Positions 1 through 64,000 of a DNA stretch of 64,000 bases are shown in pieces. The position numbers and the translations under genes were made by a program. Each line of letters starts with the position of its first letter. Within the stretch, counting starts at the first letter, position 1. The notes under the pieces were generated by a model. The model ran no database searches, was not told the DNA's origin, and saw nothing but the letters and a program-made list of their open reading frames with translations. The stretch spans positions 1,860,001 through 1,924,000 of the forward strand of contig NZ_CP007030.1 in NCBI RefSeq assembly GCF_000227665.2, given 5' to 3'. Source of the DNA: Thiomicrospira aerophila AL3. GTDB taxonomy: Bacteria; Pseudomonadota; Gammaproteobacteria; Thiomicrospirales; Thiomicrospiraceae.

Positions 1-1141
1 TGTGCAAACTCTCCATACTCGGCGTTGCCGACCCTAATAGCACCGGGATGTTAAGTAAATGCGCCCGGCGAATCAGCAGGTCACGCGCGGAATAACGAAA
101 CCCATCTTGCTGTTTAAACGACAAATCATGCTCTTCATCCAAAATACATAACCCCAAATCAGCAAAGGGCGAGAAAAGCGCCGAACGCGTACCGAGTAAC
201 ACACTTGCCTCCCCTCGGCGCATCACCTGCCACGCACAATGGCGTTCTTGATCATTTAAACCCGAGTGCAACGCCACTACTGGCTGCTGTAGATAGGCCT
301 CAAAACGCGCTGCGGTTTGCGGGGTCAGCCCAATTTCAGGCACCAAAACCAGCACTTGTTTTCCCTGCGCTAACACTTGTTCAATTAAGGCTAAATAGAC
401 TTCGGTTTTACCGCTACCGGTCACGCCATCCAGCAAAAAACAACCAAAACCCTGGCTCGCTTGCACGCTCGTAACCGCCGCTTGCTGCTCGTCATTAAGC
501 AGATGACGCACTGGATTTGGCAGGGACTTGTGCGCTAAACAGGGCCCTTCTTTAACGGCTAACCAGCCCTGCTCCACCCAGCGCTTTACAAGCGGCTGCC
601 AGCCACTGAACGACGCATTAAGTTGACTGGACGACCAGGCCTGGTCATTGGAGAGCGCTTGCCAAAGTACCCGTTGTTTATGGGCGCGAGCACTGAGCTG
701 GTCCACACTGATGCTTTGACCTAAAGCCGAACGCTGCCAAGTCATCACACCCGGCAGTGCTAACGGCTCGCCATCGCGCAACCGCTTGGGCAAGGCAGCC
801 ATCACCACCTCGCCAATCGGTTCGTGGTAATAATTCGCGGCCCAGCGTAAAAATTTAAGGTCTTGAGAATTCAAAACCGGTTCTTGGTCTAACTTGACTA
901 ATAGAGGTTTAAGTTTACTGAGTTCAACCCCATCATCCTGATCCACGCCTACCACCACCGCAATGCGCGTTTGATTGCGAAACGGCACCCGCACCCGCCA
1001 ACCCAGCCAGTCAGCTAGCCAAGCCGATTGCAAGGATGGGTCGGTGGCAACCGACAGAGAGTCGTCAGGCACTAGATAGCTGAGGGGCTGCCAAAACGGC
1101 CCCGGTAACGCCACTTGAACGCGCAGAAATTTAGTTTGCAT
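1..1141 (-). CDS. priA: Primosomal protein N' (PriA helicase), N-terminal part, cut by window start
   Basis: Replication-restart helicase that loads the primosome at stalled forks. About 380 residues are visible, read leftward from the ATG at 1139-1141; the rest lies beyond base 1. Seen: an N-terminal 3'-DNA-binding region (about residues 1-100), Walker A GVTGSGKT near residue 240, LVPEIGLTPQ, the LHSGL segment, and a DEEH Walker B box near residue 335 followed by the aromatic-rich loop FKQQDGFRYSARD typical of PriA. The zinc-binding C-terminal half is not in the window. It is divergent from the TRAP permease genes, with only about 50 bp between the starts. One CAGGCCTG palindrome (636-643) lies inside it. 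Identification is firm. Confidence 0.95.
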   Translation of the reverse strand, partial: MQTKFLRVQVALPGPFWQPLSYLVPDDSLSVATDPSLQSAWLADWLGWRVRVPFRNQTRIAVVVGVDQDDGVELSKLKPLLVKLDQEPVLNSQDLKFLRWAANYYHEPIGEVVMAALPKRLRDGEPLALPGVMTWQRSALGQSISVDQLSARAHKQRVLWQALSNDQAWSSSQLNASFSGWQPLVKRWVEQGWLAVKEGPCLAHKSLPNPVRHLLNDEQQAAVTSVQASQGFGCFLLDGVTGSGKTEVYLALIEQVLAQGKQVLVLVPEIGLTPQTAARFEAYLQQPVVALHSGLNDQERHCAWQVMRRGEASVLLGTRSALFSPFADLGLCILDEEHDLSFKQQDGFRYSARDLLIRRAHLLNIPVLLGSATPSMESLH

Positions 1142-1192
1142 CGTTTTTCATCTGGATGATTTTTCGGCTAAAATGTTGATTTTACCTTGTTG

Positions 1193-1720
1193 ATGACCTG
1201 CATGCATTTCTTACAGCTTTTTATCTTCTGGCAAAACCGTTTCCAACAATCTGTTGGTCACGCGGTGGCATGGCTGAGCTTGGCACTAGTACTGACGACC
1301 GCAGCAGCGGTGTTATTGCGCTATGGCGTCAATTTTAGTGCCAGCAAACTGGATGAAAGCCTTATCTATATGCATGCGACCTTGTTTATGCTAGGAATCG
1401 CCTATACCTATCAACAAAATCAACATGTGCGGGTAGATGTGTTTTATCAACGTTGTTCGCTGCGCACCCAAACTTGGATTAACCTACTCGGTGCAATCTT
1501 ATTTGTACTACCCGTGATGGTGTTTATTATTTGGGCGGGGCTAAGTTATGTAGGCGCAAGCTGGGCGATTCAAGAAAAATCGCTCGATGCCAGCGGGCTG
1601 CCGTATGTATATCTGCTTAAAACCTTAATTCTAATTATGCCAGGCCTGGTGATCCTGCAAACGCTCGGCCTGATTGCGCAGTCTCTGCTCACCCTGCTTC
1701 ATGTTGAGGAACCCGCATAA
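1193..1720 (+). CDS. dctQ: TRAP transporter small permease (DctQ family)
   Basis: Small membrane subunit of a sodium-driven tripartite ATP-independent periplasmic transporter. About 175 residues with four hydrophobic helices (roughly 25-45, 60-80, 105-130, 145-170) and the DctQ-type segment LDESLIYMHATLFMLGIAYTYQQNQHVRVDVF. The frame is also open from a TTG at 1187; ATG codons at 1193 and 1202 are alternatives, and none has a convincing ribosome site, so the start is uncertain. Its stop overlaps the start of the large permease gene (TAATG), so the two are translationally coupled. No binding-protein gene sits beside it; the only DctP gene in the window is about 16 kb away. Confidence 0.88.
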   Translation: MTCMHFLQLFIFWQNRFQQSVGHAVAWLSLALVLTTAAAVLLRYGVNFSASKLDESLIYMHATLFMLGIAYTYQQNQHVRVDVFYQRCSLRTQTWINLLGAILFVLPVMVFIIWAGLSYVGASWAIQEKSLDASGLPYVYLLKTLILIMPGLVILQTLGLIAQSLLTLLHVEEPA

Positions 1721-3105
1721 TGGAATGGCTGGCACTCGTTTTATTTGCGTTGGTTTTAATCGCGTTGATGATTGGCTTTCCGGTGGCCTTTACCCTAGCC
1801 GGGGTATCCTTGTTATTTGCTTTCGGCGCGCTATTCGCCGGGGTATTTGATATTGCCTTTATTCAAGCGATTCCTAGTCGAATCTACTCGATTATGACCA
1901 ACTCCACGCTGCTGGCGGTGCCGTTATTTATTTTTATGGGTCTGATGTTAGAAAAATCGAAAATCGCAGATCAACTGCTACTGACCCTAGCAGAGGTCTT
2001 TAAGGGCGTGCGCGGTGGCCTCGGCATCGCGGTCATTTTAGTCGGCGCCCTGTTAGCAGCCAGTACCGGCCTCGTCGGTGCCACCGTAGTTATGCTAGGT
2101 CTGCTGGCCCTACCGACCATGTTGCAACAAGGTTATTGCCCTAAATTAGCCAGCGGCACCATTTGCGCGAGTGGCACCCTAGGGCAAATTATTCCGCCGT
2201 CGATCATTCTGATTTTACTGGCCGACGTCATCTCCAATGCTTATCAACAAGCTCAATTACAGCAGGGCATTTTTGCACCCGAAACTGTATCGGTTGGCGA
2301 TTTATTTGCTGGTGCATTACTACCAGGCCTGCTGCTGGTAGGGTTGTATCTTGCCTATATGTTAGGCGTGGCTTGGTTGCAACCGCATCGCGTTCCAAAA
2401 TTTGCCGCGCCCACGCAACATGGCGTGATTCAAACACAACCAGGCCTGCTAGTGCGTGTCGTGCAAAGCCTGTTGCCACCCATTGGGTTAATTTTATTGG
2501 TACTGGGTTCGATTATATTGGGGATGGCCACACCGACCGAGGCGGGCGCCTTGGGTGCACTGGGGGCACTGCTGCTTGCTATGTTCAAGCGACAACTGTC
2601 GATGGCGACGCTCAACTATGTCATGCGCAACACCCTTAAACTCACCAGCATGATTTTCTTAATTTTTATCGGTGCAGCCTTTTTCTCCCTGGTATTTCGG
2701 GGCTTAGGCGGTGATGAACTGGCGCATCAATTACTGGGGAACCTGCCTGGCGGCTTGTTTACCCTCATGTTACTGACGATGCTATTTTTATTTATTTTGG
2801 GATTCTTTTTAGACTTTATCGAAATCACCTATGTGGTGGTGCCGATTGTTGCGCCAGTCTTATTGATGTTGGGTGCTGACCCGATTTGGCTGGCGATTAT
2901 GATTGCGATTAACCTGCAAACCGCTTTTTTAACGCCCCCGTTTGGCTTTGCCTTATTTTATTTGCGCGGTGTGGCCAACGAGGCTTTAAAAACGCTAGAC
3001 ATCTATAAAGGGGTTTGGCCCTTTATCTTGTTGCAACTAGGCTTACTTGGGTTGCTGGCGGCCTGGCCCAGCCTCGCGACTTGGCTACCCGCGTTTATCA
3101 ACTAA
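1720..3105 (+). CDS. dctM: TRAP transporter large permease (DctM family)
   Basis: Transmembrane subunit that carries solute and Na+ in a TRAP system. 461 residues, the usual DctM length, with about 12 hydrophobic segments. Typical signatures are LLAASTGLVGATVVMLGLLALP near residues 110-135, GTLGQIIPPSIILILLAD near 152-170 and TPTEAGALGALGALLLA near 270. An insertion around residues 175-190 and the paired long DctQ resemble the mannitol/chloroaromatic-type TRAP systems; substrate cannot be told from sequence. A GAGGA ribosome site lies just inside the end of dctQ. Its 3' end overlaps the convergent DUF4282 gene by 4 bp. Two CAGGCCTG palindromes lie inside. Confidence 0.93.
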   Translation: MEWLALVLFALVLIALMIGFPVAFTLAGVSLLFAFGALFAGVFDIAFIQAIPSRIYSIMTNSTLLAVPLFIFMGLMLEKSKIADQLLLTLAEVFKGVRGGLGIAVILVGALLAASTGLVGATVVMLGLLALPTMLQQGYCPKLASGTICASGTLGQIIPPSIILILLADVISNAYQQAQLQQGIFAPETVSVGDLFAGALLPGLLLVGLYLAYMLGVAWLQPHRVPKFAAPTQHGVIQTQPGLLVRVVQSLLPPIGLILLVLGSIILGMATPTEAGALGALGALLLAMFKRQLSMATLNYVMRNTLKLTSMIFLIFIGAAFFSLVFRGLGGDELAHQLLGNLPGGLFTLMLLTMLFLFILGFFLDFIEITYVVVPIVAPVLLMLGADPIWLAIMIAINLQTAFLTPPFGFALFYLRGVANEALKTLDIYKGVWPFILLQLGLLGLLAAWPSLATWLPAFIN

Positions 3106-3341
3106 GGTTTTTCGGCCATTTTCTTTAAATGGTCGTTAATTTTGAATAGCACAATCAGTAACTCACACCAAATCCGCACGCCCACCGCACCAAACAGAAT
3201 TAGCATTAAACCGCCAAAAAAGCTGCCTGCCCACATCATACCCAGGCCTGATATCACCACGCCCGCCAGTAACAACCAATAAACAGCGGTAATAATCTTG
3301 GGGACTAACATGGCATCAAAAAAGAAGATTGACCTTAACAT
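3102..3341 (-). CDS. DUF4282 family small membrane protein
   Basis: 79 residues with two hydrophobic segments (about 12-35 and 38-62) and the family-typical ending RIWCELLIVLFKINDHLKKM. The N-terminal LVPKIITAVYWLLL also fits DUF4282. Function of the family is unknown. It converges on dctM with a 4-bp overlap, so the two transcripts share their ends. A start at the second Met (residue 11) is possible; the first has AAGG 11 nt upstream. One CAGGCCTG palindrome sits in the middle of the gene. Confidence 0.8.
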   Translation of the reverse strand: MLRSIFFFDAMLVPKIITAVYWLLLAGVVISGLGMMWAGSFFGGLMLILFGAVGVRIWCELLIVLFKINDHLKKMAEKP

Positions 3342-3411
3342 AACTCACTTACCTTATAAAAATGACTTAAAAAAACACCCAAAGTGCTTAAGCACCTTCA
3401 GCCCGTTCATG

Positions 3412-4317
3412 CTAGCACTTTTTTTGCTTAATTGTTAACAAACCCACGCCGAGCATCACTAAGGAAAAACCCAACAGATGCCACAGGGTAAAAGGCTCAG
3501 CCAGTATCCATACCGCTAAACCTATCGTAAATAGCGGCCCTAAGCTGCCAATAATGCCCGTTTGCGCAGGCCCTAAGCGAGCAATCGCCTCACTAATCAT
3601 AAAACTCGGAATAACGGTACTAAAAATCGCCAATAAAAAAGTCCAGAGTAAAATCTCACGATTAAACACCCAGCTATTAAAGTCAATCCAACCCGCAAAA
3701 AAGACCACTACCCAAATACACGCCGATAACATCGCCCAAGAGGTGAACCACAAGCTACCCACTTGGGCGATAATCGCGCGACTATACAGCACATAAAACG
3801 CAAAACTCAATGCGGCTAAAGCCACTAAGATGGTGCCTAAAGCGGTACCGGCTTCGGCCATGCGCGCCTCTTCAGCGTAAATGGCAAGGATACCTAAATA
3901 AGACAAGGTCAATGCGGCAATAATTTTTCGCGTGAGCGGTTGTTTAAAAAACAGCGCACCCAAAATTGCCACCATAATCGGATAAGTAAACAGCGTCAGA
4001 CGTTCAAGTTGCGCGGAAATCGTTTCTAAGCCTTTTAAATCTAGCCAAGAGGATAAAAAGTACCCGATAAAACCTAAGGCCACTAATTTGGCCCATAACG
4101 GCCATTGCATCAATTCACGCTTTTGTGGATAACGTTGCCATAGCAGGCCTGCTATTAAGGCATAAACTGGCAAGGCAATTAACATCCGTAAAAACATCAC
4201 ACTGTCGGCATCGGCACCCGCTTCATAAGCCAATTTGATCAAAATCGACTTAACCGAAAACAGCAGGGTGCCTATTACAGCTAATATAAATCCCCACCAA
4301 AAATAGCCGCGTGGCAT
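3412..4317 (-). CDS. EamA/DMT-superfamily permease
   Basis: 301 residues with ten hydrophobic segments arranged as two EamA repeats, which is the drug/metabolite transporter architecture. The first repeat contains the conserved stretch KSILIKLAYEAGADADSVMFLRML, the second ends GLAVWILAEPFTLWHLLGFSLVMLGVGLL. Such proteins export small metabolites; substrate unknown. An AGGGTGGG ribosome site precedes the ATG. The gene is monocistronic; its 3' side has a weak palindrome (GTGCTTAAGCAC, 3384-3395) before a T-rich run on the minus strand that may act as terminator. Confidence 0.88.
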   Translation of the reverse strand: MPRGYFWWGFILAVIGTLLFSVKSILIKLAYEAGADADSVMFLRMLIALPVYALIAGLLWQRYPQKRELMQWPLWAKLVALGFIGYFLSSWLDLKGLETISAQLERLTLFTYPIMVAILGALFFKQPLTRKIIAALTLSYLGILAIYAEEARMAEAGTALGTILVALAALSFAFYVLYSRAIIAQVGSLWFTSWAMLSACIWVVVFFAGWIDFNSWVFNREILLWTFLLAIFSTVIPSFMISEAIARLGPAQTGIIGSLGPLFTIGLAVWILAEPFTLWHLLGFSLVMLGVGLLTIKQKKC

Positions 4318-4422
4318 AACCCACCCTATCTGTTCAAAAATGATGGCTCAGTATAAGCAGGCCTGTTAGCAAACAAAAGCCTAGCGTATTAAATCTTTCA
4401 TATCATTTTGAGCGGCGTTTTG

Positions 4423-4428
4423 TATAAT
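4423..4428 (+). promoter_or_regulatory. Candidate -10 box of the decarboxylase operon
   Basis: Exact TATAAT at 4423-4428, about 50 bp before the preferred start codon at 4481. No good -35 hexamer at 16-18 bp was found, so only the -10 is supported. An ATG overlapping this box (4427) opens the same frame, but homologues begin at the later Met. Confidence 0.45.
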
Positions 4429-4480
4429 GCTAATACAATTAAATTACTATTCTCCTACTTGGATAAGGATTAGACAGGCT

Positions 4481-6730
4481 ATGAAATTTCGCTTCCCCGT
4501 CGTCATAATAGATGAAGACTTTCGCTCTGAAAACGCATCCGGAACGGGTGTTCGCGCGCTTGCCGATGCGATTGAATCGGCGGGAATGGAAACCCTTGGG
4601 GTGACCAGCTTTAATGACACCGCGATGATTGCTCAGCAACAAAACCGCGCGTCGTGCTTTATCCTGTCTATTGACGATGACGAATTTGGCGACGAGCAAC
4701 TTAAAGACAGCGCTATTGCTAAACTGCGCTTGTTTGTTGAAGAAATTCGCAACCGCAACTCAGACATTCCCATTTTCCTTTATGGTGAAACACGCACCTC
4801 ACGCCACATCCCCAATGATGTTTTGAAAGAGCTACACGGCTTTATTCATATGTTTGAAGACACCCCAGAATTCGTCGCGCGCCATATTATGCGTGAAGCA
4901 AGGGTTTATTTAGATGGCCTTGCCCCACCCTTTTTCCGTGCGCTCACTGGCTATGCAGCAGACGGCTCTTATTCTTGGCATTGTCCGGGGCACTCTGGGG
5001 GCGTGGCCTTCTTAAAAAGTCCAGTCGGGCAGATGTTCCACCAGTTCTTTGGTGAAAATATGTTGCGTGCCGATGTGTGTAATGCCGTTGATGAATTAGG
5101 CCAATTACTGGACCACACCGGTGCGGTAGCCGATTCAGAACACAATGCGGCGCGTATCTTTGGTGCCGACCATTTATTTTTCGTCACCAATGGCACCTCG
5201 ACCTCCAACAAAATTGTTTGGCATGCTAATGTGGCCGACAATGACGTGGTGGTGGTAGATCGTAACTGTCATAAGTCGGTATTACACTCCATTATTATGA
5301 CCGGCGCCGTACCGGTGTTTTTAATGCCGACCCGCAACCATTACGGCATTATCGGCCCCATTCCGGAAAGTGAATTCCATCCAGATACTATCAAACAAAA
5401 AATTGCTGCGAACCCATTGGTCAAAAACCCCAATGCCAAGCCGCAAATGCTAACTATTACCCAAAGTACCTACGACGGTATTTTGTATAACGTCGATAAG
5501 ATCAAAAAGACCTTGGGTGAGTCAGTCGAAAACCTTCATTTTGATGAAGCCTGGTTACCACATGCCACCTTCCACGAGTTTTATAAAGGTATGCACGCGA
5601 TTGGACGCGATACCAATCGCTCGGAAGGCCCGATGGTTTATGCCTGCCAATCAACCCATAAATTGCTAGCGGGTTTGAGTCAGGCTAGCCAAATTTTGGT
5701 ACAAGAATCGCCAAAACGTATGTTAGACCGTGGACGTTTTAACGAAGCCTATTTGATGCACGTATCGACCAGTCCGCAATATGCGATTATTGCCAGCTGT
5801 GATGTCGCTGCCGCCATGATGGAACCACCAGGTGGTACCGCATTGGTTGAAGAATCGATTGCCGAGGCAATTGACTTTAGACGCGCAATGCGCAAAGTCG
5901 ATGAAGAATACGGCGATTCTTGGTGGTTTAAAGTTTGGGGACCAGACGAACTGGCTGAAGAAGGTATAGGCGAGCGCAACGACTGGGTGTTGCGTGCCGA
6001 TGATCCTTGGCACGGTTTTGGCAATCTAGCGCCCAACTTTAATATGCTCGACCCCATTAAAGCGACCATTATTACCCCAGGCCTAGCGGTCAATGGTGAC
6101 TTTTCAGAATCAGGGATTCCTGCGGCGATCGTAACCCGCTACCTAGCCGAACACGGGGTTATTATTGAAAAAACCGGTCTATACTCCTTCTTTATTATGT
6201 TTACTATCGGTATTACTAAAGGACGCTGGAACACCATGGTAACGGCGTTACAACAGTTTAAAGATGACTATGACCGCAATATGCCGTTATGGCGCGTATT
6301 ACCGGGATTTATTAAAAAATATCCGCGTTATGAGCGCATTGGTTTACGTGATCTGTGTAATGCCATCCACAATATGTATCGCGAAAACGATGTGGCACGC
6401 TTAACCACCGAAATGTACACCTCGCACATGGAGCCGGCAATGAAACCCGCCGATGCTTATGCGATGATGGTGCATAACAAAATTGAGCGTGTGGAAGTGG
6501 ATGACTTGGAAGGCCGAATTACCGCCGTGTTGCTCACGCCTTACCCACCTGGAATTCCATTATTGATTCCCGGCGAACGTGTTAATCGCACTATTTTGAG
6601 CTATCTCAAATTCGCTCAGGTGTTTAACGAACAATTCCCAGGCTTTGAAACCGATATTCATGGTTTAGAGAAAGTCGAGAAAAATGGTCACACCGTGTAT
6701 GCCATGGACTGCGTTAAACTAGACGTTTAG
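4481..6730 (+). CDS. PLP-dependent Orn/Lys/Arg decarboxylase
   Basis: Fold-type I basic amino-acid decarboxylase that forms a polyamine (agmatine, cadaverine or putrescine) and consumes a proton. 749 residues, with an N-terminal receiver-like wing domain (about 1-130), the PLP core and a C-terminal domain. Seen: SWHCPGHSGGVAF, FVTNGTSTSNKIVWH, LHFDEAW and the Schiff-base lysine in STHKLLAG. Length and order match the constitutive lysine decarboxylase LdcA of Pseudomonas and the AdiA/SpeA-like group; substrate cannot be settled by eye. Start chosen at 4481 because homologues begin near MKFRFPVVI and AAGGA lies 11 nt upstream. A histidine kinase gene follows after 44 bp, suggesting one operon. 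Confidence 0.93.
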   Translation: MKFRFPVVIIDEDFRSENASGTGVRALADAIESAGMETLGVTSFNDTAMIAQQQNRASCFILSIDDDEFGDEQLKDSAIAKLRLFVEEIRNRNSDIPIFLYGETRTSRHIPNDVLKELHGFIHMFEDTPEFVARHIMREARVYLDGLAPPFFRALTGYAADGSYSWHCPGHSGGVAFLKSPVGQMFHQFFGENMLRADVCNAVDELGQLLDHTGAVADSEHNAARIFGADHLFFVTNGTSTSNKIVWHANVADNDVVVVDRNCHKSVLHSIIMTGAVPVFLMPTRNHYGIIGPIPESEFHPDTIKQKIAANPLVKNPNAKPQMLTITQSTYDGILYNVDKIKKTLGESVENLHFDEAWLPHATFHEFYKGMHAIGRDTNRSEGPMVYACQSTHKLLAGLSQASQILVQESPKRMLDRGRFNEAYLMHVSTSPQYAIIASCDVAAAMMEPPGGTALVEESIAEAIDFRRAMRKVDEEYGDSWWFKVWGPDELAEEGIGERNDWVLRADDPWHGFGNLAPNFNMLDPIKATIITPGLAVNGDFSESGIPAAIVTRYLAEHGVIIEKTGLYSFFIMFTIGITKGRWNTMVTALQQFKDDYDRNMPLWRVLPGFIKKYPRYERIGLRDLCNAIHNMYRENDVARLTTEMYTSHMEPAMKPADAYAMMVHNKIERVEVDDLEGRITAVLLTPYPPGIPLLIPGERVNRTILSYLKFAQVFNEQFPGFETDIHGLEKVEKNGHTVYAMDCVKLDV

Positions 6731-6774
6731 CATTCCATCTATTTACTTAATGCCTAGCAGAGGACTGGTTATAC

Positions 6775-8262
6775 TTGAGACGTTTTTTTAAATACGATTA
6801 CATGCCATCGAACTGGATGACATCCGAGGAAACTCTCAAGCATATGCTAGGCTTTAAGCTAAAATTGATTTTAGTTGCGCTCCTTTTTGGGCTGTTTCTA
6901 GTCATTGGCACCATTGTGACCAATCACTACATGCTCAAAACCAGCCTGATTGAATATGTTGATCAGCGCGATCAGTTGCATTTAGAGCGAATCAAAAAAA
7001 ATCTCCAACACGTCCTGACCCAGCGTGGTGAATCCGACCTATCGCAAATGGATGAAGTCACCTGGAAAAATCTAGTCGGCATTTCAAGTCGCGTCGATTT
7101 TGCTGAAACCATGGTGCCGGCTGAGGTATTTTTATTTCACCCTTTTTCTGAATTTAAACGCTTTCATCCCGATTACACTGAACAACGACTCAGTTTAATG
7201 AGCACCGAACGCCAATGTATTTTCGGTAATGAAGCAAGTAATCGCACCCTCTTCTTACCCATTGAATTAAATAACCAAAAAATAGGCTATATTGGTTACA
7301 CCCATCGCGAAGAACTGACTGAAAGCCTTGATATTCAGCTTGAACAGCGCCAACGTGAACTGATTACCTATAGTGTGGCCTTTCTGGTTCTAATAACAGG
7401 CCTGCTGCTGCTACCCATCGCACATTATTTTATCCATCCTATCCTAGCCGTCACCCAAGGGATGCGGGCCTTAACTGCTGGGCGTTTCGATACCCGCCTG
7501 AAAGTCAATCGTCGCGATGAATTGGGGCAGCTGTTACAAGACTTTAACCATCTATCGAAAAGCCTAGAGAAGAATCAGCAAAGTCGCAACCAATGGATTG
7601 CCGATATTTCTCATGAACTGCGTACCCCACTAACGATTATCCGTGGTGATATTGAAGCCATGAAAGATGGCGTTCGCCCGCTTAATCAACAAACTCTCGA
7701 TAACCTGCATAGTGAAGTTGTGCATCTTAATCGCCTGATTGATGACCTTTATCAAATTGCACTTAATGATGTCGGTGGGTTACGTTACCAAATGCAACGA
7801 GTGAATTTTACCGGGTTAGTCAACAGCGCCTTAGCCAACTTCCGCCAGCAAGCCGACATCAAAGGCCTTAAACTACACGCACGTTTGCCTGAACAAGATT
7901 TATTTTTGTTAGGCGACAGTGACCGTCTCCAACAAATGCTTGCCAACTTGCTGGCTAATAGTATTGCTTATACTGATGCGCCAGGCGAAATTCACCTGAC
8001 CTTAACCGAAAACAAAAAAGTGTTACACTTAGTCTTAGAAGATACAGCGCCGTCGGTCAGTGAAGAAGCGATGCAACATTTGTTTGAACGCTTTTATCGC
8101 GCAGAAGGCTCTCGCAACCGACGCTTTGGCGGTGCGGGTATTGGCTTAGCACTGGTGCAACAAATTGCGCAAGCACACCAAGGTGAAGTCACGGTGTCTG
8201 CCAGCCATATCGGTGGCCTTAAATTTACCCTAACTCTGCCTCAGGAGGCTTATGCATCATGA
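6775..8262 (+). CDS. BaeS-like sensor histidine kinase
   Basis: Membrane sensor kinase of about 495 residues. Order: TM1 (about 27-50), a periplasmic domain of about 140 residues, TM2 (about 200-220), HAMP (about 220-275), H-box ISHELRTPL with the phospho-acceptor His near residue 280, N-box NLLANSIAYT, and G2 box FGGAGIGLAL. The region FERFYRAEGSRNR is shared with BaeS; the G1 box is DTAPS, close to the divergent DSAPG of BaeS. The frame opens with TTG at 6775 behind AGAGGA; later ATGs at 6802 and 6844 are alternatives. Its stop overlaps the regulator start (ATGA). Linkage to the decarboxylase suggests a role in acid, envelope or polyamine stress, which is inference. Confidence 0.9.
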   Translation: MRRFFKYDYMPSNWMTSEETLKHMLGFKLKLILVALLFGLFLVIGTIVTNHYMLKTSLIEYVDQRDQLHLERIKKNLQHVLTQRGESDLSQMDEVTWKNLVGISSRVDFAETMVPAEVFLFHPFSEFKRFHPDYTEQRLSLMSTERQCIFGNEASNRTLFLPIELNNQKIGYIGYTHREELTESLDIQLEQRQRELITYSVAFLVLITGLLLLPIAHYFIHPILAVTQGMRALTAGRFDTRLKVNRRDELGQLLQDFNHLSKSLEKNQQSRNQWIADISHELRTPLTIIRGDIEAMKDGVRPLNQQTLDNLHSEVVHLNRLIDDLYQIALNDVGGLRYQMQRVNFTGLVNSALANFRQQADIKGLKLHARLPEQDLFLLGDSDRLQQMLANLLANSIAYTDAPGEIHLTLTENKKVLHLVLEDTAPSVSEEAMQHLFERFYRAEGSRNRRFGGAGIGLALVQQIAQAHQGEVTVSASHIGGLKFTLTLPQEAYAS

Positions 8263-8978
8263 ATATTCTAATTATTGAAGATGAAAAACGCATTGCCGAT
8301 TTGCTCGAGGATTACCTCAAAGCCGAGGGGTATAGCACCCAGCAACTTAATACGGGCGCCAATGCGGTTAAAACCATCCGCGATACTCATCCGGATTTGG
8401 TTCTGCTAGATATCATGCTGCCAGAAGTGGATGGTATTACGATCTGTCAAAATGTGCGTAAAACGTCACAGGTACCCATTATTATGGTCAGTGCCAAAGT
8501 TGAAGAAATGGACCGGATTTTAGGCTTAGATTTGGGTGCAGACGACTACATTTGCAAACCCTTTAGCCCACGCGAAGTTATGGCACGTGTTCGTGCGGTA
8601 TTACGTCGTCATTATGAAATGAAGCAACCCAGTGAGTGGACGCTTGATGAAACACGCTCGCAAATTCACTACCAAGAGCAATCAGTTGCCTTAACAGCGG
8701 TGGAGTTTGCATTATTTCAGGTACTCTATGAGCATCCTGGCCAAATCTTCTCGCGCACCCAATTGATGAATCGTATTTATCAGGACGGGCGCATTGTGTC
8801 AGATCGTACGGTTGATAGTCACATTAAAAAACTACGTCAAAAAATGCATCAAGTTTGGCCCCAAACGGATGTCATTCACTCCGTTTACGGGATTGGCTAC
8901 AAATTTGAAGTGCTGGAAGAAGGCGATCCTGGTTTAAACGATCAACAAGCTGATATGGCGAGCGTAGCCGCTGACTAA
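8259..8978 (+). CDS. OmpR/BaeR-family response regulator
   Basis: 239 residues. The receiver domain (about 1-118) has the acidic pair in IIEDE, the phospho-acceptor Asp in LVLLDIMLPEVDG near residue 51, and the conserved Lys in YICKPF. The C-terminal winged-helix DNA-binding domain (about 130-225) ends in SDRTVDSHIKKLRQK and VIHSVYGIGYKF. A CAGGAGG ribosome site lies inside the end of the kinase gene, and the two reading frames overlap by ATGA. It ends 4 bp into the convergent flavoprotein gene. Confidence 0.93.
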   Translation: MNILIIEDEKRIADLLEDYLKAEGYSTQQLNTGANAVKTIRDTHPDLVLLDIMLPEVDGITICQNVRKTSQVPIIMVSAKVEEMDRILGLDLGADDYICKPFSPREVMARVRAVLRRHYEMKQPSEWTLDETRSQIHYQEQSVALTAVEFALFQVLYEHPGQIFSRTQLMNRIYQDGRIVSDRTVDSHIKKLRQKMHQVWPQTDVIHSVYGIGYKFEVLEEGDPGLNDQQADMASVAAD

Positions 8979-10231
8979 TCTGCTTGCGGTGGCGTAATGG
9001 TGATTAACTGTTGCGCCACACAATAAGCTTGTGACAATACGGCCGTTAATAAATAGCCACCTGTGGGCGCTTCCCAGTCCAACATTTCCCCAATACAATA
9101 ACAACCAGGCCTGCTAATGAGCTGCCCAAACGCGTCTATAGCATCGAATTTAACCCCGCCGGCACTACTAATGGCTTCTGCAATTGGTCTTGTTTTTATC
9201 AAATCCAATGGATAGTGTTTAAGCAAGCCTGCTAACTCAGTTGGATCATCCAGTGCTGAATTTAGCTCGGCGCTTGAACGCTTTTCGCGCAGCAGCCCCA
9301 AGCGAAGGGCATCTAGTCCTGCTCGCTTTAAGAAATTGGACAGCGACAACTTACCTCTCGGCTTATTCAAGCGCGCGATCAACTGTGACTCGGTCAACGC
9401 AGGAAATAAGTCCAATTCGACTGAAACATAGCCCTGTTGAATCAAGGCGTCGCGTATCACTCTCGATAAACTGTAGATTAAGCTGCCTTCCAAGCCCGCT
9501 TCAGTAATTAAACATTCACCGACCTGTGACCAGGCCTGCTGATGCACATCGATGACGTTTAAACACACGTTTTTAAGCGGCTGACCGGCAAAGTTTTGCC
9601 TAAACACCTCCGACCAGGCCTGCTCAAAACCACAATTAGCCGGTAAAAAAGGGGCTATCGTATCCTGCTTAAAAAAATCAATCCAGGCACCATTTGAGCC
9701 TAAATGCGGCCAACTCGCCCCACCCAGCGCCAAAATAACCATGTCTGCCGGAATAATCTGCTCACCATCGGGAGTTTTAAATTTTAATAACTGCTGAGAT
9801 GACGGCGTGGCCTCCCAACCCAGCCATTGATGACGCATCGCAAAATCCACACCACGCCGACGCAATCGCCCCAACCAGGCACGCAACAAAGGGGCGGCTT
9901 TCATATTTTCTGGATAGACTCGCCCCGATGACCCCACAAAGGTATCAATACCAAAACCCTGTACCCAGTCACGCACCTGCTGCGGACCAAATTGCTGCAG
10001 CCAAGGTTTAATCTGCGGTGCTTGCGCGCCATAACCGGCCACAAATTGGTCAAATGCCATGATATGGGTAATATTGAGACCACCCCGCCCGGCTTGCAAA
10101 AACTTACGCCCAGCCGAGGGCATCGCATCAAACACCCTGATTTTAAATCGTGGGTCGGCTGCAAGTTGTTCTGCGACCATTAAACCGCCCGGCCCGGCAC
10201 CTATTACTGCGACCTTGTACAATATGTTCAT
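8975..10231 (-). CDS. HI0933/TIGR03862-type FAD-dependent oxidoreductase
   Basis: Flavoprotein of 418 residues. The N-terminal Rossmann motif AVIGAGPGGLMVAEQL (residues 8-23) is followed by AGRKFLQAGRGGLNITH, the signature of the HI0933-like family; LALGGASWPHLGSNG and the C-terminal TRPIAEAISSAGGVKFDAID with GCYCIGEMLDWEAPTGGYLL complete the FAD site. Length fits TIGR03862 (PP_4765-like). The reaction is not established for the family. Three CAGGCCTG palindromes lie inside. The start has only a weak ribosome site. Confidence 0.88.
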   Translation of the reverse strand: MNILYKVAVIGAGPGGLMVAEQLAADPRFKIRVFDAMPSAGRKFLQAGRGGLNITHIMAFDQFVAGYGAQAPQIKPWLQQFGPQQVRDWVQGFGIDTFVGSSGRVYPENMKAAPLLRAWLGRLRRRGVDFAMRHQWLGWEATPSSQQLLKFKTPDGEQIIPADMVILALGGASWPHLGSNGAWIDFFKQDTIAPFLPANCGFEQAWSEVFRQNFAGQPLKNVCLNVIDVHQQAWSQVGECLITEAGLEGSLIYSLSRVIRDALIQQGYVSVELDLFPALTESQLIARLNKPRGKLSLSNFLKRAGLDALRLGLLREKRSSAELNSALDDPTELAGLLKHYPLDLIKTRPIAEAISSAGGVKFDAIDAFGQLISRPGCYCIGEMLDWEAPTGGYLLTAVLSQAYCVAQQLITITPPQAD

Positions 10232-10260
10232 CTCGATTATCTTTGCTTAAATTGAATCAC

Positions 10261-10287
10261 AAAAAAGCCCCTAGGCAGGGGCTTTTT
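10261..10287 (-). terminator. Rho-independent terminator (bidirectional sequence)
   Basis: Stem AAGCCCCT / AGGGGCTT around the loop AGGC, with an A-run on one side and a T-run on the other. By position it ends the minus-strand TetR-MBL operon before the flavoprotein gene. Confidence 0.85.
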
Positions 10288-10310
10288 TGAAGCGAGTAGC
10301 ATAATAGCAA

Positions 10311-11366
10311 TTAATCAACCGCATCGCCTAAGTCTAAGCCTTTTAATTCACGATAAATATGGCGGGCATTGCCGGCAAAGGTTTGCGCATAAACTTCACG
10401 ATGACTAAATTGCGACTGATCAAGGTTTTCTGCCTCACGAAGTGAGCCGCCGGCGTCAATAATGGCTTGAATTTCGCGATGCATCCACTTGAGATAATCA
10501 TACGTATCTCGCTTGACCGTCGCCATATCGGTAGGCACACCATGGCCTGGCACAATAATCGTACCCTCTGGCGTAAACTCCATAAAACGCTCAAAGGTTT
10601 TAACCCAGGCTTGGGTATCAGTATAGTTAAACAAAGCTAACATCCGGCTTTCATAAGCGTTATCGCCCGGGAAAATCACATTGCGCGATGGCACATAGAG
10701 CGTGGTCGAACCGGGCGTGTGGCCTTTACCAAAATAATGCATTTGCACGACCTCACCGCCACCGACATCAATATCCATGCGCTCATCAAACACCGTAAAT
10801 TCATCTGAAATATCATAGGCCGGTGCGGTTAATTGATGCCCCACTGCTCGTGACCAACGATCTTTGATAATATCCCAGCTGGCATGAAAGTCCGCATGGG
10901 CCTGACGTTGGGAATAAAAATTACGCACGCCCATGTCATACCAATAGCTTGAACCTAGGTGCGCATGACCTTGATGATTTTCAACCGCCACCCATCTAAC
11001 CGGTTTATCCGTAATTTGCTGAATTTGACGATGCAAGGCTTGTGACAAGGCTGGATTGGCACTGCCATTAAATACAAACACCCCATTCTCGAAAATCATA
11101 AAGCTGAGGTTATTGTTTAAACCATAGTTGGAGGGGTTATGCCAAATCATACTGCCTACCACGGTGTAAACACCGTCAGTCACTTTTTGAGCCTGTGGAA
11201 TAGTAATACGTGGACCTAAATAACCCGCTTGACGTTCAGCACGCTCAAGCTCTTGCATGTAATGCTGTAAAGCTCTCGCTAAGGGATCTTGCGCTACCGC
11301 TTGCCCTGCTGTTAGCGCGGCCATACCACCCAGCCCACCTAGAATAAAATCGCGTCGCTTCATCAT
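10311..11366 (-). CDS. Tat-exported metallo-beta-lactamase-fold protein with altered first metal motif
   Basis: About 351 residues. The N-terminus MMKRRDFILGGLGGMAALTAG is a twin-arginine export signal. The MBL fold is shown by the later motifs GKGHTPGSTTLYV, VIFPGDNAYESR and IIVPGHGVP. The first metal motif, normally HxHxDH, reads HQGHAH (about residue 132), lacking the second His and the Asp at their usual places. Catalysis may therefore differ or use one metal. Start chosen at 11366 because AAGGA lies 8 nt upstream; an ATG at 11375 overlaps that site. It follows the TetR gene without a gap, so the two form an operon. Substrate unknown. Confidence 0.85.
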   Translation of the reverse strand: MMKRRDFILGGLGGMAALTAGQAVAQDPLARALQHYMQELERAERQAGYLGPRITIPQAQKVTDGVYTVVGSMIWHNPSNYGLNNNLSFMIFENGVFVFNGSANPALSQALHRQIQQITDKPVRWVAVENHQGHAHLGSSYWYDMGVRNFYSQRQAHADFHASWDIIKDRWSRAVGHQLTAPAYDISDEFTVFDERMDIDVGGGEVVQMHYFGKGHTPGSTTLYVPSRNVIFPGDNAYESRMLALFNYTDTQAWVKTFERFMEFTPEGTIIVPGHGVPTDMATVKRDTYDYLKWMHREIQAIIDAGGSLREAENLDQSQFSHREVYAQTFAGNARHIYRELKGLDLGDAVD

Positions 11367-11371
11367 GAGTA

Positions 11372-12007
11372 TCATCCTTCTTTATTGTCGCCATCGTTAT
11401 TATTGTTTGAATAAGCGATTGCATGCCAACTCGTCGCAATCAATTCGTCTTGGTATGCTGTTAATGGCTTAGGCAGCACACCATCAATATAAAGCTGCAA
11501 AACCCTCAATACGGGTCCAAAGGCGACCGCTGCCATAATAAGCGGATCTTGCTGCTTTATTTCTTTACGCTCGATACCCTGCGCAATGACATCTCGCAAC
11601 ATCATGAACGGCTTGGCTGAACAAGCTGAACGGGTATCGGGCAAAAAATTCTGATGTCGGGCATAGAGTAAAAATGCCATCACATCCTGAAACTCTAGGG
11701 CAAATTGAAACATCCATGCCACCAAAGCACGGTATTGGTCTTTGGAGTGCGCATACTGATCAATAATGATCTGTTGCTGTCGAGAAAGTTCCTCAAACAA
11801 ACGCACCATTAACTCCTTAGCCAGCCCCTCTTTATCACCAAAATGCTTGTAAATACTGCCAATACTCACCCCCGAATCCGCAACTAAGTCAGGAACCGAG
11901 GTTTTGTGAAACCCTTGCTCAACAAACAGTTTCAACGCACTATTAAGCACTTTTGTTTGCAGCTTTGAGCCTTGGTTATGTACAAAAAATAGTCTTGAAG
12001 AGGGCAT
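11372..12007 (-). CDS. TetR/AcrR-family transcriptional regulator
   Basis: 211 residues. The N-terminal helix-turn-helix reads VADSGVSIGSIYKHFGDKEGL (about residues 41-61), preceded by ALKLFVEQGFHKTSVPDL. The C-terminal ligand domain is not recognised. It is the first gene of an operon with the Tat-exported MBL protein, and a perfect palindrome 20 bp upstream of its start is a probable autoregulatory operator. It is divergent from the Na/Pi transporter gene, whose start is about 240 bp away, so it could also affect that promoter. Confidence 0.92.
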   Translation of the reverse strand: MPSSRLFFVHNQGSKLQTKVLNSALKLFVEQGFHKTSVPDLVADSGVSIGSIYKHFGDKEGLAKELMVRLFEELSRQQQIIIDQYAHSKDQYRALVAWMFQFALEFQDVMAFLLYARHQNFLPDTRSACSAKPFMMLRDVIAQGIERKEIKQQDPLIMAAVAFGPVLRVLQLYIDGVLPKPLTAYQDELIATSWHAIAYSNNNNDGDNKEG

Positions 12008-12026
12008 TAAGTTTTCATCTTTAATC

Positions 12027-12046
12027 TAGAATGAATATTCATTCTA
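12027..12046. promoter_or_regulatory. Perfect 20-bp palindrome, probable TetR operator
   Basis: TAGAATGAATATTCATTCTA is its own reverse complement over all 20 bases. It lies 20 bp before the TetR start codon. Size, symmetry and position fit operators of TetR-family repressors that control their own operon. Confidence 0.75.
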
Positions 12047-12245
12047 TTTTTTTTACCTAACAATGAAAAGCCCCGCTTACCCTAAATATTTCAATCACCC
12101 CATCAACAAACTTTAAACCTGACGGCCTTGGTTATTAAATTACTTCGCTTTCATAAACACTCATTGCCTGACTATGGAAAAAGAGTAACATATCGAAGAT
12201 TGCCCAAAGATGGCTTGACATTACTCATACACTACGAGACTCATT

Positions 12246-14051
12246 ATGCTGAAGAAAATACTTTTCCCAGTCATTATTCTATTACTAGCTTACAGCTTTT
12301 GGATTAGCCCCGACTTTAAGGAAACCGCAGCAGGCATTGCCTTGTTTTTATTTGGCATGATGTGTTTGGAAGAAGGTTTTAAAGCTTTTACTGGCGGCAC
12401 GTTAGAAAGCATCTTACGCAAATCAACAAGCCATCAATGGAAAAGCCTCACTTTTGGCATGACAGCCACGACACTAATGCAGTCAAGCACGCTCGTTTCT
12501 TTGGTGACCATTTCGTTCGTTAGTGCACAAATGATTAGCTTAGCAGCCGGTATCGGCATCATCATGGGAGCTAACATAGGCACCACTACAGGTGCCTGGC
12601 TAATTGCGGGCCTTGGATTAAAAGTCGATATAGCCAGTTATGCTATGCCTGCACTTATCTTTGGGGTCATTTTTACCCTTCAAAAAAGTAAAGCCCTCAA
12701 AGGCTTAGGCTATGTCATGCTGGGGGTTGGCTTCCTGTTTTTGGGCATTCACTACATGAAAACCGGCTTCGAAGCGTTTCAGTCAACCGTCGATTTAACT
12801 GCTTATGCGGTACCAGGTCTAGCAGGGGTGCTACTGTTTACGTTAATTGGAGTCATCATCACCACGATCATGCAATCAAGTCATGCGACCTTGCTGGTTA
12901 TTATTGCTGCGCTTGCCACTGGCCAAGTCAGTTATGAAAATGCACTGGCTTTAGCCATTGGTGCCAACTTAGGCAGCGCAGTCACCACGGCTATTGGTGG
13001 CATGGCGGCTAATCTAGGCGGAAAACGCCTCGCGATTGCACACGTACTTTTTAATATTATTACCGCTTTTGTAGCCATACTATTTATTAACCAATTTGTA
13101 TGGGTTGTTGACCATGGCGCTCGCTTATTAGGCATTGCCGATGATAGTTATTTATTAAAACTTGCGCTTTTTCATACCCTGTTTAATATCACGGGCGTAC
13201 TGTTACTTTTCCCGTTTATTAAGCAATTGGAAACACTTTTACAAAAGTATGTAACTTTTGCTCCCAAATCTTCAGAAAAGCCCATTTACCTTCATCCACA
13301 AGCAGTTGAAACACCTGCAACGGCGGTAAGTGCTGTGCGCAAAGAAGTACAGCATCTATTTGATAATGCATATGGCTTGTTAACGCATGGTATTAGTTTG
13401 CGTCGTGCGGTCATTGACTCTGAAGAATCCTTGGTAGATGCAATTAAATACACACGTCGAATCATGCCGCTAGACGTAGATGATATTTATGAAAATAAAA
13501 TTAAAAGCTTACACAGCGAAATCGTGGCCTTTATCGGTGAAGCACAAACGCGAGAATTAACCCATGAAGCGACTGAAGAACTCTATATTTTACGCCAAGC
13601 TAGTCGTGATATTGTTGAAGCCGTTAAAGCCATGAAACATATGCATAAAAATCTTTCGAAGCATGGGGTGTCATCCAACATAGCTGTACGGGAACAATAT
13701 GATGCCATCCGCTTGCAAATTGCAACGCTATTACGTGAATTGCGAATTATTTTACATAGTACTGAAAATGTCACGAGCTTGTCATTAGATTCACTTAAAC
13801 TTACGATGGAAAAATCTAGCCAACAACTAATGGACAGCTTAGATGATATGATTCGTGCTAGACGTATTAACCCGGCAATTGCCACATCCATCATGAACGA
13901 TGAGGCCTATGTGACTGATTTAGCGAAAAACTTAATTGAGGCAGCTCGCACTTTACTACATGACTCAGAACAAAACAGTGTCGATAACTTGGCATTACGA
14001 CCCGATGAAATTCAGACACTTGCTACCAACGAGTCTGATGTTAAAGCTTAG
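12246..14051 (+). CDS. Na/Pi cotransporter family protein with PhoU-like tail
   Basis: Sodium-dependent phosphate transporter of the NptA/YjbB family, 601 residues. The membrane part (about 1-330) has the duplicated QSS signatures TTLMQSSTLVSLVTI and TTIMQSSHATLLVII with GANIGTT and GANLGSAVTTA between them, as in type II Na/Pi symporters. The C-terminal part (about 355-570) is a helical PhoU-like domain. Direction of phosphate flow cannot be told; YjbB of E. coli exports phosphate. No convincing Pho box is seen upstream. A small coiled-coil gene follows after 27 bp and is probably cotranscribed. The gene lies in an 8.4-kb stretch lacking CAGGCCTG. Confidence 0.9.
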   Translation: MLKKILFPVIILLLAYSFWISPDFKETAAGIALFLFGMMCLEEGFKAFTGGTLESILRKSTSHQWKSLTFGMTATTLMQSSTLVSLVTISFVSAQMISLAAGIGIIMGANIGTTTGAWLIAGLGLKVDIASYAMPALIFGVIFTLQKSKALKGLGYVMLGVGFLFLGIHYMKTGFEAFQSTVDLTAYAVPGLAGVLLFTLIGVIITTIMQSSHATLLVIIAALATGQVSYENALALAIGANLGSAVTTAIGGMAANLGGKRLAIAHVLFNIITAFVAILFINQFVWVVDHGARLLGIADDSYLLKLALFHTLFNITGVLLLFPFIKQLETLLQKYVTFAPKSSEKPIYLHPQAVETPATAVSAVRKEVQHLFDNAYGLLTHGISLRRAVIDSEESLVDAIKYTRRIMPLDVDDIYENKIKSLHSEIVAFIGEAQTRELTHEATEELYILRQASRDIVEAVKAMKHMHKNLSKHGVSSNIAVREQYDAIRLQIATLLRELRIILHSTENVTSLSLDSLKLTMEKSSQQLMDSLDDMIRARRINPAIATSIMNDEAYVTDLAKNLIEAARTLLHDSEQNSVDNLALRPDEIQTLATNESDVKA

Positions 14052-14078
14052 TCGACTAACCTTGTCAAAGGAGGACGT

Positions 14079-14429
14079 ATGAAACTCAAAAAGATGCTAA
14101 ATAAGCTAGTTGATTATTTTGATCAAGAGAAACAACAACAACGAAATGAAATTAAAGATCTGCGAAAACTACTAAAGCAACTCAAGGCAAAACAAAAAGA
14201 CTTACAAGACAAATTAAAACAACCGCTGAAACAAGAACAACGGGATAACTTGCAGACAAAGCTTGATGTCGTACTCGCACAACGAGCCAAGGGTAAAGCA
14301 TTGCTGCTGGCGATACGAGAAGAGCGTCAGCATCCATCAACACTGGATGATCAAGCGACTTTAGCCACTATATCAAACGAGCCTAAACAAGCAGAGACCG
14401 AAACGGAACAAAATAAGCCCAATAGCTAA
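14079..14429 (+). CDS. Small charged coiled-coil protein next to the Na/Pi transporter
   Basis: 116 residues, not recognised. Residues about 1-75 are Lys/Gln/Leu-rich and strongly coiled-coil-like (EIKDLRKLLKQLKAKQKDLQ); the last 30 are acidic and low complexity. There is no signal peptide or TM segment, so it is probably cytoplasmic. AAAGGAGG 5 nt before the ATG is a near-perfect ribosome site, and the 27-bp gap to the transporter gene indicates one operon. It may bind the PhoU-like tail of the transporter; that is only a guess from position. Confidence 0.7.
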   Translation: MKLKKMLNKLVDYFDQEKQQQRNEIKDLRKLLKQLKAKQKDLQDKLKQPLKQEQRDNLQTKLDVVLAQRAKGKALLLAIREERQHPSTLDDQATLATISNEPKQAETETEQNKPNS

Positions 14430-14436
14430 CCCTATT

Positions 14437-14468
14437 CAGCCCCAAAATATTTGCGTATATTTGGGCTG
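14437..14468 (+). terminator. Imperfect hairpin after the Na/Pi operon
   Basis: Arms CAGCCCCAAAATAT and ATATTTGGGCTG pair with two bulged bases around a short loop. No T-run follows, so termination is uncertain. It ends 2 bp before the target duplication of the IS element; insertion sequences often land next to such hairpins. Confidence 0.45.
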
Positions 14469-14478
14469 CACAAGTCAT

Positions 14479-14502
14479 GAGAGCGTTCAAAATTCTGTGT
14501 CA
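14479..14502 (+). repeat. Left terminal inverted repeat of the IS256-family element
   Basis: Begins GAGAGCGTTC and ends TCTGTGTCA. It immediately follows the CAAGTCAT duplication. Confidence 0.85.
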
Positions 14503-14512
14503 GCCTAGTTTT

Positions 14513-15718
14513 TTAAATATCCAACGCCTTGTCTAGTCGACCTTCGAAGTGGATGGCTAACTGAGACAAGGCAAGGTTCCAGTTCTGAACCGGCATCGTC
14601 CATTTTTTGGACGCGTTGAGTATGCCAGCATACAGTAGCTTCAACAAGCTATTTTCGTTAGGAAAGCCGCCTTTGGTTTTGGTCAGTTTACGGAACTGGC
14701 GATGCACCGCTTCAATCGCGTTCGTTGTGTAAATCACCCGACGGATGTACTCAGGATATTTAAAGTACACACTGAGGTTATCCCATTTGCGCCGCCAAGA
14801 CGAGATCACAATCGGATAGTGTGCACCCCATTTGGCTTCCAGCTCATCCAGTGCGGCTTCGGCGGCTTGTTTAGTTGCAGCACGGTAAACCGGCTTTAAA
14901 TCTTGCATGAATTCTTTCTGGTTTTTTGAGGCAACATATTTCATTGAGTTGCGGATTTGATGAATCACGCATTGTTGCACTTCAGTCTGTGGGTAGATGC
15001 TGTTAATCGCTTCGACAAAGCCGGTTAAGCCATCCACACTGGCGATCAGAATATCTTTGACGCCACGGTTGTGTAAATCGGTTAAGACAGAGAGCCAGTA
15101 GTTCGCCCCTTCGCTTTCTGAGAGGTACAAGCCAAGTAGTTCTTTGCGGCCTTCGGTGTTGACCCCTAAAATGGTATAGATCGCTTTGCTGACATAGCGC
15201 CCATGGTCTTTGATTTTGTAGTGAATGGCATCGAGCCCAATAAAGGGATAGATTGCGTCTAGTGAGCGCGACTGCCATTCTTTAAGCTCAGGAATCAGTT
15301 GGTCGGTGACAGCGGTAATGGTCGCTTCAGACACATCAATGCCATACAGTTCTTCAATGTGGAAACGGATATCGCGGTAGCTGGTGCCCAGTGCGAACAA
15401 CCCGAGAATTTTCTGGTCGATTTCTGGAGTGAGTTTGGTTTGGTGTTTTTTGATCAGTTGCGGTTCGAACGTACCCTCACGATCACGGGGTGTGTCTAGC
15501 TCAAATTCACCGACACCGCTTTTGACGGTTTTTTTGGTATAGCCATTTTTACGATTAGCTGAAGCGTCATCGGCTAAATGAAGATCCAGTTCGGCTTTAA
15601 GCGCGGCTTCGGTGAGCTGTTTGATCAGTGGGGTCAACACGCCATCTTTGCCAGTGAGACCTTTACCAGATTGAAGCTGTTCTAATGCTTCGTTGAAATC
15701 GAATTGAGGTTTTGTCAT
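14513..15718 (-). CDS. IS256-family (Mutator-type) transposase
   Basis: 401 residues, full length for the family. DDE catalytic residues are seen in GLDAIHYKI (first Asp, near residue 163), LIASVDGLTGF (second Asp, near 229) and YTTNAIEAVHRQFRK (Glu, near 339); the CVIHQIRNSMKYV segment is typical. AAAAAGGAATGACAC precedes the ATG, giving an AAGGA ribosome site. No frameshift is seen, so it is probably functional. Confidence 0.96.
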   Translation of the reverse strand: MTKPQFDFNEALEQLQSGKGLTGKDGVLTPLIKQLTEAALKAELDLHLADDASANRKNGYTKKTVKSGVGEFELDTPRDREGTFEPQLIKKHQTKLTPEIDQKILGLFALGTSYRDIRFHIEELYGIDVSEATITAVTDQLIPELKEWQSRSLDAIYPFIGLDAIHYKIKDHGRYVSKAIYTILGVNTEGRKELLGLYLSESEGANYWLSVLTDLHNRGVKDILIASVDGLTGFVEAINSIYPQTEVQQCVIHQIRNSMKYVASKNQKEFMQDLKPVYRAATKQAAEAALDELEAKWGAHYPIVISSWRRKWDNLSVYFKYPEYIRRVIYTTNAIEAVHRQFRKLTKTKGGFPNENSLLKLLYAGILNASKKWTMPVQNWNLALSQLAIHFEGRLDKALDI

Positions 15719-15750
15719 GTGTCATTCCTTTTTGAGAAATTTTAACGAAA

Positions 15751-15774
15751 TGACACAGATTTCTAAACACTACC
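15751..15774 (-). repeat. Right terminal inverted repeat of the IS256-family element
   Basis: Read on the minus strand it begins GGTAGTGTTT and ends TCTGTGTCA, matching the left end at 17 of 24 positions. CAAGTCAT follows at 15775-15782. Confidence 0.85.
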
Positions 15775-15782
15775 CAAGTCAT

Positions 15783-16164
15783 CGGTTATTGAATTTGAGC
15801 CTGTAAATTAAATTGTGTAAACGCTCATAGTTTAAAAGTTTTCATGAATTTTTATTGCAACCTGGGCTCATTCTGTTACTCTATGCAAGCTTTATTGCTT
15901 TGCTCTCTCATTAGTGACGACTTATTATCTCTGTAAATCTTTACAGATTGATTTCGCTAGACCGAGAGCCATACGGAGCTCGGGAACTTTTAAATGACCT
16001 AGATTGCGTCATTTCTACTTTCTTACTGCATCAGTCCAGCATCGATGTCATCACATCACTGTGTTTAGGTGTGCGCACCATCGCCATAGGACTTGTCCAG
16101 ACCGCCGTTTTTCCGTTGATCTGAGCCATAAGCGTTTTTTCATTAGCACTAAAAGGAAAACCCT
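15783..16164 (+). promoter_or_regulatory. Gene-free 380-bp leader region of the DEAD-box helicase gene
   Basis: No ORF or RNA gene is recognised here. It holds a clear inverted repeat, TCTGTAAA-TC-TTTACAGA (15930-15947), several U-rich stretches, and an AAAAGGAAA ribosome site just before the helicase ATG. Helicases of the DeaD/CsdA type in other bacteria often have long, cold-responsive 5' leaders; whether this one is transcribed as a leader is inference. Its upstream end was separated from the preceding operon by the IS insertion. Confidence 0.4.
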
Positions 16165-17994
16165 ATGAGCGAAAACACCGTTGATATTACATTTGAAAGC
16201 TTCAACCTGATCCCACAAGTTTTACAAGCCCTTAAAGATGTCGGTTATGAAACACCTTCACCGATCCAGGCGCAAGCAATTCCACCGATTTTAGAAGGCC
16301 GTGACATTTTAGGTATGGCGCAAACGGGCACCGGTAAAACCGCCGCCTTCGCACTACCATTACTATCACGTGTCGATATTAAAAACACCAACCCACAGAT
16401 TCTGGTACTCGCGCCAACACGCGAATTGGCCATTCAGGTCGCTGAAGCTTTCCAAAGCTTTGCGCATCACATGAAAGGTTTTCATGTATTACCTATCTAT
16501 GGTGGTCAAGAATATGGCGGTCAGATTCGTGCGCTAAAACGCGGTGCGCAAGTAGTTGTAGGCACGCCAGGCCGTGTGATGGATCACATGCGCAAAGGCA
16601 CTTTAAACCTAGATAACTTACAGGCTTTGGTATTAGATGAAGCCGACGAAATGCTACGTATGGGCTTTATTGATGACGTAGAGTGGGTATTAGAACAAAC
16701 ACCGCAGGACCGTCAAATTGCCTTGTTCTCGGCGACTATGCCTAAAGAAGTGCATAAAATTGCGAGCAGGCATTTGAACAACCCAGTTGAAGTCATTATC
16801 AAACAAAAAACCGGTACCGCTTCAACGATTACCCAGTCTTACTGGTTGGTGAGTGGTTTACATAAGCTAGATGCGTTAACACGCATCCTAGAAGCGACCG
16901 AATTTGATGGCATGATTATTTTCGTGCGCACCAAAACCGCTACCATTGAATTGGCTGAAAAGCTCGAAGCGCGTGGCTATGCTGCAGCTGCCTTAAATGG
17001 TGACATTGCACAGAATCACCGTGAACGTATTGTTGATCAGCTTAAAAAAGGCAAGATTGATATCTTGATTGCCACTGACGTCGTGGCACGTGGTTTAGAC
17101 GTTGAGCGTATCACTCACGTTGTAAACTATGACATTCCTTATGATACTGAAAGCTATGTTCACCGCATTGGCCGTACTGGTCGTGCCGGTCGTTCAGGTA
17201 ATGCGATTTTGTTTGTGGCACCACGTGAACGTCGTTTGTTGCAGCAAATTGAGCGTGCGACCAATAAAAAGATCGACATGCTAACGCTACCAAGCACGCA
17301 GGACATTAACGATCAACGCGTTGAAAAGTTCAAGGCGCGTATTACCGATGCGTTAGAGCAAGAAGGCTTAGAATTCTATCAACAAATGATTGAAGACTTA
17401 CAACAAGCGTCGAATGTACCAGCATTAGAAATTGCTGCTGCCTTAGCAAAACTGGTTCAAGGCGATACGCCTTTCTTCCTAGAAGACAAGCCAATGCGCC
17501 AAGCCAGCTTCCGTGACGACGATCGCGGTGCCCGTGGTGAGCGTGACTTTGGGCGCGAGCGTCCAGCACGTGGTCGCAGTGATCGTTTTGAACGCGGCGG
17601 TGACCGTCCGGAGCGTGGTGATCGTGCAGAACGCGCGCCACGTCGTCCACGCGCAGATGGCCCACCTGAATCAGGTATGAAGCGTTACCGCATTAATGTC
17701 GGTTTTGCGAATGGTGTTAAACCAGGCAATATTATTGGTGCCATTGCCAATGAAGCGAATATTGACGGTTCATCAATTCGTCAGTTGAATATTCAGGATA
17801 GCTTCAGTCTCGTTGATTTGCCGGCCGATTTATCTAAGGCGCAATTGGCTACGCTGAAAAAAACCTGGATTTGTGGTCAACCTGCAGATTTAACCGAAGT
17901 ACGCGACACCGCTGCAGCACCGGGCGCGCGTCCAAAGTTGAGCCGCAAGCCAGCCGGTGCACCACGTACTAAACGTAGCATGGGTTCAGTCTAA
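16165..17994 (+). CDS. deaD: DEAD-box ATP-dependent RNA helicase (DeaD/CsdA type)
   Basis: 609 residues. RecA-like core (about 1-370): Q-motif with PSPIQAQAIP, Walker A AQTGTGKTA, PTRELA, DEAD box VLDEADEML, SAT motif LFSATMP, and HRIGRTGRAG. A flexible Arg/Gly/Asp-rich linker (about 445-500) is followed by a DbpA-type RNA-binding domain (about 503-575, MKRYRINVGFANGVKPGNII). This architecture matches DeaD/CsdA, which acts in ribosome assembly and RNA decay at low temperature. AAAAGGAAA lies before the ATG. It ends at a bidirectional terminator shared with convergent ldhA. Confidence 0.92.
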   Translation: MSENTVDITFESFNLIPQVLQALKDVGYETPSPIQAQAIPPILEGRDILGMAQTGTGKTAAFALPLLSRVDIKNTNPQILVLAPTRELAIQVAEAFQSFAHHMKGFHVLPIYGGQEYGGQIRALKRGAQVVVGTPGRVMDHMRKGTLNLDNLQALVLDEADEMLRMGFIDDVEWVLEQTPQDRQIALFSATMPKEVHKIASRHLNNPVEVIIKQKTGTASTITQSYWLVSGLHKLDALTRILEATEFDGMIIFVRTKTATIELAEKLEARGYAAAALNGDIAQNHRERIVDQLKKGKIDILIATDVVARGLDVERITHVVNYDIPYDTESYVHRIGRTGRAGRSGNAILFVAPRERRLLQQIERATNKKIDMLTLPSTQDINDQRVEKFKARITDALEQEGLEFYQQMIEDLQQASNVPALEIAAALAKLVQGDTPFFLEDKPMRQASFRDDDRGARGERDFGRERPARGRSDRFERGGDRPERGDRAERAPRRPRADGPPESGMKRYRINVGFANGVKPGNIIGAIANEANIDGSSIRQLNIQDSFSLVDLPADLSKAQLATLKKTWICGQPADLTEVRDTAAAPGARPKLSRKPAGAPRTKRSMGSV

Positions 17995-18027
17995 GCAGGC
18001 CTGCTAAATTGACCTAATAAAAGAAGT

Positions 18028-18066
18028 AAAAGCCCCCGTCTCCATTTGGATTCGGGGGCTTTTTTA
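18028..18066. terminator. Bidirectional terminator between deaD and ldhA
   Basis: AAAAGCCCCCG and CGGGGGCTTTT arms around a 14-base loop, with A- and T-runs outside. It lies between convergent genes and can serve both. Confidence 0.9.
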
Positions 18067-18075
18067 TTTAGCCTG

Positions 18076-19068
18076 TTATTTAAACGGCACTTCGTTGGTT
18101 AAAGGGCGCTGATATTTAAACGCCATCAGGTTTTCAATGGTCGTTTCAGCAATGTGCTCAAGCGCTTCATGAGTAAAGTAGGCCTGGTGACCGGTCACTA
18201 ACACATTCGGGAAAGTCAATAGGCGTTCAAAGTGGTCATCTTGGATGATGTCATCCGAATGATCTTCAAAAAATAACGGCCCCTCTTCTTCATACACATC
18301 CAAACCGACATAGCCGATATGGCGCGTCTTTAACCCACTAATCAAAGCTTTGGTATCAATGAGCGCACCACGGCCGGTATTGATAATCATCACACCTTGA
18401 CGCATCTTGGCAATCGATTCATTATTGATCATCCGGGTCGTTTCAGGCGTTAACGGACAGTGCATAGAAATAATATGGGCTTGGGCATAAAGTTCATCTA
18501 AGGGCACTTGCTCAAACCCTTCTGCTGCACAAGATTCACACAAGTACGGATCATAAACCAACACCCGGCAACCAAATGCCTGTAAGCGTTTAGCGACGAG
18601 CAAGCCAATTTTTCCCGCACCGATAATGCCCACGGTTTTGCCATAAAAATCAAAGCCCAACAGACCATTGAGCGAGAAATTTCCTTCGCGCACACGGTTA
18701 TAGGCTTTATAAATCTTACGGCTCAAGGCCAACATCATCCCAATGGTGTGCTCGGCAACGGCATAGGGTGAATAGGCCGGTACACGTGTTACCTTGATAC
18801 CGAGTTTTTTTGCAGCGGCTAAATCGACATTATTAAAACCCGCACAGCGTAACGTGACTAGCTCAATACCATAGCCCTTTAGCTGGCTTAATACGGGTTC
18901 ACTTAAATCATCATTTACAAAGGCGCTGACTGCTTGAAAACCCTGCGCATAATGTGCACTGGCAACCGTCATAGGTACTTCTAAAAAGGTTAAATCAACC
19001 TCATCGTTATCATAGTGACCCAATGCATTCTTATCATAGGGCTTGGTACTAAATACAGCGACTTTCAT
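18076..19068 (-). CDS. ldhA: Fermentative D-lactate dehydrogenase
   Basis: NADH-dependent reduction of pyruvate to D-lactate. 330 residues, colinear with E. coli LdhA: N-terminal MKVAVFSTKPYDK, LRCAGFNNVDL near residue 75, NAD-binding GIIGAGKIG near 150, catalytic Arg in NTGRGALIDT, Glu in GLDVYEEEGPL, and His in VTGHQAYFT. The active-site set Arg-Glu-His is complete. Related 2-hydroxyacid dehydrogenases are possible, but the N-terminal match favours LdhA. A GAGAG ribosome site precedes the ATG. It implies fermentative or overflow disposal of pyruvate. Confidence 0.92.
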   Translation of the reverse strand: MKVAVFSTKPYDKNALGHYDNDEVDLTFLEVPMTVASAHYAQGFQAVSAFVNDDLSEPVLSQLKGYGIELVTLRCAGFNNVDLAAAKKLGIKVTRVPAYSPYAVAEHTIGMMLALSRKIYKAYNRVREGNFSLNGLLGFDFYGKTVGIIGAGKIGLLVAKRLQAFGCRVLVYDPYLCESCAAEGFEQVPLDELYAQAHIISMHCPLTPETTRMINNESIAKMRQGVMIINTGRGALIDTKALISGLKTRHIGYVGLDVYEEEGPLFFEDHSDDIIQDDHFERLLTFPNVLVTGHQAYFTHEALEHIAETTIENLMAFKYQRPLTNEVPFK

Positions 19069-19124
19069 CTGCGCTCTCCATTAGGTAAGTGGGTTAGGTT
19101 GTTATATAGCTTAAAGTTATAACA

Positions 19125-20291
19125 TTACATGTATCTTAAATCTAAAAAGGCTTTTAAGGATTGTTCAGTCCAAGGCGCAACTTGGTCACGAAAAGCCTTC
19201 TGCGAAGCCCAGACTTTTTGCGCCAAAGGATCACGCGCAGCCGCCGCTTCAACCACCTCCTCACTGGTTTGTTTTAAGGCAAGTAACACATCCTGCGGAA
19301 AGTGACGCAACTGGACACCATGCTGCTTAATTAAGGTATTGAGCGCCTGCTGATTGCGCGCGGTATATTCTGCCAACATATTTAAGTTGGCGACTTTCAT
19401 GGCGCTGCGCACAATCACCTGTAAATCTGGCGTCAGTTCAGCAAAAGCTTTGGCATTTATCATACACTCGATAGCAGAGCCTGGCTCCTGCCAACCAGGG
19501 GTATAGTAATATTTTGCAACCCGATGAAAGCCAAAGGCTAAATCATTGTAGGGACCGACAAACTCGACCGCGTCAATCAGACCGGTCTGCATCCCTTGAA
19601 ATAGCTCATTGCCCGGCAGATTAACCGGTACCGCGCCCACTTTTTCATAGACCTCAGCACCCAGGCCTGGCATACGAATCTTTAAACCACGCAAATCAGC
19701 CAAACTATTTATTTCACGATTAAACCAACCGCCCATTTGAGTGCCGGAGTTACCCGCCGCATTGGGAATTAAGCCAAAGGGTTTGTAGGCCTCCTCCCAG
19801 AGCGCCATGCCACCGCCATAATAGAGCCAACTGTTCATTTCTTCTGCAGTCAAACCCATCGGCACGACGGTAAAGAAATCTGCACTAGGCAACTTACCTT
19901 TCCAATAATAGGCGGTCGAATGACCTAATTCAGCTTGTCCCTGAGACACCGCATCAAAGACCTCGAAAGGCCCAACCAACTCTCCAGCACCAAATACTGT
20001 CACCTTTATACGACCACCGGACATCTGCTCAATGAGTTGCGCCAAATTATTCGCGCCGGTACCTAAACCTGGAAAGTTCTTCGGCCAAGAGGTCACCATT
20101 TTCCAATTAAACACCCGTTCATGATCGAGCGTGACACCTTGATCACAGTCCGCTTGGCAACCGGTTAAGCCAGTTATGCCAAGGGCCGTCGCGGCCACCG
20201 CACCGGTTAACAAAGCGCGACGTCCGAGCGCATTGGATTTAGTTTGATGATCGATTGAATCTGGCTTGGCCGACTTAACTGGCTGAGTCAT
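19125..20291 (-). CDS. dctP: TRAP transporter substrate-binding protein (DctP family), Tat/lipoprotein signal
   Basis: Periplasmic solute receptor of a TRAP system, 388 residues. The N-terminus carries a twin-arginine-like LGRRALLTGA and a lipobox LTGC near residue 45, so it is probably a Tat-exported lipoprotein. The DctP core shows WYYGGG-like SWLYYGGGMALWEE, GGWFNREINSLADLRGLKIRMPGLG, with the ligand Arg in KIRMPG, and GLIDAVEFVGPYND. It resembles the alpha-keto-acid/mannitol-chloroaromatic group (TakP/FcbT1). No permease genes adjoin it; the unpaired DctQM at 1.2-3.1 kb is the obvious candidate partner. AAAGGAAATAGG precedes the ATG. Confidence 0.9.
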   Translation of the reverse strand: MTQPVKSAKPDSIDHQTKSNALGRRALLTGAVAATALGITGLTGCQADCDQGVTLDHERVFNWKMVTSWPKNFPGLGTGANNLAQLIEQMSGGRIKVTVFGAGELVGPFEVFDAVSQGQAELGHSTAYYWKGKLPSADFFTVVPMGLTAEEMNSWLYYGGGMALWEEAYKPFGLIPNAAGNSGTQMGGWFNREINSLADLRGLKIRMPGLGAEVYEKVGAVPVNLPGNELFQGMQTGLIDAVEFVGPYNDLAFGFHRVAKYYYTPGWQEPGSAIECMINAKAFAELTPDLQVIVRSAMKVANLNMLAEYTARNQQALNTLIKQHGVQLRHFPQDVLLALKQTSEEVVEAAAARDPLAQKVWASQKAFRDQVAPWTEQSLKAFLDLRYM

Positions 20292-20392
20292 CCTATTTCC
20301 TTTATTTTGGGTAGATTATGATTGCGACTACGCAGAAACTAGCTTCCATTGCTAGGTTAAAGTATCATTAAACTTTTTTATCGGATTATGCC

Positions 20393-21115
20393 ATGTTTCT
20401 AGATGATTTCTACCAAACTCGCTCACACTCAGCCCATTTAACGTCATTTGTTATTCAGCCAGAGCAAGCCAGTCGTTTTGCTAAACATATCGCCGGTGAT
20501 TTTAACCCATTGCATAATCCTGATTCTAAACGCTTTTGTGTCCCAGGTGACTTGTTATTCGCCGTCAGCTTGATGCAGCTGGGTCTAGCCAAGCAAATGA
20601 CCTTTAAATTTGTGGGGATGTTAAGCGATGAGCGCGAATTAACCTTTGTGCCGGAGCAACCAGACCATTATCTGATTCAAGACAGTGACGCCAAAACCTT
20701 TTTAAGCCTGAGCCACCAAGACTGCTTAACCCAAGACCCTCAGATTATTGCGCCTTTTATTGAAGCCTATGTGGCCTTTTCTGGTGAAAGTTTTCCACAT
20801 TTGCTGGTACCGATTATGGCAGAACATAATATTATGATTAATCCAGCGCGCCCAATGGTGATGTACGAAAGCATGGCCGTACATTTTGATCAACTACCCA
20901 CTGAAAATATGCGTCTTGCCTATGCGGGGTATGAGATAGAATTACAAGGGAAACGGGCCCAAGTCGCGCTCAAATTTAGTATTTTAGACGGTGATAGACA
21001 GCTGGGACATGGCCACAAAACCATGTTACTCAGTGGCTTGCGTGATTATGATCCACAAGCTATGCAACAAGTGTGTGATGATTATGCCCAAATCAAGTCG
21101 AGTTATGCCGCATAG
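20393..21115 (+). CDS. DUF3581 family protein
   Basis: 240 residues, cytoplasmic. Residues about 30-56 (KHIAGDFNPLHNPDSKRFCVPGDLLF) resemble the hydratase loop of MaoC/hot-dog proteins, in which Asp and His act in hydration of enoyl thioesters; the family itself (DUF3581) has no established role. It lies alone between dctP (divergent) and the RND operon, 60 bp before the adaptor gene. Function is not assigned. Confidence 0.75.
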   Translation: MFLDDFYQTRSHSAHLTSFVIQPEQASRFAKHIAGDFNPLHNPDSKRFCVPGDLLFAVSLMQLGLAKQMTFKFVGMLSDERELTFVPEQPDHYLIQDSDAKTFLSLSHQDCLTQDPQIIAPFIEAYVAFSGESFPHLLVPIMAEHNIMINPARPMVMYESMAVHFDQLPTENMRLAYAGYEIELQGKRAQVALKFSILDGDRQLGHGHKTMLLSGLRDYDPQAMQQVCDDYAQIKSSYAA

Positions 21116-21176
21116 TTTTGTAGCATTAGGGTTTTAAACAAGAAGCAACTCGCTATAACCACTCAAGGAGATTGGC

Positions 21177-22211
21177 ATGCGCTGGGTCATCATGTTGGGT
21201 TTTTTACTGGTAAATCCATTGGCCATGAGCGCTATTCATGCGCAGTCAGATGAAGCTTGGCGTGCCCAAATTCAAACCCAACCCTTGTCCGAGGTAGTCA
21301 TTGAACGCTCGCAAAGTTTTGCCGCCGAAGTCATCAGCCCCAATAAAACCCAATTAGCCAGCGAGCTGAATGCCCGTGTACTGCGTATCTATACACGCCC
21401 TGGTCAGCGCGTTCAGCAAGGCCAACCCTTAGTTGAACTCGATTGCCAAGACACCCAATTACAGGCTGAACGCTTGATAGCGCAACGCCAACAAAATCAA
21501 GCCTCACTGAGCCTAGCGCAAAGCACCCAAACACGCTTAGCGCAATTACAAAACCGCGACCTTGCCGCGCTGAGTCAATTAGACGAAGTGGCCGCACAGG
21601 TGCAACAACTCCAGGCACAAGGCGATATTTTAGCGGTGGAGCAACGACTCAATGCGCGTCAAATCGAGCGCTGCACGATTAAAGCGCCGTTTACCGGCAG
21701 TGTGCTCACGCATCATGTCGGTGAAGGCCAATGGGTCAATGTCGGTCATCCCCTGTTGGAATTGCTTCAAACTGAGCAGGCTGAAATTAGCACCCAGCTA
21801 CCATTTAGTTGGCTACAATCGCTAGATCATACCAGGCCTGCTGATCTGAACGCCCGCTTGCAAGTACGCGGATTAGATGACCTTGACCTGCAGCTCATCC
21901 GCCAAGCACCCCATATTGATCCAAACAGTCGCACTGTACAAGTGTGGTTTAATGCGCCCACCGACTTACCAATTGGCCTAAGTGGACAAGTGCGACTCAC
22001 CCACCCACAGCCTTTCTTGCCCGCGCAGGTGATTGTGCAGCGTGGCCAAGCATTTGGCGTCTTTACCCTAGAAGACAATCAACTGAGGTTTCGTCAGCTG
22101 CAAGGTGTCCAAGAAGGACGCCCCCATACGCTGCCCGCTGATTGGCCAGACAACTTATTGATTGTGACCCAGGGCCAGCAGCGCTTAACCCGCGAGCAGG
22201 CCAATGATTAA
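21177..22211 (+). CDS. RND efflux periplasmic adaptor (membrane fusion protein)
   Basis: 344 residues. Signal peptide (about 1-24), lipoyl-like half motifs (SELNARVLRIYTRPGQRVQQGQPLVELDCQ and IKAPFTGSVLTHHVGEGQWV), an alpha-hairpin with Gln-rich coiled coil (about 95-165), and a beta-barrel domain. It links an inner-membrane RND pump to an outer-membrane channel. CAAGGAGAT lies before the ATG. Its last 8 bp overlap the pump gene. No outer-membrane TolC-like gene is in the window. One palindrome CAGGCCTG encodes TRPA here, a third coding phase. Confidence 0.9.
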   Translation: MRWVIMLGFLLVNPLAMSAIHAQSDEAWRAQIQTQPLSEVVIERSQSFAAEVISPNKTQLASELNARVLRIYTRPGQRVQQGQPLVELDCQDTQLQAERLIAQRQQNQASLSLAQSTQTRLAQLQNRDLAALSQLDEVAAQVQQLQAQGDILAVEQRLNARQIERCTIKAPFTGSVLTHHVGEGQWVNVGHPLLELLQTEQAEISTQLPFSWLQSLDHTRPADLNARLQVRGLDDLDLQLIRQAPHIDPNSRTVQVWFNAPTDLPIGLSGQVRLTHPQPFLPAQVIVQRGQAFGVFTLEDNQLRFRQLQGVQEGRPHTLPADWPDNLLIVTQGQQRLTREQAND

Positions 22212-25200
22212 GCGCTTTATCAGCAACGCAGTCTTAGCCAATCTGGTTTTCGCCTTAGTGTTGGTGCTCGGCACCCTGTCCTACTTGGATATGCCGCGCC
22301 AAAAAGACCCGACCATAAACTTCAACTGGATTGTGATTGTGACCGCGCTACCCGGTGCCAGCGCTGAGGACATCGAAACCCGCGTCACCCAACCGCTAGA
22401 AGATGCCTTACGCAAACTCAATGATGTCAATTTCGTGTCCAGCACCTCGCGGGTTGGTTTATCCAATATTCTGGTTAGATTTCGTGATTTAGACGATCGC
22501 ACCTTTGATAAACGCATCAATGATTTACGCCGCGAAATCCAAAACAAACGCCCCGAACTCCCCGCCGATATTGTAGAGCCGATGGTCATTGAAATTACCA
22601 GTGCCAATGCCTATCCATCGGCCACACTCGTGCTAAAAGGCCAGGCTTTTGATGAAACATTACGCGCCCAAGGCTTTCAACTTAAACGCGAATTAGAACG
22701 ACTGCGTGGCGTCGATCGCATTGATACCATTGGACTCGAAGACCCCGAGCTACAGGTTAGGCTCGATTTTAACCGCCTGGCTCAACTCGGTCTTAGCCCC
22801 CCGCTTGTCGCCGACATGATCGCAGCACAATGGCAGGACCAAGCCGCCGGTAAGTTGCGCGTCGGCCAAGAACAATGGCTCGTGCGCCACATTGGTCAAG
22901 ACCCAAACCCGCAAGCCCTCGCACAACTGCCGCTACCGACGGCGCAAGGTGATGTGTTACTTGAAGAAGTCGCCGAGATTTTACGGGCGCGCCAAGATAC
23001 CACGCAAATGGTATCGATGAATGATCAGCCAGCGGTGATGCTCGCGGTGATGAAGTCAGGCACGGCTAATACCCTTGAGCTAGTTGAACGTTTAAGCGAT
23101 TTTATTGTTGATTATAATCAACAATATGCCGCACAAGGCTTAACCCTAACCCTCGCCGATGACCAAACCCAATCCACCCGTGACGCCATTAGCATGATGC
23201 AAACCAATGCGCTACAAGGTTTGACGCTGGTGCTGCTTGTCAGTTGGCTGTTTTTAGGATGGCGCATTGGGGTATTGGTCGCAATGGCCATTCCCTTCTC
23301 GCTAACCGGGGTGTTTATTGTGCTGAATCTGAGCGGCGAAACCCTCAACCTCACGGTCTTATTAGGCATTATTATTGCGCTGGGGATGTTGGTCGATGTG
23401 GCGGTCGTCATGATCGAGGCGATGCATCAACAGATGCACCGTGGCCGCAATACACTCGATGCCGCGCTTGAAGCGATGCGCGAAGTAGGCTGGCCACTCG
23501 TCGCGGCGGTACTCACCACCATTGCAGCTTTTTTACCGCTGATGTTGCTGCCCGGTATTTTGGGCGACTTCATGCGCATTGTGCCACTGGTGGTGACCAT
23601 TGCGCTGATTATCAGCCTGATTCAAGCCTTTTGGATGCTCCCGTCTCAAAGCCATGCCATGCATCTTAAAGCCGACCAAAAACACCACCTAACGCCGGGG
23701 CGCGAAAGACGCCTAATGAAACTGCGCAACCTCTATGGCCGGGCACTGGTCAAAAGTTTTCGCCACCCCTGGCTGACCATGTTGGTACTGGCAAGCACTT
23801 TTGCATCGGCCATTTACCTTGTCTCGTCTGAGCGAATTACCACCAACTTTTTTGCCTCCGACACCCTGGATATTTTCTACTTAAATGTCGAACTCCCCAC
23901 CGGCACGCCCATCGACCAAACCCTAGTTAAAACACGCGAAATAGAAAGACTTGCGCAGGCCTGGTTACAGGCTGGTGAAGGTCGCGCACTGGTCAGTTAT
24001 GCCGGACAAATGTTTACCGAAACGGAACCGCTGATTGGTGAAAACCTAGGGCAGGTATTTATTAGCCTGCACCCCGCATCGCAACGCGAACGAAGTGCCG
24101 ACACCATTATTGATGGGTTGCGTGATCACATCACAACCAACGCCCCCGCACCGGCCGAGGTCGGTGTGCTTAAACTATCCGGTGGCCCACCCAGCTCAAA
24201 ACCCATTAGTGTTAAGGTGCGCGGCGATGATTACACCGAGATTGCGGCTGCCGTAGCTGACTTAACTGCGCTACTCGAGCAAATCCCAGGAGTGACTGAC
24301 ATTCAAAATGATGCCACCTTGGGTAGCCCACAACTGGTGACCCAGCTTAATATGCCAGCGATTCGACAAGCCGGCCTGGACCCAATGACCGTGGTACGCA
24401 GTTTACGTTTATTAACCGATGGAGAAGTGGTCGCGCAACTCAATGACCGAGGGGAGCAAGTCGATTTACGTGTTAGAGGCGCCGTCCCCCAAACGGACGA
24501 CATCCAGGCCTGGTTAGCCACGCAAATCACCAGTCCAAGCGGGCAGCGTATTGCCTTAGCCGAATTAGTGACCGTGGATATCCGCCAAGGCTTCGTTAGT
24601 TTGCGCCATCATAACTTCAGCCGTGCAATCACCCTAGAGGCCGATATCGATCGAAGTCAGATTGACACCCTCACAGCAAACGCAACACTGCAGGCCGCGT
24701 GGGACGATATCGCCGCGCAACACCCCGGCATTAATCTCGATTTTTCTGGCGAACTGGATGAAATCAACGAATCGCTGAATGCGATGTTGATGCTGTTTGT
24801 AATGGGCGTTGGGCTAATGTACCTGATTTTAGGCGCGCAATTTAGAAGCTATTTTCAGCCCTTTATTATTTTGCTTACTATCCCGATGGCGTTTACCGGT
24901 GTGGCCTATGGACTTTGGATCAGCGGTTACCCATTGAGCTTATATACCCTGTATGGCGTAGTGGCGCTCTCAGGTATCGCGGTCAATGCGGCTATCGTGT
25001 TAATTTCGGCGGCCAATTCCCGCCGTGCCAGTGGCATGTCTAGCTTGCATGCGATTGTCTATGCCGCTCGCCGTCGCTTGGTGCCCATTTTAATTACCAC
25101 ATTTACCACCATGGCCGGCTTAATGGGTCTGGCCATCGGCATGGGCGGCCATTCGCTGATGTTTAGTCCGGTCGCCACCGCGATTGTCTGGGGCATTGGT

Positions 25201-25281
25201 GTGTCAACGCTACTGACGCTGTTTACGATTCCATTGTTTTATCGCCTTACCGCCAATCGCCCGGCGCTGTTATCTCGTTAA
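22204..25281 (+). CDS. RND-family efflux permease (AcrB/hydrophobe type)
   Basis: 1025 residues with the RND layout: TM1 at about 8-28, first large periplasmic loop, TM2-6 (about 335-480), second loop, TM7-12 (about 860-1015). PGASAEDIETRVTQPLEDALRKL and FSGELDEINESLNAM are typical. In TM4 the proton-relay motif reads GMLVDVAVVMIEA, keeping one Asp where AcrB has an Asp pair. It is close to the broad-specificity, cation-or-organic family of single-adaptor pumps; substrate unknown. Translational coupling to the adaptor is shown by the 8-bp overlap. Confidence 0.92.
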   Translation: MIKRFISNAVLANLVFALVLVLGTLSYLDMPRQKDPTINFNWIVIVTALPGASAEDIETRVTQPLEDALRKLNDVNFVSSTSRVGLSNILVRFRDLDDRTFDKRINDLRREIQNKRPELPADIVEPMVIEITSANAYPSATLVLKGQAFDETLRAQGFQLKRELERLRGVDRIDTIGLEDPELQVRLDFNRLAQLGLSPPLVADMIAAQWQDQAAGKLRVGQEQWLVRHIGQDPNPQALAQLPLPTAQGDVLLEEVAEILRARQDTTQMVSMNDQPAVMLAVMKSGTANTLELVERLSDFIVDYNQQYAAQGLTLTLADDQTQSTRDAISMMQTNALQGLTLVLLVSWLFLGWRIGVLVAMAIPFSLTGVFIVLNLSGETLNLTVLLGIIIALGMLVDVAVVMIEAMHQQMHRGRNTLDAALEAMREVGWPLVAAVLTTIAAFLPLMLLPGILGDFMRIVPLVVTIALIISLIQAFWMLPSQSHAMHLKADQKHHLTPGRERRLMKLRNLYGRALVKSFRHPWLTMLVLASTFASAIYLVSSERITTNFFASDTLDIFYLNVELPTGTPIDQTLVKTREIERLAQAWLQAGEGRALVSYAGQMFTETEPLIGENLGQVFISLHPASQRERSADTIIDGLRDHITTNAPAPAEVGVLKLSGGPPSSKPISVKVRGDDYTEIAAAVADLTALLEQIPGVTDIQNDATLGSPQLVTQLNMPAIRQAGLDPMTVVRSLRLLTDGEVVAQLNDRGEQVDLRVRGAVPQTDDIQAWLATQITSPSGQRIALAELVTVDIRQGFVSLRHHNFSRAITLEADIDRSQIDTLTANATLQAAWDDIAAQHPGINLDFSGELDEINESLNAMLMLFVMGVGLMYLILGAQFRSYFQPFIILLTIPMAFTGVAYGLWISGYPLSLYTLYGVVALSGIAVNAAIVLISAANSRRASGMSSLHAIVYAARRRLVPILITTFTTMAGLMGLAIGMGGHSLMFSPVATAIVWGIGVSTLLTLFTIPLFYRLTANRPALLSR

Positions 25282-25351
25282 ATTCATTTTGAACCCCACG
25301 CCATCCGACCAGGCCTGCTTAATGATTAAGCAAGCTACTTACTCATGCCAA

Positions 25352-25396
25352 AATATAATATTTAGCCTTGACTAAATATTATATTATCATTACCAT
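25352..25396 (+). promoter_or_regulatory. Promoter with 34-bp inverted repeat and Fur-like site before the TonB receptor
   Basis: Perfect 14-bp arms AATATAATATTTAG and CTAAATATTATATT (25352-25365, 25372-25385) flank CCTTGA. The loop and right arm contain a -35-like TTGACT (25368-25373); 17 bp later is TACCAT (25391-25396) as -10. TATTATCATTACC over the -10 matches 11 of 13 bases of half of the Fur consensus. Position over the promoter suggests repression by a metal-responsive regulator; which one is inference. Confidence 0.55.
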
Positions 25397-25453
25397 TAAT
25401 CAAAATATTTTATAAAAACTTTTTATTAGTAATAAAAAACTCAGGAGTTAACC

Positions 25454-27565
25454 ATGCTTAAGGCCAAACGAATTGTTCACGCTCTAGGCTATCTGAGTGT
25501 CAGTAGCAGCCTAGCCCTTATCAGTCCACAACTGCTAGCAAGTACTGATACCGATACTACATTAGAGCGCATCTCGGTGATTCAAACCGGTTCCATTATG
25601 AGTCAAACAGAGAGCGAAGTGGTACGCCCAGTGGCGGTGATTGAAGGCGAACAAATGGAGCAGCGTCGTGCCGGTACGATTGGTGAGGCCTTGGACGGTT
25701 TGCCCGGGATCAGTAATGCAGACTTTGGTCCAGGTGTGGGGCGCCCGGTAATTCGTGGCTTGCAGGGTTCACGGGTTGCGGTATTAGAAGACGGGGCGCG
25801 TGTCAGTGATGTATCCGGTGAAGGTGCCGACCATGCCGTAGCCAGCTCGACCCTGCGCGCCGATTCGGTTGAAATTATTCGCGGCCCCGCCACCTTACTC
25901 TATGGATCGGGAGCCACCGGCGGCGTGGTGAATGTGGTGTCCGGCCGTTTTAGTCCAATTATCGGTGACCGCGCTAATGGTGCGGTGCAAGCGTCTTATG
26001 GGCTTAATGGCCACGACCGTCGTACCGGAGTTGCATTAGAACTACCCGTGTCCGGGGAAATGGCGGTTCGTTTAGATGCCGATTATCGCAACACCGACAA
26101 CTTCGCTATCAAGGGTTTTCAAACAGTTGATGGCGAGGGCAAACGTAATGAACTGTTAAACAGTGATCTTGAAAGCCGCAACTTAGCGATTACGGGTGTG
26201 TATGCCGGTGAGCGCGGTTTTTTGGGCCTAGGCTTTAGTCAATGGACCAGTGACTATGGGGTGCCTGAAGCTGATCCTGATGACTATGATCGCATTGAGG
26301 CGGAGTCAAAACGCTTTGACTTGAAAGGCGAACTCTATGATCCGATGCCAGGGTTTAATACAGCACGTTTCAGCCTAGCTTACACCGATTTTTATCAAGA
26401 AGAATGGGAGTATGAGTACGGCAAAAAAGCCGATCTTGAAGCCATTTTCAAACAAAAAGAATTCGATTTGCGCTTGGAACTGACCCATGACCCGATTGCC
26501 AACTGGACAGGGGTGATTGGTCTTGATTACAACAACACCAAGTTTGAAGCCGAAGACGACGGTGAAGCCTTTTTTATTCGCCCGAGCGAGCGCAATGCAA
26601 TTGGTGTGTTTAGTATGCAAGAAAGACCGACTTCTTGGGGGCAATTCGAAGTCGGCTTTAGACTGGGTTACGACCAGTTTAATCCAGAGCGCGTAAACGA
26701 TAATGCAGTTAATAGTGTTGATTTCCGTGGGCAGACCTTAACTTTTGAAGAGAATTTGGCCAATAAATCCTACCTGACTACCGGCATTGCTTTGGGTGCG
26801 TTATTTAATTTAGACAGCGAGCATAAACTGCGTGCCGGTATTAGCCGCTCTGAGGCCGCGCCCGGCCCAGAACAGCTTTATGCCTTTGGCCGTCATGGTG
26901 CCGCTGGCACCTTTGAAATCGGCAACCCTGATCTGAAAAAAGAAACCTACTTAAATACCGAGGTCAGCCTCCTGCGTCAACAAGGCAGCTTGCGTTATGA
27001 AGCCACTGCGTTTGTTAATTTGGTCGATAACTTTATCTATTATCTAAACGACATAAATTCCGACGGTACCCCGCGCCGTGTAAATGAAAATGGACAAGAT
27101 GATTCAAACGGTGAACTACTGGTCTATAACGCCCAAGACGATGCAATTTTTTATGGTGTGGAACTCAGCGGTGCGATCGACCTTGCCACTCAACTGCCGC
27201 TAACCCTGCGTGCCAGCGGTGATTATTTGCGTGGTGAACTGCGTGACGGTGGCAATCTGCCGCGCATGACCCCACCCCGTGTTGGCGTAGGTGCAGATAC
27301 GCGTTGGAGTGACTTTAAATTCAGCGTGGATTACCGTTATCACTTTAAACAAACCCAAACCGCCGAAGCGGAAGACGCAACCGATGGCTTTGGCACACTT
27401 GGCTTTGATTTAGCCTATACGCCGGCGAATATCAAAGACCTGCGTTTGTTCCTACAAGGGCGCAACCTGACCAATGAAAGTGGTCGTTTACATCAAAGCT
27501 TCTTTAAAAACGAAGCCCCAATTACCGGGCGCAACTTTACTGCTGGTGTGCGTTACCAGTTTTAA
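25454..27565 (+). CDS. TonB-dependent outer-membrane receptor, ZnuD-like
   Basis: 703 residues. Signal peptide (about 1-29), plug domain (about 40-160) with GVGRPVIRGLQGSRVAVLEDG and IIRGPATLLYGSGATGGVVNVV, then a beta-barrel ending in an aromatic residue (GVRYQF), as required for outer-membrane insertion. The plug resembles ZnuD-type zinc/heme receptors, but the His-rich loops of ZnuD are not evident; loops are instead rich in Asp and Glu. Metal or metal-chelate uptake is likely, the exact ligand unknown. CAGGAGTTAACC precedes the ATG. The promoter carries a large inverted repeat and a Fur-like site. Confidence 0.88.
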   Translation: MLKAKRIVHALGYLSVSSSLALISPQLLASTDTDTTLERISVIQTGSIMSQTESEVVRPVAVIEGEQMEQRRAGTIGEALDGLPGISNADFGPGVGRPVIRGLQGSRVAVLEDGARVSDVSGEGADHAVASSTLRADSVEIIRGPATLLYGSGATGGVVNVVSGRFSPIIGDRANGAVQASYGLNGHDRRTGVALELPVSGEMAVRLDADYRNTDNFAIKGFQTVDGEGKRNELLNSDLESRNLAITGVYAGERGFLGLGFSQWTSDYGVPEADPDDYDRIEAESKRFDLKGELYDPMPGFNTARFSLAYTDFYQEEWEYEYGKKADLEAIFKQKEFDLRLELTHDPIANWTGVIGLDYNNTKFEAEDDGEAFFIRPSERNAIGVFSMQERPTSWGQFEVGFRLGYDQFNPERVNDNAVNSVDFRGQTLTFEENLANKSYLTTGIALGALFNLDSEHKLRAGISRSEAAPGPEQLYAFGRHGAAGTFEIGNPDLKKETYLNTEVSLLRQQGSLRYEATAFVNLVDNFIYYLNDINSDGTPRRVNENGQDDSNGELLVYNAQDDAIFYGVELSGAIDLATQLPLTLRASGDYLRGELRDGGNLPRMTPPRVGVGADTRWSDFKFSVDYRYHFKQTQTAEAEDATDGFGTLGFDLAYTPANIKDLRLFLQGRNLTNESGRLHQSFFKNEAPITGRNFTAGVRYQF

Positions 27566-27647
27566 GCATGGCTAGCTGTTTTTTTTATTGGTTTAGTTTA
27601 TTGATTTAGTTCGTTCCTCTACCAAGTTTCATACGACGACTTGGCTT

Positions 27648-27670
27648 GGCCGCATTACGCGGCCTTTTTT
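27648..27670 (+). terminator. Rho-independent terminator of the TonB receptor gene
   Basis: GGCCGC-ATTAC-GCGGCC followed by six T residues, about 80 bp after the stop codon. Confidence 0.88.
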
Positions 27671-27740
27671 ATTTCCCCGCGAAAACCCATACCCCATCCA
27701 AAACCTACAGCTGATTAGCGGCAATTTCGCTTACAAATTA

Positions 27741-27768
27741 TTGACTTGCGCGCCTTACATGGTAAGCT
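27741..27768 (+). promoter_or_regulatory. Candidate promoter of the mrp/mnh operon
   Basis: TTGACT (27741-27746) and TAAGCT (27763-27768) are 16 bp apart, about 45 bp before the first ATG. The -10 match is weak. Confidence 0.4.
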
Positions 27769-27812
27769 TTCACAGCTAATAAACTTTATTTATAACTTCG
27801 ATCAGGAAAAAC

Positions 27813-30635
27813 ATGAGCCTACTTGCCTTTAACTTGCCCATAGTAGCTTTGTTGCCCTTTGTTGGTGCGGCCTTAGCCGCTTGGGCTTCAAGATTTCATC
27901 GTGTTGCATCGGCATGGGTATCGGCGGGGATTACCGTCCTTGCCCTTGCCTTCCTTGCGCCGGCCATCAGTCTGCCTTTTGCAGGGGAAACCCTTATCCA
28001 AAGTTGGGCCTGGATGCCTAGCATCGGATTGGATTTTGCCTTTCGCTTAGACGGCTTAGCGCTGTTATTCGCCCTACTGATTCTGGTAATTGGTTTACTC
28101 ATCATTATTTATGCCCGTTACTATCTATCGGCCAAAGACTCGATGGGACGCTTCTTTGCCTATTTAATGATGTTTATGGGCTCGATGTTAGGTATTGTTC
28201 TGTCAGAAAACCTATTGCAACTGGTGGTGTTCTGGGAGCTGACGTCGCTCAGCTCGTTTTTACTGATTAGTTATTGGCAACACCGTCAAGATGCCCGTCA
28301 CGGCGCGCGCATGGCGCTAGCGATTACCGGTGCAGGTGGTCTGGCACTATTGGGCGGTGTTCTACTCCTTGGCAACATTGTTGGCAGCTACAACCTTACT
28401 GATGTACTCGCTGCCGGTGACATGATTAGAAATCATGAGCTCTACTTGCCTATCCTGATTTTGATTTTATTAGGTGTATTCACCAAATCCGCCCAGTTTC
28501 CGTTCCATTTTTGGTTACCTCATGCGATGGCCGCACCGACACCAGTATCGGCTTATCTGCATTCGGCAACCATGGTTAAGGCGGGCATTTTCTTACTAGC
28601 GCGCTTCTTCCCGGCACTATCCGGCACGCCAGAATGGACATGGATTGTGGGTACAGCAGGCCTGCTAACCTTTATGATTGGCGCCTACACCGCCATGTTC
28701 AAGCACGACTTAAAAGGCCTGCTTGCCTATTCCACCATCAGTCATTTAGGTTTAATTACCCTTCTGTTCGGTTTTGGTACCCAGATGGCAGCGGTTGCGG
28801 CCATTTTCCACATTATTAACCATGCCACCTTTAAAGCCTCGTTGTTTATGGTGGCTGGGATTATTGACCATGAAACCGGCACCCGCGATATGCGCAAACT
28901 CAGTGGTTTGCTCAAGTATATGCCACATACTGCGGTCCTTGCGATGATTGCCGCGGCCGCTATGGCCGGTGTACCCTTAATGAACGGCTTCTTAAGTAAG
29001 GAAATGTTCTTTGAACAAGCGGTCTTTGCCGCTGAAACAAGTGTTTGGGCCTGGGCTATTCCGGTCCTGGTGACCTTGGCCGCCATCTTCTCAGTGGCTT
29101 ACTCACTGCGCTTTATTCATGACGTGTTCTTTAATGGCGAACCGAAAGACTTGCCAAAAGTGCCTCATGAGCCACCGCGTTTTATGAAAATCCCAGTCGA
29201 TTTATTAGTCGTCATTTGTTTAGCGGTGGGTATTTTGCCGATGTTTACTGTGGCACCGATCTTAGCGGTTGCCGTGGCGGGCACCTTGCAAGCCACGCCA
29301 CCAGAGTATAGCCTGTCAATTTGGCATGGTTTCAACTTGCCACTCTTTATGAGTATCCTGGCATTGGCACTGGGTGTGGGTGTTTACATGATTCGTGAAC
29401 GTCTATACAAGTTACATGACCAAATTTTAGGCCGTGTCGATGCACGAATCGGCTACAACGCATTACTCAATGCCACCCTTACCCTGTCGTTGAGCGTCAC
29501 GCGTCGCTTTGATAAAGGCTCGTTACAGCACGCATCGGTATGGGTAATAGGTGCAGGCCTGGTCGCCGGTGTGATTGGCTTTATGACGGTAGATGCGCCA
29601 TTATTCGGTGATCGTGCCGCCTTGCCAATTGATGCGGTCACCCTGACGGCAGCGATAGTATTGATAGCGGCAACCATCATGACGGTTGTCATCCATCAAC
29701 AGCGTTTTCTTAGCTTAATCTCAATTGGGGTGGTGGGGCTTATCATCGCGCTAGGCTTTGTTAAATTCTCTGCACCCGACTTGGCGCTAACACAACTTTC
29801 AGTCGAAATTGTCACCATTGTGCTGTTATTGTTAGCGCTTTATTTCTTACCACAAACCAGCCCAAAAGAAATCGGCAAGCTACGTCTTGGTCGCGATGCG
29901 GTCATAGCCGTGGTGACCGGTGTCGGAGTAACGCTACTGACCCTTGCGGTTTTAACACGTGATTTCGCACCGATTTCAGAGTTCTTCCTCGAAAACTCTG
30001 TACCTGGTGGTGGGGGTACCAACGTGGTTAACGTCATTCTCGTTGACTTCCGTGGTATTGATACCCTCGGTGAAATCGTGGTGTTGGCTCTAGCAGGCTT
30101 AGGTATCTATGCGATGCTAGAAGGCATGAAACTGCCCGCACCTGATCGCGATGCTCAAGGTCGCTTCTGGAACCCAGACACCCATCCAGCGATTATGCAA
30201 ACGTTAACTCGCTTGTTATTACCTTTAATGCTATTAGTCGCGGTCTTTATCTTCTTGCGTGGCCACAACTTGCCTGGTGGCGGCTTTATCGCCGGTCTAA
30301 TTGCTTCGGTAGCCTTAATTGTGCAATACCTCGCTAACGGTATTGACTGGACTAGCGATCGCCTCAAGGTCGATATGCATACGGTCATTGCTTATGGCTT
30401 ATTAATTGGTACCGGAACAGGTTTAGTGTCGATTGCTATTGGCTTCCCATTCTTAACCTCGACCTTCGAATATTTAACCTGGCCTGTGGTCGGTAAGTTT
30501 GAAGTCGCTAGCGCCATTGCATTTGATATTGGCGTATTCTTAGTCGTGGTGGGCGCAACGGTATTGAGCTTAGTTCAGCTAGGCAAACTCAGTCGAGCTT
30601 CACACGGATATGCACCGCAACAGGAGAAAAACTAA
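27813..30635 (+). CDS. mnhA: Mrp/Mnh Na+(cation)/H+ antiporter, fused subunits A and B
   Basis: First subunit of a multi-subunit antiporter that exports Na+ in exchange for protons and helps pH and salt tolerance. 940 residues. About 1-660 is the NuoL-like MrpA body (SKDSMGRFFAYLMMFMGSM, FPFHFWLPHAMAAPTPVSAYLHSATMVKAG). The MnhB domain (about 790-930) with FIFLRGHNLPGGGFIAGLIAS is fused at the C-terminus, as in group 2 Mrp systems, which explains the lack of a separate mnhB. ATCAGGAAAAAC precedes the ATG. It overlaps mnhC by TAATG. Confidence 0.95.
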   Translation: MSLLAFNLPIVALLPFVGAALAAWASRFHRVASAWVSAGITVLALAFLAPAISLPFAGETLIQSWAWMPSIGLDFAFRLDGLALLFALLILVIGLLIIIYARYYLSAKDSMGRFFAYLMMFMGSMLGIVLSENLLQLVVFWELTSLSSFLLISYWQHRQDARHGARMALAITGAGGLALLGGVLLLGNIVGSYNLTDVLAAGDMIRNHELYLPILILILLGVFTKSAQFPFHFWLPHAMAAPTPVSAYLHSATMVKAGIFLLARFFPALSGTPEWTWIVGTAGLLTFMIGAYTAMFKHDLKGLLAYSTISHLGLITLLFGFGTQMAAVAAIFHIINHATFKASLFMVAGIIDHETGTRDMRKLSGLLKYMPHTAVLAMIAAAAMAGVPLMNGFLSKEMFFEQAVFAAETSVWAWAIPVLVTLAAIFSVAYSLRFIHDVFFNGEPKDLPKVPHEPPRFMKIPVDLLVVICLAVGILPMFTVAPILAVAVAGTLQATPPEYSLSIWHGFNLPLFMSILALALGVGVYMIRERLYKLHDQILGRVDARIGYNALLNATLTLSLSVTRRFDKGSLQHASVWVIGAGLVAGVIGFMTVDAPLFGDRAALPIDAVTLTAAIVLIAATIMTVVIHQQRFLSLISIGVVGLIIALGFVKFSAPDLALTQLSVEIVTIVLLLLALYFLPQTSPKEIGKLRLGRDAVIAVVTGVGVTLLTLAVLTRDFAPISEFFLENSVPGGGGTNVVNVILVDFRGIDTLGEIVVLALAGLGIYAMLEGMKLPAPDRDAQGRFWNPDTHPAIMQTLTRLLLPLMLLVAVFIFLRGHNLPGGGFIAGLIASVALIVQYLANGIDWTSDRLKVDMHTVIAYGLLIGTGTGLVSIAIGFPFLTSTFEYLTWPVVGKFEVASAIAFDIGVFLVVVGATVLSLVQLGKLSRASHGYAPQQEKN

Positions 30636-30985
30636 TGGAATGGCTAGTTGCAATTGTGATTGGCGTAATGACCAGCGCCGGAGTTTACCTGACGCTGCGT
30701 GCGCGTACCTTTCCGGTCGTACTCGGCCTTACCATGCTCGCTTATGCAGTTAACGTGTTCTTATTTACGATGGGACGCTTAACCATAGGGCAACCGGCGG
30801 TCATTGATGCCGCCGCTGCTGGCTATGGTGATCCATTGCCACAAGCCTTGGTATTAACCGCGATTGTTATTGCCTTTGGTATGACTGCATTTTTGATTGT
30901 ATTGGCTCTAAAAGCCCGCAGTGAGTTAGGCAATGACCATGTGGATGGCCTACACCGCGCCCATGATGAGCAGGAGACTAAATAA
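30635..30985 (+). CDS. mnhC: Mrp/Mnh antiporter subunit C (NuoK-like)
   Basis: 116 residues with three TM helices (about 3-22, 28-48, 72-95), homologous to NuoK. AVNVFLFTMGRL and DPLPQALVLTAIVIAFGMTAF are conserved in MrpC. CAGGAG lies just before the ATG, and both ends overlap neighbouring genes by one base, indicating tight translational coupling. Confidence 0.94.
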   Translation: MEWLVAIVIGVMTSAGVYLTLRARTFPVVLGLTMLAYAVNVFLFTMGRLTIGQPAVIDAAAAGYGDPLPQALVLTAIVIAFGMTAFLIVLALKARSELGNDHVDGLHRAHDEQETK

Positions 30986-32505
30986 TGATGCAATTGACCG
31001 CTTTTCCGGTATTACTGCCATTAGTCGCTGGCTTTATTCTGTTATTTGCGCGTATGGGCGGCTTAAAGCTCCAACGCGCCCTTAACCTGCTTATTACGAT
31101 TGGCCTCATTTTTGTCAGCATTGAAATGCTCAAAGTCGCCAATACCGGCGCGATAGAGGTCTATTTATCGGGTAACTGGATCGCCCCTTTTGGTATCGTA
31201 TTTGTACTCGATCGCCTGTCGGCTCTGATGATATTTATAACCGCCATTCTGGCCCTTGGCTCACTTTGGTATGCGATTGCGACCAATTACGATGCCAAAG
31301 GCAGCCACTTCCATGTGCTGTTCCAGCTGCAAGTATTTGGTTTAAATGGCGCCTTTATGACCGGGGACTTGTTTAACCTGTTCGTCTTCTTCGAAGTGAT
31401 GCTATTGGCTTCTTATGGCTTACTGCTACACGGTGGCGGACGCTTACGTACCAAAGCCGGCTTGCACTATGTAGTCATCAACATGATTGGTGCCACGTTA
31501 TTTTTGTTTGCGGTCGGTGCGCTCTATGGTGCGACGGGAACCTTAAATATCGCAGATATGGCGGTGAAGATTGCAGAAGCGCCCGCTGAAAATCGTGCGC
31601 TGATTGCGGCAGCAGGCCTGCTACTGCTCGTGGTGTTCGGGATTAAAGCGGCAATGTTCCCACTCTATTTGTGGCTTCCTACCGCTTATGCAAATACCTC
31701 GGCACCGGTGGCCGCCCTGTTTGCCATCATGACCAAGGTGGGTATCTACTCGATTATCCGTGCACATGGCACCATATTCGGTGATGATGCCGGCGATTTA
31801 GCCTTCTACTATGCACCTTGGGTGTTAGGCTTGGGGATTATCACCTTGGCACTCGCTGCGTTAGGTGTATTAGCTGCGCGCGGCTTACGCGAGCAGGTTG
31901 CCTATTTGGTGCTGGCGTCTGTGGCAACCCTGCTAATCGGGGTAGGTATTGCGACACCAGCGGCGATTTCTGCCACCATTTACTACATGGTTCACTCCAC
32001 ACTCATTGCAGGTGGCATGTTCCTACTCGCTGATGTGATTGCACGTGGACGTGGTGATACCGATGATCGTTTCGAGTCATCGCCCATTATGGCAAATGGG
32101 GTCATGATCGGGAGTGCCTTTATGTTTGGCGCCATTGCCATGACCGGCATGCCGCCACTATCAGGCTTCTTTGGCAAAATGCTCATTCTTGGCGCGGCCA
32201 TGGATCATGCATGGTTAGCCGCGATTTTTGCGGTGGTCTTGATTGCCAGCTTATTAAGCATTGTCGCTATGGCGCGCTCTGGCTCCTTGTTGTTTTACCG
32301 CACACAACCGAGTGAACAAGCCCCTGGTGAGCCATTGAATAAATCCGCTTTTGTGGCCGTAGCAGCTCTATTTGCGACCGCACCGATTATGATTATATTT
32401 GCTCACCCGATTACGGCCTACACGGATCTAGTCGCTGCCCAGGTATTTGATGCGGCCAGTTATATTGATGCAGTCTTAAGTACCCCTGCCACGGAGAGAA
32501 AATGA
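30985..32505 (+). CDS. mnhD: Mrp/Mnh antiporter subunit D (NuoM/N-like)
   Basis: 506 residues, about 14 TM helices, homologous to proton-pumping subunits of complex I. FVFFEVMLLASYGLLLHGG carries the conserved Glu near residue 137; FGIKAAMFPLYLWLPTAYANTSAPVAALFAIMTKVG carries the conserved Lys and Leu/Pro-rich segment. It overlaps mnhE by ATGA with GGAGAG upstream of the next start. Confidence 0.95.
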   Translation: MMQLTAFPVLLPLVAGFILLFARMGGLKLQRALNLLITIGLIFVSIEMLKVANTGAIEVYLSGNWIAPFGIVFVLDRLSALMIFITAILALGSLWYAIATNYDAKGSHFHVLFQLQVFGLNGAFMTGDLFNLFVFFEVMLLASYGLLLHGGGRLRTKAGLHYVVINMIGATLFLFAVGALYGATGTLNIADMAVKIAEAPAENRALIAAAGLLLLVVFGIKAAMFPLYLWLPTAYANTSAPVAALFAIMTKVGIYSIIRAHGTIFGDDAGDLAFYYAPWVLGLGIITLALAALGVLAARGLREQVAYLVLASVATLLIGVGIATPAAISATIYYMVHSTLIAGGMFLLADVIARGRGDTDDRFESSPIMANGVMIGSAFMFGAIAMTGMPPLSGFFGKMLILGAAMDHAWLAAIFAVVLIASLLSIVAMARSGSLLFYRTQPSEQAPGEPLNKSAFVAVAALFATAPIMIIFAHPITAYTDLVAAQVFDAASYIDAVLSTPATERK

Positions 32506-32999
32506 TGCTTAAACGAGTCCTACCTCATCCGATTTTATCGTTTATATTGTGGTTAGCATGGCTGCTCCTTAACAACAGCTTTGACCCTGGCCACATGGTA
32601 TTAGGCGCTATTTTAGCCATCTTCATTCCTTGGTTTACGGCGGCTTTTTGGCCAGAGAAAATCAAGGTACAAAAACCCGCTACCTTAGCCAAGTTTTTTG
32701 CCGTCGTGCTTTGGGATATTATGGTAGCTAACTTTGCCGTAGCCAAATTGATCTTAGGCCGCAATGACAAATTGCAACCCGGCTTTTTTGAAGTGCCGCT
32801 CGATATTACGACGCCCATTGGGATAAGTATTTTAGCGAATACCATTTCATTGACCCCAGGAACGGTGTCCTGCGACCTGTCACCGGATCAGACCAAATTA
32901 ATTATTCACGCATTGCACATTGATGATCAAGCGCAGATGATTGCCGACATCAAGCAGCGTTATGAGCGTCCATTGAAAGAGGTATTTGCCCCATGCTAG
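32502..32999 (+). CDS. mnhE: Mrp/Mnh antiporter subunit E
   Basis: 165 residues with N-terminal TM helices (about 12-55) and a cytoplasmic tail. ILANTISLTPGTVSCDLSPD is the MrpE signature. The start overlaps the mnhD stop, and its end overlaps mnhF by 7 bp. Confidence 0.93.
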   Translation: MMLKRVLPHPILSFILWLAWLLLNNSFDPGHMVLGAILAIFIPWFTAAFWPEKIKVQKPATLAKFFAVVLWDIMVANFAVAKLILGRNDKLQPGFFEVPLDITTPIGISILANTISLTPGTVSCDLSPDQTKLIIHALHIDDQAQMIADIKQRYERPLKEVFAPC

Positions 33000-33262
33000 A
33001 CATTGTCATTCCAATTGCCTTTGCCATGGTCAGTGTGGCACTGTTCTTGAGTTTATACCGGGTCATTATTGGCCCCGAGTTACCTGACCGCATCTTAGCG
33101 CTGGATACGCTGTATATTAATTCGATTGCCCTCTTAATTCTGCTAGGCCTGCACCTGGGCAGTGCGCTCTATTTTGAAGCGGCGCTGCTGATTGCGGTAA
33201 TGGGATTTGTAGGCACCGTTGCGCTCAGCAAATATTTGCTGCGCGGTGACATCATGGAATAA
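32993..33262 (+). CDS. mnhF: Mrp/Mnh antiporter subunit F
   Basis: 89 residues, three TM helices. The segment GPELPDRILALDTLYINSIALLILLG holds the conserved Asp of MrpF. GAGG lies inside mnhE before the ATG. Confidence 0.93.
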   Translation: MLDIVIPIAFAMVSVALFLSLYRVIIGPELPDRILALDTLYINSIALLILLGLHLGSALYFEAALLIAVMGFVGTVALSKYLLRGDIME

Positions 33263-33271
33263 GGACCGACT

Positions 33272-33595
33272 ATGTTAGAGTTTATTTTATCGTTATTAAT
33301 TTTAATCGGAGCCTTCTTTACACTCGTTGGCTCGATTGGCCTGTACAAGCTGCCGGATTTTTATATGCGCTTACACGGCCCCACCAAAGCGACTACGCTC
33401 GGTGTCGGTGCAATTTTGATTGCCTCCGCGGTATTTTTTACCGTGCGTGGTGAGGGAATCAGTTTGCACGAACTCTTAGTAACAGTGTTCTTATTCATCA
33501 CCGCACCCGTCAGCGCGCACTTGATGGCCAAAGCGGCGTTACACATCAAAACCAAACGCCTTGAGCGCACGCAATCGAGCTTAAGCCAAGAGTAA
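33272..33595 (+). CDS. mnhG: Mrp/Mnh antiporter subunit G
   Basis: 107 residues, three TM helices, last gene of the operon, 9 bp after mnhF. GSIGLYKLPDFYMRLHGPTKATTLGVG and TAPVSAHLMAKAA are MrpG signatures. With A-B fused, C, D, E, F and G, the antiporter set is complete. Confidence 0.94.
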   Translation: MLEFILSLLILIGAFFTLVGSIGLYKLPDFYMRLHGPTKATTLGVGAILIASAVFFTVRGEGISLHELLVTVFLFITAPVSAHLMAKAALHIKTKRLERTQSSLSQE

Positions 33596-33666
33596 TACTA
33601 AGCGATAACCCTCTATTGACGCTAAAGCATCACATCCTGCTTTGGCGTCACAAATCTTTCCTCTAG

Positions 33667-33700
33667 CTGCCATCTGCCTGTCACATTCACCCCCTAGACT
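33667..33700 (+). promoter_or_regulatory. Pho box and -10 before the plcP-agt genes
   Basis: CTGCCAT (33667-33673), a 4-base spacer CTGC and CTGTCAC (33678-33684) form two half-sites with the 11-bp period of PhoB boxes (consensus CTGTCAT repeated); each half has one mismatch. TAGACT (33695-33700), 10 bp further, fits a -10. This arrangement is that of PhoB-activated promoters. Confidence 0.65.
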
Positions 33701-33727
33701 GACGCTTATTCTTTTGAGATTAAGGTC

Positions 33728-34576
33728 ATGATGCTAACACCTGCCCTACCCGAATGGTTACAAACTCACCACGAAGACGCAGACACCAAATCTGCCCCCA
33801 TCAAAGTACGCAGCATTTGGATTTCTGACATTCATCTTGGCTCCAAGGGTGCAAAAGCCACACAGCTCAGTGAATTTTTAAAACGTTATGACTGCGATCA
33901 CCTCTACTTAGTTGGCGACATCATTGATGCCTGGCGGATGAAAAAAACCAATTTCTGGCCACAAGACCACACTAACGTGATTCGTCGCATTCTAACGCGC
34001 GCTAAACGCGGCACCAAAGTGGTTTATATAACCGGTAACCACGATGATGTGTTACGTCGCTATTCAGGCATTAACTTTGGCAATATTCAACTGGCTGATG
34101 AATGGCAGCACACGACCGTTAAAGGTGAAAAGCTATGGATTATTCATGGTGACCAGTTTGACGGCGTAGTGCAATGTCATCGCTGGCTAGCCTTGTTAGG
34201 CGATTGGGCCTACGAATGGATGTTAACCGTGAATCGTTGGTTTAATAACCTTCGTCATCGCATGGGTTTTGGCTACTGGTCGCTTTCTGCCTATTTAAAG
34301 CATCGCGTTAAACGCGCGGTTAATTTCATCAGTGATTTTGAAGAGGCGGTTGCGAAAGCCGCGGCACAAAAAAAGGTAAACGGAGTGGTCTGCGGCCATA
34401 TTCATCATGCTGAAATAAGACCCTTTGCAAATAACATCACCTATTATAACTGTGGCGATTGGGTTGAATCACTGACCGCGCTGGTTGAGCTAGATGACGG
34501 TGAACTGAAGCTGCTTAAATGGGCGGATATTCAGCCCAATCTGGCCCCCTTCTCTAATGATAAGGAAGCAGCATAA
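33728..34576 (+). CDS. plcP: PlcP-type phospholipid phosphoesterase (LpxH-like calcineurin fold)
   Basis: Metallophosphoesterase of 282 residues. Metal ligands are seen in WISDIHLG, VGDIIDAWR, TGNHDD, IHGDQFDG and CGHIHHAEI. The family (COG2908) is often labelled UDP-2,3-diacylglucosamine hydrolase, but YWSLSAYLKHRVKRAVNFISDFE and NCGDWVESLTALVE match PlcP, the phosphate-starvation phospholipase C described in Sinorhizobium and marine bacteria, which cuts phospholipids to diacylglycerol. The downstream gene, overlapping by one base (TAATG), is a glycosyltransferase, as in plcP-agt pairs, and a Pho box lies upstream. Function by family and context; not proven here. Confidence 0.82.
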   Translation: MMLTPALPEWLQTHHEDADTKSAPIKVRSIWISDIHLGSKGAKATQLSEFLKRYDCDHLYLVGDIIDAWRMKKTNFWPQDHTNVIRRILTRAKRGTKVVYITGNHDDVLRRYSGINFGNIQLADEWQHTTVKGEKLWIIHGDQFDGVVQCHRWLALLGDWAYEWMLTVNRWFNNLRHRMGFGYWSLSAYLKHRVKRAVNFISDFEEAVAKAAAQKKVNGVVCGHIHHAEIRPFANNITYYNCGDWVESLTALVELDDGELKLLKWADIQPNLAPFSNDKEAA

Positions 34577-35673
34577 TGACCCTTCCTATTGCTATTAAAC
34601 GCCGTATCGCGTTGGTCACCGACGCTTGGCAACCCCAAGTCAACGGTGTTGTGACGACACTAACGCAACTGGTCAATGAACTTCGCCAGCAAGGACATGA
34701 GGTGCGCGTTTTTCATCCTTACGACTACCAAACCCTGCCTATGCCCAGCTACCCATCAATTCCATTAGTGTGGTGGGCTAAAGACTTCCGCAGACAGCTT
34801 ATTGAATGGCAACCCGATCACTTGCATATTGCCACCGAAGGCCCATTGGGATGGCGAGCGCGTTCGCTAGCACGCAAGCAGGCCTGGCCCTTTACCACCG
34901 CCTATCACACCAAATACCCTGAATACGTCTATGCCCGTACCAGGCTGCCACTAAAATTGATGTATAGCTTGTTAAGACAATTTCATGCCCCGGCACAAAC
35001 TACCTTTGCGCCGTCAGATCATCTGATCACTGAGCTAGAACAGCGCGGCTTTAAACACTTAAAACGCTTAAGTCGTGGCGTCGATCAAACGCACTTTCAC
35101 CCCAAAAAGCGCCAAGAGCTTCCCTATCTAAGACCGATTTATCTGTACGTAGGGCGCATTGCGACTGAAAAAAATCTCGCCTCTTTTTTACGCCTAACCC
35201 TCCCAGGCACACAAATCGTGGTCGGTGATGGCCCTGACCGTGAGTATTTAAGCAACCGCTATCCCAAAGCCATATTTGTGGGTGAAAAATTTGGTGAAGA
35301 ACTCGCCCAATACTACGCCAGCGCTGATGTATTCGTCTTTCCTTCTAAAACAGATACCTTTGGACTCGTCAATATCGAGGCGATGGCTTCTGGGACACCC
35401 GTAGCCGCCTATCCGGTCACCGGCCCAATTGATATTGTGCAAAATGGGGTAAATGGTTATCTCGATGACAATCTGTTTGAAGCAATTACCGAAGCCTTAT
35501 CGGTTAAACGCCAGAAAGTGCGCGCTAGCGTGGAATCCTTTCAATGGAATAGTGTGACCCAAGATTTTTTAGCTAACTTGGCACTGATTAAACATCACCC
35601 AAGCCCATTGAATCAAGCTACAGCCCAAGCAACTAACCAAGCCAGCCCAGTTGCGTTATCAAAAGAAAACTGA
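34576..35673 (+). CDS. agt: GT4 glycosyltransferase, probable diacylglycerol glycosyltransferase (Agt type)
   Basis: 365 residues with two Rossmann-like halves of GT-B fold. N-terminal ALVTDAWQPQVNGVVTTL, mid TAYHTKYPEYV, LSRGVDQTHFHP, YVGRIATEKNL and the nucleotide-sugar site FVFPSKTDTFGLVNIEAMASGTPVAA (donor-binding Glu pair E-x7-E region) are typical of GT4. It follows plcP with a one-base overlap. In plcP-agt pairs the product glycosylates diacylglycerol released by PlcP, giving glycolipids that replace phospholipids. Sugar specificity cannot be told. The last 20 residues are low complexity. A CAGGCCTG lies 2 bp after the stop codon. Confidence 0.82.
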   Translation: MTLPIAIKRRIALVTDAWQPQVNGVVTTLTQLVNELRQQGHEVRVFHPYDYQTLPMPSYPSIPLVWWAKDFRRQLIEWQPDHLHIATEGPLGWRARSLARKQAWPFTTAYHTKYPEYVYARTRLPLKLMYSLLRQFHAPAQTTFAPSDHLITELEQRGFKHLKRLSRGVDQTHFHPKKRQELPYLRPIYLYVGRIATEKNLASFLRLTLPGTQIVVGDGPDREYLSNRYPKAIFVGEKFGEELAQYYASADVFVFPSKTDTFGLVNIEAMASGTPVAAYPVTGPIDIVQNGVNGYLDDNLFEAITEALSVKRQKVRASVESFQWNSVTQDFLANLALIKHHPSPLNQATAQATNQASPVALSKEN

Positions 35674-35731
35674 GCAGGCCTGGGGATAACTGCTAAAATA
35701 AACTTTTTTCAATTTAGCCTGCCCTATTTTC

Positions 35732-36808
35732 ATGAACTCAGCTCAACTTATTCTTATTGATAAACGCAACCAACCGCTTAAAGACTATATCGTAGCGGTT
35801 GCTGCCTCGGATGGTTTAGACATTAAAGGCGTCCAAGTTATTGCCTCACCTGCCAAAGGTGAAAAAGCCTTACTAACGGCTGGTTTGCGCATCCCCCCTC
35901 TCGAAGACTTTGATTTTGATACGCAGAAAATAGCGCAACACACTCTTGATCAACTATTAATCAACGAAGAAGTGTTAAGTTGTGACAGCTTTATTGCGCA
36001 GGCAAGTCAAGACGAAAGTATCTGTGACAATCTGCGTAAATCCAAACACAAACTGGCCTTGGCCATTGAAGCCTTAATCAGTGAGTTTACGCAATCCAGT
36101 GTCACTGATTTGATTCGTGATAACCGTAATGATGCGCTGTACAAACTCAAACAGCAGGCCAAAGAACTGAAGAACAAAACCATTCTGTGCCTTGATATTG
36201 AAGCAACGGATATTTCAACCAATCCTGAAGCCGACATTATTCAGCTGTCAGTTTGTGACCTTGAGGGTCATGAAAAGCTCAATCAGCTCTACAACCCTGG
36301 CTACCCTATTCCACCCAATGAAAAACATACTATCACCACCGAGATGGTAGCCGATGCACCCAAAATTGAAGATTGCTGGCCCGACATTCATGCACTATTA
36401 CAACAAGCTGACATTATTCTGGCTTACAGCACTGAAAGCGATTTTAGCTACCTCAAAAACACTGCTGAGAAAAAACAACTTCCGTTTGAATTAGACTATG
36501 GCAAATGGTTAGATGTCGCTGAATTTAGTAAAGAACTGGTCGGCGCCATGCGCTGGCATTCGGAGCGGATGCACTGGTTTTGGAAAACACCGAAGCTGAC
36601 CATTGCGTATGAGCGCATTCTTAACAAACCTTTTCCGGGTGATGCGCATGATGCCCTAGCAGATGCGCGCGCCACCGCAGAGCTGATGCAGGGTATGCTA
36701 AAATTAGGTGCGAACTCAGATATTAAAGCCAAAGAAACGCCCAAAGCTGATGCCAAGGTATCCAATAACTTGTTTGCGATGGCATTTGCTAAAGCGAAGA
36801 AAAAGTAG
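35732..36808 (+). CDS. DEDDh 3'-5' exonuclease with an unrecognised N-terminal domain
   Basis: 358 residues. The C-terminal half (about 148-328) is a DnaQ-like exonuclease: ExoI motif CLDIEATD with the Asp-Glu pair, ExoII in ILAYSTESDF, ExoIII AHDALADARAT with the His of the DEDDh type. Residues 1-145 contain no recognised domain; they start MNSAQLILIDKRNQPL and include a helical part. A Lys-rich tail ends the protein. The role could be DNA or RNA trimming. It is 8 bp upstream of hisI, so the two may be cotranscribed. Confidence 0.8.
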   Translation: MNSAQLILIDKRNQPLKDYIVAVAASDGLDIKGVQVIASPAKGEKALLTAGLRIPPLEDFDFDTQKIAQHTLDQLLINEEVLSCDSFIAQASQDESICDNLRKSKHKLALAIEALISEFTQSSVTDLIRDNRNDALYKLKQQAKELKNKTILCLDIEATDISTNPEADIIQLSVCDLEGHEKLNQLYNPGYPIPPNEKHTITTEMVADAPKIEDCWPDIHALLQQADIILAYSTESDFSYLKNTAEKKQLPFELDYGKWLDVAEFSKELVGAMRWHSERMHWFWKTPKLTIAYERILNKPFPGDAHDALADARATAELMQGMLKLGANSDIKAKETPKADAKVSNNLFAMAFAKAKKK

Positions 36809-36816
36809 GCCAGACT

Positions 36817-37275
36817 ATGCAACAACCCAAGACATTTTTAGACCTAGAAGCCGCCAAAAAAGGTGATCAATTTGATTGGTCATTCTTTAAAGAACAGCTT
36901 AAATTTGATCAAGACGGCTTAATGCCGGCTATTGCCCAACAACACGATACCGGCGAAGTCCTGATGCTTGCCTATATGAATCTTACTGCGTTAGAAGAAA
37001 CACTGGCTACCGGTCGGGTGTGCTATTGGTCACGCTCGCGCCAAGCCTTCTGGCGCAAAGGCGAAGCCTCTGGTCAAATTCAACGCCTGGTCGCTGCACG
37101 TCTTGACTGTGATGGCGACACGCTGCTGCTGCAAGTCGATCAAACCGGTCCAGCCTGTCATACAGGCCGCTCAAATTGTTTTTATAATGGTATTGATGGG
37201 CAACACCTCACCATCTTATCCGATCCGCTAATTGACCCAAGCCAACTTTACGGCCACAGTCATACCCCTAAATAG
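36817..37275 (+). CDS. hisI: Phosphoribosyl-AMP cyclohydrolase
   Basis: Third step of histidine biosynthesis, opening the purine ring of phosphoribosyl-AMP. 152 residues: FDQDGLMPAIAQQHDTGEVLMLAYMN, GRVCYWSRSRQAFWRKGEASG, the Mg-binding Asp cluster in DCDGDTLLLQV and zinc ligands in GPACHTGRSNCF. No HisE domain is fused. It stands apart from other his genes, next to an exonuclease gene. Confidence 0.95.
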   Translation: MQQPKTFLDLEAAKKGDQFDWSFFKEQLKFDQDGLMPAIAQQHDTGEVLMLAYMNLTALEETLATGRVCYWSRSRQAFWRKGEASGQIQRLVAARLDCDGDTLLLQVDQTGPACHTGRSNCFYNGIDGQHLTILSDPLIDPSQLYGHSHTPK

Positions 37276-37283
37276 CAGCCAAT

Positions 37284-37317
37284 AAAAAGCCCGAGTAAAC
37301 ACTAGGCTTACTCGGGC
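37284..37317 (-). terminator. Terminator of the small secreted-protein gene
   Basis: GCCCGAGTAA and TTACTCGGGC arms; on the minus strand a T-run follows (CTTTTTATT), on the plus strand none does. It therefore serves the minus-strand gene, and may also stop hisI transcripts less efficiently. Confidence 0.75.
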
Positions 37318-37344
37318 GGCTTAGGAGAGCGTTAAAGCTTGCGC

Positions 37345-37566
37345 TTATTCAGCTGAGGCCACTGACTCGCGTGCATCAAAATTCCAGCTTAAAAAACCAC
37401 CTGGCTGTTCTTCTAAACTTGCGACCGCTTCTTCAGTCACCGCTACAGCCGGGACATCCAACTTACAGCCAAATGCCCAACTAATCGTTTCCTCTGACTG
37501 AGCCATAACGCCCGTCGAACCCAAAACTAAACTACCAGCTAATGCCATAGATGCAAATAATTTCAT
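37345..37566 (-). CDS. Small secreted protein of unknown function
   Basis: 73 residues, not recognised. Residues 1-22 are a clear signal peptide ending VMAQS; the mature 50 residues are acidic, hold a single Cys (WAFGCKLDVPAVAV) and the aromatic stretch GGFLSWNFDARES. AAAGGAG lies 6 nt before the ATG and a strong terminator follows, so it is a real single-gene unit. The 130-bp upstream region is AT-rich. A free Cys in a periplasmic peptide suggests dimer or cofactor attachment, without proof. Confidence 0.7.
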   Translation of the reverse strand: MKLFASMALAGSLVLGSTGVMAQSEETISWAFGCKLDVPAVAVTEEAVASLEEQPGGFLSWNFDARESVASAE

Positions 37567-37697
37567 GTAAAACTCCTTTTGATGAATTACTCAATGTCAA
37601 AAACAGTTTACAACCATACAAAAAACTTATCAACCCATAGAATAAAAATATATTATAAAAATCTAATATTAATAAACCCTAATTGGTTTTAATGCCA

Positions 37698-38615
37698 TTA
37701 CGGCCATTGTTCGCGCGGATTAAACCCGCGCTGTTCAGCCATTTGCTGATACCAGGCCTGGTCTTCCTCGCTCACTGCAGGCGGAATTTGAATCAATACC
37801 TGGACCACTAAATCTCCGGCTGGCTTACCATAACCACGCCCTTTTAAACGCAACCGCTTGCCTGAGGGGGTATTAGGCGGCAAGGTTAATTGAATTTTGC
37901 CTTGCAAGGTCGGCAAGGTCACTTTGCCGCCCAAGGCGGCTTCCCAAGGGGTAACCGGCAAATCGAGCACCAACTGCTCATCTTCAAAACGATAATAGGC
38001 ATGGGGCAATAAACTAATCGCTAAATACAAATCACCATTGGGGCCACCATGTCGGCCTGGCTGCCCTTGACCACTTAAGCGGATTTTTTGGCCGTCTTTC
38101 ACACCAGCAGGAATCTTGACTTCCAGCGAGCGCGATTCATAACCCTTTGAAACCTTAATACGTCGTTGCTGACCCGACATGGCCACCTCTAGCGTAAGGC
38201 TAATGGCGACCTGCTGATCTTGTCCTTTAGCAGGCCTGGCACCGCCAAAGCCGCTGCCAAACGGATTTCCACCCGCACCGCCAAAACCACCCTGCCCCCG
38301 AAATAGCGACTCAAACAAATCACTAAAGCCACCGGCACCGCCGCCCATGCCACCGCCAAACATCTGCTCAAAACCCGGCGGTGGCTCAAACTGCTGACCT
38401 TGACGATAATTGCTGCCGAGCTGATCATACATGGCGCGTTTTTTATCATCACTTAAGACTTCATAAGCCTCACTAATGGCTTTAAATTTCGTTTCATCTC
38501 CGTCGGGCTTATCAGGGTGATAACGCCCAGCCAATTTTCGATAGGCCTTTTTAATGGTGGCTGCATCGGCATTGCGCTCCACACCCAGCGTTTGGTAGTA
38601 ATCCTGAAATTCCAT
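37698..38615 (-). CDS. cbpA: CbpA-type DnaJ co-chaperone
   Basis: About 305 residues. J-domain (about 1-65) with the HPD tripeptide in [11 protein letters not shown], a long Gly/Phe-rich linker (about 80-130), and two C-terminal substrate-binding beta domains. The zinc finger of DnaJ is absent, which defines the CbpA/DjlA-like class. Start placed at 38615 because AAAAAGGA lies 6 nt upstream and J-domains start at this point; the frame is open to 38636. No cbpM gene adjoins it. Two CAGGCCTG palindromes lie inside. Confidence 0.9.
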
Positions 38616-38764
38616 GGCATTCCTTTTTAAGCTCAATTTATGCTATCCATTATGGGGGCGATTGAGCGGTTTTCAAGCAAACCCTTACACGATAGACCGC
38701 TATTAGCAGTTGCTCAATCCAACCAATCCCTTGATAATAGCTAGGCTGACATTTTGAGGTTTTT

Positions 38765-40144
38765 ATGAGCGAACATCCTAACGCGTTATACATTCGGCCA
38801 CAGGGCACGTTGCAAGTTTTATCCCAACACGAAGCGGAACAGCTTTGCGATACGAGTGAGCGAGGACTCAATGAATTATTTCGCCAGTGTTGCTTAGCTG
38901 TGCTTAATACCGGAAGCGACCTAGACAGCGGCTTAAAACTACTCGAAGAATATAAAAATTTCGACATAAAAGTTACCACACGCGGTCGCGGTATCGAACT
39001 GATTATTTGCAATCCACCCGCTAAGGCGTTTATTGATGGCGAACTGATAGCCGGCTTAAAAGAACATCTTTTTGCCGTGGTGCGCGACCTGCTTTATACC
39101 CAAAACAGTATTTTAGATTCTGGCAATTTTGACTTAAATGACTCCGCAGGTATTACCAATGCCGTATTCCATATGCTGCGCAATGCCGAAGTGATGCACA
39201 CAGATGAATCGCCCAATCTTGTGGTCTGTTGGGGCGGTCACGCAGTGCCACGTCATGAATATGAATATGCCAAACATGTCGGTTATTCACTCGGCTTACG
39301 CAAGATGAATGTTTGTACCGGCTGCGGACCCGGTGTGATGAAAGCACCGATGAAAGGGGCCGCCGTTGGCCATCACAATCAACGCTTTTTTAACCGCCGT
39401 TATATTGGCCTTACCGAGCCAGGCATTATTGCGGCAGAAGCGCCCAATGCGGTAGTAAATGAACTGGTGATTCTGCCCGACATTGAAAAGCGCTTAGAGG
39501 CCTTTGTGAGATTAGGCCATGGCATTATCATCTTCCCGGGCGGACCAGGGACGCTTGAAGAACTGCTCTATATTCTGAGTATTCAGCTGCACCCCAACAA
39601 TCAGCAGCAAGTGTTGCCATTAGTTCTGACAGGCAATCGTCATAGTGATGTGTATTTTGAAAAAATTGAACAATTTATTGAGCTGGCTTTGGGTATGGAA
39701 GCCCTTTCGAAGCTCAATATCATAATTAATGACCCTGAAGCCGTAGCACTCTATATGAAAGAGCAAATGAATTTAGTGCGTCAAGACCGCAAGGACACCA
39801 GTGATGCCTATTATTTTAACTGGCAACTCTATATCGACCCACCCTTACAGCAGCCTTTTCACCCAACCCATGAAGCGATGGCTGGCTTAAATTTAACCCG
39901 CAATCAACCGCTGCATTTACTTGCCTCACAACTGCGCTGTGCCTTTTCTGGCATCGTAGCGGGTAATGTGAAGGCCGAAGGCATTCGAGCTATTGCCGAA
40001 AAAGGGCCTTATCAACTGCAAGGCGACCCGGATATTATGGCTGCTCTAGATGACCTACTGGCCTTTTTAGTGGCTCAAAAACGCATGAAACTCGATGCAG
40101 AGGACTACCAGCCCTGCTATGACATTTTACGTGCTACTTTATAA
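38765..40144 (+). CDS. ppnN: Pyrimidine/purine nucleotide 5'-monophosphate nucleosidase
   Basis: Cleaves nucleoside monophosphates to base and ribose 5-phosphate; in E. coli PpnN (YgdH) is stimulated by (p)ppGpp. 459 residues with the N-terminal PpnN domain (about 1-150), then a LOG-like catalytic core: VVCWGGHAVPRHEYEYA, CTGCGPGVMKAPMKGA and the signature PGGPGTLEELLYIL. The C-terminal DUF3412 region follows. It lies 14 bp or so before a DEAD helicase gene in the same orientation. Confidence 0.92.
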   Translation: MSEHPNALYIRPQGTLQVLSQHEAEQLCDTSERGLNELFRQCCLAVLNTGSDLDSGLKLLEEYKNFDIKVTTRGRGIELIICNPPAKAFIDGELIAGLKEHLFAVVRDLLYTQNSILDSGNFDLNDSAGITNAVFHMLRNAEVMHTDESPNLVVCWGGHAVPRHEYEYAKHVGYSLGLRKMNVCTGCGPGVMKAPMKGAAVGHHNQRFFNRRYIGLTEPGIIAAEAPNAVVNELVILPDIEKRLEAFVRLGHGIIIFPGGPGTLEELLYILSIQLHPNNQQQVLPLVLTGNRHSDVYFEKIEQFIELALGMEALSKLNIIINDPEAVALYMKEQMNLVRQDRKDTSDAYYFNWQLYIDPPLQQPFHPTHEAMAGLNLTRNQPLHLLASQLRCAFSGIVAGNVKAEGIRAIAEKGPYQLQGDPDIMAALDDLLAFLVAQKRMKLDAEDYQPCYDILRATL

Positions 40145-40164
40145 AACCAAACAAGGCGTTGACT

Positions 40165-41406
40165 ATGAATTTTGCCGATTTTGATCTTGATGACCGCCTA
40201 CTTGAGGCGTTACGCGAGGTGCACTTTAACCGCCCCACACCCATTCAACAGCAGGCCATTCCTGCGTTGATGGCCGGCGAAGATGTCCTGGCCGGCGCTG
40301 CAACCGGTACCGGCAAAACTGCCGCATTTGTGCTACCGGTACTGCAACATATTATTGATAATCCACAGGGTTATTCACCCAACCCGCGCGCGCTATTATT
40401 AGCCCCCACTCGCGAACTCGCTCTGCAAATTCGACAGGTGGTGAAATCACTCAGCCGTCACCTAGATCTGCGCTCGGTTGCGATTACCGGAGGGTTAGCC
40501 CAGGATAAACAGCGTGCTTTATTAACCCAGCCTTATCAAATTTTGATTGCCACGCCCGGTCGCTTACTTAATCTCGTTGAACAAGATGAAATTGATCTAT
40601 CTGAACTCGAACTGGTGATGATTGATGAAGCCGACCGGATGCTCGATATGGGCCAAGGTCCAGATGTTTATGCGCTACTCGATGCGATTCCCGATAGTTT
40701 TCAAGCAGGCCTGTTTTCGGCGACACTATCGGGCAGTGGCATTGAACGCTTTGCACAGCGTATGCTAGATGACCCAACTATTATTCAAGTCGATGCCGCC
40801 AACCACGACTCAGATCAAGTACAGCAGCTCCTCTACTTTGCTGACGATCGCGAGCATAAACAAACGCTATTGCGCACCTTGCTACAAGATGCCAGTTGCG
40901 AAAAAGCGCTGGTTTTTTGTAACAAAAAATCCCGCGCAATTGAACTTAATGACTGTTTAAATGCAGAAGGCCTGGCTTCACAGGTATTACATGGTGATTT
41001 CATTCAAGCGGCTCGCTTAGAACGGGTTAAACGCTTTAGCGAACATCCCAAACAAGTGTTAGTGGCGACGGATGTGGCCGCGCGCGGACTCGATATTGCC
41101 AATATCACCCATGTGATTAACTTTGATGTACCCCTGCGGGGCGACATCTACATTCACCGTATCGGACGCACCGGACGTGCGCAACAGATGGGCATTGCGA
41201 TTACGCTTGCTGAAGGCCATGAGTTCAAGGATATCGCGCGGATAGAGTATCACCTCAATAAGCGTTTAAATATCACCACCATGCCTGGTTTAGAGGCGCG
41301 CCTCAGTTTAAACAAACCGACGCGCGCCAAGAAAAAGCCGCATAAAAAGAAGTTAGCTAAAAAGCTTGCCAAACAACCGGCTAAAAAGAGTTCCAAGCGG
41401 CGTTAA
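40165..41406 (+). CDS. DEAD-box RNA helicase (SrmB/RhlE-like)
   Basis: About 413 residues: PTPIQQQAIP, Walker A GAATGTGKTAAF, PTREL, DEAD box MIDEADRMLDMG, SATLS, ATDVAARGLDI and HRIGRTGRA. A basic Lys-rich tail (about 380-413) probably binds RNA. The N-terminus and the SATL-GSGIERFAQRML region resemble SrmB, a ribosome-assembly helicase, but RhlE cannot be excluded. Start taken at ATG 40165, with AAGG 8 nt upstream; the frame opens with a TTG 6 bases earlier. Ends at a bidirectional terminator. Confidence 0.9.
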   Translation: MNFADFDLDDRLLEALREVHFNRPTPIQQQAIPALMAGEDVLAGAATGTGKTAAFVLPVLQHIIDNPQGYSPNPRALLLAPTRELALQIRQVVKSLSRHLDLRSVAITGGLAQDKQRALLTQPYQILIATPGRLLNLVEQDEIDLSELELVMIDEADRMLDMGQGPDVYALLDAIPDSFQAGLFSATLSGSGIERFAQRMLDDPTIIQVDAANHDSDQVQQLLYFADDREHKQTLLRTLLQDASCEKALVFCNKKSRAIELNDCLNAEGLASQVLHGDFIQAARLERVKRFSEHPKQVLVATDVAARGLDIANITHVINFDVPLRGDIYIHRIGRTGRAQQMGIAITLAEGHEFKDIARIEYHLNKRLNITTMPGLEARLSLNKPTRAKKKPHKKKLAKKLAKQPAKKSSKRR

Positions 41407-41421
41407 GACGCATGGCAAAAT

Positions 41422-41451
41422 AAAAAAACCTGCGAAGTAGCAGGTTTTTTT
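41422..41451. terminator. Bidirectional terminator between the helicase and chemoreceptor genes
   Basis: AAAAAACCTGC-GAAGTA-GCAGGTTTTTT lies between convergent genes, with A- and T-runs on both sides. Confidence 0.9.
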
Positions 41452-41476
41452 ATGCACGAACATATCAATAATGAGG

Positions 41477-43756
41477 CTAAAACTCGGCCCACTCATCCTG
41501 ACTTGCCGGTGCTTTTGCTTGCGCTGTTGCAGGCTTTGGCTTAACAGGTAAAGCATTCATGCTTGAGTTCGCACTTAAAGCTAAGGGCGAGTTTAAGCGG
41601 GCATCTAACTTGCGTGACTGTTGGTTAATCTTAAAGAAGCGCATTTGCTCACTGAGCAAATCCGCTTGCTCGCGCATACTTTCAGCCGCTGCTGATGTCT
41701 CTTCAACCAAGGCGGCATTCTGTTGGATACCCTGATCAATAGAGTTAAGTGCCGCTTGCAGTTGCTTAACGCCTTCTGCCTGCTCTTGAGAAGCGTGAGA
41801 TATTTCTTCAGACATCTGGGTGGCGCGTTCAATTGCATGAGTAATTTCGTCAATAACATGCCCGGACTCACCTGCCAGTTTAGTGCCTTGACTAATGCGC
41901 GTCACACTCTCATTGATTAATGCGGTGATATCTTTAGCCGCTTCGGCCGATTTTTGTGCAAGCGCGCGCACCTCACCGGCTACCACGGCAAAGCCACGAC
42001 CATGCTCGCCAGCACGCGCAGCTTCAACCGCTGCGTTTAAGGCTAAGAGATTAGTTTGGAAGGCAATACCATCAATCAGCGTGACAATATCAGCGATTTT
42101 ATGGCTGGATTGCTCAATCGCGGTCATCGCTTCAATAGTTTGCTTCATTACAGCAGACGCTTGGCTCGCTTTAGCTTCCACTTGTTTTTCAACATGAGTT
42201 GCCTCAGTGGCGTTCTGAGCATTATTTTGTACCGCCGCGCTAAACTCCTCCATCGTGGCAGAGCTTTGCTGAATGGCTGCCGCCTGCTTTTGCACTCGGT
42301 CACTTAAATCAAGCGACCCTTGTGCCACCTCAACGGCGGCATGATTCACTGAATCGGCTGCACTTACTGCAAAGGACACAATTTCACTTAGCTTAACAAC
42401 TGATTCATTCACCGCATCACTCAGCACCCCCAACTGACCTGGATAGGTGTCCTGAATAGTTTTAGTTAGGTCACCTTTGGACTGTGCCACGGCCAATTGC
42501 GTAATCGAAGTAATCGCATTAGCTAGGGCATCAAGCGACTCATTAATCATATCTTTCAAGGTCAATAATTCGCCCTGTGCATCAGACTTAACGCGAACAT
42601 CAAAATCCCCTTCACGCATTTTAGTCATAACGCTGACGATATCATCAATAGAAGTATTTAAGGCTGTCGTAGCATTAGCAACACTTGTCATCAACAAACC
42701 ATAGTCGCCGGGCAAGTCGGTGTTGACACTTACTTTAAACTGACCTGAGGACAGTGCGTTCATAACCGTTGAGAGAGCTTTAATGGTTGCAGAAATAGAG
42801 TCTGCGCTGTCATTAACACCCGTTTGCAATACAGCTAGATCACCTCGATAATTTCCAGATATACGCTCAGAGAAATCACCATTCGAAAGGGCTTTTACTA
42901 CATGGTTGGTGTTAGTAATCGACTCTTGAAGATTCGAGAGCAAATTATTCAGCGCATTAGCCGCTTGACCCACTTCATCTTGGGCATCATGGTTCAATCT
43001 GGCTGAAAAATCACCGGTTTCATCTACCTTACGTAGCGTGCGCACCATATTAGACAAGGGCATAGTGATCACACGAATAAGCACCGTACCAATCAAAATG
43101 GCCAAGATAATCGCAATCACTAACGTGACGGTCATGGTAACCTTTTTCTCATTAGCAACCGCAAGGGCTTCTGCAGCCTGCGCCAAACCAGTCTGCTCAC
43201 TCTGTTTGGAAATCGCCTCAAAGCTACTGCCCATTGCATTAGACAGCGGCACCATTCTTAGCACCGTCGCCTCATAGTCGGCCATTAAGCGGTTCAATTC
43301 AAATTGCGAACGCGCCTTAATCATCTTATCGATCTGATCATCTAGCTCAACATAAATAGCCCGCCAGGCCTGGTACTCTTGTTGTAACCTTTCAAACATT
43401 TGCGCACCCTGCGCTGACTGCTTTGGAATTGCGGCAAAGCGCTCCCAATATTCATCAATGACCTGCCACGATTGGACACGTTGCTGCTGAATATTTTTGA
43501 GTGTTTCTGGGGCATCGGCATAGTTTGTATGACGAAATACATCCAAGGTTTGTGCTCGGATATTCATTCTTTCAGTATTTAAAACACCAAGCGATACAAC
43601 ACTTGGTAAACGAACCTCTGAAAAATTTTGCATACCATCAGACCAGAGCACAAAACCGCGCACCGCATTAATCCCACTGAATAACAAAGCTAGCACCATC
43701 AACAAAACAAACACTATTAATTTTGATTTAATTGTTAAGCGATTAAGCATTTGCAT
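41477..43756 (-). CDS. Methyl-accepting chemotaxis protein, poly-HAMP, EWAEF tail
   Basis: Transmembrane chemoreceptor of 759 residues. TM1 (about 12-32), a helical periplasmic domain (about 33-205, four-helix-bundle type with conserved [17 protein letters not shown]), TM2 (about 208-232), then a row of HAMP-like repeats (about 232-480, repeats of the form GDFS-R---D--GEL--L---N) and the signalling hairpin with [45 protein letters not shown]. The last five residues, EWAEF, keep the Trp and Phe of the NWETF tether for CheR/CheB. Third gene of the cheW-MCP-MCP operon. Ligand unknown. Confidence 0.92.
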
Positions 43757-43807
43757 TTTTCACCCACCTTATATATGTAATTTAGAGTGTTTTACCAAAT
43801 ACAGCAT

Positions 43808-46021
43808 TTAGAACTCTGCCCACTCGTCTTCTTTTGCAGGCTCAGATACTTTTTTGTTATCGACCTTTACGGGTTTTGATAGGGTTTTATTCGGCAAATT
43901 TGCTGACTTGGGAGATGCTAATGCCGGTGCAGCGGTTTTATCTCGCGTCTGAAAAAATCGCATTTGTTCAGTCAGCAAATCTGCTTGCTCGCGCATACTT
44001 TCAGCCGCCGCAGATGTCTCTTCAACCAAGGCGGCATTTTGTTGCGTACCCTCATCAATCTGATTCATCGCCAACTGCAACTGCTTAACACCCTCAGCCT
44101 GCTCAATGGAGGCCTGTGCTATTTGCTCAGACATTTGTGCCGCTTTTTCAATAGCACCCGTTATATTTAAAATCACATCACCAGACTCATTAGCTAAACG
44201 CGTACCTTGATCAATGCGCTGAACACTTTCATTGATTAACGCCGTAATATCCTTGGCAGCCTCGGCTGATTTTTGCGCTAATGCCCTCACTTCACCTGCT
44301 ACCACTGCAAAACCACGGCCATGCTCTCCGGCACGCGCCGCTTCCACGGCGGCATTGAGCGCCAAGAGGTTAGTCTGGAACGCAATGCCATCAATTAAAC
44401 TAACAATTTCAGATATTTTATGACTTGAGGCCTGAATAGCTGCCATAGACTCGATAGTCTGCTTCATTACCGCAGCCGCTGTTTTAGATTGCTGCTCAAC
44501 TTGACGCTCAACTTCTGTCGCTTCAGCAGCCTGCTTGGCATTATTCTGTACAGCATGACTAAAGCTTTCCATCGTAGCGGTGCTTTGCTCAATCGCCGCA
44601 GCCTGCTGCTGCACCCGATCACTTAAATCAAGTGAACCTTGTGCAACCTCTAGAGAAGCATGGTTAACCAATTCGGATGCATCAAGCGCTACAGCGACCA
44701 CTTCAACGAGTTTAGCTACACTTTTATTAACCGCTTCAGTTAGCACCCGTAATTCACCATGGTACTGACTATCAATGGTTTTAGTTAAATCACCTTGCGA
44801 TAGAGCGACGACGACCCTAGTAATATCTGCCATGGCATGCTCTAGCCCATCCATAGCTGAATTTACATTACTCTTCATCACCGCGAGTTGACCCCGGGCT
44901 TCTACATCAACGCGGTGGCGGAACTTACCATTACTCATCTTATCCATCACACGGTTGATGTTTTCGATCACACCGTTAATGCTAGACAAGGCATTTTCTA
45001 CTTTTGAGCTAAAGGCTTTTGGTACCTTAGGATCCATCTGCGTATCAAACTGCCCTTCGTATAAGGCGTCCATCACCTTATCCAGTTCGCTCATCATAAA
45101 CGCGACGTTTTCGGCTGACCCATTCACCCCGTCTTTTAAATTTGCAAGGTCACCTACTAATTCAGTCTTAATGCGTTTGGAGTAATCACCCTGTGCAATC
45201 GCGCCGACTACCACATTGGTTTCTGTTATCGCCGCTTGAACCTCAGCCAACATGGTATTAAGACTCTGACCAATCTTGTTCAACTCATCGCTACGCTGAT
45301 CAAACCGAACCGAAAAATCCATCGTTTTAGAAATATTTGATACCTTGGTTACGGTGGACTCAATCCCTATCCGCACATTTCTAATCACCGCTAAGGCTAA
45401 CAGTCCAACCACAACAAAAGCAAAAATAGATACGAGGATCAAGGTTAAGCTTAGTGTTGCAGCTTGGCGCTCTGACTGGGCAGTCATGATCGATGAGTGC
45501 TCTATTAAACCAGCTCTAAACGCCTGTAAATTGTCCATAGTTTCATTTAACAAAGGGTTTAGCACTTCTAACAGGTGGATGTTGGCCTGATGAAAACGCT
45601 CTTGCTCATACAACACAATACCTTTTTTAGTTTCTTCGATATAACGTTGAGTTAAATTAAGAAAAGATTGCGCCTGAGGCAAAAACTCTTTAGAAGGTGG
45701 GAAGGCTGCAAATGCTTGCAATTGTTCGTCTATGCGTTGATGAATACGGTGCATATGTTCAAGATGCATCTCAGTCGGGTGATCATGCAGAGCGACTATA
45801 TGTGGCTGACCAGGATCATGCTGTAGCGTTAAGAGATATTGATTGTGATTGCGTAAAAGTAAACTATCAACATTGGATAGCGAACGCATTTGCGAAAGGT
45901 CTTCAATATAAACCATAGATTTCGTCGTTTTGTCCATGCCAATATGGCCAACCAAACCAACAATACTTAGGGCAGCCAAACTCACTGCCGCCAATAATAT
46001 TAAGCGCGCTTTTATTGTCAT
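43808..46021 (-). CDS. Methyl-accepting chemotaxis protein, poly-HAMP, EWAEF tail
   Basis: Paralogue of the next gene in the operon, 737 residues. TM1 (about 5-26), a sensory helical bundle (about 27-190) rich in His ([28 protein letters not shown], about 65-95), TM2 (about 190-215), several HAMP-like repeats (about 215-455) and a signalling hairpin almost identical to that of the neighbour. It also ends DEWAEF. The cluster of His residues in the sensor suggests metal or heme binding, which is inference. 83 bp after cheW and 51 bp before the second receptor. Confidence 0.92.
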
Positions 46022-46104
46022 AAATTACTTAGCAACGAATGTTGCCATCCTCTAGTTTCTTTATTTAATTATGTTATTTATCAAGCAGGTCAAATAATAG
46101 TGCG

Positions 46105-46650
46105 TTAAGCCGCCATTAAAAACTGACGCACTTCTTCATATATACCTTGATTGATCATCAAATCCACATTCAAAATGATAATCATGGTGTGATCTAGCGT
46201 GGCCAAGCCTTTCACAAATTCTCCGCTCACTCGCTTGGTGTCACCAAAGCTTGGCGCAGACTGAAGTTCGGCGAGGTTGACATCATGCACATCAGATACG
46301 CCATCCACCACTAAACCAATGGTCTTCTGAATAACCTCGTCACTTTCAGGAATTTGATAATTAAAGTGGGTAATAATCACAACCGTTGAATCGTTGTAAA
46401 CCATCTCACCGATTTTGAAGCGTTGGCGAAGATCAACAATCGGCACCACCGCACCACGCATATTAATGACGCCCTTAATGTAATCGGGAGTATTAGGAAG
46501 CGAGGTGGGCGGTTCCCAACCACGAATTTCTTGCACACGCAATATGTCGATACCATAGGTTTCGGCACCCAAGACAAAAGTTAAAAACTGATCGTTTAGG
46601 TTATTATCTAGATCATGGTCAATTGCTTGATTTTCTTCCATTCCCTGCAT
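46105..46650 (-). CDS. cheW: Chemotaxis coupling protein CheW
   Basis: Scaffold linking chemoreceptors to the CheA kinase. 181 residues: an acidic N-terminal extension, then the CheW domain (about 20-165) with FLTFVLGAETYGIDILRVQEIRGW, NMRGAVVPIVDLRQRF and GLVVDGVSDV. Start chosen at 46650 because AAAGGAG lies 6 nt upstream; the frame is open to 46683. First gene of an operon with two chemoreceptors. No CheA, CheY, CheR or CheB gene is in the window, so this is a satellite receptor cluster. Confidence 0.92.
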   Translation of the reverse strand: MQGMEENQAIDHDLDNNLNDQFLTFVLGAETYGIDILRVQEIRGWEPPTSLPNTPDYIKGVINMRGAVVPIVDLRQRFKIGEMVYNDSTVVIITHFNYQIPESDEVIQKTIGLVVDGVSDVHDVNLAELQSAPSFGDTKRVSGEFVKGLATLDHTMIIILNVDLMINQGIYEEVRQFLMAA

Positions 46651-46749
46651 GAGCTTCTCCTTTGGTCTTAACGACTTACACACATTAGACTTTTATAATT
46701 TGATTTAATTTTTTTATATTATCAGAATATATCATAAAACATTAATGCT

Positions 46750-47787
46750 TTAGCTTAATTCAACTGCTTCGCGCAACCACACGGTAGCATACTGCCCTGC
46801 CGCTAACTCAAATTGAATCACCAAATCAGGCATTGACTGTTCCGCTTCCTGCAACCAATGCCAGCTAACCGCCTGTGCATTAAGGCGTAATGCACGTCGG
46901 CCGGTTTTCAGCTGTAACGCATATAAACCCTGGCACCAGGTCTGGTAATCCTGTAACACAGCCGTTTCCAATTGCAGTGCTACAGACGTCGCAGGTGATG
47001 GCTCCACTCCCACTAAAGGCCCGGTTGGGTGAAGATCATACTCCTGCACGCGCTGGGCTAAATCTGCACTGGCATCGTCTGCAAACCACTTGGTTGAACC
47101 CTCAAGCTGAAAAACATCACCCAAGCAGGCCTGGTTCCAAGACCCCTGCCGCACTCGCTCGGCAAGCACTTGATTAAAAAGGAAAGAACGTGCGGCGGAA
47201 ATATACAAACTGCGCTGTGCCGGCCTTAAACGCGTCAACTCCCCGGCAAACAAACGCTGCGCCATCACCAAATTATGTTCATTGCGCCCAAAGCGCTGCG
47301 GGCCGTAGTAATTGGGCACACCGGCGACGGCCATCTGTTGTAGCCGCGCATCAATCTGAGCAGGATCAGCCGTCACCTCGCGCAAGTGAATAATGAAGCG
47401 ATTGCCTTTTAATCCGCCAGTTTGTAATTTTCGTTGATGACGTGTAGACGACAAAATCGTCACCCCTTCAATCTGCCACTGCGCCCATGCTGGGTCGGCT
47501 TGCCCAGGCAAATACAAACTAAACCATTGGCGGGTGATGCCATGACGGTCTTTTAAACCAGCAAACCCGATATCACGCAACCGAATATTGGCTAACTTAG
47601 CCAATTGTTGTGCCACCCAGTCGGTGTTTTGACCGACCTTTTCAACCCACAGCCACAGATGTTCACCTTGACCGGTTAATGGATAGGATAGGATTTCTTC
47701 AACTTGAAAATCGGCAGGTGTTTGCTTAAGTTGCGCACAGCCCAAAGGACCACCAAACGCATAGGGGAGTTGTGCTATGTGCGACAT
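46750..47787 (-). CDS. truD: tRNA pseudouridine(13) synthase
   Basis: Isomerises U13 of tRNA-Glu. 345 residues; the catalytic Asp is in FAGLKDRHGIT (near residue 80), and the TRUD domain motifs NYYGPQRFGR and RSFLFNQVLAERV are present. It is not next to ispF or surE as in many gammaproteobacteria, but 15 bp before a lipoprotein gene on the same strand. Confidence 0.93.
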   Translation of the reverse strand: MSHIAQLPYAFGGPLGCAQLKQTPADFQVEEILSYPLTGQGEHLWLWVEKVGQNTDWVAQQLAKLANIRLRDIGFAGLKDRHGITRQWFSLYLPGQADPAWAQWQIEGVTILSSTRHQRKLQTGGLKGNRFIIHLREVTADPAQIDARLQQMAVAGVPNYYGPQRFGRNEHNLVMAQRLFAGELTRLRPAQRSLYISAARSFLFNQVLAERVRQGSWNQACLGDVFQLEGSTKWFADDASADLAQRVQEYDLHPTGPLVGVEPSPATSVALQLETAVLQDYQTWCQGLYALQLKTGRRALRLNAQAVSWHWLQEAEQSMPDLVIQFELAAGQYATVWLREAVELS

Positions 47788-47802
47788 ACAAAGTCCAATA
47801 GA

Positions 47803-48285
47803 TTAGATGTCTTCAAACACCCGTTGTGAAATAGGAAAGACACCAGGCTCGGCAGGATCGTCTAGATAGAGTTTAAGCTCTAAACGCTTAATATTGCCTG
47901 GTCGAATATAGTCATCAATAAATTGACGAGAGCCGGGCGGATCATCACGGCCTAGATATAAATAAAAATTACGTAATTGACAGGGATTAGTAGGATCCGA
48001 CGCTTGATGGCGCAACCAACTGCCACCTGCCAACTGATAACCATCAAAGGTTTCAATACTCATGGTGTGATAGATAGATTTACGAACCTTTAAGGGTTCG
48101 TTTAAACAAATCTCTAACACGCGGTTAAAGTTACCCGAACCTCGATCAACATTCACCAAAACTTGGGCACTATCAATACTTAACGGCCCCTGTTGAGAGC
48201 AACCAGGTAAGGTTACTAAACCCACCGTAACGAACAACGCCATGACCGGCAGTGAAATGCGTTTAACTATTCCCTGACAATTCAT
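47803..48285 (-). CDS. Putative lipoprotein of unknown function
   Basis: 160 residues, not recognised. The N-terminal signal (about 1-29) ends in a lipobox LPGC, so the mature protein should be lipid-anchored. The rest is predicted mostly beta, with two more Cys residues (CLNEP and NPCQL) that could form a disulfide. Start placed at 48285 because AGGAG lies 7 nt upstream; the frame is open to 48309. It follows the Tim44-like gene by about 36 bp and is probably in its operon. Confidence 0.75.
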   Translation of the reverse strand: MNCQGIVKRISLPVMALFVTVGLVTLPGCSQQGPLSIDSAQVLVNVDRGSGNFNRVLEICLNEPLKVRKSIYHTMSIETFDGYQLAGGSWLRHQASDPTNPCQLRNFYLYLGRDDPPGSRQFIDDYIRPGNIKRLELKLYLDDPAEPGVFPISQRVFEDI

Positions 48286-48321
48286 GGCGCTGCTCCTAAA
48301 TGACATCACTAAGCCAATTGA

Positions 48322-49260
48322 TTAAGCCTGTTGCTGAATACCGGCAATTTGCCAGTTACCCTCACCTGCCTGTAAACGACGAATATGCCAAATTTCATTA
48401 AAGGCATGGGCATCGTCATCACGGCTTTCTTTAATATACCCGCTAAAACGAATGCTGACCACAAAATAATCACCATCAATCGACTGATCAACTAACTCAC
48501 TGTGTAAGGTATCAATTTCAGTGTAGTTTTCACCCACCACGATTTCATCCATCATCGACTTGAGCTCAGCGAATAATTCTGGCGTACAGTAACTTTCAAT
48601 TTCAGATGCATCGCCTTGATCCCACGCCTTTTGCACGCTCACAAAGTGCTGTTTCGCCCCTTCTACAAAGGCATCCGGGTTAAACCAACTCGGTGTTGCC
48701 ACATTGTGTAACGCATTGATGCCTAAGCCAGAACCAATCATTGAACCGCTATAATTAGGATCATATTGCTGGGTTTGATTAACAGGGCTTGCTGTCGGCG
48801 CCTCACGATATTGAGTTGGGGCTGAAGCAGGCTCTTGCGGTGTTGCACCAGCCGCACCGGCATATTGGCCTGATTGACGAGCACGCCAAGCACGGAATAA
48901 CATAAACAAACCAAAGGCAAGCGCGCCAAACAGCAGAATATCCATAAACTGCAGGCCATCAAAGCCATCTCCAAACAGCATCCAAGCTAATAAACCACCA
49001 GCAGCCAGGCCTGCTAAAGGCCCCAACCAACGAGAAGCACCCGAGTTGGCTACTGCTTGCTGGCGCTGCGCTTGGCGTTGTTGCTGTTGTTCCTGACGTT
49101 GTTGACGCTGCTGCTGCTGTTGCTGGCGCTGATGAGCCGGCATAGAATGCTGTTTACCAAAACTGCCACCGCCGCCAAAACGCTTGGCTTCGGCAGGCTG
49201 CGGCATAATTAAAATCGCCCCTAATACTAAACTGGCAAAGACTAATAGTCCGTTTTTCAT
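48322..49260 (-). CDS. Tim44-like domain membrane protein
   Basis: 312 residues. Signal/TM segment (about 1-25), Gly-rich start, a Gln/Arg-rich low-complexity run (about 44-70), two TM helices (about 76-97 and 105-122), and a C-terminal Tim44-like domain (about 190-310: FVEGAKQHFVSVQKAWDQGDASEIESYCTPELFAEL). Bacterial members are of unknown function. AAGGAG precedes the ATG. One CAGGCCTG lies inside. Confidence 0.86.
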   Translation of the reverse strand: MKNGLLVFASLVLGAILIMPQPAEAKRFGGGGSFGKQHSMPAHQRQQQQQQRQQRQEQQQQRQAQRQQAVANSGASRWLGPLAGLAAGGLLAWMLFGDGFDGLQFMDILLFGALAFGLFMLFRAWRARQSGQYAGAAGATPQEPASAPTQYREAPTASPVNQTQQYDPNYSGSMIGSGLGINALHNVATPSWFNPDAFVEGAKQHFVSVQKAWDQGDASEIESYCTPELFAELKSMMDEIVVGENYTEIDTLHSELVDQSIDGDYFVVSIRFSGYIKESRDDDAHAFNEIWHIRRLQAGEGNWQIAGIQQQA

Positions 49261-49402
49261 TGATCTGACTCCTTATCAGGTTGATCGACTTTTCATTGCG
49301 AAAGTATAACAAAAACGACACCTAGCACGACTAAATTCCCACAAGCGCTGATGGATAGATTATGCAACCCGTCCAGGGCAAGCCGTATTGGGCAAGCAAA
49401 CC

Positions 49403-50566
49403 TTATAGTGCCGCCAAGATTGCCTGGCTTAAAGCCTGATCCGACAGTACCAACGGATTGCCTAGCATACTGCCTGCCCGACAACTTTGCAGAACCGGCG
49501 CCAGGTTATCCTGGGTTAAGCCAAAATCAGCCAAACCTTGTGGAATTTTATCGGCCACCCACTGCTCCAAAGCCATCACCAGGCCTGGTAATTCCGGGCT
49601 GCCGGTTAATAACTCGGCCACCTGTGAATATTTAGCCAAGGTCATGGCTGCATGCGGCGCATCGGATGCCAACAGGGCCTCAATATTTAAACGGGTAATC
49701 GGCGCTAATAACTTAGCGCAAACCAAGCCATGTGGTGCTTCAAAAAATGCACCAATCGGCCCGGCCAGTCCATGCACTGCGCCTAAACCGGCATTGGCCA
49801 GCGTCATGCCAGAAAAGCTCGCCGCCAAAAGTAACCGACCATAGCCTTGTTGCTTGGTCGCTTCGTCTTCGGCCTTAATCATCTCAAACGCGCCATGAAA
49901 TAACTGCATCCCCTGCCAAGCTAACGCATCCGTCATCGGATTGGCTTTGAGCGTGACATAGGATTCTAACAACTGGGTAAATGCATCCATCGCGGTTGGG
50001 TAAAGCACCGAACTCGGGCAGTGCGGTAAAAACGCCGGATCTAACCAGGCCTGGTTAGCCAGTAAACGCGCATCTCGAAACGACTTTTTGTATTCGCCGA
50101 GCTTTGAAATCACCGCATTTTTAGTGGTTTCCGATCCCGTGCCAGCGGTGGTCGGCACAGCGATAAAGGGCACAGGTTGTTGTTGCAGCGTTCGCCCGCA
50201 ACCGACACCTTCTAAATAATCCACCACCGAATAACGCTCCGGCAGCAGGCCCGCTACCGCTTTAGCCGCATCCAACACACTGCCACCGCCAAAACCTATG
50301 ACCAGTTCAATGTCTTGCGGCGCACCCGCCACCAGCTTATCCACCAGGTCAGGCGAAGGTTCACCGCGCACGATGACGCGATGCACCTCACGCTGCGCCA
50401 ACACAGACTGCAAGCGCGGTTCCACAAAATGCTGATCGGCATAACCACTGCTAATTAACATCAGTCGCTTTTGAGTCTGCGCCAAAATGGATTCCGCTAA
50501 TCGGCTATCAGTACAACCCCAACCAAATTCAATCGCCGGCATTTGCGCAAATGAAAAATTGTTCAT
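49403..50566 (-). CDS. Iron-containing alcohol dehydrogenase
   Basis: 387 residues, group III ADH. NAD(P)-binding GFGGGSVLDAAKAVA near residue 95 and VPTTAGTGSETTKNAVIS near 138. Metal ligands: Asp in YPTAMDAFTQ, then His residues in AVHGLAGPIGAFFEAPHG. The residue four after the Asp, often His, is Gln here; that change occurs in some subfamilies. Interconverts alcohols and aldehydes; substrate unknown. Two CAGGCCTG palindromes lie inside. Three bases upstream region shows only a weak ribosome site. Confidence 0.88.
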   Translation of the reverse strand: MNNFSFAQMPAIEFGWGCTDSRLAESILAQTQKRLMLISSGYADQHFVEPRLQSVLAQREVHRVIVRGEPSPDLVDKLVAGAPQDIELVIGFGGGSVLDAAKAVAGLLPERYSVVDYLEGVGCGRTLQQQPVPFIAVPTTAGTGSETTKNAVISKLGEYKKSFRDARLLANQAWLDPAFLPHCPSSVLYPTAMDAFTQLLESYVTLKANPMTDALAWQGMQLFHGAFEMIKAEDEATKQQGYGRLLLAASFSGMTLANAGLGAVHGLAGPIGAFFEAPHGLVCAKLLAPITRLNIEALLASDAPHAAMTLAKYSQVAELLTGSPELPGLVMALEQWVADKIPQGLADFGLTQDNLAPVLQSCRAGSMLGNPLVLSDQALSQAILAAL

Positions 50567-50585
50567 CTCACACCCCTTAAACTCA

Positions 50586-50933
50586 TTACGCGAACCCTAG
50601 CATCAGCTTGAGCTTGGATTCTATTTCTGTTAATTCCGGCTGGGTTAACCGCGTTATAACATCAGACTGAATGCGGTTTTTATCAATCGAACGGGTTTGT
50701 TCAAGCACAACATAGGAGGTTTTTAATAGACGCTCACGCGGCGGAATCTCAACCCTTAAAGCCGCCAACTCTGGCCAAAACTGGGTGGTCAAGGGTACCA
50801 CCATCACAACCGGTAATCCCGCTGCAATCAATGGTGTTGCGGTTAACACGACGACTGGCCTAATTTTGCCGATTTCTGCGCCTTGGTTTGGATTGAGTCG
50901 GGCGAGCACCACGTCCGCGCGTACAAAACTCAT
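50586..50933 (-). CDS. MazF/PemK-family toxin (endoribonuclease)
   Basis: 115 residues. MSFVRADVVLARLNP, the conserved Arg in IGKIRPVVVL and VVPLTTQ are MazF/PemK signatures; such toxins cleave mRNA at short motifs. The start is set at 50933 because its ATG overlaps the antitoxin stop as ATGA, the usual arrangement of toxin-antitoxin pairs. The frame is open to 50942. Confidence 0.88.
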   Translation of the reverse strand: MSFVRADVVLARLNPNQGAEIGKIRPVVVLTATPLIAAGLPVVMVVPLTTQFWPELAALRVEIPPRERLLKTSYVVLEQTRSIDKNRIQSDVITRLTQPELTEIESKLKLMLGFA

Positions 50934-51205
50934 TGCCACCAACCTTTTGCGGCCTTATCTGGCTCGACTTCGGTGGCTGAAAACTCATCACTCATTTCGG
51001 CGATATGCTGTTGCAATAGAGGGGAGGTTTTAATAGATTGAGTCGCTTCTACCATCGCTTGCAGAGCAAGTTCCTGTTGCGTTTGCTGCACAAAGCGCTC
51101 CAAAGCACGACGTGCAAAATCTGAACGCGTTAATTGCTGTCTTGCCGCTAAATCACGAATTTGGTGCTCTAAGCTCTCTGGCAAACGTAAGGTTAATGTG
51201 CTCAT
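50930..51205 (-). CDS. Ribbon-helix-helix antitoxin partner of MazF
   Basis: 91 residues. The N-terminal ribbon-helix-helix (about 1-45: TLTLRLPESLEHQIRDLAARQQLTRSDFARRALERFV) binds DNA; the C-terminal acidic tail (about 65-91, ending EVEPDKAAKGWWQ) probably occludes the toxin. Toxin follows with an ATGA overlap. An inverted repeat upstream is a likely operator. Confidence 0.87.
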   Translation of the reverse strand: MSTLTLRLPESLEHQIRDLAARQQLTRSDFARRALERFVQQTQQELALQAMVEATQSIKTSPLLQQHIAEMSDEFSATEVEPDKAAKGWWQ

Positions 51206-51218
51206 AGCCTTCTCTCAG

Positions 51219-51241
51219 TACAATACGTAATACAAATTGTA
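51219..51241. promoter_or_regulatory. Inverted repeat, probable operator of the toxin-antitoxin pair
   Basis: TACAAT and ATTGTA arms 11 bp apart, starting 14 bp upstream of the antitoxin ATG. RHH antitoxins usually repress their own operon at such sites. Confidence 0.5.
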
Positions 51242-51264
51242 ACACAGAAAGCGTAATTAATAGA

Positions 51265-53304
51265 CTACTTGGCTTTGGCGGCTAACAAGGCGCGAATTTG
51301 CTCTAGTTGCGCATTACCATGGGCTTTCACCTCTTCCTTGCTTAACTCGACCCCAGGCTTGCCTTCCCATTGCAACACTTCTTGTGGCAATTCATATAAA
51401 AACCGGCTCGGCTCACAAGGCGTGTCTTCGCCATACTTACGGCGCTTTTGGGCATAGGTGATCGTCAGCGAACGCTGGGCACGGGTAATGCCGACATAAG
51501 CCAAACGTCGCTCCTCTTCTAGGCCGGGCGATTCGAGGTTTTGCTTGTGTGGCAACATTTCTTCTTCCACGCCAACCAAAAACACATGTGGAAACTCCAA
51601 CCCTTTAGACGCATGCAAGGTCATCAGACTGATCATGTCATGCTCTTTTTCGTCTTCGTTGCGCTCCATAATATCCATTAGCGTCATATGCGACACCACC
51701 TTGGCTAATTTGAGTTGATCACCGTCTTCCTCATCGGCTTTTTTAACAATCCGTTCAATCCACAGCAACAAATCGCGCACGTTTTCAATACGTTTTTCGG
51801 CGGTTTTAACTGAGCTGGCTGTTTCCATCAACCAGTTATCATATTCAATTTTATCCAACACACCGCGCACAAAGGCCACCATCTCAACGCCTTCGACCGA
51901 CTCGGCCTCCTTAACCCAATCCAATAACACCTGCCCAAACAATTGCACCCGCTTGAGCGATTTTTCTGACAAGATTTGGGTTAACCCAAACTCTTGAGTG
52001 GCATCAAATAGGCTGATGCCTCGGTTGGTCGCATAGGTCGCCAGTTTTTCCAGGGTTGTTGCGCCGATTTCACGTCGCGGGGTATTGATAATGCGCAAAA
52101 ACGCGGCATCGTCATCGGGATTCACAATCAGCTTCAAATAAGACATCACATCCTTAATTTCAGCCTTATCAAAAAACGACTGGCCGCCCGATAGAATATA
52201 AGGCAAGTTTTGCTCACGCAGCGCACGCTCAATTAAGCGGGCCTGGTGATTACCACGATACAAAATGGCATAGTCGCGATTCTTAGTGCGATACTGAAAT
52301 TTATGCACCACTAATTCCGACACCACCCGCTCGGCTTCTTGGTTTTCATTGGCGCAGGCAATCACCCTAATCGGATCCCCCATACCCATTTCGCTCCACA
52401 GACGCTTTTCAAACACGTGCGGGTTATTAGCAATCAACTGGTTAGCGCTATTCAAAATACGTTGGCTAGAGCGATAATTTTGCTCCAGTTTCACTAAATG
52501 CAAGCCGGGAAAATCCTGCTGTAACAACGCCAAGTTTTCCGGTTGCGCACCCCGCCAAGCGTAAATGGATTGATCGTCATCGCCCACCACGGTCAATTTG
52601 CCGTTTAACCCGACCAACTGGCGCACCAATTTATATTGCGCCGCGTTGGTGTCTTGATACTCATCGACCAACAAATAGCGCACTTTGTTTTGCCATTTTT
52701 CTAAAATTTGCGGCTGTTCGTTAAACAAGCGCACCGGCAAGCCGATCAAGTCGTCAAAATCGACCGCATTGTAAGCGTGAAGTTGTTTTTGATAAGCGGC
52801 ATACAGCCGCGCACGCGCCTGGCCTAACGGGTCTTCAGCCATCTCTAGGGCAATTTGCGGGTCAAGATGTTGGTTTTTCCACGCCGAAATCTCCCACTGC
52901 ACACCGGCGAGCTCCTCCGGATCCAGGTCGTTTTTTTTCATCAACTCTTTCAAAATTTGGCCGCTATCGGTCGCATCCATAATCGAAAAATTGGCTTTGT
53001 AATTAAGCGCCTTATATTCCTGACGAATAATGTTTAAGCCCAGATTATGAAAGGTGGACACATTTAAGCCTTTCGCCGGGGTATCGACCATCAGTTTGGT
53101 GACCCGCTCTTTCATTTCGCGAGCGGCTTTGTTGGTAAAGGTCACCGCATAAATCTGGTGCGGCTTATAGTCGTGCTTGCGCACTAAATGAGCGATTTTT
53201 TCGGTGATAACACGCGTCTTGCCACTGCCGGCGCCTGCTAGCACCAGCAAGGGCGTATCAATGTGCAACACCGCTTCAAGTTGACGAGGGTTTAAACTGT
53301 GCAT
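51265..53304 (-). CDS. rep: ATP-dependent DNA helicase Rep
   Basis: Superfamily 1A 3'-5' helicase that clears proteins ahead of replication forks. About 679 residues: LNPRQLEAV Q-motif, Walker A LAGAGSGKT, VTFTNKAAREM, DEYQDTN, VGDDDQSIYAWRGA, LEQNYRSSQ, SLMTLHASKGLEF and VGITRAQ. The sequence is closer to Rep than UvrD by length and the SGGQSFFDKAEIKD segment. Start set at 53304 as Rep proteins begin near LNP; an ATG at 53349 would add 15 residues. Divergent from the Uma2 gene. Confidence 0.93.
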   Translation of the reverse strand: MHSLNPRQLEAVLHIDTPLLVLAGAGSGKTRVITEKIAHLVRKHDYKPHQIYAVTFTNKAAREMKERVTKLMVDTPAKGLNVSTFHNLGLNIIRQEYKALNYKANFSIMDATDSGQILKELMKKNDLDPEELAGVQWEISAWKNQHLDPQIALEMAEDPLGQARARLYAAYQKQLHAYNAVDFDDLIGLPVRLFNEQPQILEKWQNKVRYLLVDEYQDTNAAQYKLVRQLVGLNGKLTVVGDDDQSIYAWRGAQPENLALLQQDFPGLHLVKLEQNYRSSQRILNSANQLIANNPHVFEKRLWSEMGMGDPIRVIACANENQEAERVVSELVVHKFQYRTKNRDYAILYRGNHQARLIERALREQNLPYILSGGQSFFDKAEIKDVMSYLKLIVNPDDDAAFLRIINTPRREIGATTLEKLATYATNRGISLFDATQEFGLTQILSEKSLKRVQLFGQVLLDWVKEAESVEGVEMVAFVRGVLDKIEYDNWLMETASSVKTAEKRIENVRDLLLWIERIVKKADEEDGDQLKLAKVVSHMTLMDIMERNEDEKEHDMISLMTLHASKGLEFPHVFLVGVEEEMLPHKQNLESPGLEEERRLAYVGITRAQRSLTITYAQKRRKYGEDTPCEPSRFLYELPQEVLQWEGKPGVELSKEEVKAHGNAQLEQIRALLAAKAK

Positions 53305-53389
53305 TGTTTGCTGAGCATCTGATTTAAAAGGTAGAATATGATAAAACATATTGCAACGGCATGAGGCCTAAGTTCAAGGAGTCGCCAAA

Positions 53390-53938
53390 ATGAAGCCTGC
53401 ATTTTTTCCGAACTATACGGTCAAAGATTACGAGATATGGGAGGGCGATTGGGAATTAATTGGCGGATTTCCGGTTGCCATGTCGCCTGCGCCGGTGATA
53501 AGTCATCAATATGTCAATGGTGCCTTCTTCCGCCATTTAGACGAACAACTTGAAAACTGTGCCAAGTGTCATCCACTACAGGAATCAGATTGGCGTATCT
53601 ATGACGATACTGTGGTACGCCCTGACACGGTGGTCGTATGCTATAAGCCCGACAAGTTTTTAACTAAGCGCCCGGAACTGATTATCGAAGTACTCTCCCC
53701 TTCGACGGCACGCCTAGATGAAACCACCAAACTTGAACTCTATCAAACCGAAGGGGTGCCTTATTACATTTTGGTTGACCCAACAAAACTGATCGCCAAG
53801 GTTTATCAGCTTAAGGATGGTCGCTACATTAAAGTGAATGATTTTATTGATGGTCAGTGCCCTATCGAACTGAGTGACTGTGCATTTGAATTGGATTTTG
53901 GTTTAGTGTTTGACCGCGTGCGTAAAGCACTGGATTAA
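53390..53938 (+). CDS. Uma2-family putative endonuclease (DUF820)
   Basis: 182 residues with a restriction-endonuclease-like core: DDTVVRPDTVVVCY, then LIIEVLSPSTARLDETTKLELYQTEGVPYYILVDP, giving the Asp...Glu-x-Leu residues of the Uma2 fold. Members are numerous in cyanobacteria and some proteobacteria; role unknown, possibly mobile or selfish. CAAGGAGTCGCC precedes the ATG. Genes downstream begin in the same orientation after 16 bp. Confidence 0.87.
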   Translation: MKPAFFPNYTVKDYEIWEGDWELIGGFPVAMSPAPVISHQYVNGAFFRHLDEQLENCAKCHPLQESDWRIYDDTVVRPDTVVVCYKPDKFLTKRPELIIEVLSPSTARLDETTKLELYQTEGVPYYILVDPTKLIAKVYQLKDGRYIKVNDFIDGQCPIELSDCAFELDFGLVFDRVRKALD

Positions 53939-53954
53939 AAGGACAAAAATACAA

Positions 53955-54560
53955 ATGAAGCGACGTGATTTTATTAAAACCCTTACGGGTAGTTTTGCCA
54001 GTAGTTTAATCGCACCAGGCCTGCTACTCAGCCAGCAGGCGCTAGCCGCAGAAAAAAATGCTGAGTTCTGGCGTTTGGCTGCCCAAGGCCATAATCTGAT
54101 TTTTGTCCGTCACACTCGCACCACGCCAGGTAACGGAGACCCAGACGGCTATCGCCTTGATGACTGCTCTACCCAACGTCAACTCAGTGACCTAGGGCGT
54201 GCAGAAGCACGGCAAATTGGTGAACATTTTCAGCGTTCGGGCGTGAAGCTAGACCGCATTTTATCAAGCGCGTGGTGTCGCTGTACTGAAACGGCCGACT
54301 TGGCATTTGGTCGCCATGAAGTCTGGGAACCGATTAACTCGATCTTTTTTAATCGCGATCGTGGCCCGGCGCAAACCCGAGCCATTTTAGCCGCGGCAGC
54401 AGAACAGCCCAAAGGCGAAAACTGGATTTTAAGCACCCACCGTAGCAACATCCTACTCGCTACCGGCCAAAACACCTCGATGGGGGATGTGCTACTGACG
54501 CGCTATGACCCTAACCAACCCGAGCAACTGCGGGTACTTGCCCAACTCGACTGGCGCTAA
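53955..54560 (+). CDS. Tat-exported histidine phosphatase family protein
   Basis: 201 residues. The N-terminus MKRRDFIKTLTGSFASSLI is a Tat signal. The phosphatase core shows the phospho-histidine motif IFVRHTRT, the Arg-containing SSAWCRCTETA, and STHRSNILLATG with the second His. The enzyme is probably periplasmic; substrate unknown. Start set at 53955 with AAGGA 11 nt upstream; the frame runs back to 53910, overlapping the Uma2 gene. A CAGGCCTG lies in the signal region. Confidence 0.85.
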   Translation: MKRRDFIKTLTGSFASSLIAPGLLLSQQALAAEKNAEFWRLAAQGHNLIFVRHTRTTPGNGDPDGYRLDDCSTQRQLSDLGRAEARQIGEHFQRSGVKLDRILSSAWCRCTETADLAFGRHEVWEPINSIFFNRDRGPAQTRAILAAAAEQPKGENWILSTHRSNILLATGQNTSMGDVLLTRYDPNQPEQLRVLAQLDWR

Positions 54561-54571
54561 ACGCAAGCTGG

Positions 54572-55222
54572 TTACAAGTGCCCGGTTTTAACCCAAATTA
54601 ACGTATCTTGCTCAACAAACGGATGATGGCGGCTGGCGTGCGGACTTCGCAACCAGCTGCCCTTTGGGTAGCGACCATGTTCATCAATAAACTCACCCTC
54701 CAGCACAAAAATTTCCTCGCCGCCATAATGCGTGTGTGGCTGAAACACCTCACCTGCCGGCCACCAAACCAACGCACTATGCTCAGTACCAAACTGATGC
54801 AAGCCCATCACTTTCAGTCCACCATGCCCCGGTTGCCAGGCCTGCGCTTGTGTATTCATCGCCACAGTCTGAGAGTCACCCGGCTGAAATTGCTCCAGTT
54901 TCACAAACAACACACAACCCTCTTTGGAAAAAGGGGCATGTTGCGAACCAGGCGGATTGCGTAAATAACTCCCAGCGGGATAATCGCCACGCTCATCAGA
55001 AAACACGCCTTCCAGCACAAAAATCTCTTCACCTTGTGGATGCCGATGGGGAGGAAAAGCCGAACCAGGCATAAACTGAACCACACTGGTGGTGCGACCT
55101 GACTCGGCCGCTTCTCGCTCTAAAGGTTTGCGCAGCACGCCATCGGCACGACTGCCCAACCAGGCCTGCTCAGCGGTATTGACCACGACACGCTGGCTTA
55201 AATCCATATTAATCACGTCCAT
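54572..55222 (-). CDS. Duplicated cupin protein (ChrR-like cupins)
   Basis: 216 residues made of two cupin domains of about 105 residues. Each has the metal motif: PPHRHPQGEEIFVLEGVFSDERGDYPAGSYLRNPPGSQH and PHTHYGGEEIFVLEGEFIDEHGRYPKGSWLRSPHASRH, so both keep His-His-Glu-His ligands. Such domains form the C-terminal part of the anti-sigma factor ChrR; here no zinc anti-sigma domain is present, so this is a stand-alone cupin pair. Role unknown, possibly oxidative-stress or enzyme. Confidence 0.87.
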   Translation of the reverse strand: MDVINMDLSQRVVVNTAEQAWLGSRADGVLRKPLEREAAESGRTTSVVQFMPGSAFPPHRHPQGEEIFVLEGVFSDERGDYPAGSYLRNPPGSQHAPFSKEGCVLFVKLEQFQPGDSQTVAMNTQAQAWQPGHGGLKVMGLHQFGTEHSALVWWPAGEVFQPHTHYGGEEIFVLEGEFIDEHGRYPKGSWLRSPHASRHHPFVEQDTLIWVKTGHL

Positions 55223-55308
55223 TCTGCCTCCTTTTAGCCTTGATAGCGGTTATCTTGGCAACCATCGCATATAATAGAAGGCAATTTTAACCAAATGTGA
55301 ATAAAACT

Positions 55309-55896
55309 ATGGCCAGCATCGCCGATCTAAAAAAAGACCTCACCATTGAAACCGAACTACTCGGCACGCCTCTTACTTTTAAAACCACCTGGGGCATTTT
55401 TAGTCCACGTGAAATTGACGATGGCACGCAATTATTGTTGCGCCACCTCGACATTAAAACCGACGATATTGTCCTTGACCTTGGTTGCGGCTATGGCCCC
55501 TTGGGTATCGCGATTGCGGCCAAAGCACCGCATGGCCAAGTGCATATGGTTGATAAAGACTTTGTCGCGGTGGATTATGCCAACAAAAATGCGCGCTTAA
55601 ATGGCTTTGATCATGCCAAAGCCTATCTATCGAATGGACTCAGCGCTGTACCCAAAGAGATGCAATTCACCACCGTGGTATCGAATATTCCGGCCAAAGT
55701 TGGCAAAGAAATGCTCAGCATTATGCTCAACGATATTCATGCCCAGATGGCACCTGGCGGGCAATTAGTCGTGGTAACGATTAATGGTTTACGCGATTAC
55801 ATGAAGCGTAATTTTATGGAAGTTTTTGGCTATTACGACAAGGTCAAGCAGGGCAAGGATTACACGATATCGCGAGCGGTTAAAGTGCCTAGGTAA
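55309..55896 (+). CDS. Class I SAM-dependent methyltransferase (RsmC-like small domain)
   Basis: 195 residues. SAM-binding motif I is VLDLGCGYGPLGIAIA (near residue 60), acidic loop MVDKDFVAVDYA follows. The catalytic motif IV is SNIPAK rather than the usual NPP[FY] of rRNA guanine-N2 methyltransferases such as RsmC, so the target is uncertain. Fold and TTWGIFSPREIDDGTQLLLRHL are RsmC/RlmG-like. The frame is open from a GTG at 55297; neither start has a clear ribosome site. Confidence 0.82.
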   Translation: MASIADLKKDLTIETELLGTPLTFKTTWGIFSPREIDDGTQLLLRHLDIKTDDIVLDLGCGYGPLGIAIAAKAPHGQVHMVDKDFVAVDYANKNARLNGFDHAKAYLSNGLSAVPKEMQFTTVVSNIPAKVGKEMLSIMLNDIHAQMAPGGQLVVVTINGLRDYMKRNFMEVFGYYDKVKQGKDYTISRAVKVPR

Positions 55897-55925
55897 TAAA
55901 AAACCACTAAAAAAGGAACATCAAC

Positions 55926-56294
55926 ATGATAACAACGCATTTTAAAACAAAACACACCCTATTATTCAGCTCTATTCTGGTTGGTAGCATCGGCTTTTCA
56001 ATGCCAAGTCTTGCTGATACCACAACGAATGAGGTCAGTAGTTCACAAACTGAATCCGCTACACAACCAAGAGACCATCAGCGTCATCAAATGGGTCAGG
56101 GTCAGGGACGCGAAAAAGGACATGAGCAAGGGACTAAACAAAACGAAAGAGCGCGTGAACAAATGCAACGTCGTGACGAAATACTTGAACAAAATCGCCA
56201 AAACCGTGAAGAGCGGATGCGCCAAAACATGCAAAACCGCGATGAAAATCGCCGTAATGCCCATCCTGGCGGACAACCAGGTCGTCAGCCCTAA
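55926..56294 (+). CDS. Secreted low-complexity Gln/Arg/Asn-rich protein
   Basis: 122 residues, not recognised. Signal peptide (about 1-31, ending SLADT), then a Thr/Ser-rich stretch and a strongly charged, Gln/Arg/Asn/Glu-rich helix (about 58-110, ERAREQMQRRDEILEQNRQN). No Cys. AAAAGGAAC lies before the ATG, supporting translation. A periplasmic structural or metal/acid-stress role is possible but unsupported. A CAGGCCTG lies 17 bp after the stop. Confidence 0.65.
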   Translation: MITTHFKTKHTLLFSSILVGSIGFSMPSLADTTTNEVSSSQTESATQPRDHQRHQMGQGQGREKGHEQGTKQNERAREQMQRRDEILEQNRQNREERMRQNMQNRDENRRNAHPGGQPGRQP

Positions 56295-56396
56295 CGCATT
56301 AAACTATAAGCAGGCCTGTTGATTAGCTTAAATTAAAGCTATTTTAAGTAAAAAAACGTATAATTGTTATGAATTAACCCTTCTACTAGGCCTGCT

Positions 56397-56660
56397 ATTA
56401 CCGAAACTCTCCTCGATAATCAAGACCATGACAGTCCGTGGAAAGAAGCCTTAGAGCTGCGTTTTCCAGAGTTTTTAGCGCTACTATTTCCAAATGTATT
56501 TGCCCTCATTGACTGGCAGCGCGAAGTGACTTTTTTAGATGGGCAAAGCCACTGGGTGCTGATTCATGTTGAGGTGCAAGGTGAGCCGGAAGTGGATTTT
56601 GCGGAGAGGATGTTTAAATACAACTACCGTATTCGTAATAAATACGCCAAGGATGTCATT
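56397..56660 (+). pseudogene. Decayed Rpn-family nuclease gene
   Basis: Matches the 5' part of the two intact rpn copies downstream. Three lesions are seen. The start codon is ATT (56397-56399) where the others have ATG. An in-frame 81-bp deletion has joined two TTTTTTAGAT direct repeats, removing 27 codons that include the catalytic Asp (residue 66 of the intact protein). The 3' two thirds are missing: homology stops after GATGTCATT and runs straight into a REP-like repeat, with a stop at 56685. The promoter-like TATAAT (56359-56364) and TAGGCCTG before the start are retained. Confidence 0.85.
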
Positions 56661-56780
56661 TTAGTGGTGGCACTGCGTTCGCAATGACAGGTCGCGTCAT
56701 CGCGAGGCCGGAGGCCGTGGCGATCTTGAGATGGCTTCGCGGCGCTCGCCATGACGGGGGTTGGGTTCGCAATGACGGAG
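56661..56780. repeat. REP-like hairpin repeat, copy A
   Basis: Core 56695-56756 begins CGTCATCGCGAGGCCGGAGG and ends with the near-inverse CTCGCCATGACG, so it can fold into a long hairpin. Flanks hold further GCAATGAC ends. Repeats of this type (GTCATTGCGAG...CTCGCAATGAC) are dispersed in many bacterial genomes. Confidence 0.75.
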
Positions 56781-56813
56781 GGGCAACTAGCAATTACAAA
56801 GGAAGGGAACGCA

Positions 56814-57056
56814 CTAAGAGAAAAGGAATTTGCCAACTAAGGCAAGTAATGCTGCAGTATTAATCGCTAGTATCCATTGCAAAAAGGTGATCTTAATATC
56901 CACTTTGTCGATTTTGTAGTCCAAATAGTCTTTGCTGACGATACCATCATGTGCTTTTGCTATCGCTCTAACAATGGCTTCGGCCTGCTCGGGCGGAATG
57001 TTAGTTTTTTTAAGAATATCAGTCAGCTCAAGTTTATCAAATGTAATAATCGACAT
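56814..57056 (-). CDS. Small DUF1640-like single-TM protein, paralogue 1
   Basis: 80 residues. The N-terminal helical part (ILKKTNIPPEQAEAIVRAIAKAHD) and a C-terminal TM helix (about 60-78) resemble short DUF1640/coiled-coil proteins. A related gene sits at 58.4-58.7 kb with the same layout. Start set at 57056 because GGAG lies 7 nt upstream; the frame is open to 57083. Oriented against the rpn genes. Function unknown; possible membrane-linked partner of the nuclease by repeated adjacency. Confidence 0.72.
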   Translation of the reverse strand: MSIITFDKLELTDILKKTNIPPEQAEAIVRAIAKAHDGIVSKDYLDYKIDKVDIKITFLQWILAINTAALLALVGKFLFS

Positions 57057-57199
57057 AATAGACTCCAACAAACTAATTACCAATAGTAATCATATCACAA
57101 AACTAAAACTCAAAATTTTCCTATACCTCTAATTATTGCGCAGAAATGCAAATAGACGATAAGCTATTTGGCAGGTCAGTTTTTGCCGGAGGCCGCTGG

Positions 57200-57280
57200 T
57201 GTCATCGCGAGGCCGGAGGCCGTGGCGATCTCCTTCAGACGTACTCGGCAAGAGATGGCTTCGCGGCGCTCGCCATGACG
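57200..57280. repeat. REP-like hairpin repeat, copy B
   Basis: Starts TGTCATCGCGAGGCCGGAGG and ends CTCGCCATGACG, about 18 bp longer in the loop than copy A. It lies in the gene-free stretch 57057-57464, whose remaining part is the duplicated upstream region of the rpn gene. Confidence 0.75.
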
Positions 57281-57464
57281 GGGGAAGGATTATCATAAAA
57301 AAATGACGAGCAGCCTGTAGGTTAATAGCGACAGTAAGCTGGGTGAAATTGCATTGAAGCGTTTTGGCTTTAAACCCTAGCGGCGCTGCAGACAACTTAA
57401 AGCTTATAATTTTAAGTAAAATAACGTATAATTATTACCAGTCAATCTTTATACCAGGCCTGCT

Positions 57465-58370
57465 ATGACCGAAACTCTCCTCGATAATCAAGACCACGAC
57501 AGTCCGTGGAAAGAAGCCTTAGAGCTGCGTTTTCCAGAGTTTTTAGCGCTACTATTTCCAAATGTATTTGCCCTCATTGACTGGCAGCGCGAAGTGACTT
57601 TTTTAGATAAGGAATTGCAAAAAATTCTGCCCAATGCCCAGAATGGGCGCACCTATGCCGATAAATTAGTTCAAGTCTATTTTTTGAATGGGCAAAGCCA
57701 CTGGGTGCTGATTCATGTCGAGGTGCAAGGTGAGCCAGAGGTGGATTTTGCAAAACGCATGTATCGTTATAATTATCGCATTCAAGACAAATATGATAAG
57801 GATGTCATTAGCCTCGCTGTGCTGACTGATACGCATAAAAATTTTCGACCCAGTTGCTACGAATTCACGCTTGGCGGTTGTCGTATTCTGTTTGAATTCC
57901 CAATGGTTAAACTCTTAGACTGGCAGGACCGTCTCGACGAGCTGCACCATAGCGATAACGTCTTTGCGTTAATTGTGGCGGCGCAACTTCATGCAAAACT
58001 AAATAAACAGCCCGCACAAAAATTCGATGCCAAGATTCGTTTAACTCGCTTACTCTATCAGCGTGGTTACGAAAAAGTTCAGGTAATCGAGCTTTTGCGT
58101 CTTATTGACTGGATGATTACCTTACCGCATAATTTAGAAATTCAATGTAAACAAATCGTTGACCAGATTGAGGAGGAACAGCAGATGGCTTACATGACTT
58201 CAATGGAACGCATCGCCATGCAAGAAGGCCGGCTTGAGGGTAAACTTGAAATGGCTTTGAAAATGATTAACCGCTTTAATTTAAGCGTTAAAGAGGCGGC
58301 TGAAGAAGCTAGTGTTTCAGTCAATGATTTGATGGATTACCTCAAAAAACACGAGCAACCTAAACAGTAA
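57465..58370 (+). CDS. Rpn-family recombination-promoting nuclease, copy 1
   Basis: 301 residues. PD-(D/E)XK-like core: Asp66 in TYADKLVQVYF and the Glu86-x-Gln88 of HWVLIHVEVQGEPE, the variant seen in the Rpn (YhgA-like/PD-(D/E)XK transposase) family, whose E. coli members cut DNA and raise recombination. Residues about 190-301 are helical. An internal AGGAGG (58171-58176) sits 8 nt before an in-frame ATG (58185), suggesting a separate C-terminal product. The residues after the LEGKLE motif (about 263-290) differ from copy 2, while the rest is nearly identical. Initiation signal is weak; CAGGCCTG-CT-ATG precedes the gene. Confidence 0.85.
   Translation: MTETLLDNQDHDSPWKEALELRFPEFLALLFPNVFALIDWQREVTFLDKELQKILPNAQNGRTYADKLVQVYFLNGQSHWVLIHVEVQGEPEVDFAKRMYRYNYRIQDKYDKDVISLAVLTDTHKNFRPSCYEFTLGGCRILFEFPMVKLLDWQDRLDELHHSDNVFALIVAAQLHAKLNKQPAQKFDAKIRLTRLLYQRGYEKVQVIELLRLIDWMITLPHNLEIQCKQIVDQIEEEQQMAYMTSMERIAMQEGRLEGKLEMALKMINRFNLSVKEAAEEASVSVNDLMDYLKKHEQPKQ
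58185..58370 (+). CDS. Predicted internal in-frame C-terminal product of rpn copy 1 (RpnS-like)
   Basis: 61 residues starting MAYMTSMERIAMQEGRLEGK and sharing the stop codon of the full gene. The AGGAGG-8 nt-ATG signal is much stronger than that of the full-length gene. In E. coli, RpnS proteins made from internal starts in rpn genes bind and inhibit the nuclease; an equivalent role here is inference from that known case. One LEGK unit is present. Confidence 0.5.
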   Translation: MAYMTSMERIAMQEGRLEGKLEMALKMINRFNLSVKEAAEEASVSVNDLMDYLKKHEQPKQ

Positions 58371-58395
58371 CTTATTTCGCCTATGCTAACCACCA

Positions 58396-58423
58396 CGCCC
58401 CGCTTTGGGGCGTTGTTGTTTTT
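58396..58423 (+). terminator. Terminator after rpn copy 1
   Basis: CGCCCC-GCTTT-GGGGCG followed by TTGTTGTTTTT. The same hairpin follows all three 3' ends in the cluster. Confidence 0.85.
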
Positions 58424-58444
58424 AAGGACTAAGGGCGTAGGCTG

Positions 58445-58660
58445 TTACGCAAAAAACAACTTATAAAGAATTGCCATGGTAAAAGCGAGATTAAACGCCA
58501 CCATCCATTTGAGCAAAAGCATTTCAGACTTTAGGGTTTGAATATCGGCTTTACTTGCCAGGCTCTCATCAACGATTGCCTTTGCTGCTGCAACAGCTTG
58601 CTCGTCAGGAACACCCGCTTTTTTAAACGCATTATAAACTTCAATATTCATTGTGCTCAT
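58445..58660 (-). CDS. Small DUF1640-like single-TM protein, paralogue 2
   Basis: 71 residues: helical N-terminus (EVYNAFKKAGVPDEQAVAAAKAIVDESLASKADIQ) and a C-terminal TM helix (about 48-68). Layout matches the 56.8-kb gene, with sequence diverged. GGAG lies 9 nt before the ATG. It sits between the two rpn copies on the opposite strand. Confidence 0.72.
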   Translation of the reverse strand: MSTMNIEVYNAFKKAGVPDEQAVAAAKAIVDESLASKADIQTLKSEMLLLKWMVAFNLAFTMAILYKLFFA

Positions 58661-58871
58661 TTATAGAACTCCAGAAACACTCCAATAGCATCATTCTATC
58701 ATAAAGTAAATGACGAGCAGCCTGTAGGTTAATAGCGACAGTAAGCTAGGTGAAATTGCATTGAAGCGTTTTGGCTTTAAACCTTAGCAGCGCTGCAGAC
58801 AACTTAAAGCTTATAATTTTAAGTAAAATAACGTATAATTATTACCAGTCAATCCTTATACCAGGCCTGCT

Positions 58872-59789
58872 ATGACCGACCCCCTACTCGATAATCAAGA
58901 CCATGACAGTCCGTGGAAAGAAGCCTTGGAACTGCGTTTTCCCGAGTTTTTAGCGCTGTTATTTCCAAATGTATTTGCCCTCATTGACTGGCAGCGCGAA
59001 GTGACTTTTTTAGATAAGGAATTGCAAAAAATTCTGCCCAATGCCCAGAATGGGCGCACCTATGCCGATAAATTAGTTCAAGTCTATTTTTTAGATGGGC
59101 AAAGCCACTGGGTGCTGATTCATGTTGAGGTGCAAGGTGAGCCGGAAGTGGATTTTGCGGAGAGGATGTTTAAATACAACTACCGTATTCGTGATAAATA
59201 CGCCAAAGATGTCATTAGCCTCGCTGTGCTGACTGATACGCATAAAAATTTTCGACCCAGTTGCTACGAATTCACGCTTGGCGGTTGTCGTATTCTGTTT
59301 GAATTCCCAATGGTTAAACTCTTAGACTGGCAGGACCGTCTCGACGAGCTGCACCATAGCGATAACGTCTTTGCGTTAATTGTGGCGGCGCAACTTCATG
59401 CAAAACTAAATAAACAGCCCGCACAAAAATTCGATGCCAAGATTCGTTTAACTCGCTTACTCTATCAGCGTGGTTACGAAAAAGTTCAGGTAATCGAGCT
59501 TTTGCGTCTTATTGACTGGATGATTACCTTACCGCATAATTTAGAAATTCAATGTAAACAAATCGTTGACCAGATTGAGGAGGAACAGCAGATGGCTTAC
59601 ATGACTTCAATGGAACGCATCGCCATGCAAGAAGGCCGGCTTGAGGGTAAACTTGAGGGTAAACTTGAAGCCGCGCAAACGATGGTTAGAGATTTTGGCA
59701 TTTCAGTTAAAGATGCCGCGACCAAGCTAAAAGTACCGCTTGACGATCTGGTCGATTACCTCAAAAAACACGAGCAACCTAAACAATAA
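58872..59789 (+). CDS. Rpn-family recombination-promoting nuclease, copy 2
   Basis: 305 residues, nearly identical to copy 1 over about 1-262 except the first residues (MTDPLL) and a small cluster of changes around residues 97-110 (ERMFKYNYRIRDKYAK). The catalytic Asp66 and Glu86-x-Gln88 are kept. Two LEGK repeats precede a tail (AAQTMVRDFGISVKDAATKL) unlike that of copy 1 but equal to that of the free-standing fragment downstream. Internal AGGAGG (59578-59583) and ATG (59592) as in copy 1. TATAAT at 58834-58839 and CAGGCCTG just before the ATG. Confidence 0.85.
   Translation: MTDPLLDNQDHDSPWKEALELRFPEFLALLFPNVFALIDWQREVTFLDKELQKILPNAQNGRTYADKLVQVYFLDGQSHWVLIHVEVQGEPEVDFAERMFKYNYRIRDKYAKDVISLAVLTDTHKNFRPSCYEFTLGGCRILFEFPMVKLLDWQDRLDELHHSDNVFALIVAAQLHAKLNKQPAQKFDAKIRLTRLLYQRGYEKVQVIELLRLIDWMITLPHNLEIQCKQIVDQIEEEQQMAYMTSMERIAMQEGRLEGKLEGKLEAAQTMVRDFGISVKDAATKLKVPLDDLVDYLKKHEQPKQ
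59592..59789 (+). CDS. Predicted internal in-frame C-terminal product of rpn copy 2 (RpnS-like)
   Basis: 65 residues beginning MAYMTSMERI and ending with the full gene. It carries two LEGK units and the second tail type. AGGAGG lies 8 nt before the ATG. Role by analogy to RpnS. Confidence 0.5.
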   Translation: MAYMTSMERIAMQEGRLEGKLEGKLEAAQTMVRDFGISVKDAATKLKVPLDDLVDYLKKHEQPKQ

Positions 59790-59814
59790 CTTATTTCGCC
59801 TATGCTAACCACCA

Positions 59815-59842
59815 CGCCCCGCTTTGGGGCGTTGTTGTTTTA
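59815..59842 (+). terminator. Terminator after rpn copy 2
   Basis: CGCCCC-GCTTT-GGGGCG followed by TTGTTGTTTT. Confidence 0.85.
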
Positions 59843-59936
59843 GTTGGCACTGCGCTTTGACTGGATGATTACCTTACCGCATAATTTAGACATCGAATTT
59901 AAAATCCTTGTTGACCAGATTGAGGAGGAACAACAA

Positions 59937-60158
59937 ATGGCCTATGTCACATCTGTAGAACGCATCGCCATGCAAGAAGGCAGGCTTGAGGGTAAACTTG
60001 AGGGTAAACTTGAGGGTAAACTTGAGGGTAAACTTGAAGCCGCGCAAACGATGGTTAGAGATTTTGGCATTTCAGTTAAAGATGCCGCGACCAAGCTAAA
60101 AGTACCGCTTGACGATCTGGTCGATTACCTCAAAAAACACGAGCAACCCAAACAGTAA
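59937..60158 (+). CDS. Free-standing C-terminal fragment of an rpn gene (RpnS-like gene)
   Basis: 73 residues: MAYVTSVERIAMQEGRLEGK, four LEGK units, then the copy-2 tail ending HEQPKQ. It equals the part of the rpn genes downstream of their internal start, and AGGAGG (59923-59928) precedes the ATG by 8 nt. The nuclease part is absent; homology starts at GACTGGATGATT (about 59857) after a junction with REP-like sequence GGCACTGCG. The frame is open from a TTG at 59844, but the internal-type signal is stronger. Could be a decoy antitoxin or a decaying remnant; the open frame and signal favour expression. Confidence 0.6.
   Translation: MAYVTSVERIAMQEGRLEGKLEGKLEGKLEGKLEAAQTMVRDFGISVKDAATKLKVPLDDLVDYLKKHEQPKQ
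59985..60032 (+). repeat. 12-bp tandem repeat (CTTGAGGGTAAA) x4
   Basis: Four exact units in the free-standing fragment. The same unit occurs twice in rpn copy 2 (59640-59663) and once in copy 1 (58233-58244). Each adds Leu-Glu-Gly-Lys in frame. Confidence 0.92.
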
Positions 60159-60183
60159 CTTATTTCACCTGTGCTGACCATCA

Positions 60184-60210
60184 CGCCCCGCTTTGGGGCG
60201 TTTTAGTTTT
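60184..60210 (+). terminator. Terminator after the rpn 3' fragment
   Basis: CGCCCC-GCTTT-GGGGCG followed by TTTTAGTTTT; it is also the beginning of the 167-bp tandem duplication. Confidence 0.75.
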
Positions 60211-60519
60211 AGTTGTGGCACTGCGTTTGCAATGACAGGACGTGTCGTCGCGAGGCCGGAGGCCGTGGCGATCTCTGGAGATTGCTTCGCGGTGTTCGCA
60301 ATGACGGGGGGAGGTGCGCAATGACGGGGGGAAGGGTTGTGGAATAAAAAAACCCCGCTTTGGGGCGTTTTAGTTTTAGTTGTGGCACTGCGTTTGCAAT
60401 GACAGGACGTGTCGTCGCGAGGCCGGAGGCCGTGGCGATCTCTGGAGATTGCTTCGCGGTGTTCGCAATGACGGAGGGAGGTGCGCAATGACGGGGGGAA
60501 GGGTTGCGGAATAAAAAAA
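60186..60519. repeat. Two tandem 167-bp units containing a REP-like hairpin
   Basis: Unit 1 (60186-60352) and unit 2 (60353-60519) differ by two bases. Each holds the terminator hairpin, a REP-like element (GTCGTCGCGAGGCCGGAGGC ... GTTCGCAATGACG) and the stretch GGAATAAAAAAA. The duplication fills the gene-free stretch between the rpn fragment and the porin; ORFs read through it are artefacts of the repeat. Confidence 0.9.
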
Positions 60520-60544
60520 CCCCGCTTTGTGGGCGGGGTTTTTT
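60513..60544 (-). terminator. Terminator of the porin gene
   Basis: AAAAAACCCCGC and GCGGGGTTTTTT arms around TTTGTGG, about 55 bp after the porin stop on the minus strand; sequence is bidirectional. Confidence 0.85.
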
Positions 60545-60597
60545 GCCGTTAGGCGGCACTGCTACAAAAGGGGTCGAGGACGCGCCTCGACGACCAA

Positions 60598-61707
60598 TTA
60601 GAAGCTGTGTGCGATACCAACAGTGAACACGTCAGTTGACTTGTTGTCGATTAAACGTGATAGAACACCATTACCGTTGTTTTTGTCAAGAACACCGTAT
60701 TCTACGAAAGTACGAGTTTTCTTGCCAAGTGCATAGTCAAGACCGATTGCATAGTTAGTTGCATCTTTAGTTTTGAACTTATCACCTTCTAATACAAAGT
60801 CATCATAAGATACGAAAGCAATCTTAGCTCGTGGCGTGAAATCACCCATAGTGTAAGCAGCACCCAAGACGATGTTACTGTGATTACCAAAATCGGTCTT
60901 AGTAGGTGAAGTGCCAATTGCCTTAGTATTCAACTGATTATACATAGCAGAAACGACTAAGCCAGAATCAGCATACTGTACAGTGGCACGGATGTTTTGC
61001 TGGTCAATGTTTTCGTCAGCCGCATATAATGCGTCAGTACGCTGAGTTAAACCAACAGCCGCAAATAAGCCATTACGCTTTGAACCATACTGAACTGCTG
61101 CAGAATATGCGTTACCTAATGAACGACCTTTTTCATTAGCAGCGTTAGTGATACCACCAAACATAACCTGGAAACCATTCATGTTAGGCGATAGATACGC
61201 CACCATGTTGTCTAAACGATCTTCGCCAGAACCATTTAATTCAAAATCTTCACCATCTATTTGAGTTCCAACATTCAAACCACCGAAACGGCCAGTGTTG
61301 TTACCTAGGTAGAATGAATCGTTGAAGCGATCGTTAGGCTGAATCATACGTAATGGCGTGTCGTGACGACCAGCGATAACGGTACCGAAACCACCAGAAA
61401 CACCTACGAAGGTGTTACGTAGCTGGCCCCAGCCATTATTACCACCAGTGTTAGAACCAGAACCGCCGTTACCTTGTGCCATGTTTAAGGTAGTTTCTAA
61501 CTGATAAACTGCTTTTAAGCCGTTACCTAGGTCTTCTGAACCTTTAACACCTAAACGTGAGTTACGGTTAGCGAAGTAAGAACCAGAATCAGAAACTGAA
61601 TCGATGGCTACGTTCATTTGACCGTATAGTGTTGGAGCTGAAGCGTTAGCGGCTAAAGGTGCGGCCATTGCGCCAGCGATTGCAACTGCAAGAATATTCT
61701 TTTTCAT
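60598..61707 (-). CDS. Gram-negative general porin
   Basis: 369 residues. Signal peptide (about 1-23, ending ANASA), mature start PTLYGQMNVAIDSV typical of trimeric 16-strand porins of beta- and gammaproteobacteria, SRLGVKGSEDLGNGLKAVYQLE, and a C-terminal strand VFTVGIAHSF with the terminal Phe needed for BAM recognition. Loop L3 region is rich in Asn and Gly. ATAAGGAAACACAGC precedes the ATG. Codon use is noticeably biased (many GTTAGT-type choices avoided), fitting high expression. Confidence 0.92.
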   Translation of the reverse strand: MKKNILAVAIAGAMAAPLAANASAPTLYGQMNVAIDSVSDSGSYFANRNSRLGVKGSEDLGNGLKAVYQLETTLNMAQGNGGSGSNTGGNNGWGQLRNTFVGVSGGFGTVIAGRHDTPLRMIQPNDRFNDSFYLGNNTGRFGGLNVGTQIDGEDFELNGSGEDRLDNMVAYLSPNMNGFQVMFGGITNAANEKGRSLGNAYSAAVQYGSKRNGLFAAVGLTQRTDALYAADENIDQQNIRATVQYADSGLVVSAMYNQLNTKAIGTSPTKTDFGNHSNIVLGAAYTMGDFTPRAKIAFVSYDDFVLEGDKFKTKDATNYAIGLDYALGKKTRTFVEYGVLDKNNGNGVLSRLIDNKSTDVFTVGIAHSF

Positions 61708-61882
61708 GCTGTGTTTCCTTATTAGTAAGTTAGTTAGGTTTTCACCTGCCGACTATTTTTATTTGTCGGCTTGATGTGTAAGGTACGGATTTTTAAAACC
61801 CAGTGCAAGCCCCGCCCAAAAAAACCACACAAAATTTAGAAGTGTTGTTTTTTTGCAACAAGCCCTGCTGCCACGGCTTAGT

Positions 61883-62686
61883 CTAGCCTTGGTTGGCTAA
61901 TAACCCGGTGTGTAAATAACGCGCTACGCCGTCTTCGGCATTCGATGGCGCTTGGGCAGCGTGGCAACAGGCCTGCTTCAGTCCCGCATGGGCATTAGCC
62001 ATCATTACCGGATGGCCGGCCAACTGCAACATATCGACATCATTTAAGCCATCGCCAAACGCCATCACCTCTTTCGGGTCTAGGCCGTGGCGGGTTAATA
62101 GGGCTTGCAAGGCCGCGCCTTTGGATACCCCTTGGTTCATCACTTCTAAATAGATGTCGGTGGTGTAGGTGATATAGAGGCGGTCGCCGAGTTGTTGCTC
62201 TAAGCGGGCTTGGAGCGGCGCCAGCGCATCGGGGCTGGCATTAAAATAAAACTTGTCGATATGCCGATGGGAAATTTGGGCAAAATCGGTTATACGATAA
62301 GCAAAGCCAGAGGCATGGTGAATGGCTAATAGCGGTTCGTTGGGCTGCTCTACCAGCCACAAGTCTTGTTGGTAAATATTGCGATGCACCGCAAATCCGG
62401 CAGACAGTGCTAATACCTGCGCAACCAATTCAGCAGGGATATGGTTTTCGTAAATTAACTGCTGCTGTGGATTATGCACGCGCGCGCCATTGGAGGTAAT
62501 CAGCGTAATCGGTAGGTTGAGTTGCTGGGTGAGCAGATAGACATCTTGGTAATGGCGACCGGTGGCAATCGCTAGTTGCACGCCTTGTTGGTGCAGTTGC
62601 GCTAAAGCGGCTTGGTTGGCCGGCGAGATGACATGATGTGGGTTGAGCAGCGTGCCATCGAGGTCGAGCACCAGCAGTTTAATCAT
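61883..62686 (-). CDS. Cof-type HAD-IIB family phosphatase
   Basis: 267 residues. HAD motif I LVLDLDGTLLNP with the nucleophile Asp near residue 8, motif II ITSNGARV, motif III Lys in SKGAALQALL, motif IV FGDGLNDVDML. The IIB cap domain lies between. Such enzymes dephosphorylate sugar phosphates or FMN; substrate unknown. Its start overlaps the TetR gene by 8 bp, so they are cotranscribed. One CAGGCCTG inside. Confidence 0.9.
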   Translation of the reverse strand: MIKLLVLDLDGTLLNPHHVISPANQAALAQLHQQGVQLAIATGRHYQDVYLLTQQLNLPITLITSNGARVHNPQQQLIYENHIPAELVAQVLALSAGFAVHRNIYQQDLWLVEQPNEPLLAIHHASGFAYRITDFAQISHRHIDKFYFNASPDALAPLQARLEQQLGDRLYITYTTDIYLEVMNQGVSKGAALQALLTRHGLDPKEVMAFGDGLNDVDMLQLAGHPVMMANAHAGLKQACCHAAQAPSNAEDGVARYLHTGLLANQG

Positions 62687-63302
62687 GTTGTGCGCCCTGC
62701 AAAAAAATCTGAATCGCTTGCTCTAGTACTGCGTCGCATTGGGCCGGGGTGAGGGTTTCGCCAAACAGCGCTCGAAAGTGCAATGGGCCTTTAATCATTT
62801 CAACAAACTGAAAGGCGGCGATTTCGCAATCTTGAATCTGCAGCAGGCCTGCGGCTTGTTGTTGGCTTAAAAAACGGCTCAGAATTTTATTCAGCCGATT
62901 GGGGCCATATTGCATAAAAATCCGTTGGATTTCAGCTTGATCGGCGCCCTGCTCGGTTAATACCAAGCGATAAATCGCCAGGGCATCGGGTTCAAAAATC
63001 ATCTGCTGAAGTTGGCGACCAAAATTGCGCAGCGAGGTGGGCAGGTCATCGACCCAAAGGCCTTTTTCTTCAAAGTCGGCAAAGGCTTCGCAGGTGGCTT
63101 TTTGAAAACAGGCTTCAAACAAACCCAGTTTGTTGCCAAAAAACTTATAGACCGTGCCTAACGAGCCGCCGGAGCGTTTGACAATTTCATTGACACTGGC
63201 GCGCGCATAGCCCTGCTCGACAAACACTTGTTTGGCGGCGTCTAAAATTTTTTCATGGCGTTGATAACCACGTTTGGTGTGAGGGGTTGGGTCTAATTCC
63301 AT
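62679..63302 (-). CDS. TetR-family regulator beside an RND adaptor gene
   Basis: 207 residues. Helix-turn-helix VNEIVKRSGGSLGTVYKFFGNKLGLFEA (about 36-63) after ILDAAKQVFVEQGYARAS. The C-terminal domain resembles AefR-like TetR_C regions. It is divergent from an RND adaptor gene, the classic arrangement of pump repressors such as AcrR, and an inverted repeat lies over the pump promoter. Confidence 0.9.
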   Translation of the reverse strand: MELDPTPHTKRGYQRHEKILDAAKQVFVEQGYARASVNEIVKRSGGSLGTVYKFFGNKLGLFEACFQKATCEAFADFEEKGLWVDDLPTSLRNFGRQLQQMIFEPDALAIYRLVLTEQGADQAEIQRIFMQYGPNRLNKILSRFLSQQQAAGLLQIQDCEIAAFQFVEMIKGPLHFRALFGETLTPAQCDAVLEQAIQIFLQGAQHD

Positions 63303-63372
63303 CGGCTAAGTTGGCTGTTTATTTAGCGGTCATTATAACGAATTTATAGCGATTTATTGCACAGAGGTGCGC

Positions 63373-63400
63373 TTGCAAAAAGTGTAACGAATGCTACACT
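63373..63400 (+). promoter_or_regulatory. Promoter and palindrome of the RND adaptor gene
   Basis: TTGCAA (63373-63378) and TACACT (63395-63400) are 16 bp apart. AGTGTA and TACACT (63381-63400) form an inverted repeat covering the spacer and -10, a probable site for the neighbouring TetR protein. Confidence 0.5.
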
Positions 63401-63436
63401 ACATTTCTTTTTATTAAAGGGTATTGGATTAGCGTT

Positions 63437-64000
63437 ATGAATCAGTCATCTGCTCGCGGTAAGGGTTGGGGTCGCTTGGTTACATGGTCTTTGGGCATGG
63501 GCTTGTGTTTTATCGCGCCCTATGCGATTGCCAATGCGCAGGCCGATGCGCCGCCACCGATGCCGGTGCAGGTGCAGGTGATTGAGGCGACAAATGTGGC
63601 GCTCAGTTATGAGTATCCGGCGCGGGTGCAAAGTGCGAATCAGGTAGACATTCATGCTCGGGTTAGTGGCGTGTTGTTAAAACAGCATTTTAACGACGGC
63701 GATGCGGTGAAAAAAGGCCAGCTGCTTTACAGTATTGAAGATCGGATTTACCAAGCGGCGGTGGATCATGCCCAAGCCCAGGTGCTGATGGCGCAGGCGC
63801 AATTACGCCAAGCCGAGCGCGAAAAGGTCCGTGTTGAGGGCTTGTTTAAAGAACAAGCGGTCAGTGAGCAAGAGCGCGATCAGACGATTTCGGCTTATGA
63901 GCTGGCACAAGCAGGCCTGGTAGGTGCGCAAGCGGCGTTGCAATCGGCCCAGATTGATTTGGATTACACGCAAGTACGCGCACCGATTAATGGCATGACC
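63437..64000 (+). CDS. RND efflux periplasmic adaptor (AcrA/MexA type), cut by window end
   Basis: The first 188 residues are visible. Signal peptide (about 1-35, ending ANAQA), then the membrane-proximal and lipoyl halves (SYEYPARVQSANQVDIHARVSGVL, FNDGDAVKKGQLLYSIED), the alpha-hairpin (about 105-175) and the start of the second lipoyl half, DYTQVRAPINGM. The ORF is open to the last base. It is divergent from a TetR gene. A pump gene is expected beyond the window. Confidence 0.92.
   Translation, partial: MNQSSARGKGWGRLVTWSLGMGLCFIAPYAIANAQADAPPPMPVQVQVIEATNVALSYEYPARVQSANQVDIHARVSGVLLKQHFNDGDAVKKGQLLYSIEDRIYQAAVDHAQAQVLMAQAQLRQAEREKVRVEGLFKEQAVSEQERDQTISAYELAQAGLVGAQAALQSAQIDLDYTQVRAPINGMT

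Follow-up and report, generated by a model that had tools for sequence, protein, structure and literature searches.

Whether a bacterial nuclease gene can carry its own antidote within its 3' end is the question raised by a cluster of rpn genes in the 64-kb stretch of DNA analysed here, referred to throughout as the window. Each copy contains a strong ribosome-binding signal ahead of an in-frame ATG, from which a short C-terminal protein (RpnS) could be made beside the full-length nuclease (RpnL). In our judgement the cluster is probably a divergent Rpn gene-within-gene toxin–antitoxin array. The RpnL/RpnS mechanism, the arrays and the solitary RpnS copies are already in print, as excerpts of a 2023 preprint by Zhong et al. 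(PMC10327210) describe for E. coli; what is new here is that the internal start is conserved in the clade, that a sigma70-like promoter restricted to one lineage precedes each internal start, and that C-terminal cassettes are exchanged.

Copies, signals and surroundings of the cluster

The features of the cluster are listed in Table 1. The original prediction that two rpn genes and a 3' fragment each place AGGAGG 8 nt before an in-frame ATG was correct in both coordinates and lengths. The pattern AGGAGG-N5..9-ATG occurs at three sites on the two strands of the window, each in-frame inside an rpn copy. The 52 ORFs of 100 aa or longer hold 426 internal ATGs in frame, and AGGAGG is within reach of only three, all of them those of rpn. 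The weakness that had been claimed for the full-length starts was also borne out, as these have AGG six nt before the ATG and nothing more, with an anti-SD pairing energy of -2.5 kcal/mol at the best candidate full-length start in the window versus -11.2 kcal/mol at the internal starts. As rpn1, rpn2 and the 3' fragment are duplicates of one another, their three signals are not independent, and the independent evidence for the internal start therefore lies in its conservation among relatives.

Table 1. Features of the rpn cluster, in window coordinates
Feature	Position	Strand	Remarks
Fourth rpn copy	56397..56687	+	5' remnant, pseudogene
rpn1, full-length RpnL	57465..58370	+	301 aa; probable PD-(D/E)XK-type nuclease body (fold predicted for rpn2)
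Predicted sigma70-like intragenic promoter in rpn1	58105..58133	+	TTGACT-17-CATAAT; -10 box ends 51 nt before internal ATG
Internal Shine-Dalgarno of rpnS1	58171..58176	+	AGGAGG; internal ATG 58185
Predicted RpnS1	58185..58370	+	61 aa; cassette type A
Intrinsic-terminator-like hairpin after rpn1	58395..58413	+	
rpn2, full-length RpnL	58872..59789	+	305 aa
Predicted intragenic promoter of rpnS2	59512..59540	+	TTGACT-17-CATAAT
Internal Shine-Dalgarno of rpnS2	59578..59583	+	AGGAGG; internal ATG 59592
Predicted RpnS2	59592..59789	+	65 aa; cassette type B
12-nt repeat in rpn2	59640..59668	+	CTTGAGGGTAAA, 2.4 copies (4-aa repeat LEGK)
Terminator-like hairpin after rpn2	59814..59832	+	
rpnS3 unit	59844..60158	+	Solitary 3' copy
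Predicted promoter of solitary copy rpnS3	59857..59885	+	TTGACT-17-CATAAT
Shine-Dalgarno of rpnS3	59923..59928	+	AGGAGG; ATG 59937
Predicted RpnS3	59937..60158	+	73 aa; cassette type B
12-nt repeat in rpnS3	59985..60037	+	CTTGAGGGTAAA, 4.4 copies
Terminator-like hairpin after rpnS3	60183..60201	+	

The promoter-like site is found in 11 of the 15 copies of the window's own family (p<=0.05 in 5/15). The other 72 genes examined show no excess of intragenic promoters (p<=0.05 in 3/72, mean z -0.03), and a universal intragenic promoter is not supported, an excess being seen in copies of that family only.

Two elements of the genome did not figure in the original prediction: the fourth copy, which has a non-standard start codon, a deletion inside it that takes away the catalytic aspartate (aligned with RpnA D63) and the residues around it, and repeat sequence in place of its 3' end; and a further solitary RpnS about 12 kb from the cluster. 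Beside the rpn copies lie two small antisense ORFs with an apparent membrane helix, as judged by eye. Of their ten homologous places in nine genomes of the genus, three adjoin an rpn copy and seven are not near any listed rpn place, which indicates no general link, and the ORFs were rejected as a third component of the system.

Matches were found in 10 of 62 family genomes, and none in 50,697 phage records. Among the ten flanking proteins scanned, PADLOC revealed no clear defence island. Its hits were confined to a Uma2-type candidate (PDC-S03) and to two proteins that probably have housekeeping roles, a small methyltransferase (mad2 model) and a UvrD-type helicase (GajB and RTasHel models); rpn1 itself weakly matches HEC-01B (E 0.0037), over its C-terminal part only.

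Selection on the internal Shine-Dalgarno signal

For the wider comparison 95 genes were examined, 16 picked from genome-search loci and 79 from a single scan (the best 79 of at least 502 related stretches). Removal of duplicates (L038, L039, L040 and L049) and of four genes lacking the motif in the scanned frame (L023, L046, L080 and L112) left 87, among them both full genes of the window. In L046 and L080 the motif, with an SD core, lies in a different frame of the locus. L023 is a solitary copy that follows the stop codon of a full gene at a distance of 14 nt, and its SD is weak. L112 is an intact relative without Met at the homologous place; 12 codons further upstream it has an in-frame ATG, with GGAGG at 8 nt before that codon.

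An SD core precedes the same Met/Val codon in 81 of the 87 genes, compared to 43.2 expected from synonymous resampling (P 4.5e-24 if genes are taken as independent), and the excess recurs in sets of less than 60% identity (27/30 versus 14.3), clustered at less than 55% (17/18 versus 8.3) and of less than 50% (9/9 versus 4.9). The core is absent by this criterion from all three Planctomycetota genes (L084, L090 and L095, two of which have GGGAG) and from L015, L107 and L115; once weak cores are counted, all 87 genes have an SD-like core at 6-10 nt from their Met/Val codon. Glutamate at position -4 of the internal start is encoded by GAG in 75/77 cases, versus 1117 of 2478 Glu codons elsewhere in the same genes, and at control positions (n=1249) SD cores are rarer than expected (308 versus 489). 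The signal is kept by differing residues, IQEEK being encoded with CAGGAGG, IEQEK with CAGGAG and YEKEQ with AAGGAG. Since the motif score that places the site counts Met/Val, the conserved start codon is in part a product of the method; where Met is replaced by Val, in three genes (two near-identical), the codon is GTG in 3/3.

Gene by gene, the synonymous energy test reaches p<=0.05 in 12/87, as Glu-Glu favours G-rich codons anyway. A purely amino-acid cause, in which Glu-Glu before Met forces the SD, was nevertheless discarded as the whole explanation, because resampling yields about half the observed number; a chance origin is ruled out by this resampling together with the motif counts in the window. 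Judged on these codon comparisons, the internal SD is under selection in the clade, and its conservation spans Gammaproteobacteria, cyanobacteria and Chloroflexi, according to record titles.

Start strengths were compared in 79 of the 87 genes (truncated or over-extended ORFs being excluded), or 76 after setting aside three without a start; the internal SD is stronger than that of the best candidate full-length start in 66/76 and weaker in 10/76. RpnS-only copies exist in the clade, and several retain the same signals. Selection on the SD, the stronger internal signals, these RpnS-only copies and the placement of the repeats all favour the separate C-terminal proteins that had been predicted, and we infer that both RpnL and RpnS are made.

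Nuclease body and exchangeable cassettes

The cluster had been described as a distantly related Rpn type, and the family models agree. Pfam PF04754 does not match the window proteins and NCBIfam TIGR01784, which stands with COG5464 for the Rpn nuclease family, scores them below its 52.1-bit cut-off (rpn1 28.8 bits, rpn2 35.3 bits), while clade members link them to both: among 79 clade proteins (77 of the 87 genes plus the two window genes), TIGR01784 matches 50 and PF04754 matches 12 (both at E<=0.001), and DUF4351 matches 23. The residues important in RpnA, D11, D63, E82, Q84 and R94 (PMC5350276), align with D12, D66, E86, Q88 and R98, of which D66, E86 and R98 are invariant in the 79 sequences and D12 and Q88 at least 90% conserved; the clade profile on which this is based aligns only weakly to RpnA/RpnC of E. 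coli (E 0.0033, probability 9.7%, 88 columns).

A nuclease-like fold is predicted for the rpn copies. In the rpn2 model (mean pLDDT 84.6), residues ~6-152 resemble the repair endonucleases 2vld and EndoMS (Z 7.1-7.5) and Card1 (Z 6.4), values under the tool's caution level of 8, and the top row of the comparison, 9cc4 (Z 8.0), spans helices 154-240 only. Foldseek gave no match to the model at E<=0.001 (best 0.027). Against solved-structure sequences the family profile had no match at E<=1 and the RpnS profile found apparently unrelated chains only (best E 0.1), so that PDB 7TH0, the RpnA-S structure according to excerpts of PMC10327210, was not reached by sequence; it is absent from the structure-comparison listings too, an absence that excludes nothing.

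Short repeats mark the RpnS part. A 4- or 8-residue period is present in 38 of 87 RpnS versus 0 of 82 bodies, with the remaining 49/87 below threshold; in the 37 genes for which the first repeat could be placed, it starts 10-19 residues past the internal start, the published range being 8-20 residues after the internal Met (PMC10327210, in excerpt). When 14 RpnS are aligned, their repeat region shows gaps whose lengths are multiples of 4. RpnS3 resembles the type B cassette of rpn2, with two additional 4-aa repeats.

The bodies of rpn1 and rpn2 are 96% identical and their cassettes 52%: identity is uninterrupted for 432 bp (57801-58232 in rpn1), after which the type A cassette departs from rpn2 over 58251-58334. 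The rpnS3 unit and rpn2 share unbroken identity from a point ~2 nt 5' of the -35 box onwards. Trees of body and cassette conflict for ten copies; the body-tree pair tested, rpn1 with L014, was chosen after viewing the identity table. L027 (YhgA-like/Transposase_31, PF04754, from a genome of the same genus) has a cassette 80% identical to that of the clade member L016, whereas the bodies are only 24% identical and L027 matches PF04754 at E 1e-29; codon 291 of its open frame is an in-frame ATG with AAGGAG at a spacing of 6 nt.

These alignments indicate that C-terminal cassettes have been exchanged between copies. A more ambitious reading, which we hold tentatively and to which we give slightly less than an even chance, is that the genes consist of two exchangeable modules, viz. 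a conserved nuclease body, at the end of which lie the internal promoter and the ribosome-binding site, and a C-terminal cassette for specificity that recombination moves from one near-identical body to another and even across Rpn nuclease subfamilies. As both toxin and antitoxin carry the cassette, a swap would then rewrite both in one step; a neighbouring duplicate could turn into an orthogonal pair immediately, with no toxic stage in between, and rpnS3, with the rpn2 cassette and two more repeats, would act as a separate antitoxin whose specificity has changed.

Proposed mechanism, alternatives and known systems

Under the toxin–antitoxin interpretation, the weak start of the full gene would yield a scarce PD-(D/E)XK-type nuclease, RpnL, and the internal promoter and strong internal ribosome-binding site would yield, in the same frame, many copies of RpnS (61-73 aa). 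RpnS would be RpnL's own C-terminal oligomerisation domain and, by binding that domain in RpnL, would hold the nuclease inactive until stress, perhaps phage, upset the RpnS:RpnL ratio and released it. That RpnS inhibits RpnL and that the system acts on phage is suggested by analogy with E. coli; RpnS-RpnL matching may depend on how many 4-residue repeats there are and on the C-terminal cassette.

The selected SD could instead cause ribosomes to pause between nuclease body and C-terminal domain as a folding aid, without initiation. Its site is indeed at a domain boundary, a predicted helix (222-238) ending just before residue 241 and a long helix (246-275) following, but we regard pausing as very improbable given the narrow spacing to a Met/Val codon in every one of the 87 genes counted, the exclusive use of GTG for Val, and the promoter, SD and start retained by the solitary copy in the window. 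If the short products are made, they might also be structural subunits of a nuclease complex and not inhibitors. Genes within genes of this kind are known, e.g. Cas11d in type I-D Cascade (PMC10327210, in excerpt), and inhibition by RpnS is here argued by analogy; the blocking of RpnL by RpnS in the E. coli relatives tested, as excerpts of the same source report (PMC10327210), and the agreement of catalytic residues, repeat position and C-terminal placement with the E. coli case make such a role unlikely.

We attach a similarly low probability to the view that duplications at short repeats have left mere debris, whether decaying, selfish or neutral, which now has no function. The 5' remnant with its core deletion, the 3' fragment, the orphan copy elsewhere, the ten flanking proteins without clear defence genes and the matches in just 10/62 family genomes would all suit it, but two full-length genes remain open and keep their catalytic residues, SDs, predicted internal promoters and terminators, and the SD is selected across the clade. 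What sets toxin–antitoxin matching can be tested on the cassettes by which rpn1 and rpn2 already differ, and the related stretches, at least 502 in number, are testable toxin–antitoxin candidates. Selection that keeps the internal start in Rpn nuclease genes also provides evolutionary evidence from outside E. coli.

Genes with this nuclease body are annotated 'DUF4351' or 'cytosolic protein' and found on plasmids. Two on cyanobacterial plasmids, L148 (Synechococcus elongatus UTEX 3055) and L149 (Nostoc sp. MS1), share the body at 45.8% and 46.0% identity, with a C-terminal domain of another type than that of the clade; L148 has CAGGAG 6 nt before ATG at codon 242, and L149 has GGAGG 11 nt before ATG, a poorer spacing.

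Among the closest known systems are RpnL/RpnS of E. coli (RpnA-E and RpnP2). Unlike these, the nuclease body in the window is too divergent for PF04754, near-identical neighbouring bodies bear different cassettes, and the system here is one predicted from sequence. The tandem array that had been predicted is present, though not itself new, since excerpts of the preprint already report rpn arrays and separate downstream rpnS genes in E. coli (PMC10327210). An internal transcription start is described for E. coli as well (PMC10327210), to which the promoter-like site here may correspond. Also shared, as far as those excerpts describe the E. coli proteins, are 4-aa (12-nt) repeats a short way past the internal start and the combination predicted for the window, a full-length PD-(D/E)XK-type nuclease with a separately started C-terminal protein.

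Layout of the array and of solitary copies

The genome carrying the window is a single contig of 2.16 Mb. At 56.4-60.2 kb of the window lie, in this order and all on the forward strand, a 5' rpn remnant, the full-length putative nuclease genes rpn1 and rpn2, and a 3' fragment, the third copy, whose predicted product is termed RpnS3. The three internal starts match the original prediction exactly, and the observation is real: nowhere else in the window does an ATG follow AGGAGG at a distance of 5-9 bases, and among the 426 internal in-frame ATGs of 52 ORFs only the same three have AGGAGG in reach.

Features of the rpn array and its surroundings (window coordinates unless stated)
Feature	Position	Strand	Remark
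Uma2-type putative endonuclease	53390-53938	+	about 2.5 kb upstream of remnant
5' rpn remnant	56397-56687	+	
Antisense small protein	56814-57056	-	80 aa
rpn1	57465-58370	+	301 aa
Antisense small protein	58445-58660	-	71 aa
rpn2	58872-59789	+	305 aa
Third copy	59844-60158	+	RpnS3
AGGAGG-ATG sites	58171, 59578, 59923	+	
TTGACT-17 nt-CATAAT	58105, 59512, 59857	+	
REP-like repeats	56659-56767, 57164-57291, 60186-60535		TCATCGCGAGGCCGGAGGCCGTGGCGATCT...
Solitary RpnS in locus L009	2987-3304 (of locus); genome 1931986-1932303	-	about 12 kb from array

The remnant starts at a non-standard codon, and an internal deletion has removed sequence around the catalytic Asp. In L024, a locus of another Thiomicrospira, the nuclease core is lost in frame and RpnS, the predicted C-terminal product, is intact with its AGGAGG; L046 and L080 have an interrupted body frame, with the RpnS motif and Shine-Dalgarno (SD) present in another frame. 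The L009 gene, which lies further on in the window's own genome, encodes five GMQQ repeats behind a GTG start preceded by AAGGAG, and a solitary copy in Hydrogenovibrio halophilus lies 14 nt behind a full gene and has a weak SD.

The two antisense small proteins are related, adjoin rpn copies and each appear, by eye, to have a C-terminal membrane helix; a further homologue adjoins L024, and in nine genomes of the genus three of ten places with homologues adjoin rpn copies. The REP-like repeats around the rpn units include a 167-bp unit in 2.1 copies. The 3' end of the remnant and the 5' end of the solitary copy both lie at a TTTTAG..TGGCACTGCG sequence, of a kind found adjoining them.

Strength of, and selection on, the internal start

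Genome contigs were scanned with an alignment built from ten close relatives, and the best 79 of at least 502 loci were kept, with record titles that name Gammaproteobacteria, cyanobacteria, Chloroflexi, Planctomycetota and Desulfobacteraceae among others. Together with 16 picked copies of the window's family these gave 95 genes, and 87 after removal of four duplicates and four lacking the motif in the scanned frame. The expectation came from resampling, in each gene, the codons ahead of the conserved Met according to that gene's own usage, with the amino acids unchanged. An SD core, defined as AGGAG, GGAGG or GAGGA, precedes this Met in 81 of the 87 genes versus 43.2 expected, the scanned part being the best 79 of at least 502. 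To allow for the non-independence of relatives, the count was repeated on clusters by identity, giving 41/46 below 70% (21.7 expected), 27/30 below 60% (14.3), 17/18 below 55% (8.3; P 1.4e-6), 9/9 below 50% (4.9; P 0.0018) and 5/5 below 45% (2.6; P 0.028). At codon -4, GAG encodes the Glu in 75/77 cases, compared to 1117/2478 Glu codons outside the site, and the 1249 control positions of the same genes able to hold an SD core contain fewer than expected (308 versus 489).

The evidence is strong for the set and not gene by gene, since in an energy version of the test only 12/87 single genes reached p<=0.05. Of the 87 genes, 84 use ATG and three use GTG at the internal start, two of the latter being near-identical paralogues; this count is partly built in by a site-placing score that includes Met/Val. 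Six of the 87 lack the SD core (L015, L084, L090, L095, L107 and L115); L084, L090 and L095 are every Planctomycetota gene of the set, and two of them have GGGAG. L112, from a Chloroflexi MAG, is the only intact relative in which the conserved internal Met is missing; 12 codons upstream, at codon 252 of the open frame, it has a different in-frame ATG with GGAGG 8 nt ahead of it, as if the start had moved.

A recognisable N-terminus was present in 76 of the 79 genes given to a comparison of starts. Mean anti-SD pairing was -3.9 kcal/mol at the best candidate full-length start and -9.1 at the internal start, which was the stronger in 66/76; rpn1 and rpn2 each score -2.5 versus -11.2. The proposal that the short protein should be more abundant is thus supported, though only as a prediction based on these signals.

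Promoter-like sites, repeats and C-terminal cassettes

The TTGACT-17 nt-CATAAT sites agree with the consensus at 10/12 positions, end 51 nt before the internal ATG and are the three best promoter-like matches at 56.3-60.6 kb, a region whose total of nine does not exceed that of shuffled sequence (6.9, sd 2.8). Unbroken identity of the third copy with rpn2 starts some 2 nt upstream of the -35 box, so this copy retains the promoter, the SD, the start with its reading frame, and the terminator. Sites of the same kind occur in 11/15 family copies, the window's two included, and 5/15 reach p<=0.05 under synonymous resampling; by the same resampling 72 other genes show no excess (3/72). For E. coli, each of the five rpn genes was reported to have an internal transcription start (PMC10327210).

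The 12-nt unit CTTGAGGGTAAA is present in 2.4 copies in rpn2 and 4.4 in the third copy, and gaps in the repeat region of 14 aligned family RpnS are multiples of four residues. At the threshold used, a 4- or 8-residue period was found in 38/87 RpnS versus 0/82 bodies, the parts upstream of the internal start, and the first repeat, where located (37 genes), begins 10-19 residues past the internal Met, compared with a published range of 8-20 (PMC10327210). Since one added repeat abolished matching in E. coli RpnC (PMC10327210), a mismatch is predicted between RpnS3 and RpnL2, the putative full-length nuclease of rpn2.

Over 432 consecutive bases (57801-58232 in rpn1), from the body end through promoter, SD and start to the first RpnS residues, rpn1 and rpn2 are identical; past the 12-nt repeat difference 29/60 and 44/60 columns are identical (58248-58367), then 56/60 behind. 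Identity of rpn1 is 96% in the body and 52% in the cassette, the variable C-terminal part, to rpn2, versus 54% and 88% to L014; for L016 and L027, the latter a PF04754-type Rpn, it is 24% and 80%. Across ten copies, cassette data reject an rpn1+rpn2 clade (p-AU 0.00015) and body data reject rpn1+L014 (p-AU 0.00005, for a pair picked after identities were seen). The simplest reading of this conflict is that cassettes were swapped between copies. No description of such exchange was found in the text of PMC10327210 covered here, and no further paper on RpnS/RpnL or DUF4351 was listed in the literature library searched.

Family, predicted fold and distribution

Both rpn1 and rpn2 match the Rpn family of NCBIfam with scores below cut-off, and Pfam gave no significant match for either. 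Among 79 proteins of the clade sharing the nuclease body, TIGR01784 matches 50, DUF4351, a name that the E. coli study applies to some separate RpnS proteins (PMC10327210), 23, and PF04754 12. The profile match to RpnA and RpnC of E. coli was weak (E 0.0033, probability 9.7%); in this weak alignment D11, D63, E82, Q84 and R94, whose mutation altered RpnA phenotypes (PMC5350276), align with D12, D66, E86, Q88 and R98, of which three never vary and two are conserved in at least 90% of sequences. In the predicted rpn2 structure (mean pLDDT 84.6), residues 11-151 match 2vld, a repair endonuclease from Pyrococcus, as well as EndoMS, and residues 6-152 match Card1, all at middling Z values of 6.4-7.5; the highest Z, 8.0 for 9cc4, spans helices 154-240 only, and Foldseek gave no match at E<=0.001. 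Residues 255-302 resemble a portion of one serine recombinase (Z 4.7), and a predicted resemblance of RpnS to helix-turn-helix is mentioned in PMC10327210.

Ten flanking proteins form no clear defence island; the Uma2-type gene matches PADLOC candidate PDC-S03. The clade had no match among 50,697 phage records and matched 65/72,556 plasmid records, at least 53 of these cyanobacterial by genus name. Judged from sequence, the original prediction, short of inhibition and phage defence, is well supported, and the cluster is, on the same reading, a divergent and visibly modular member of a kind already in print.
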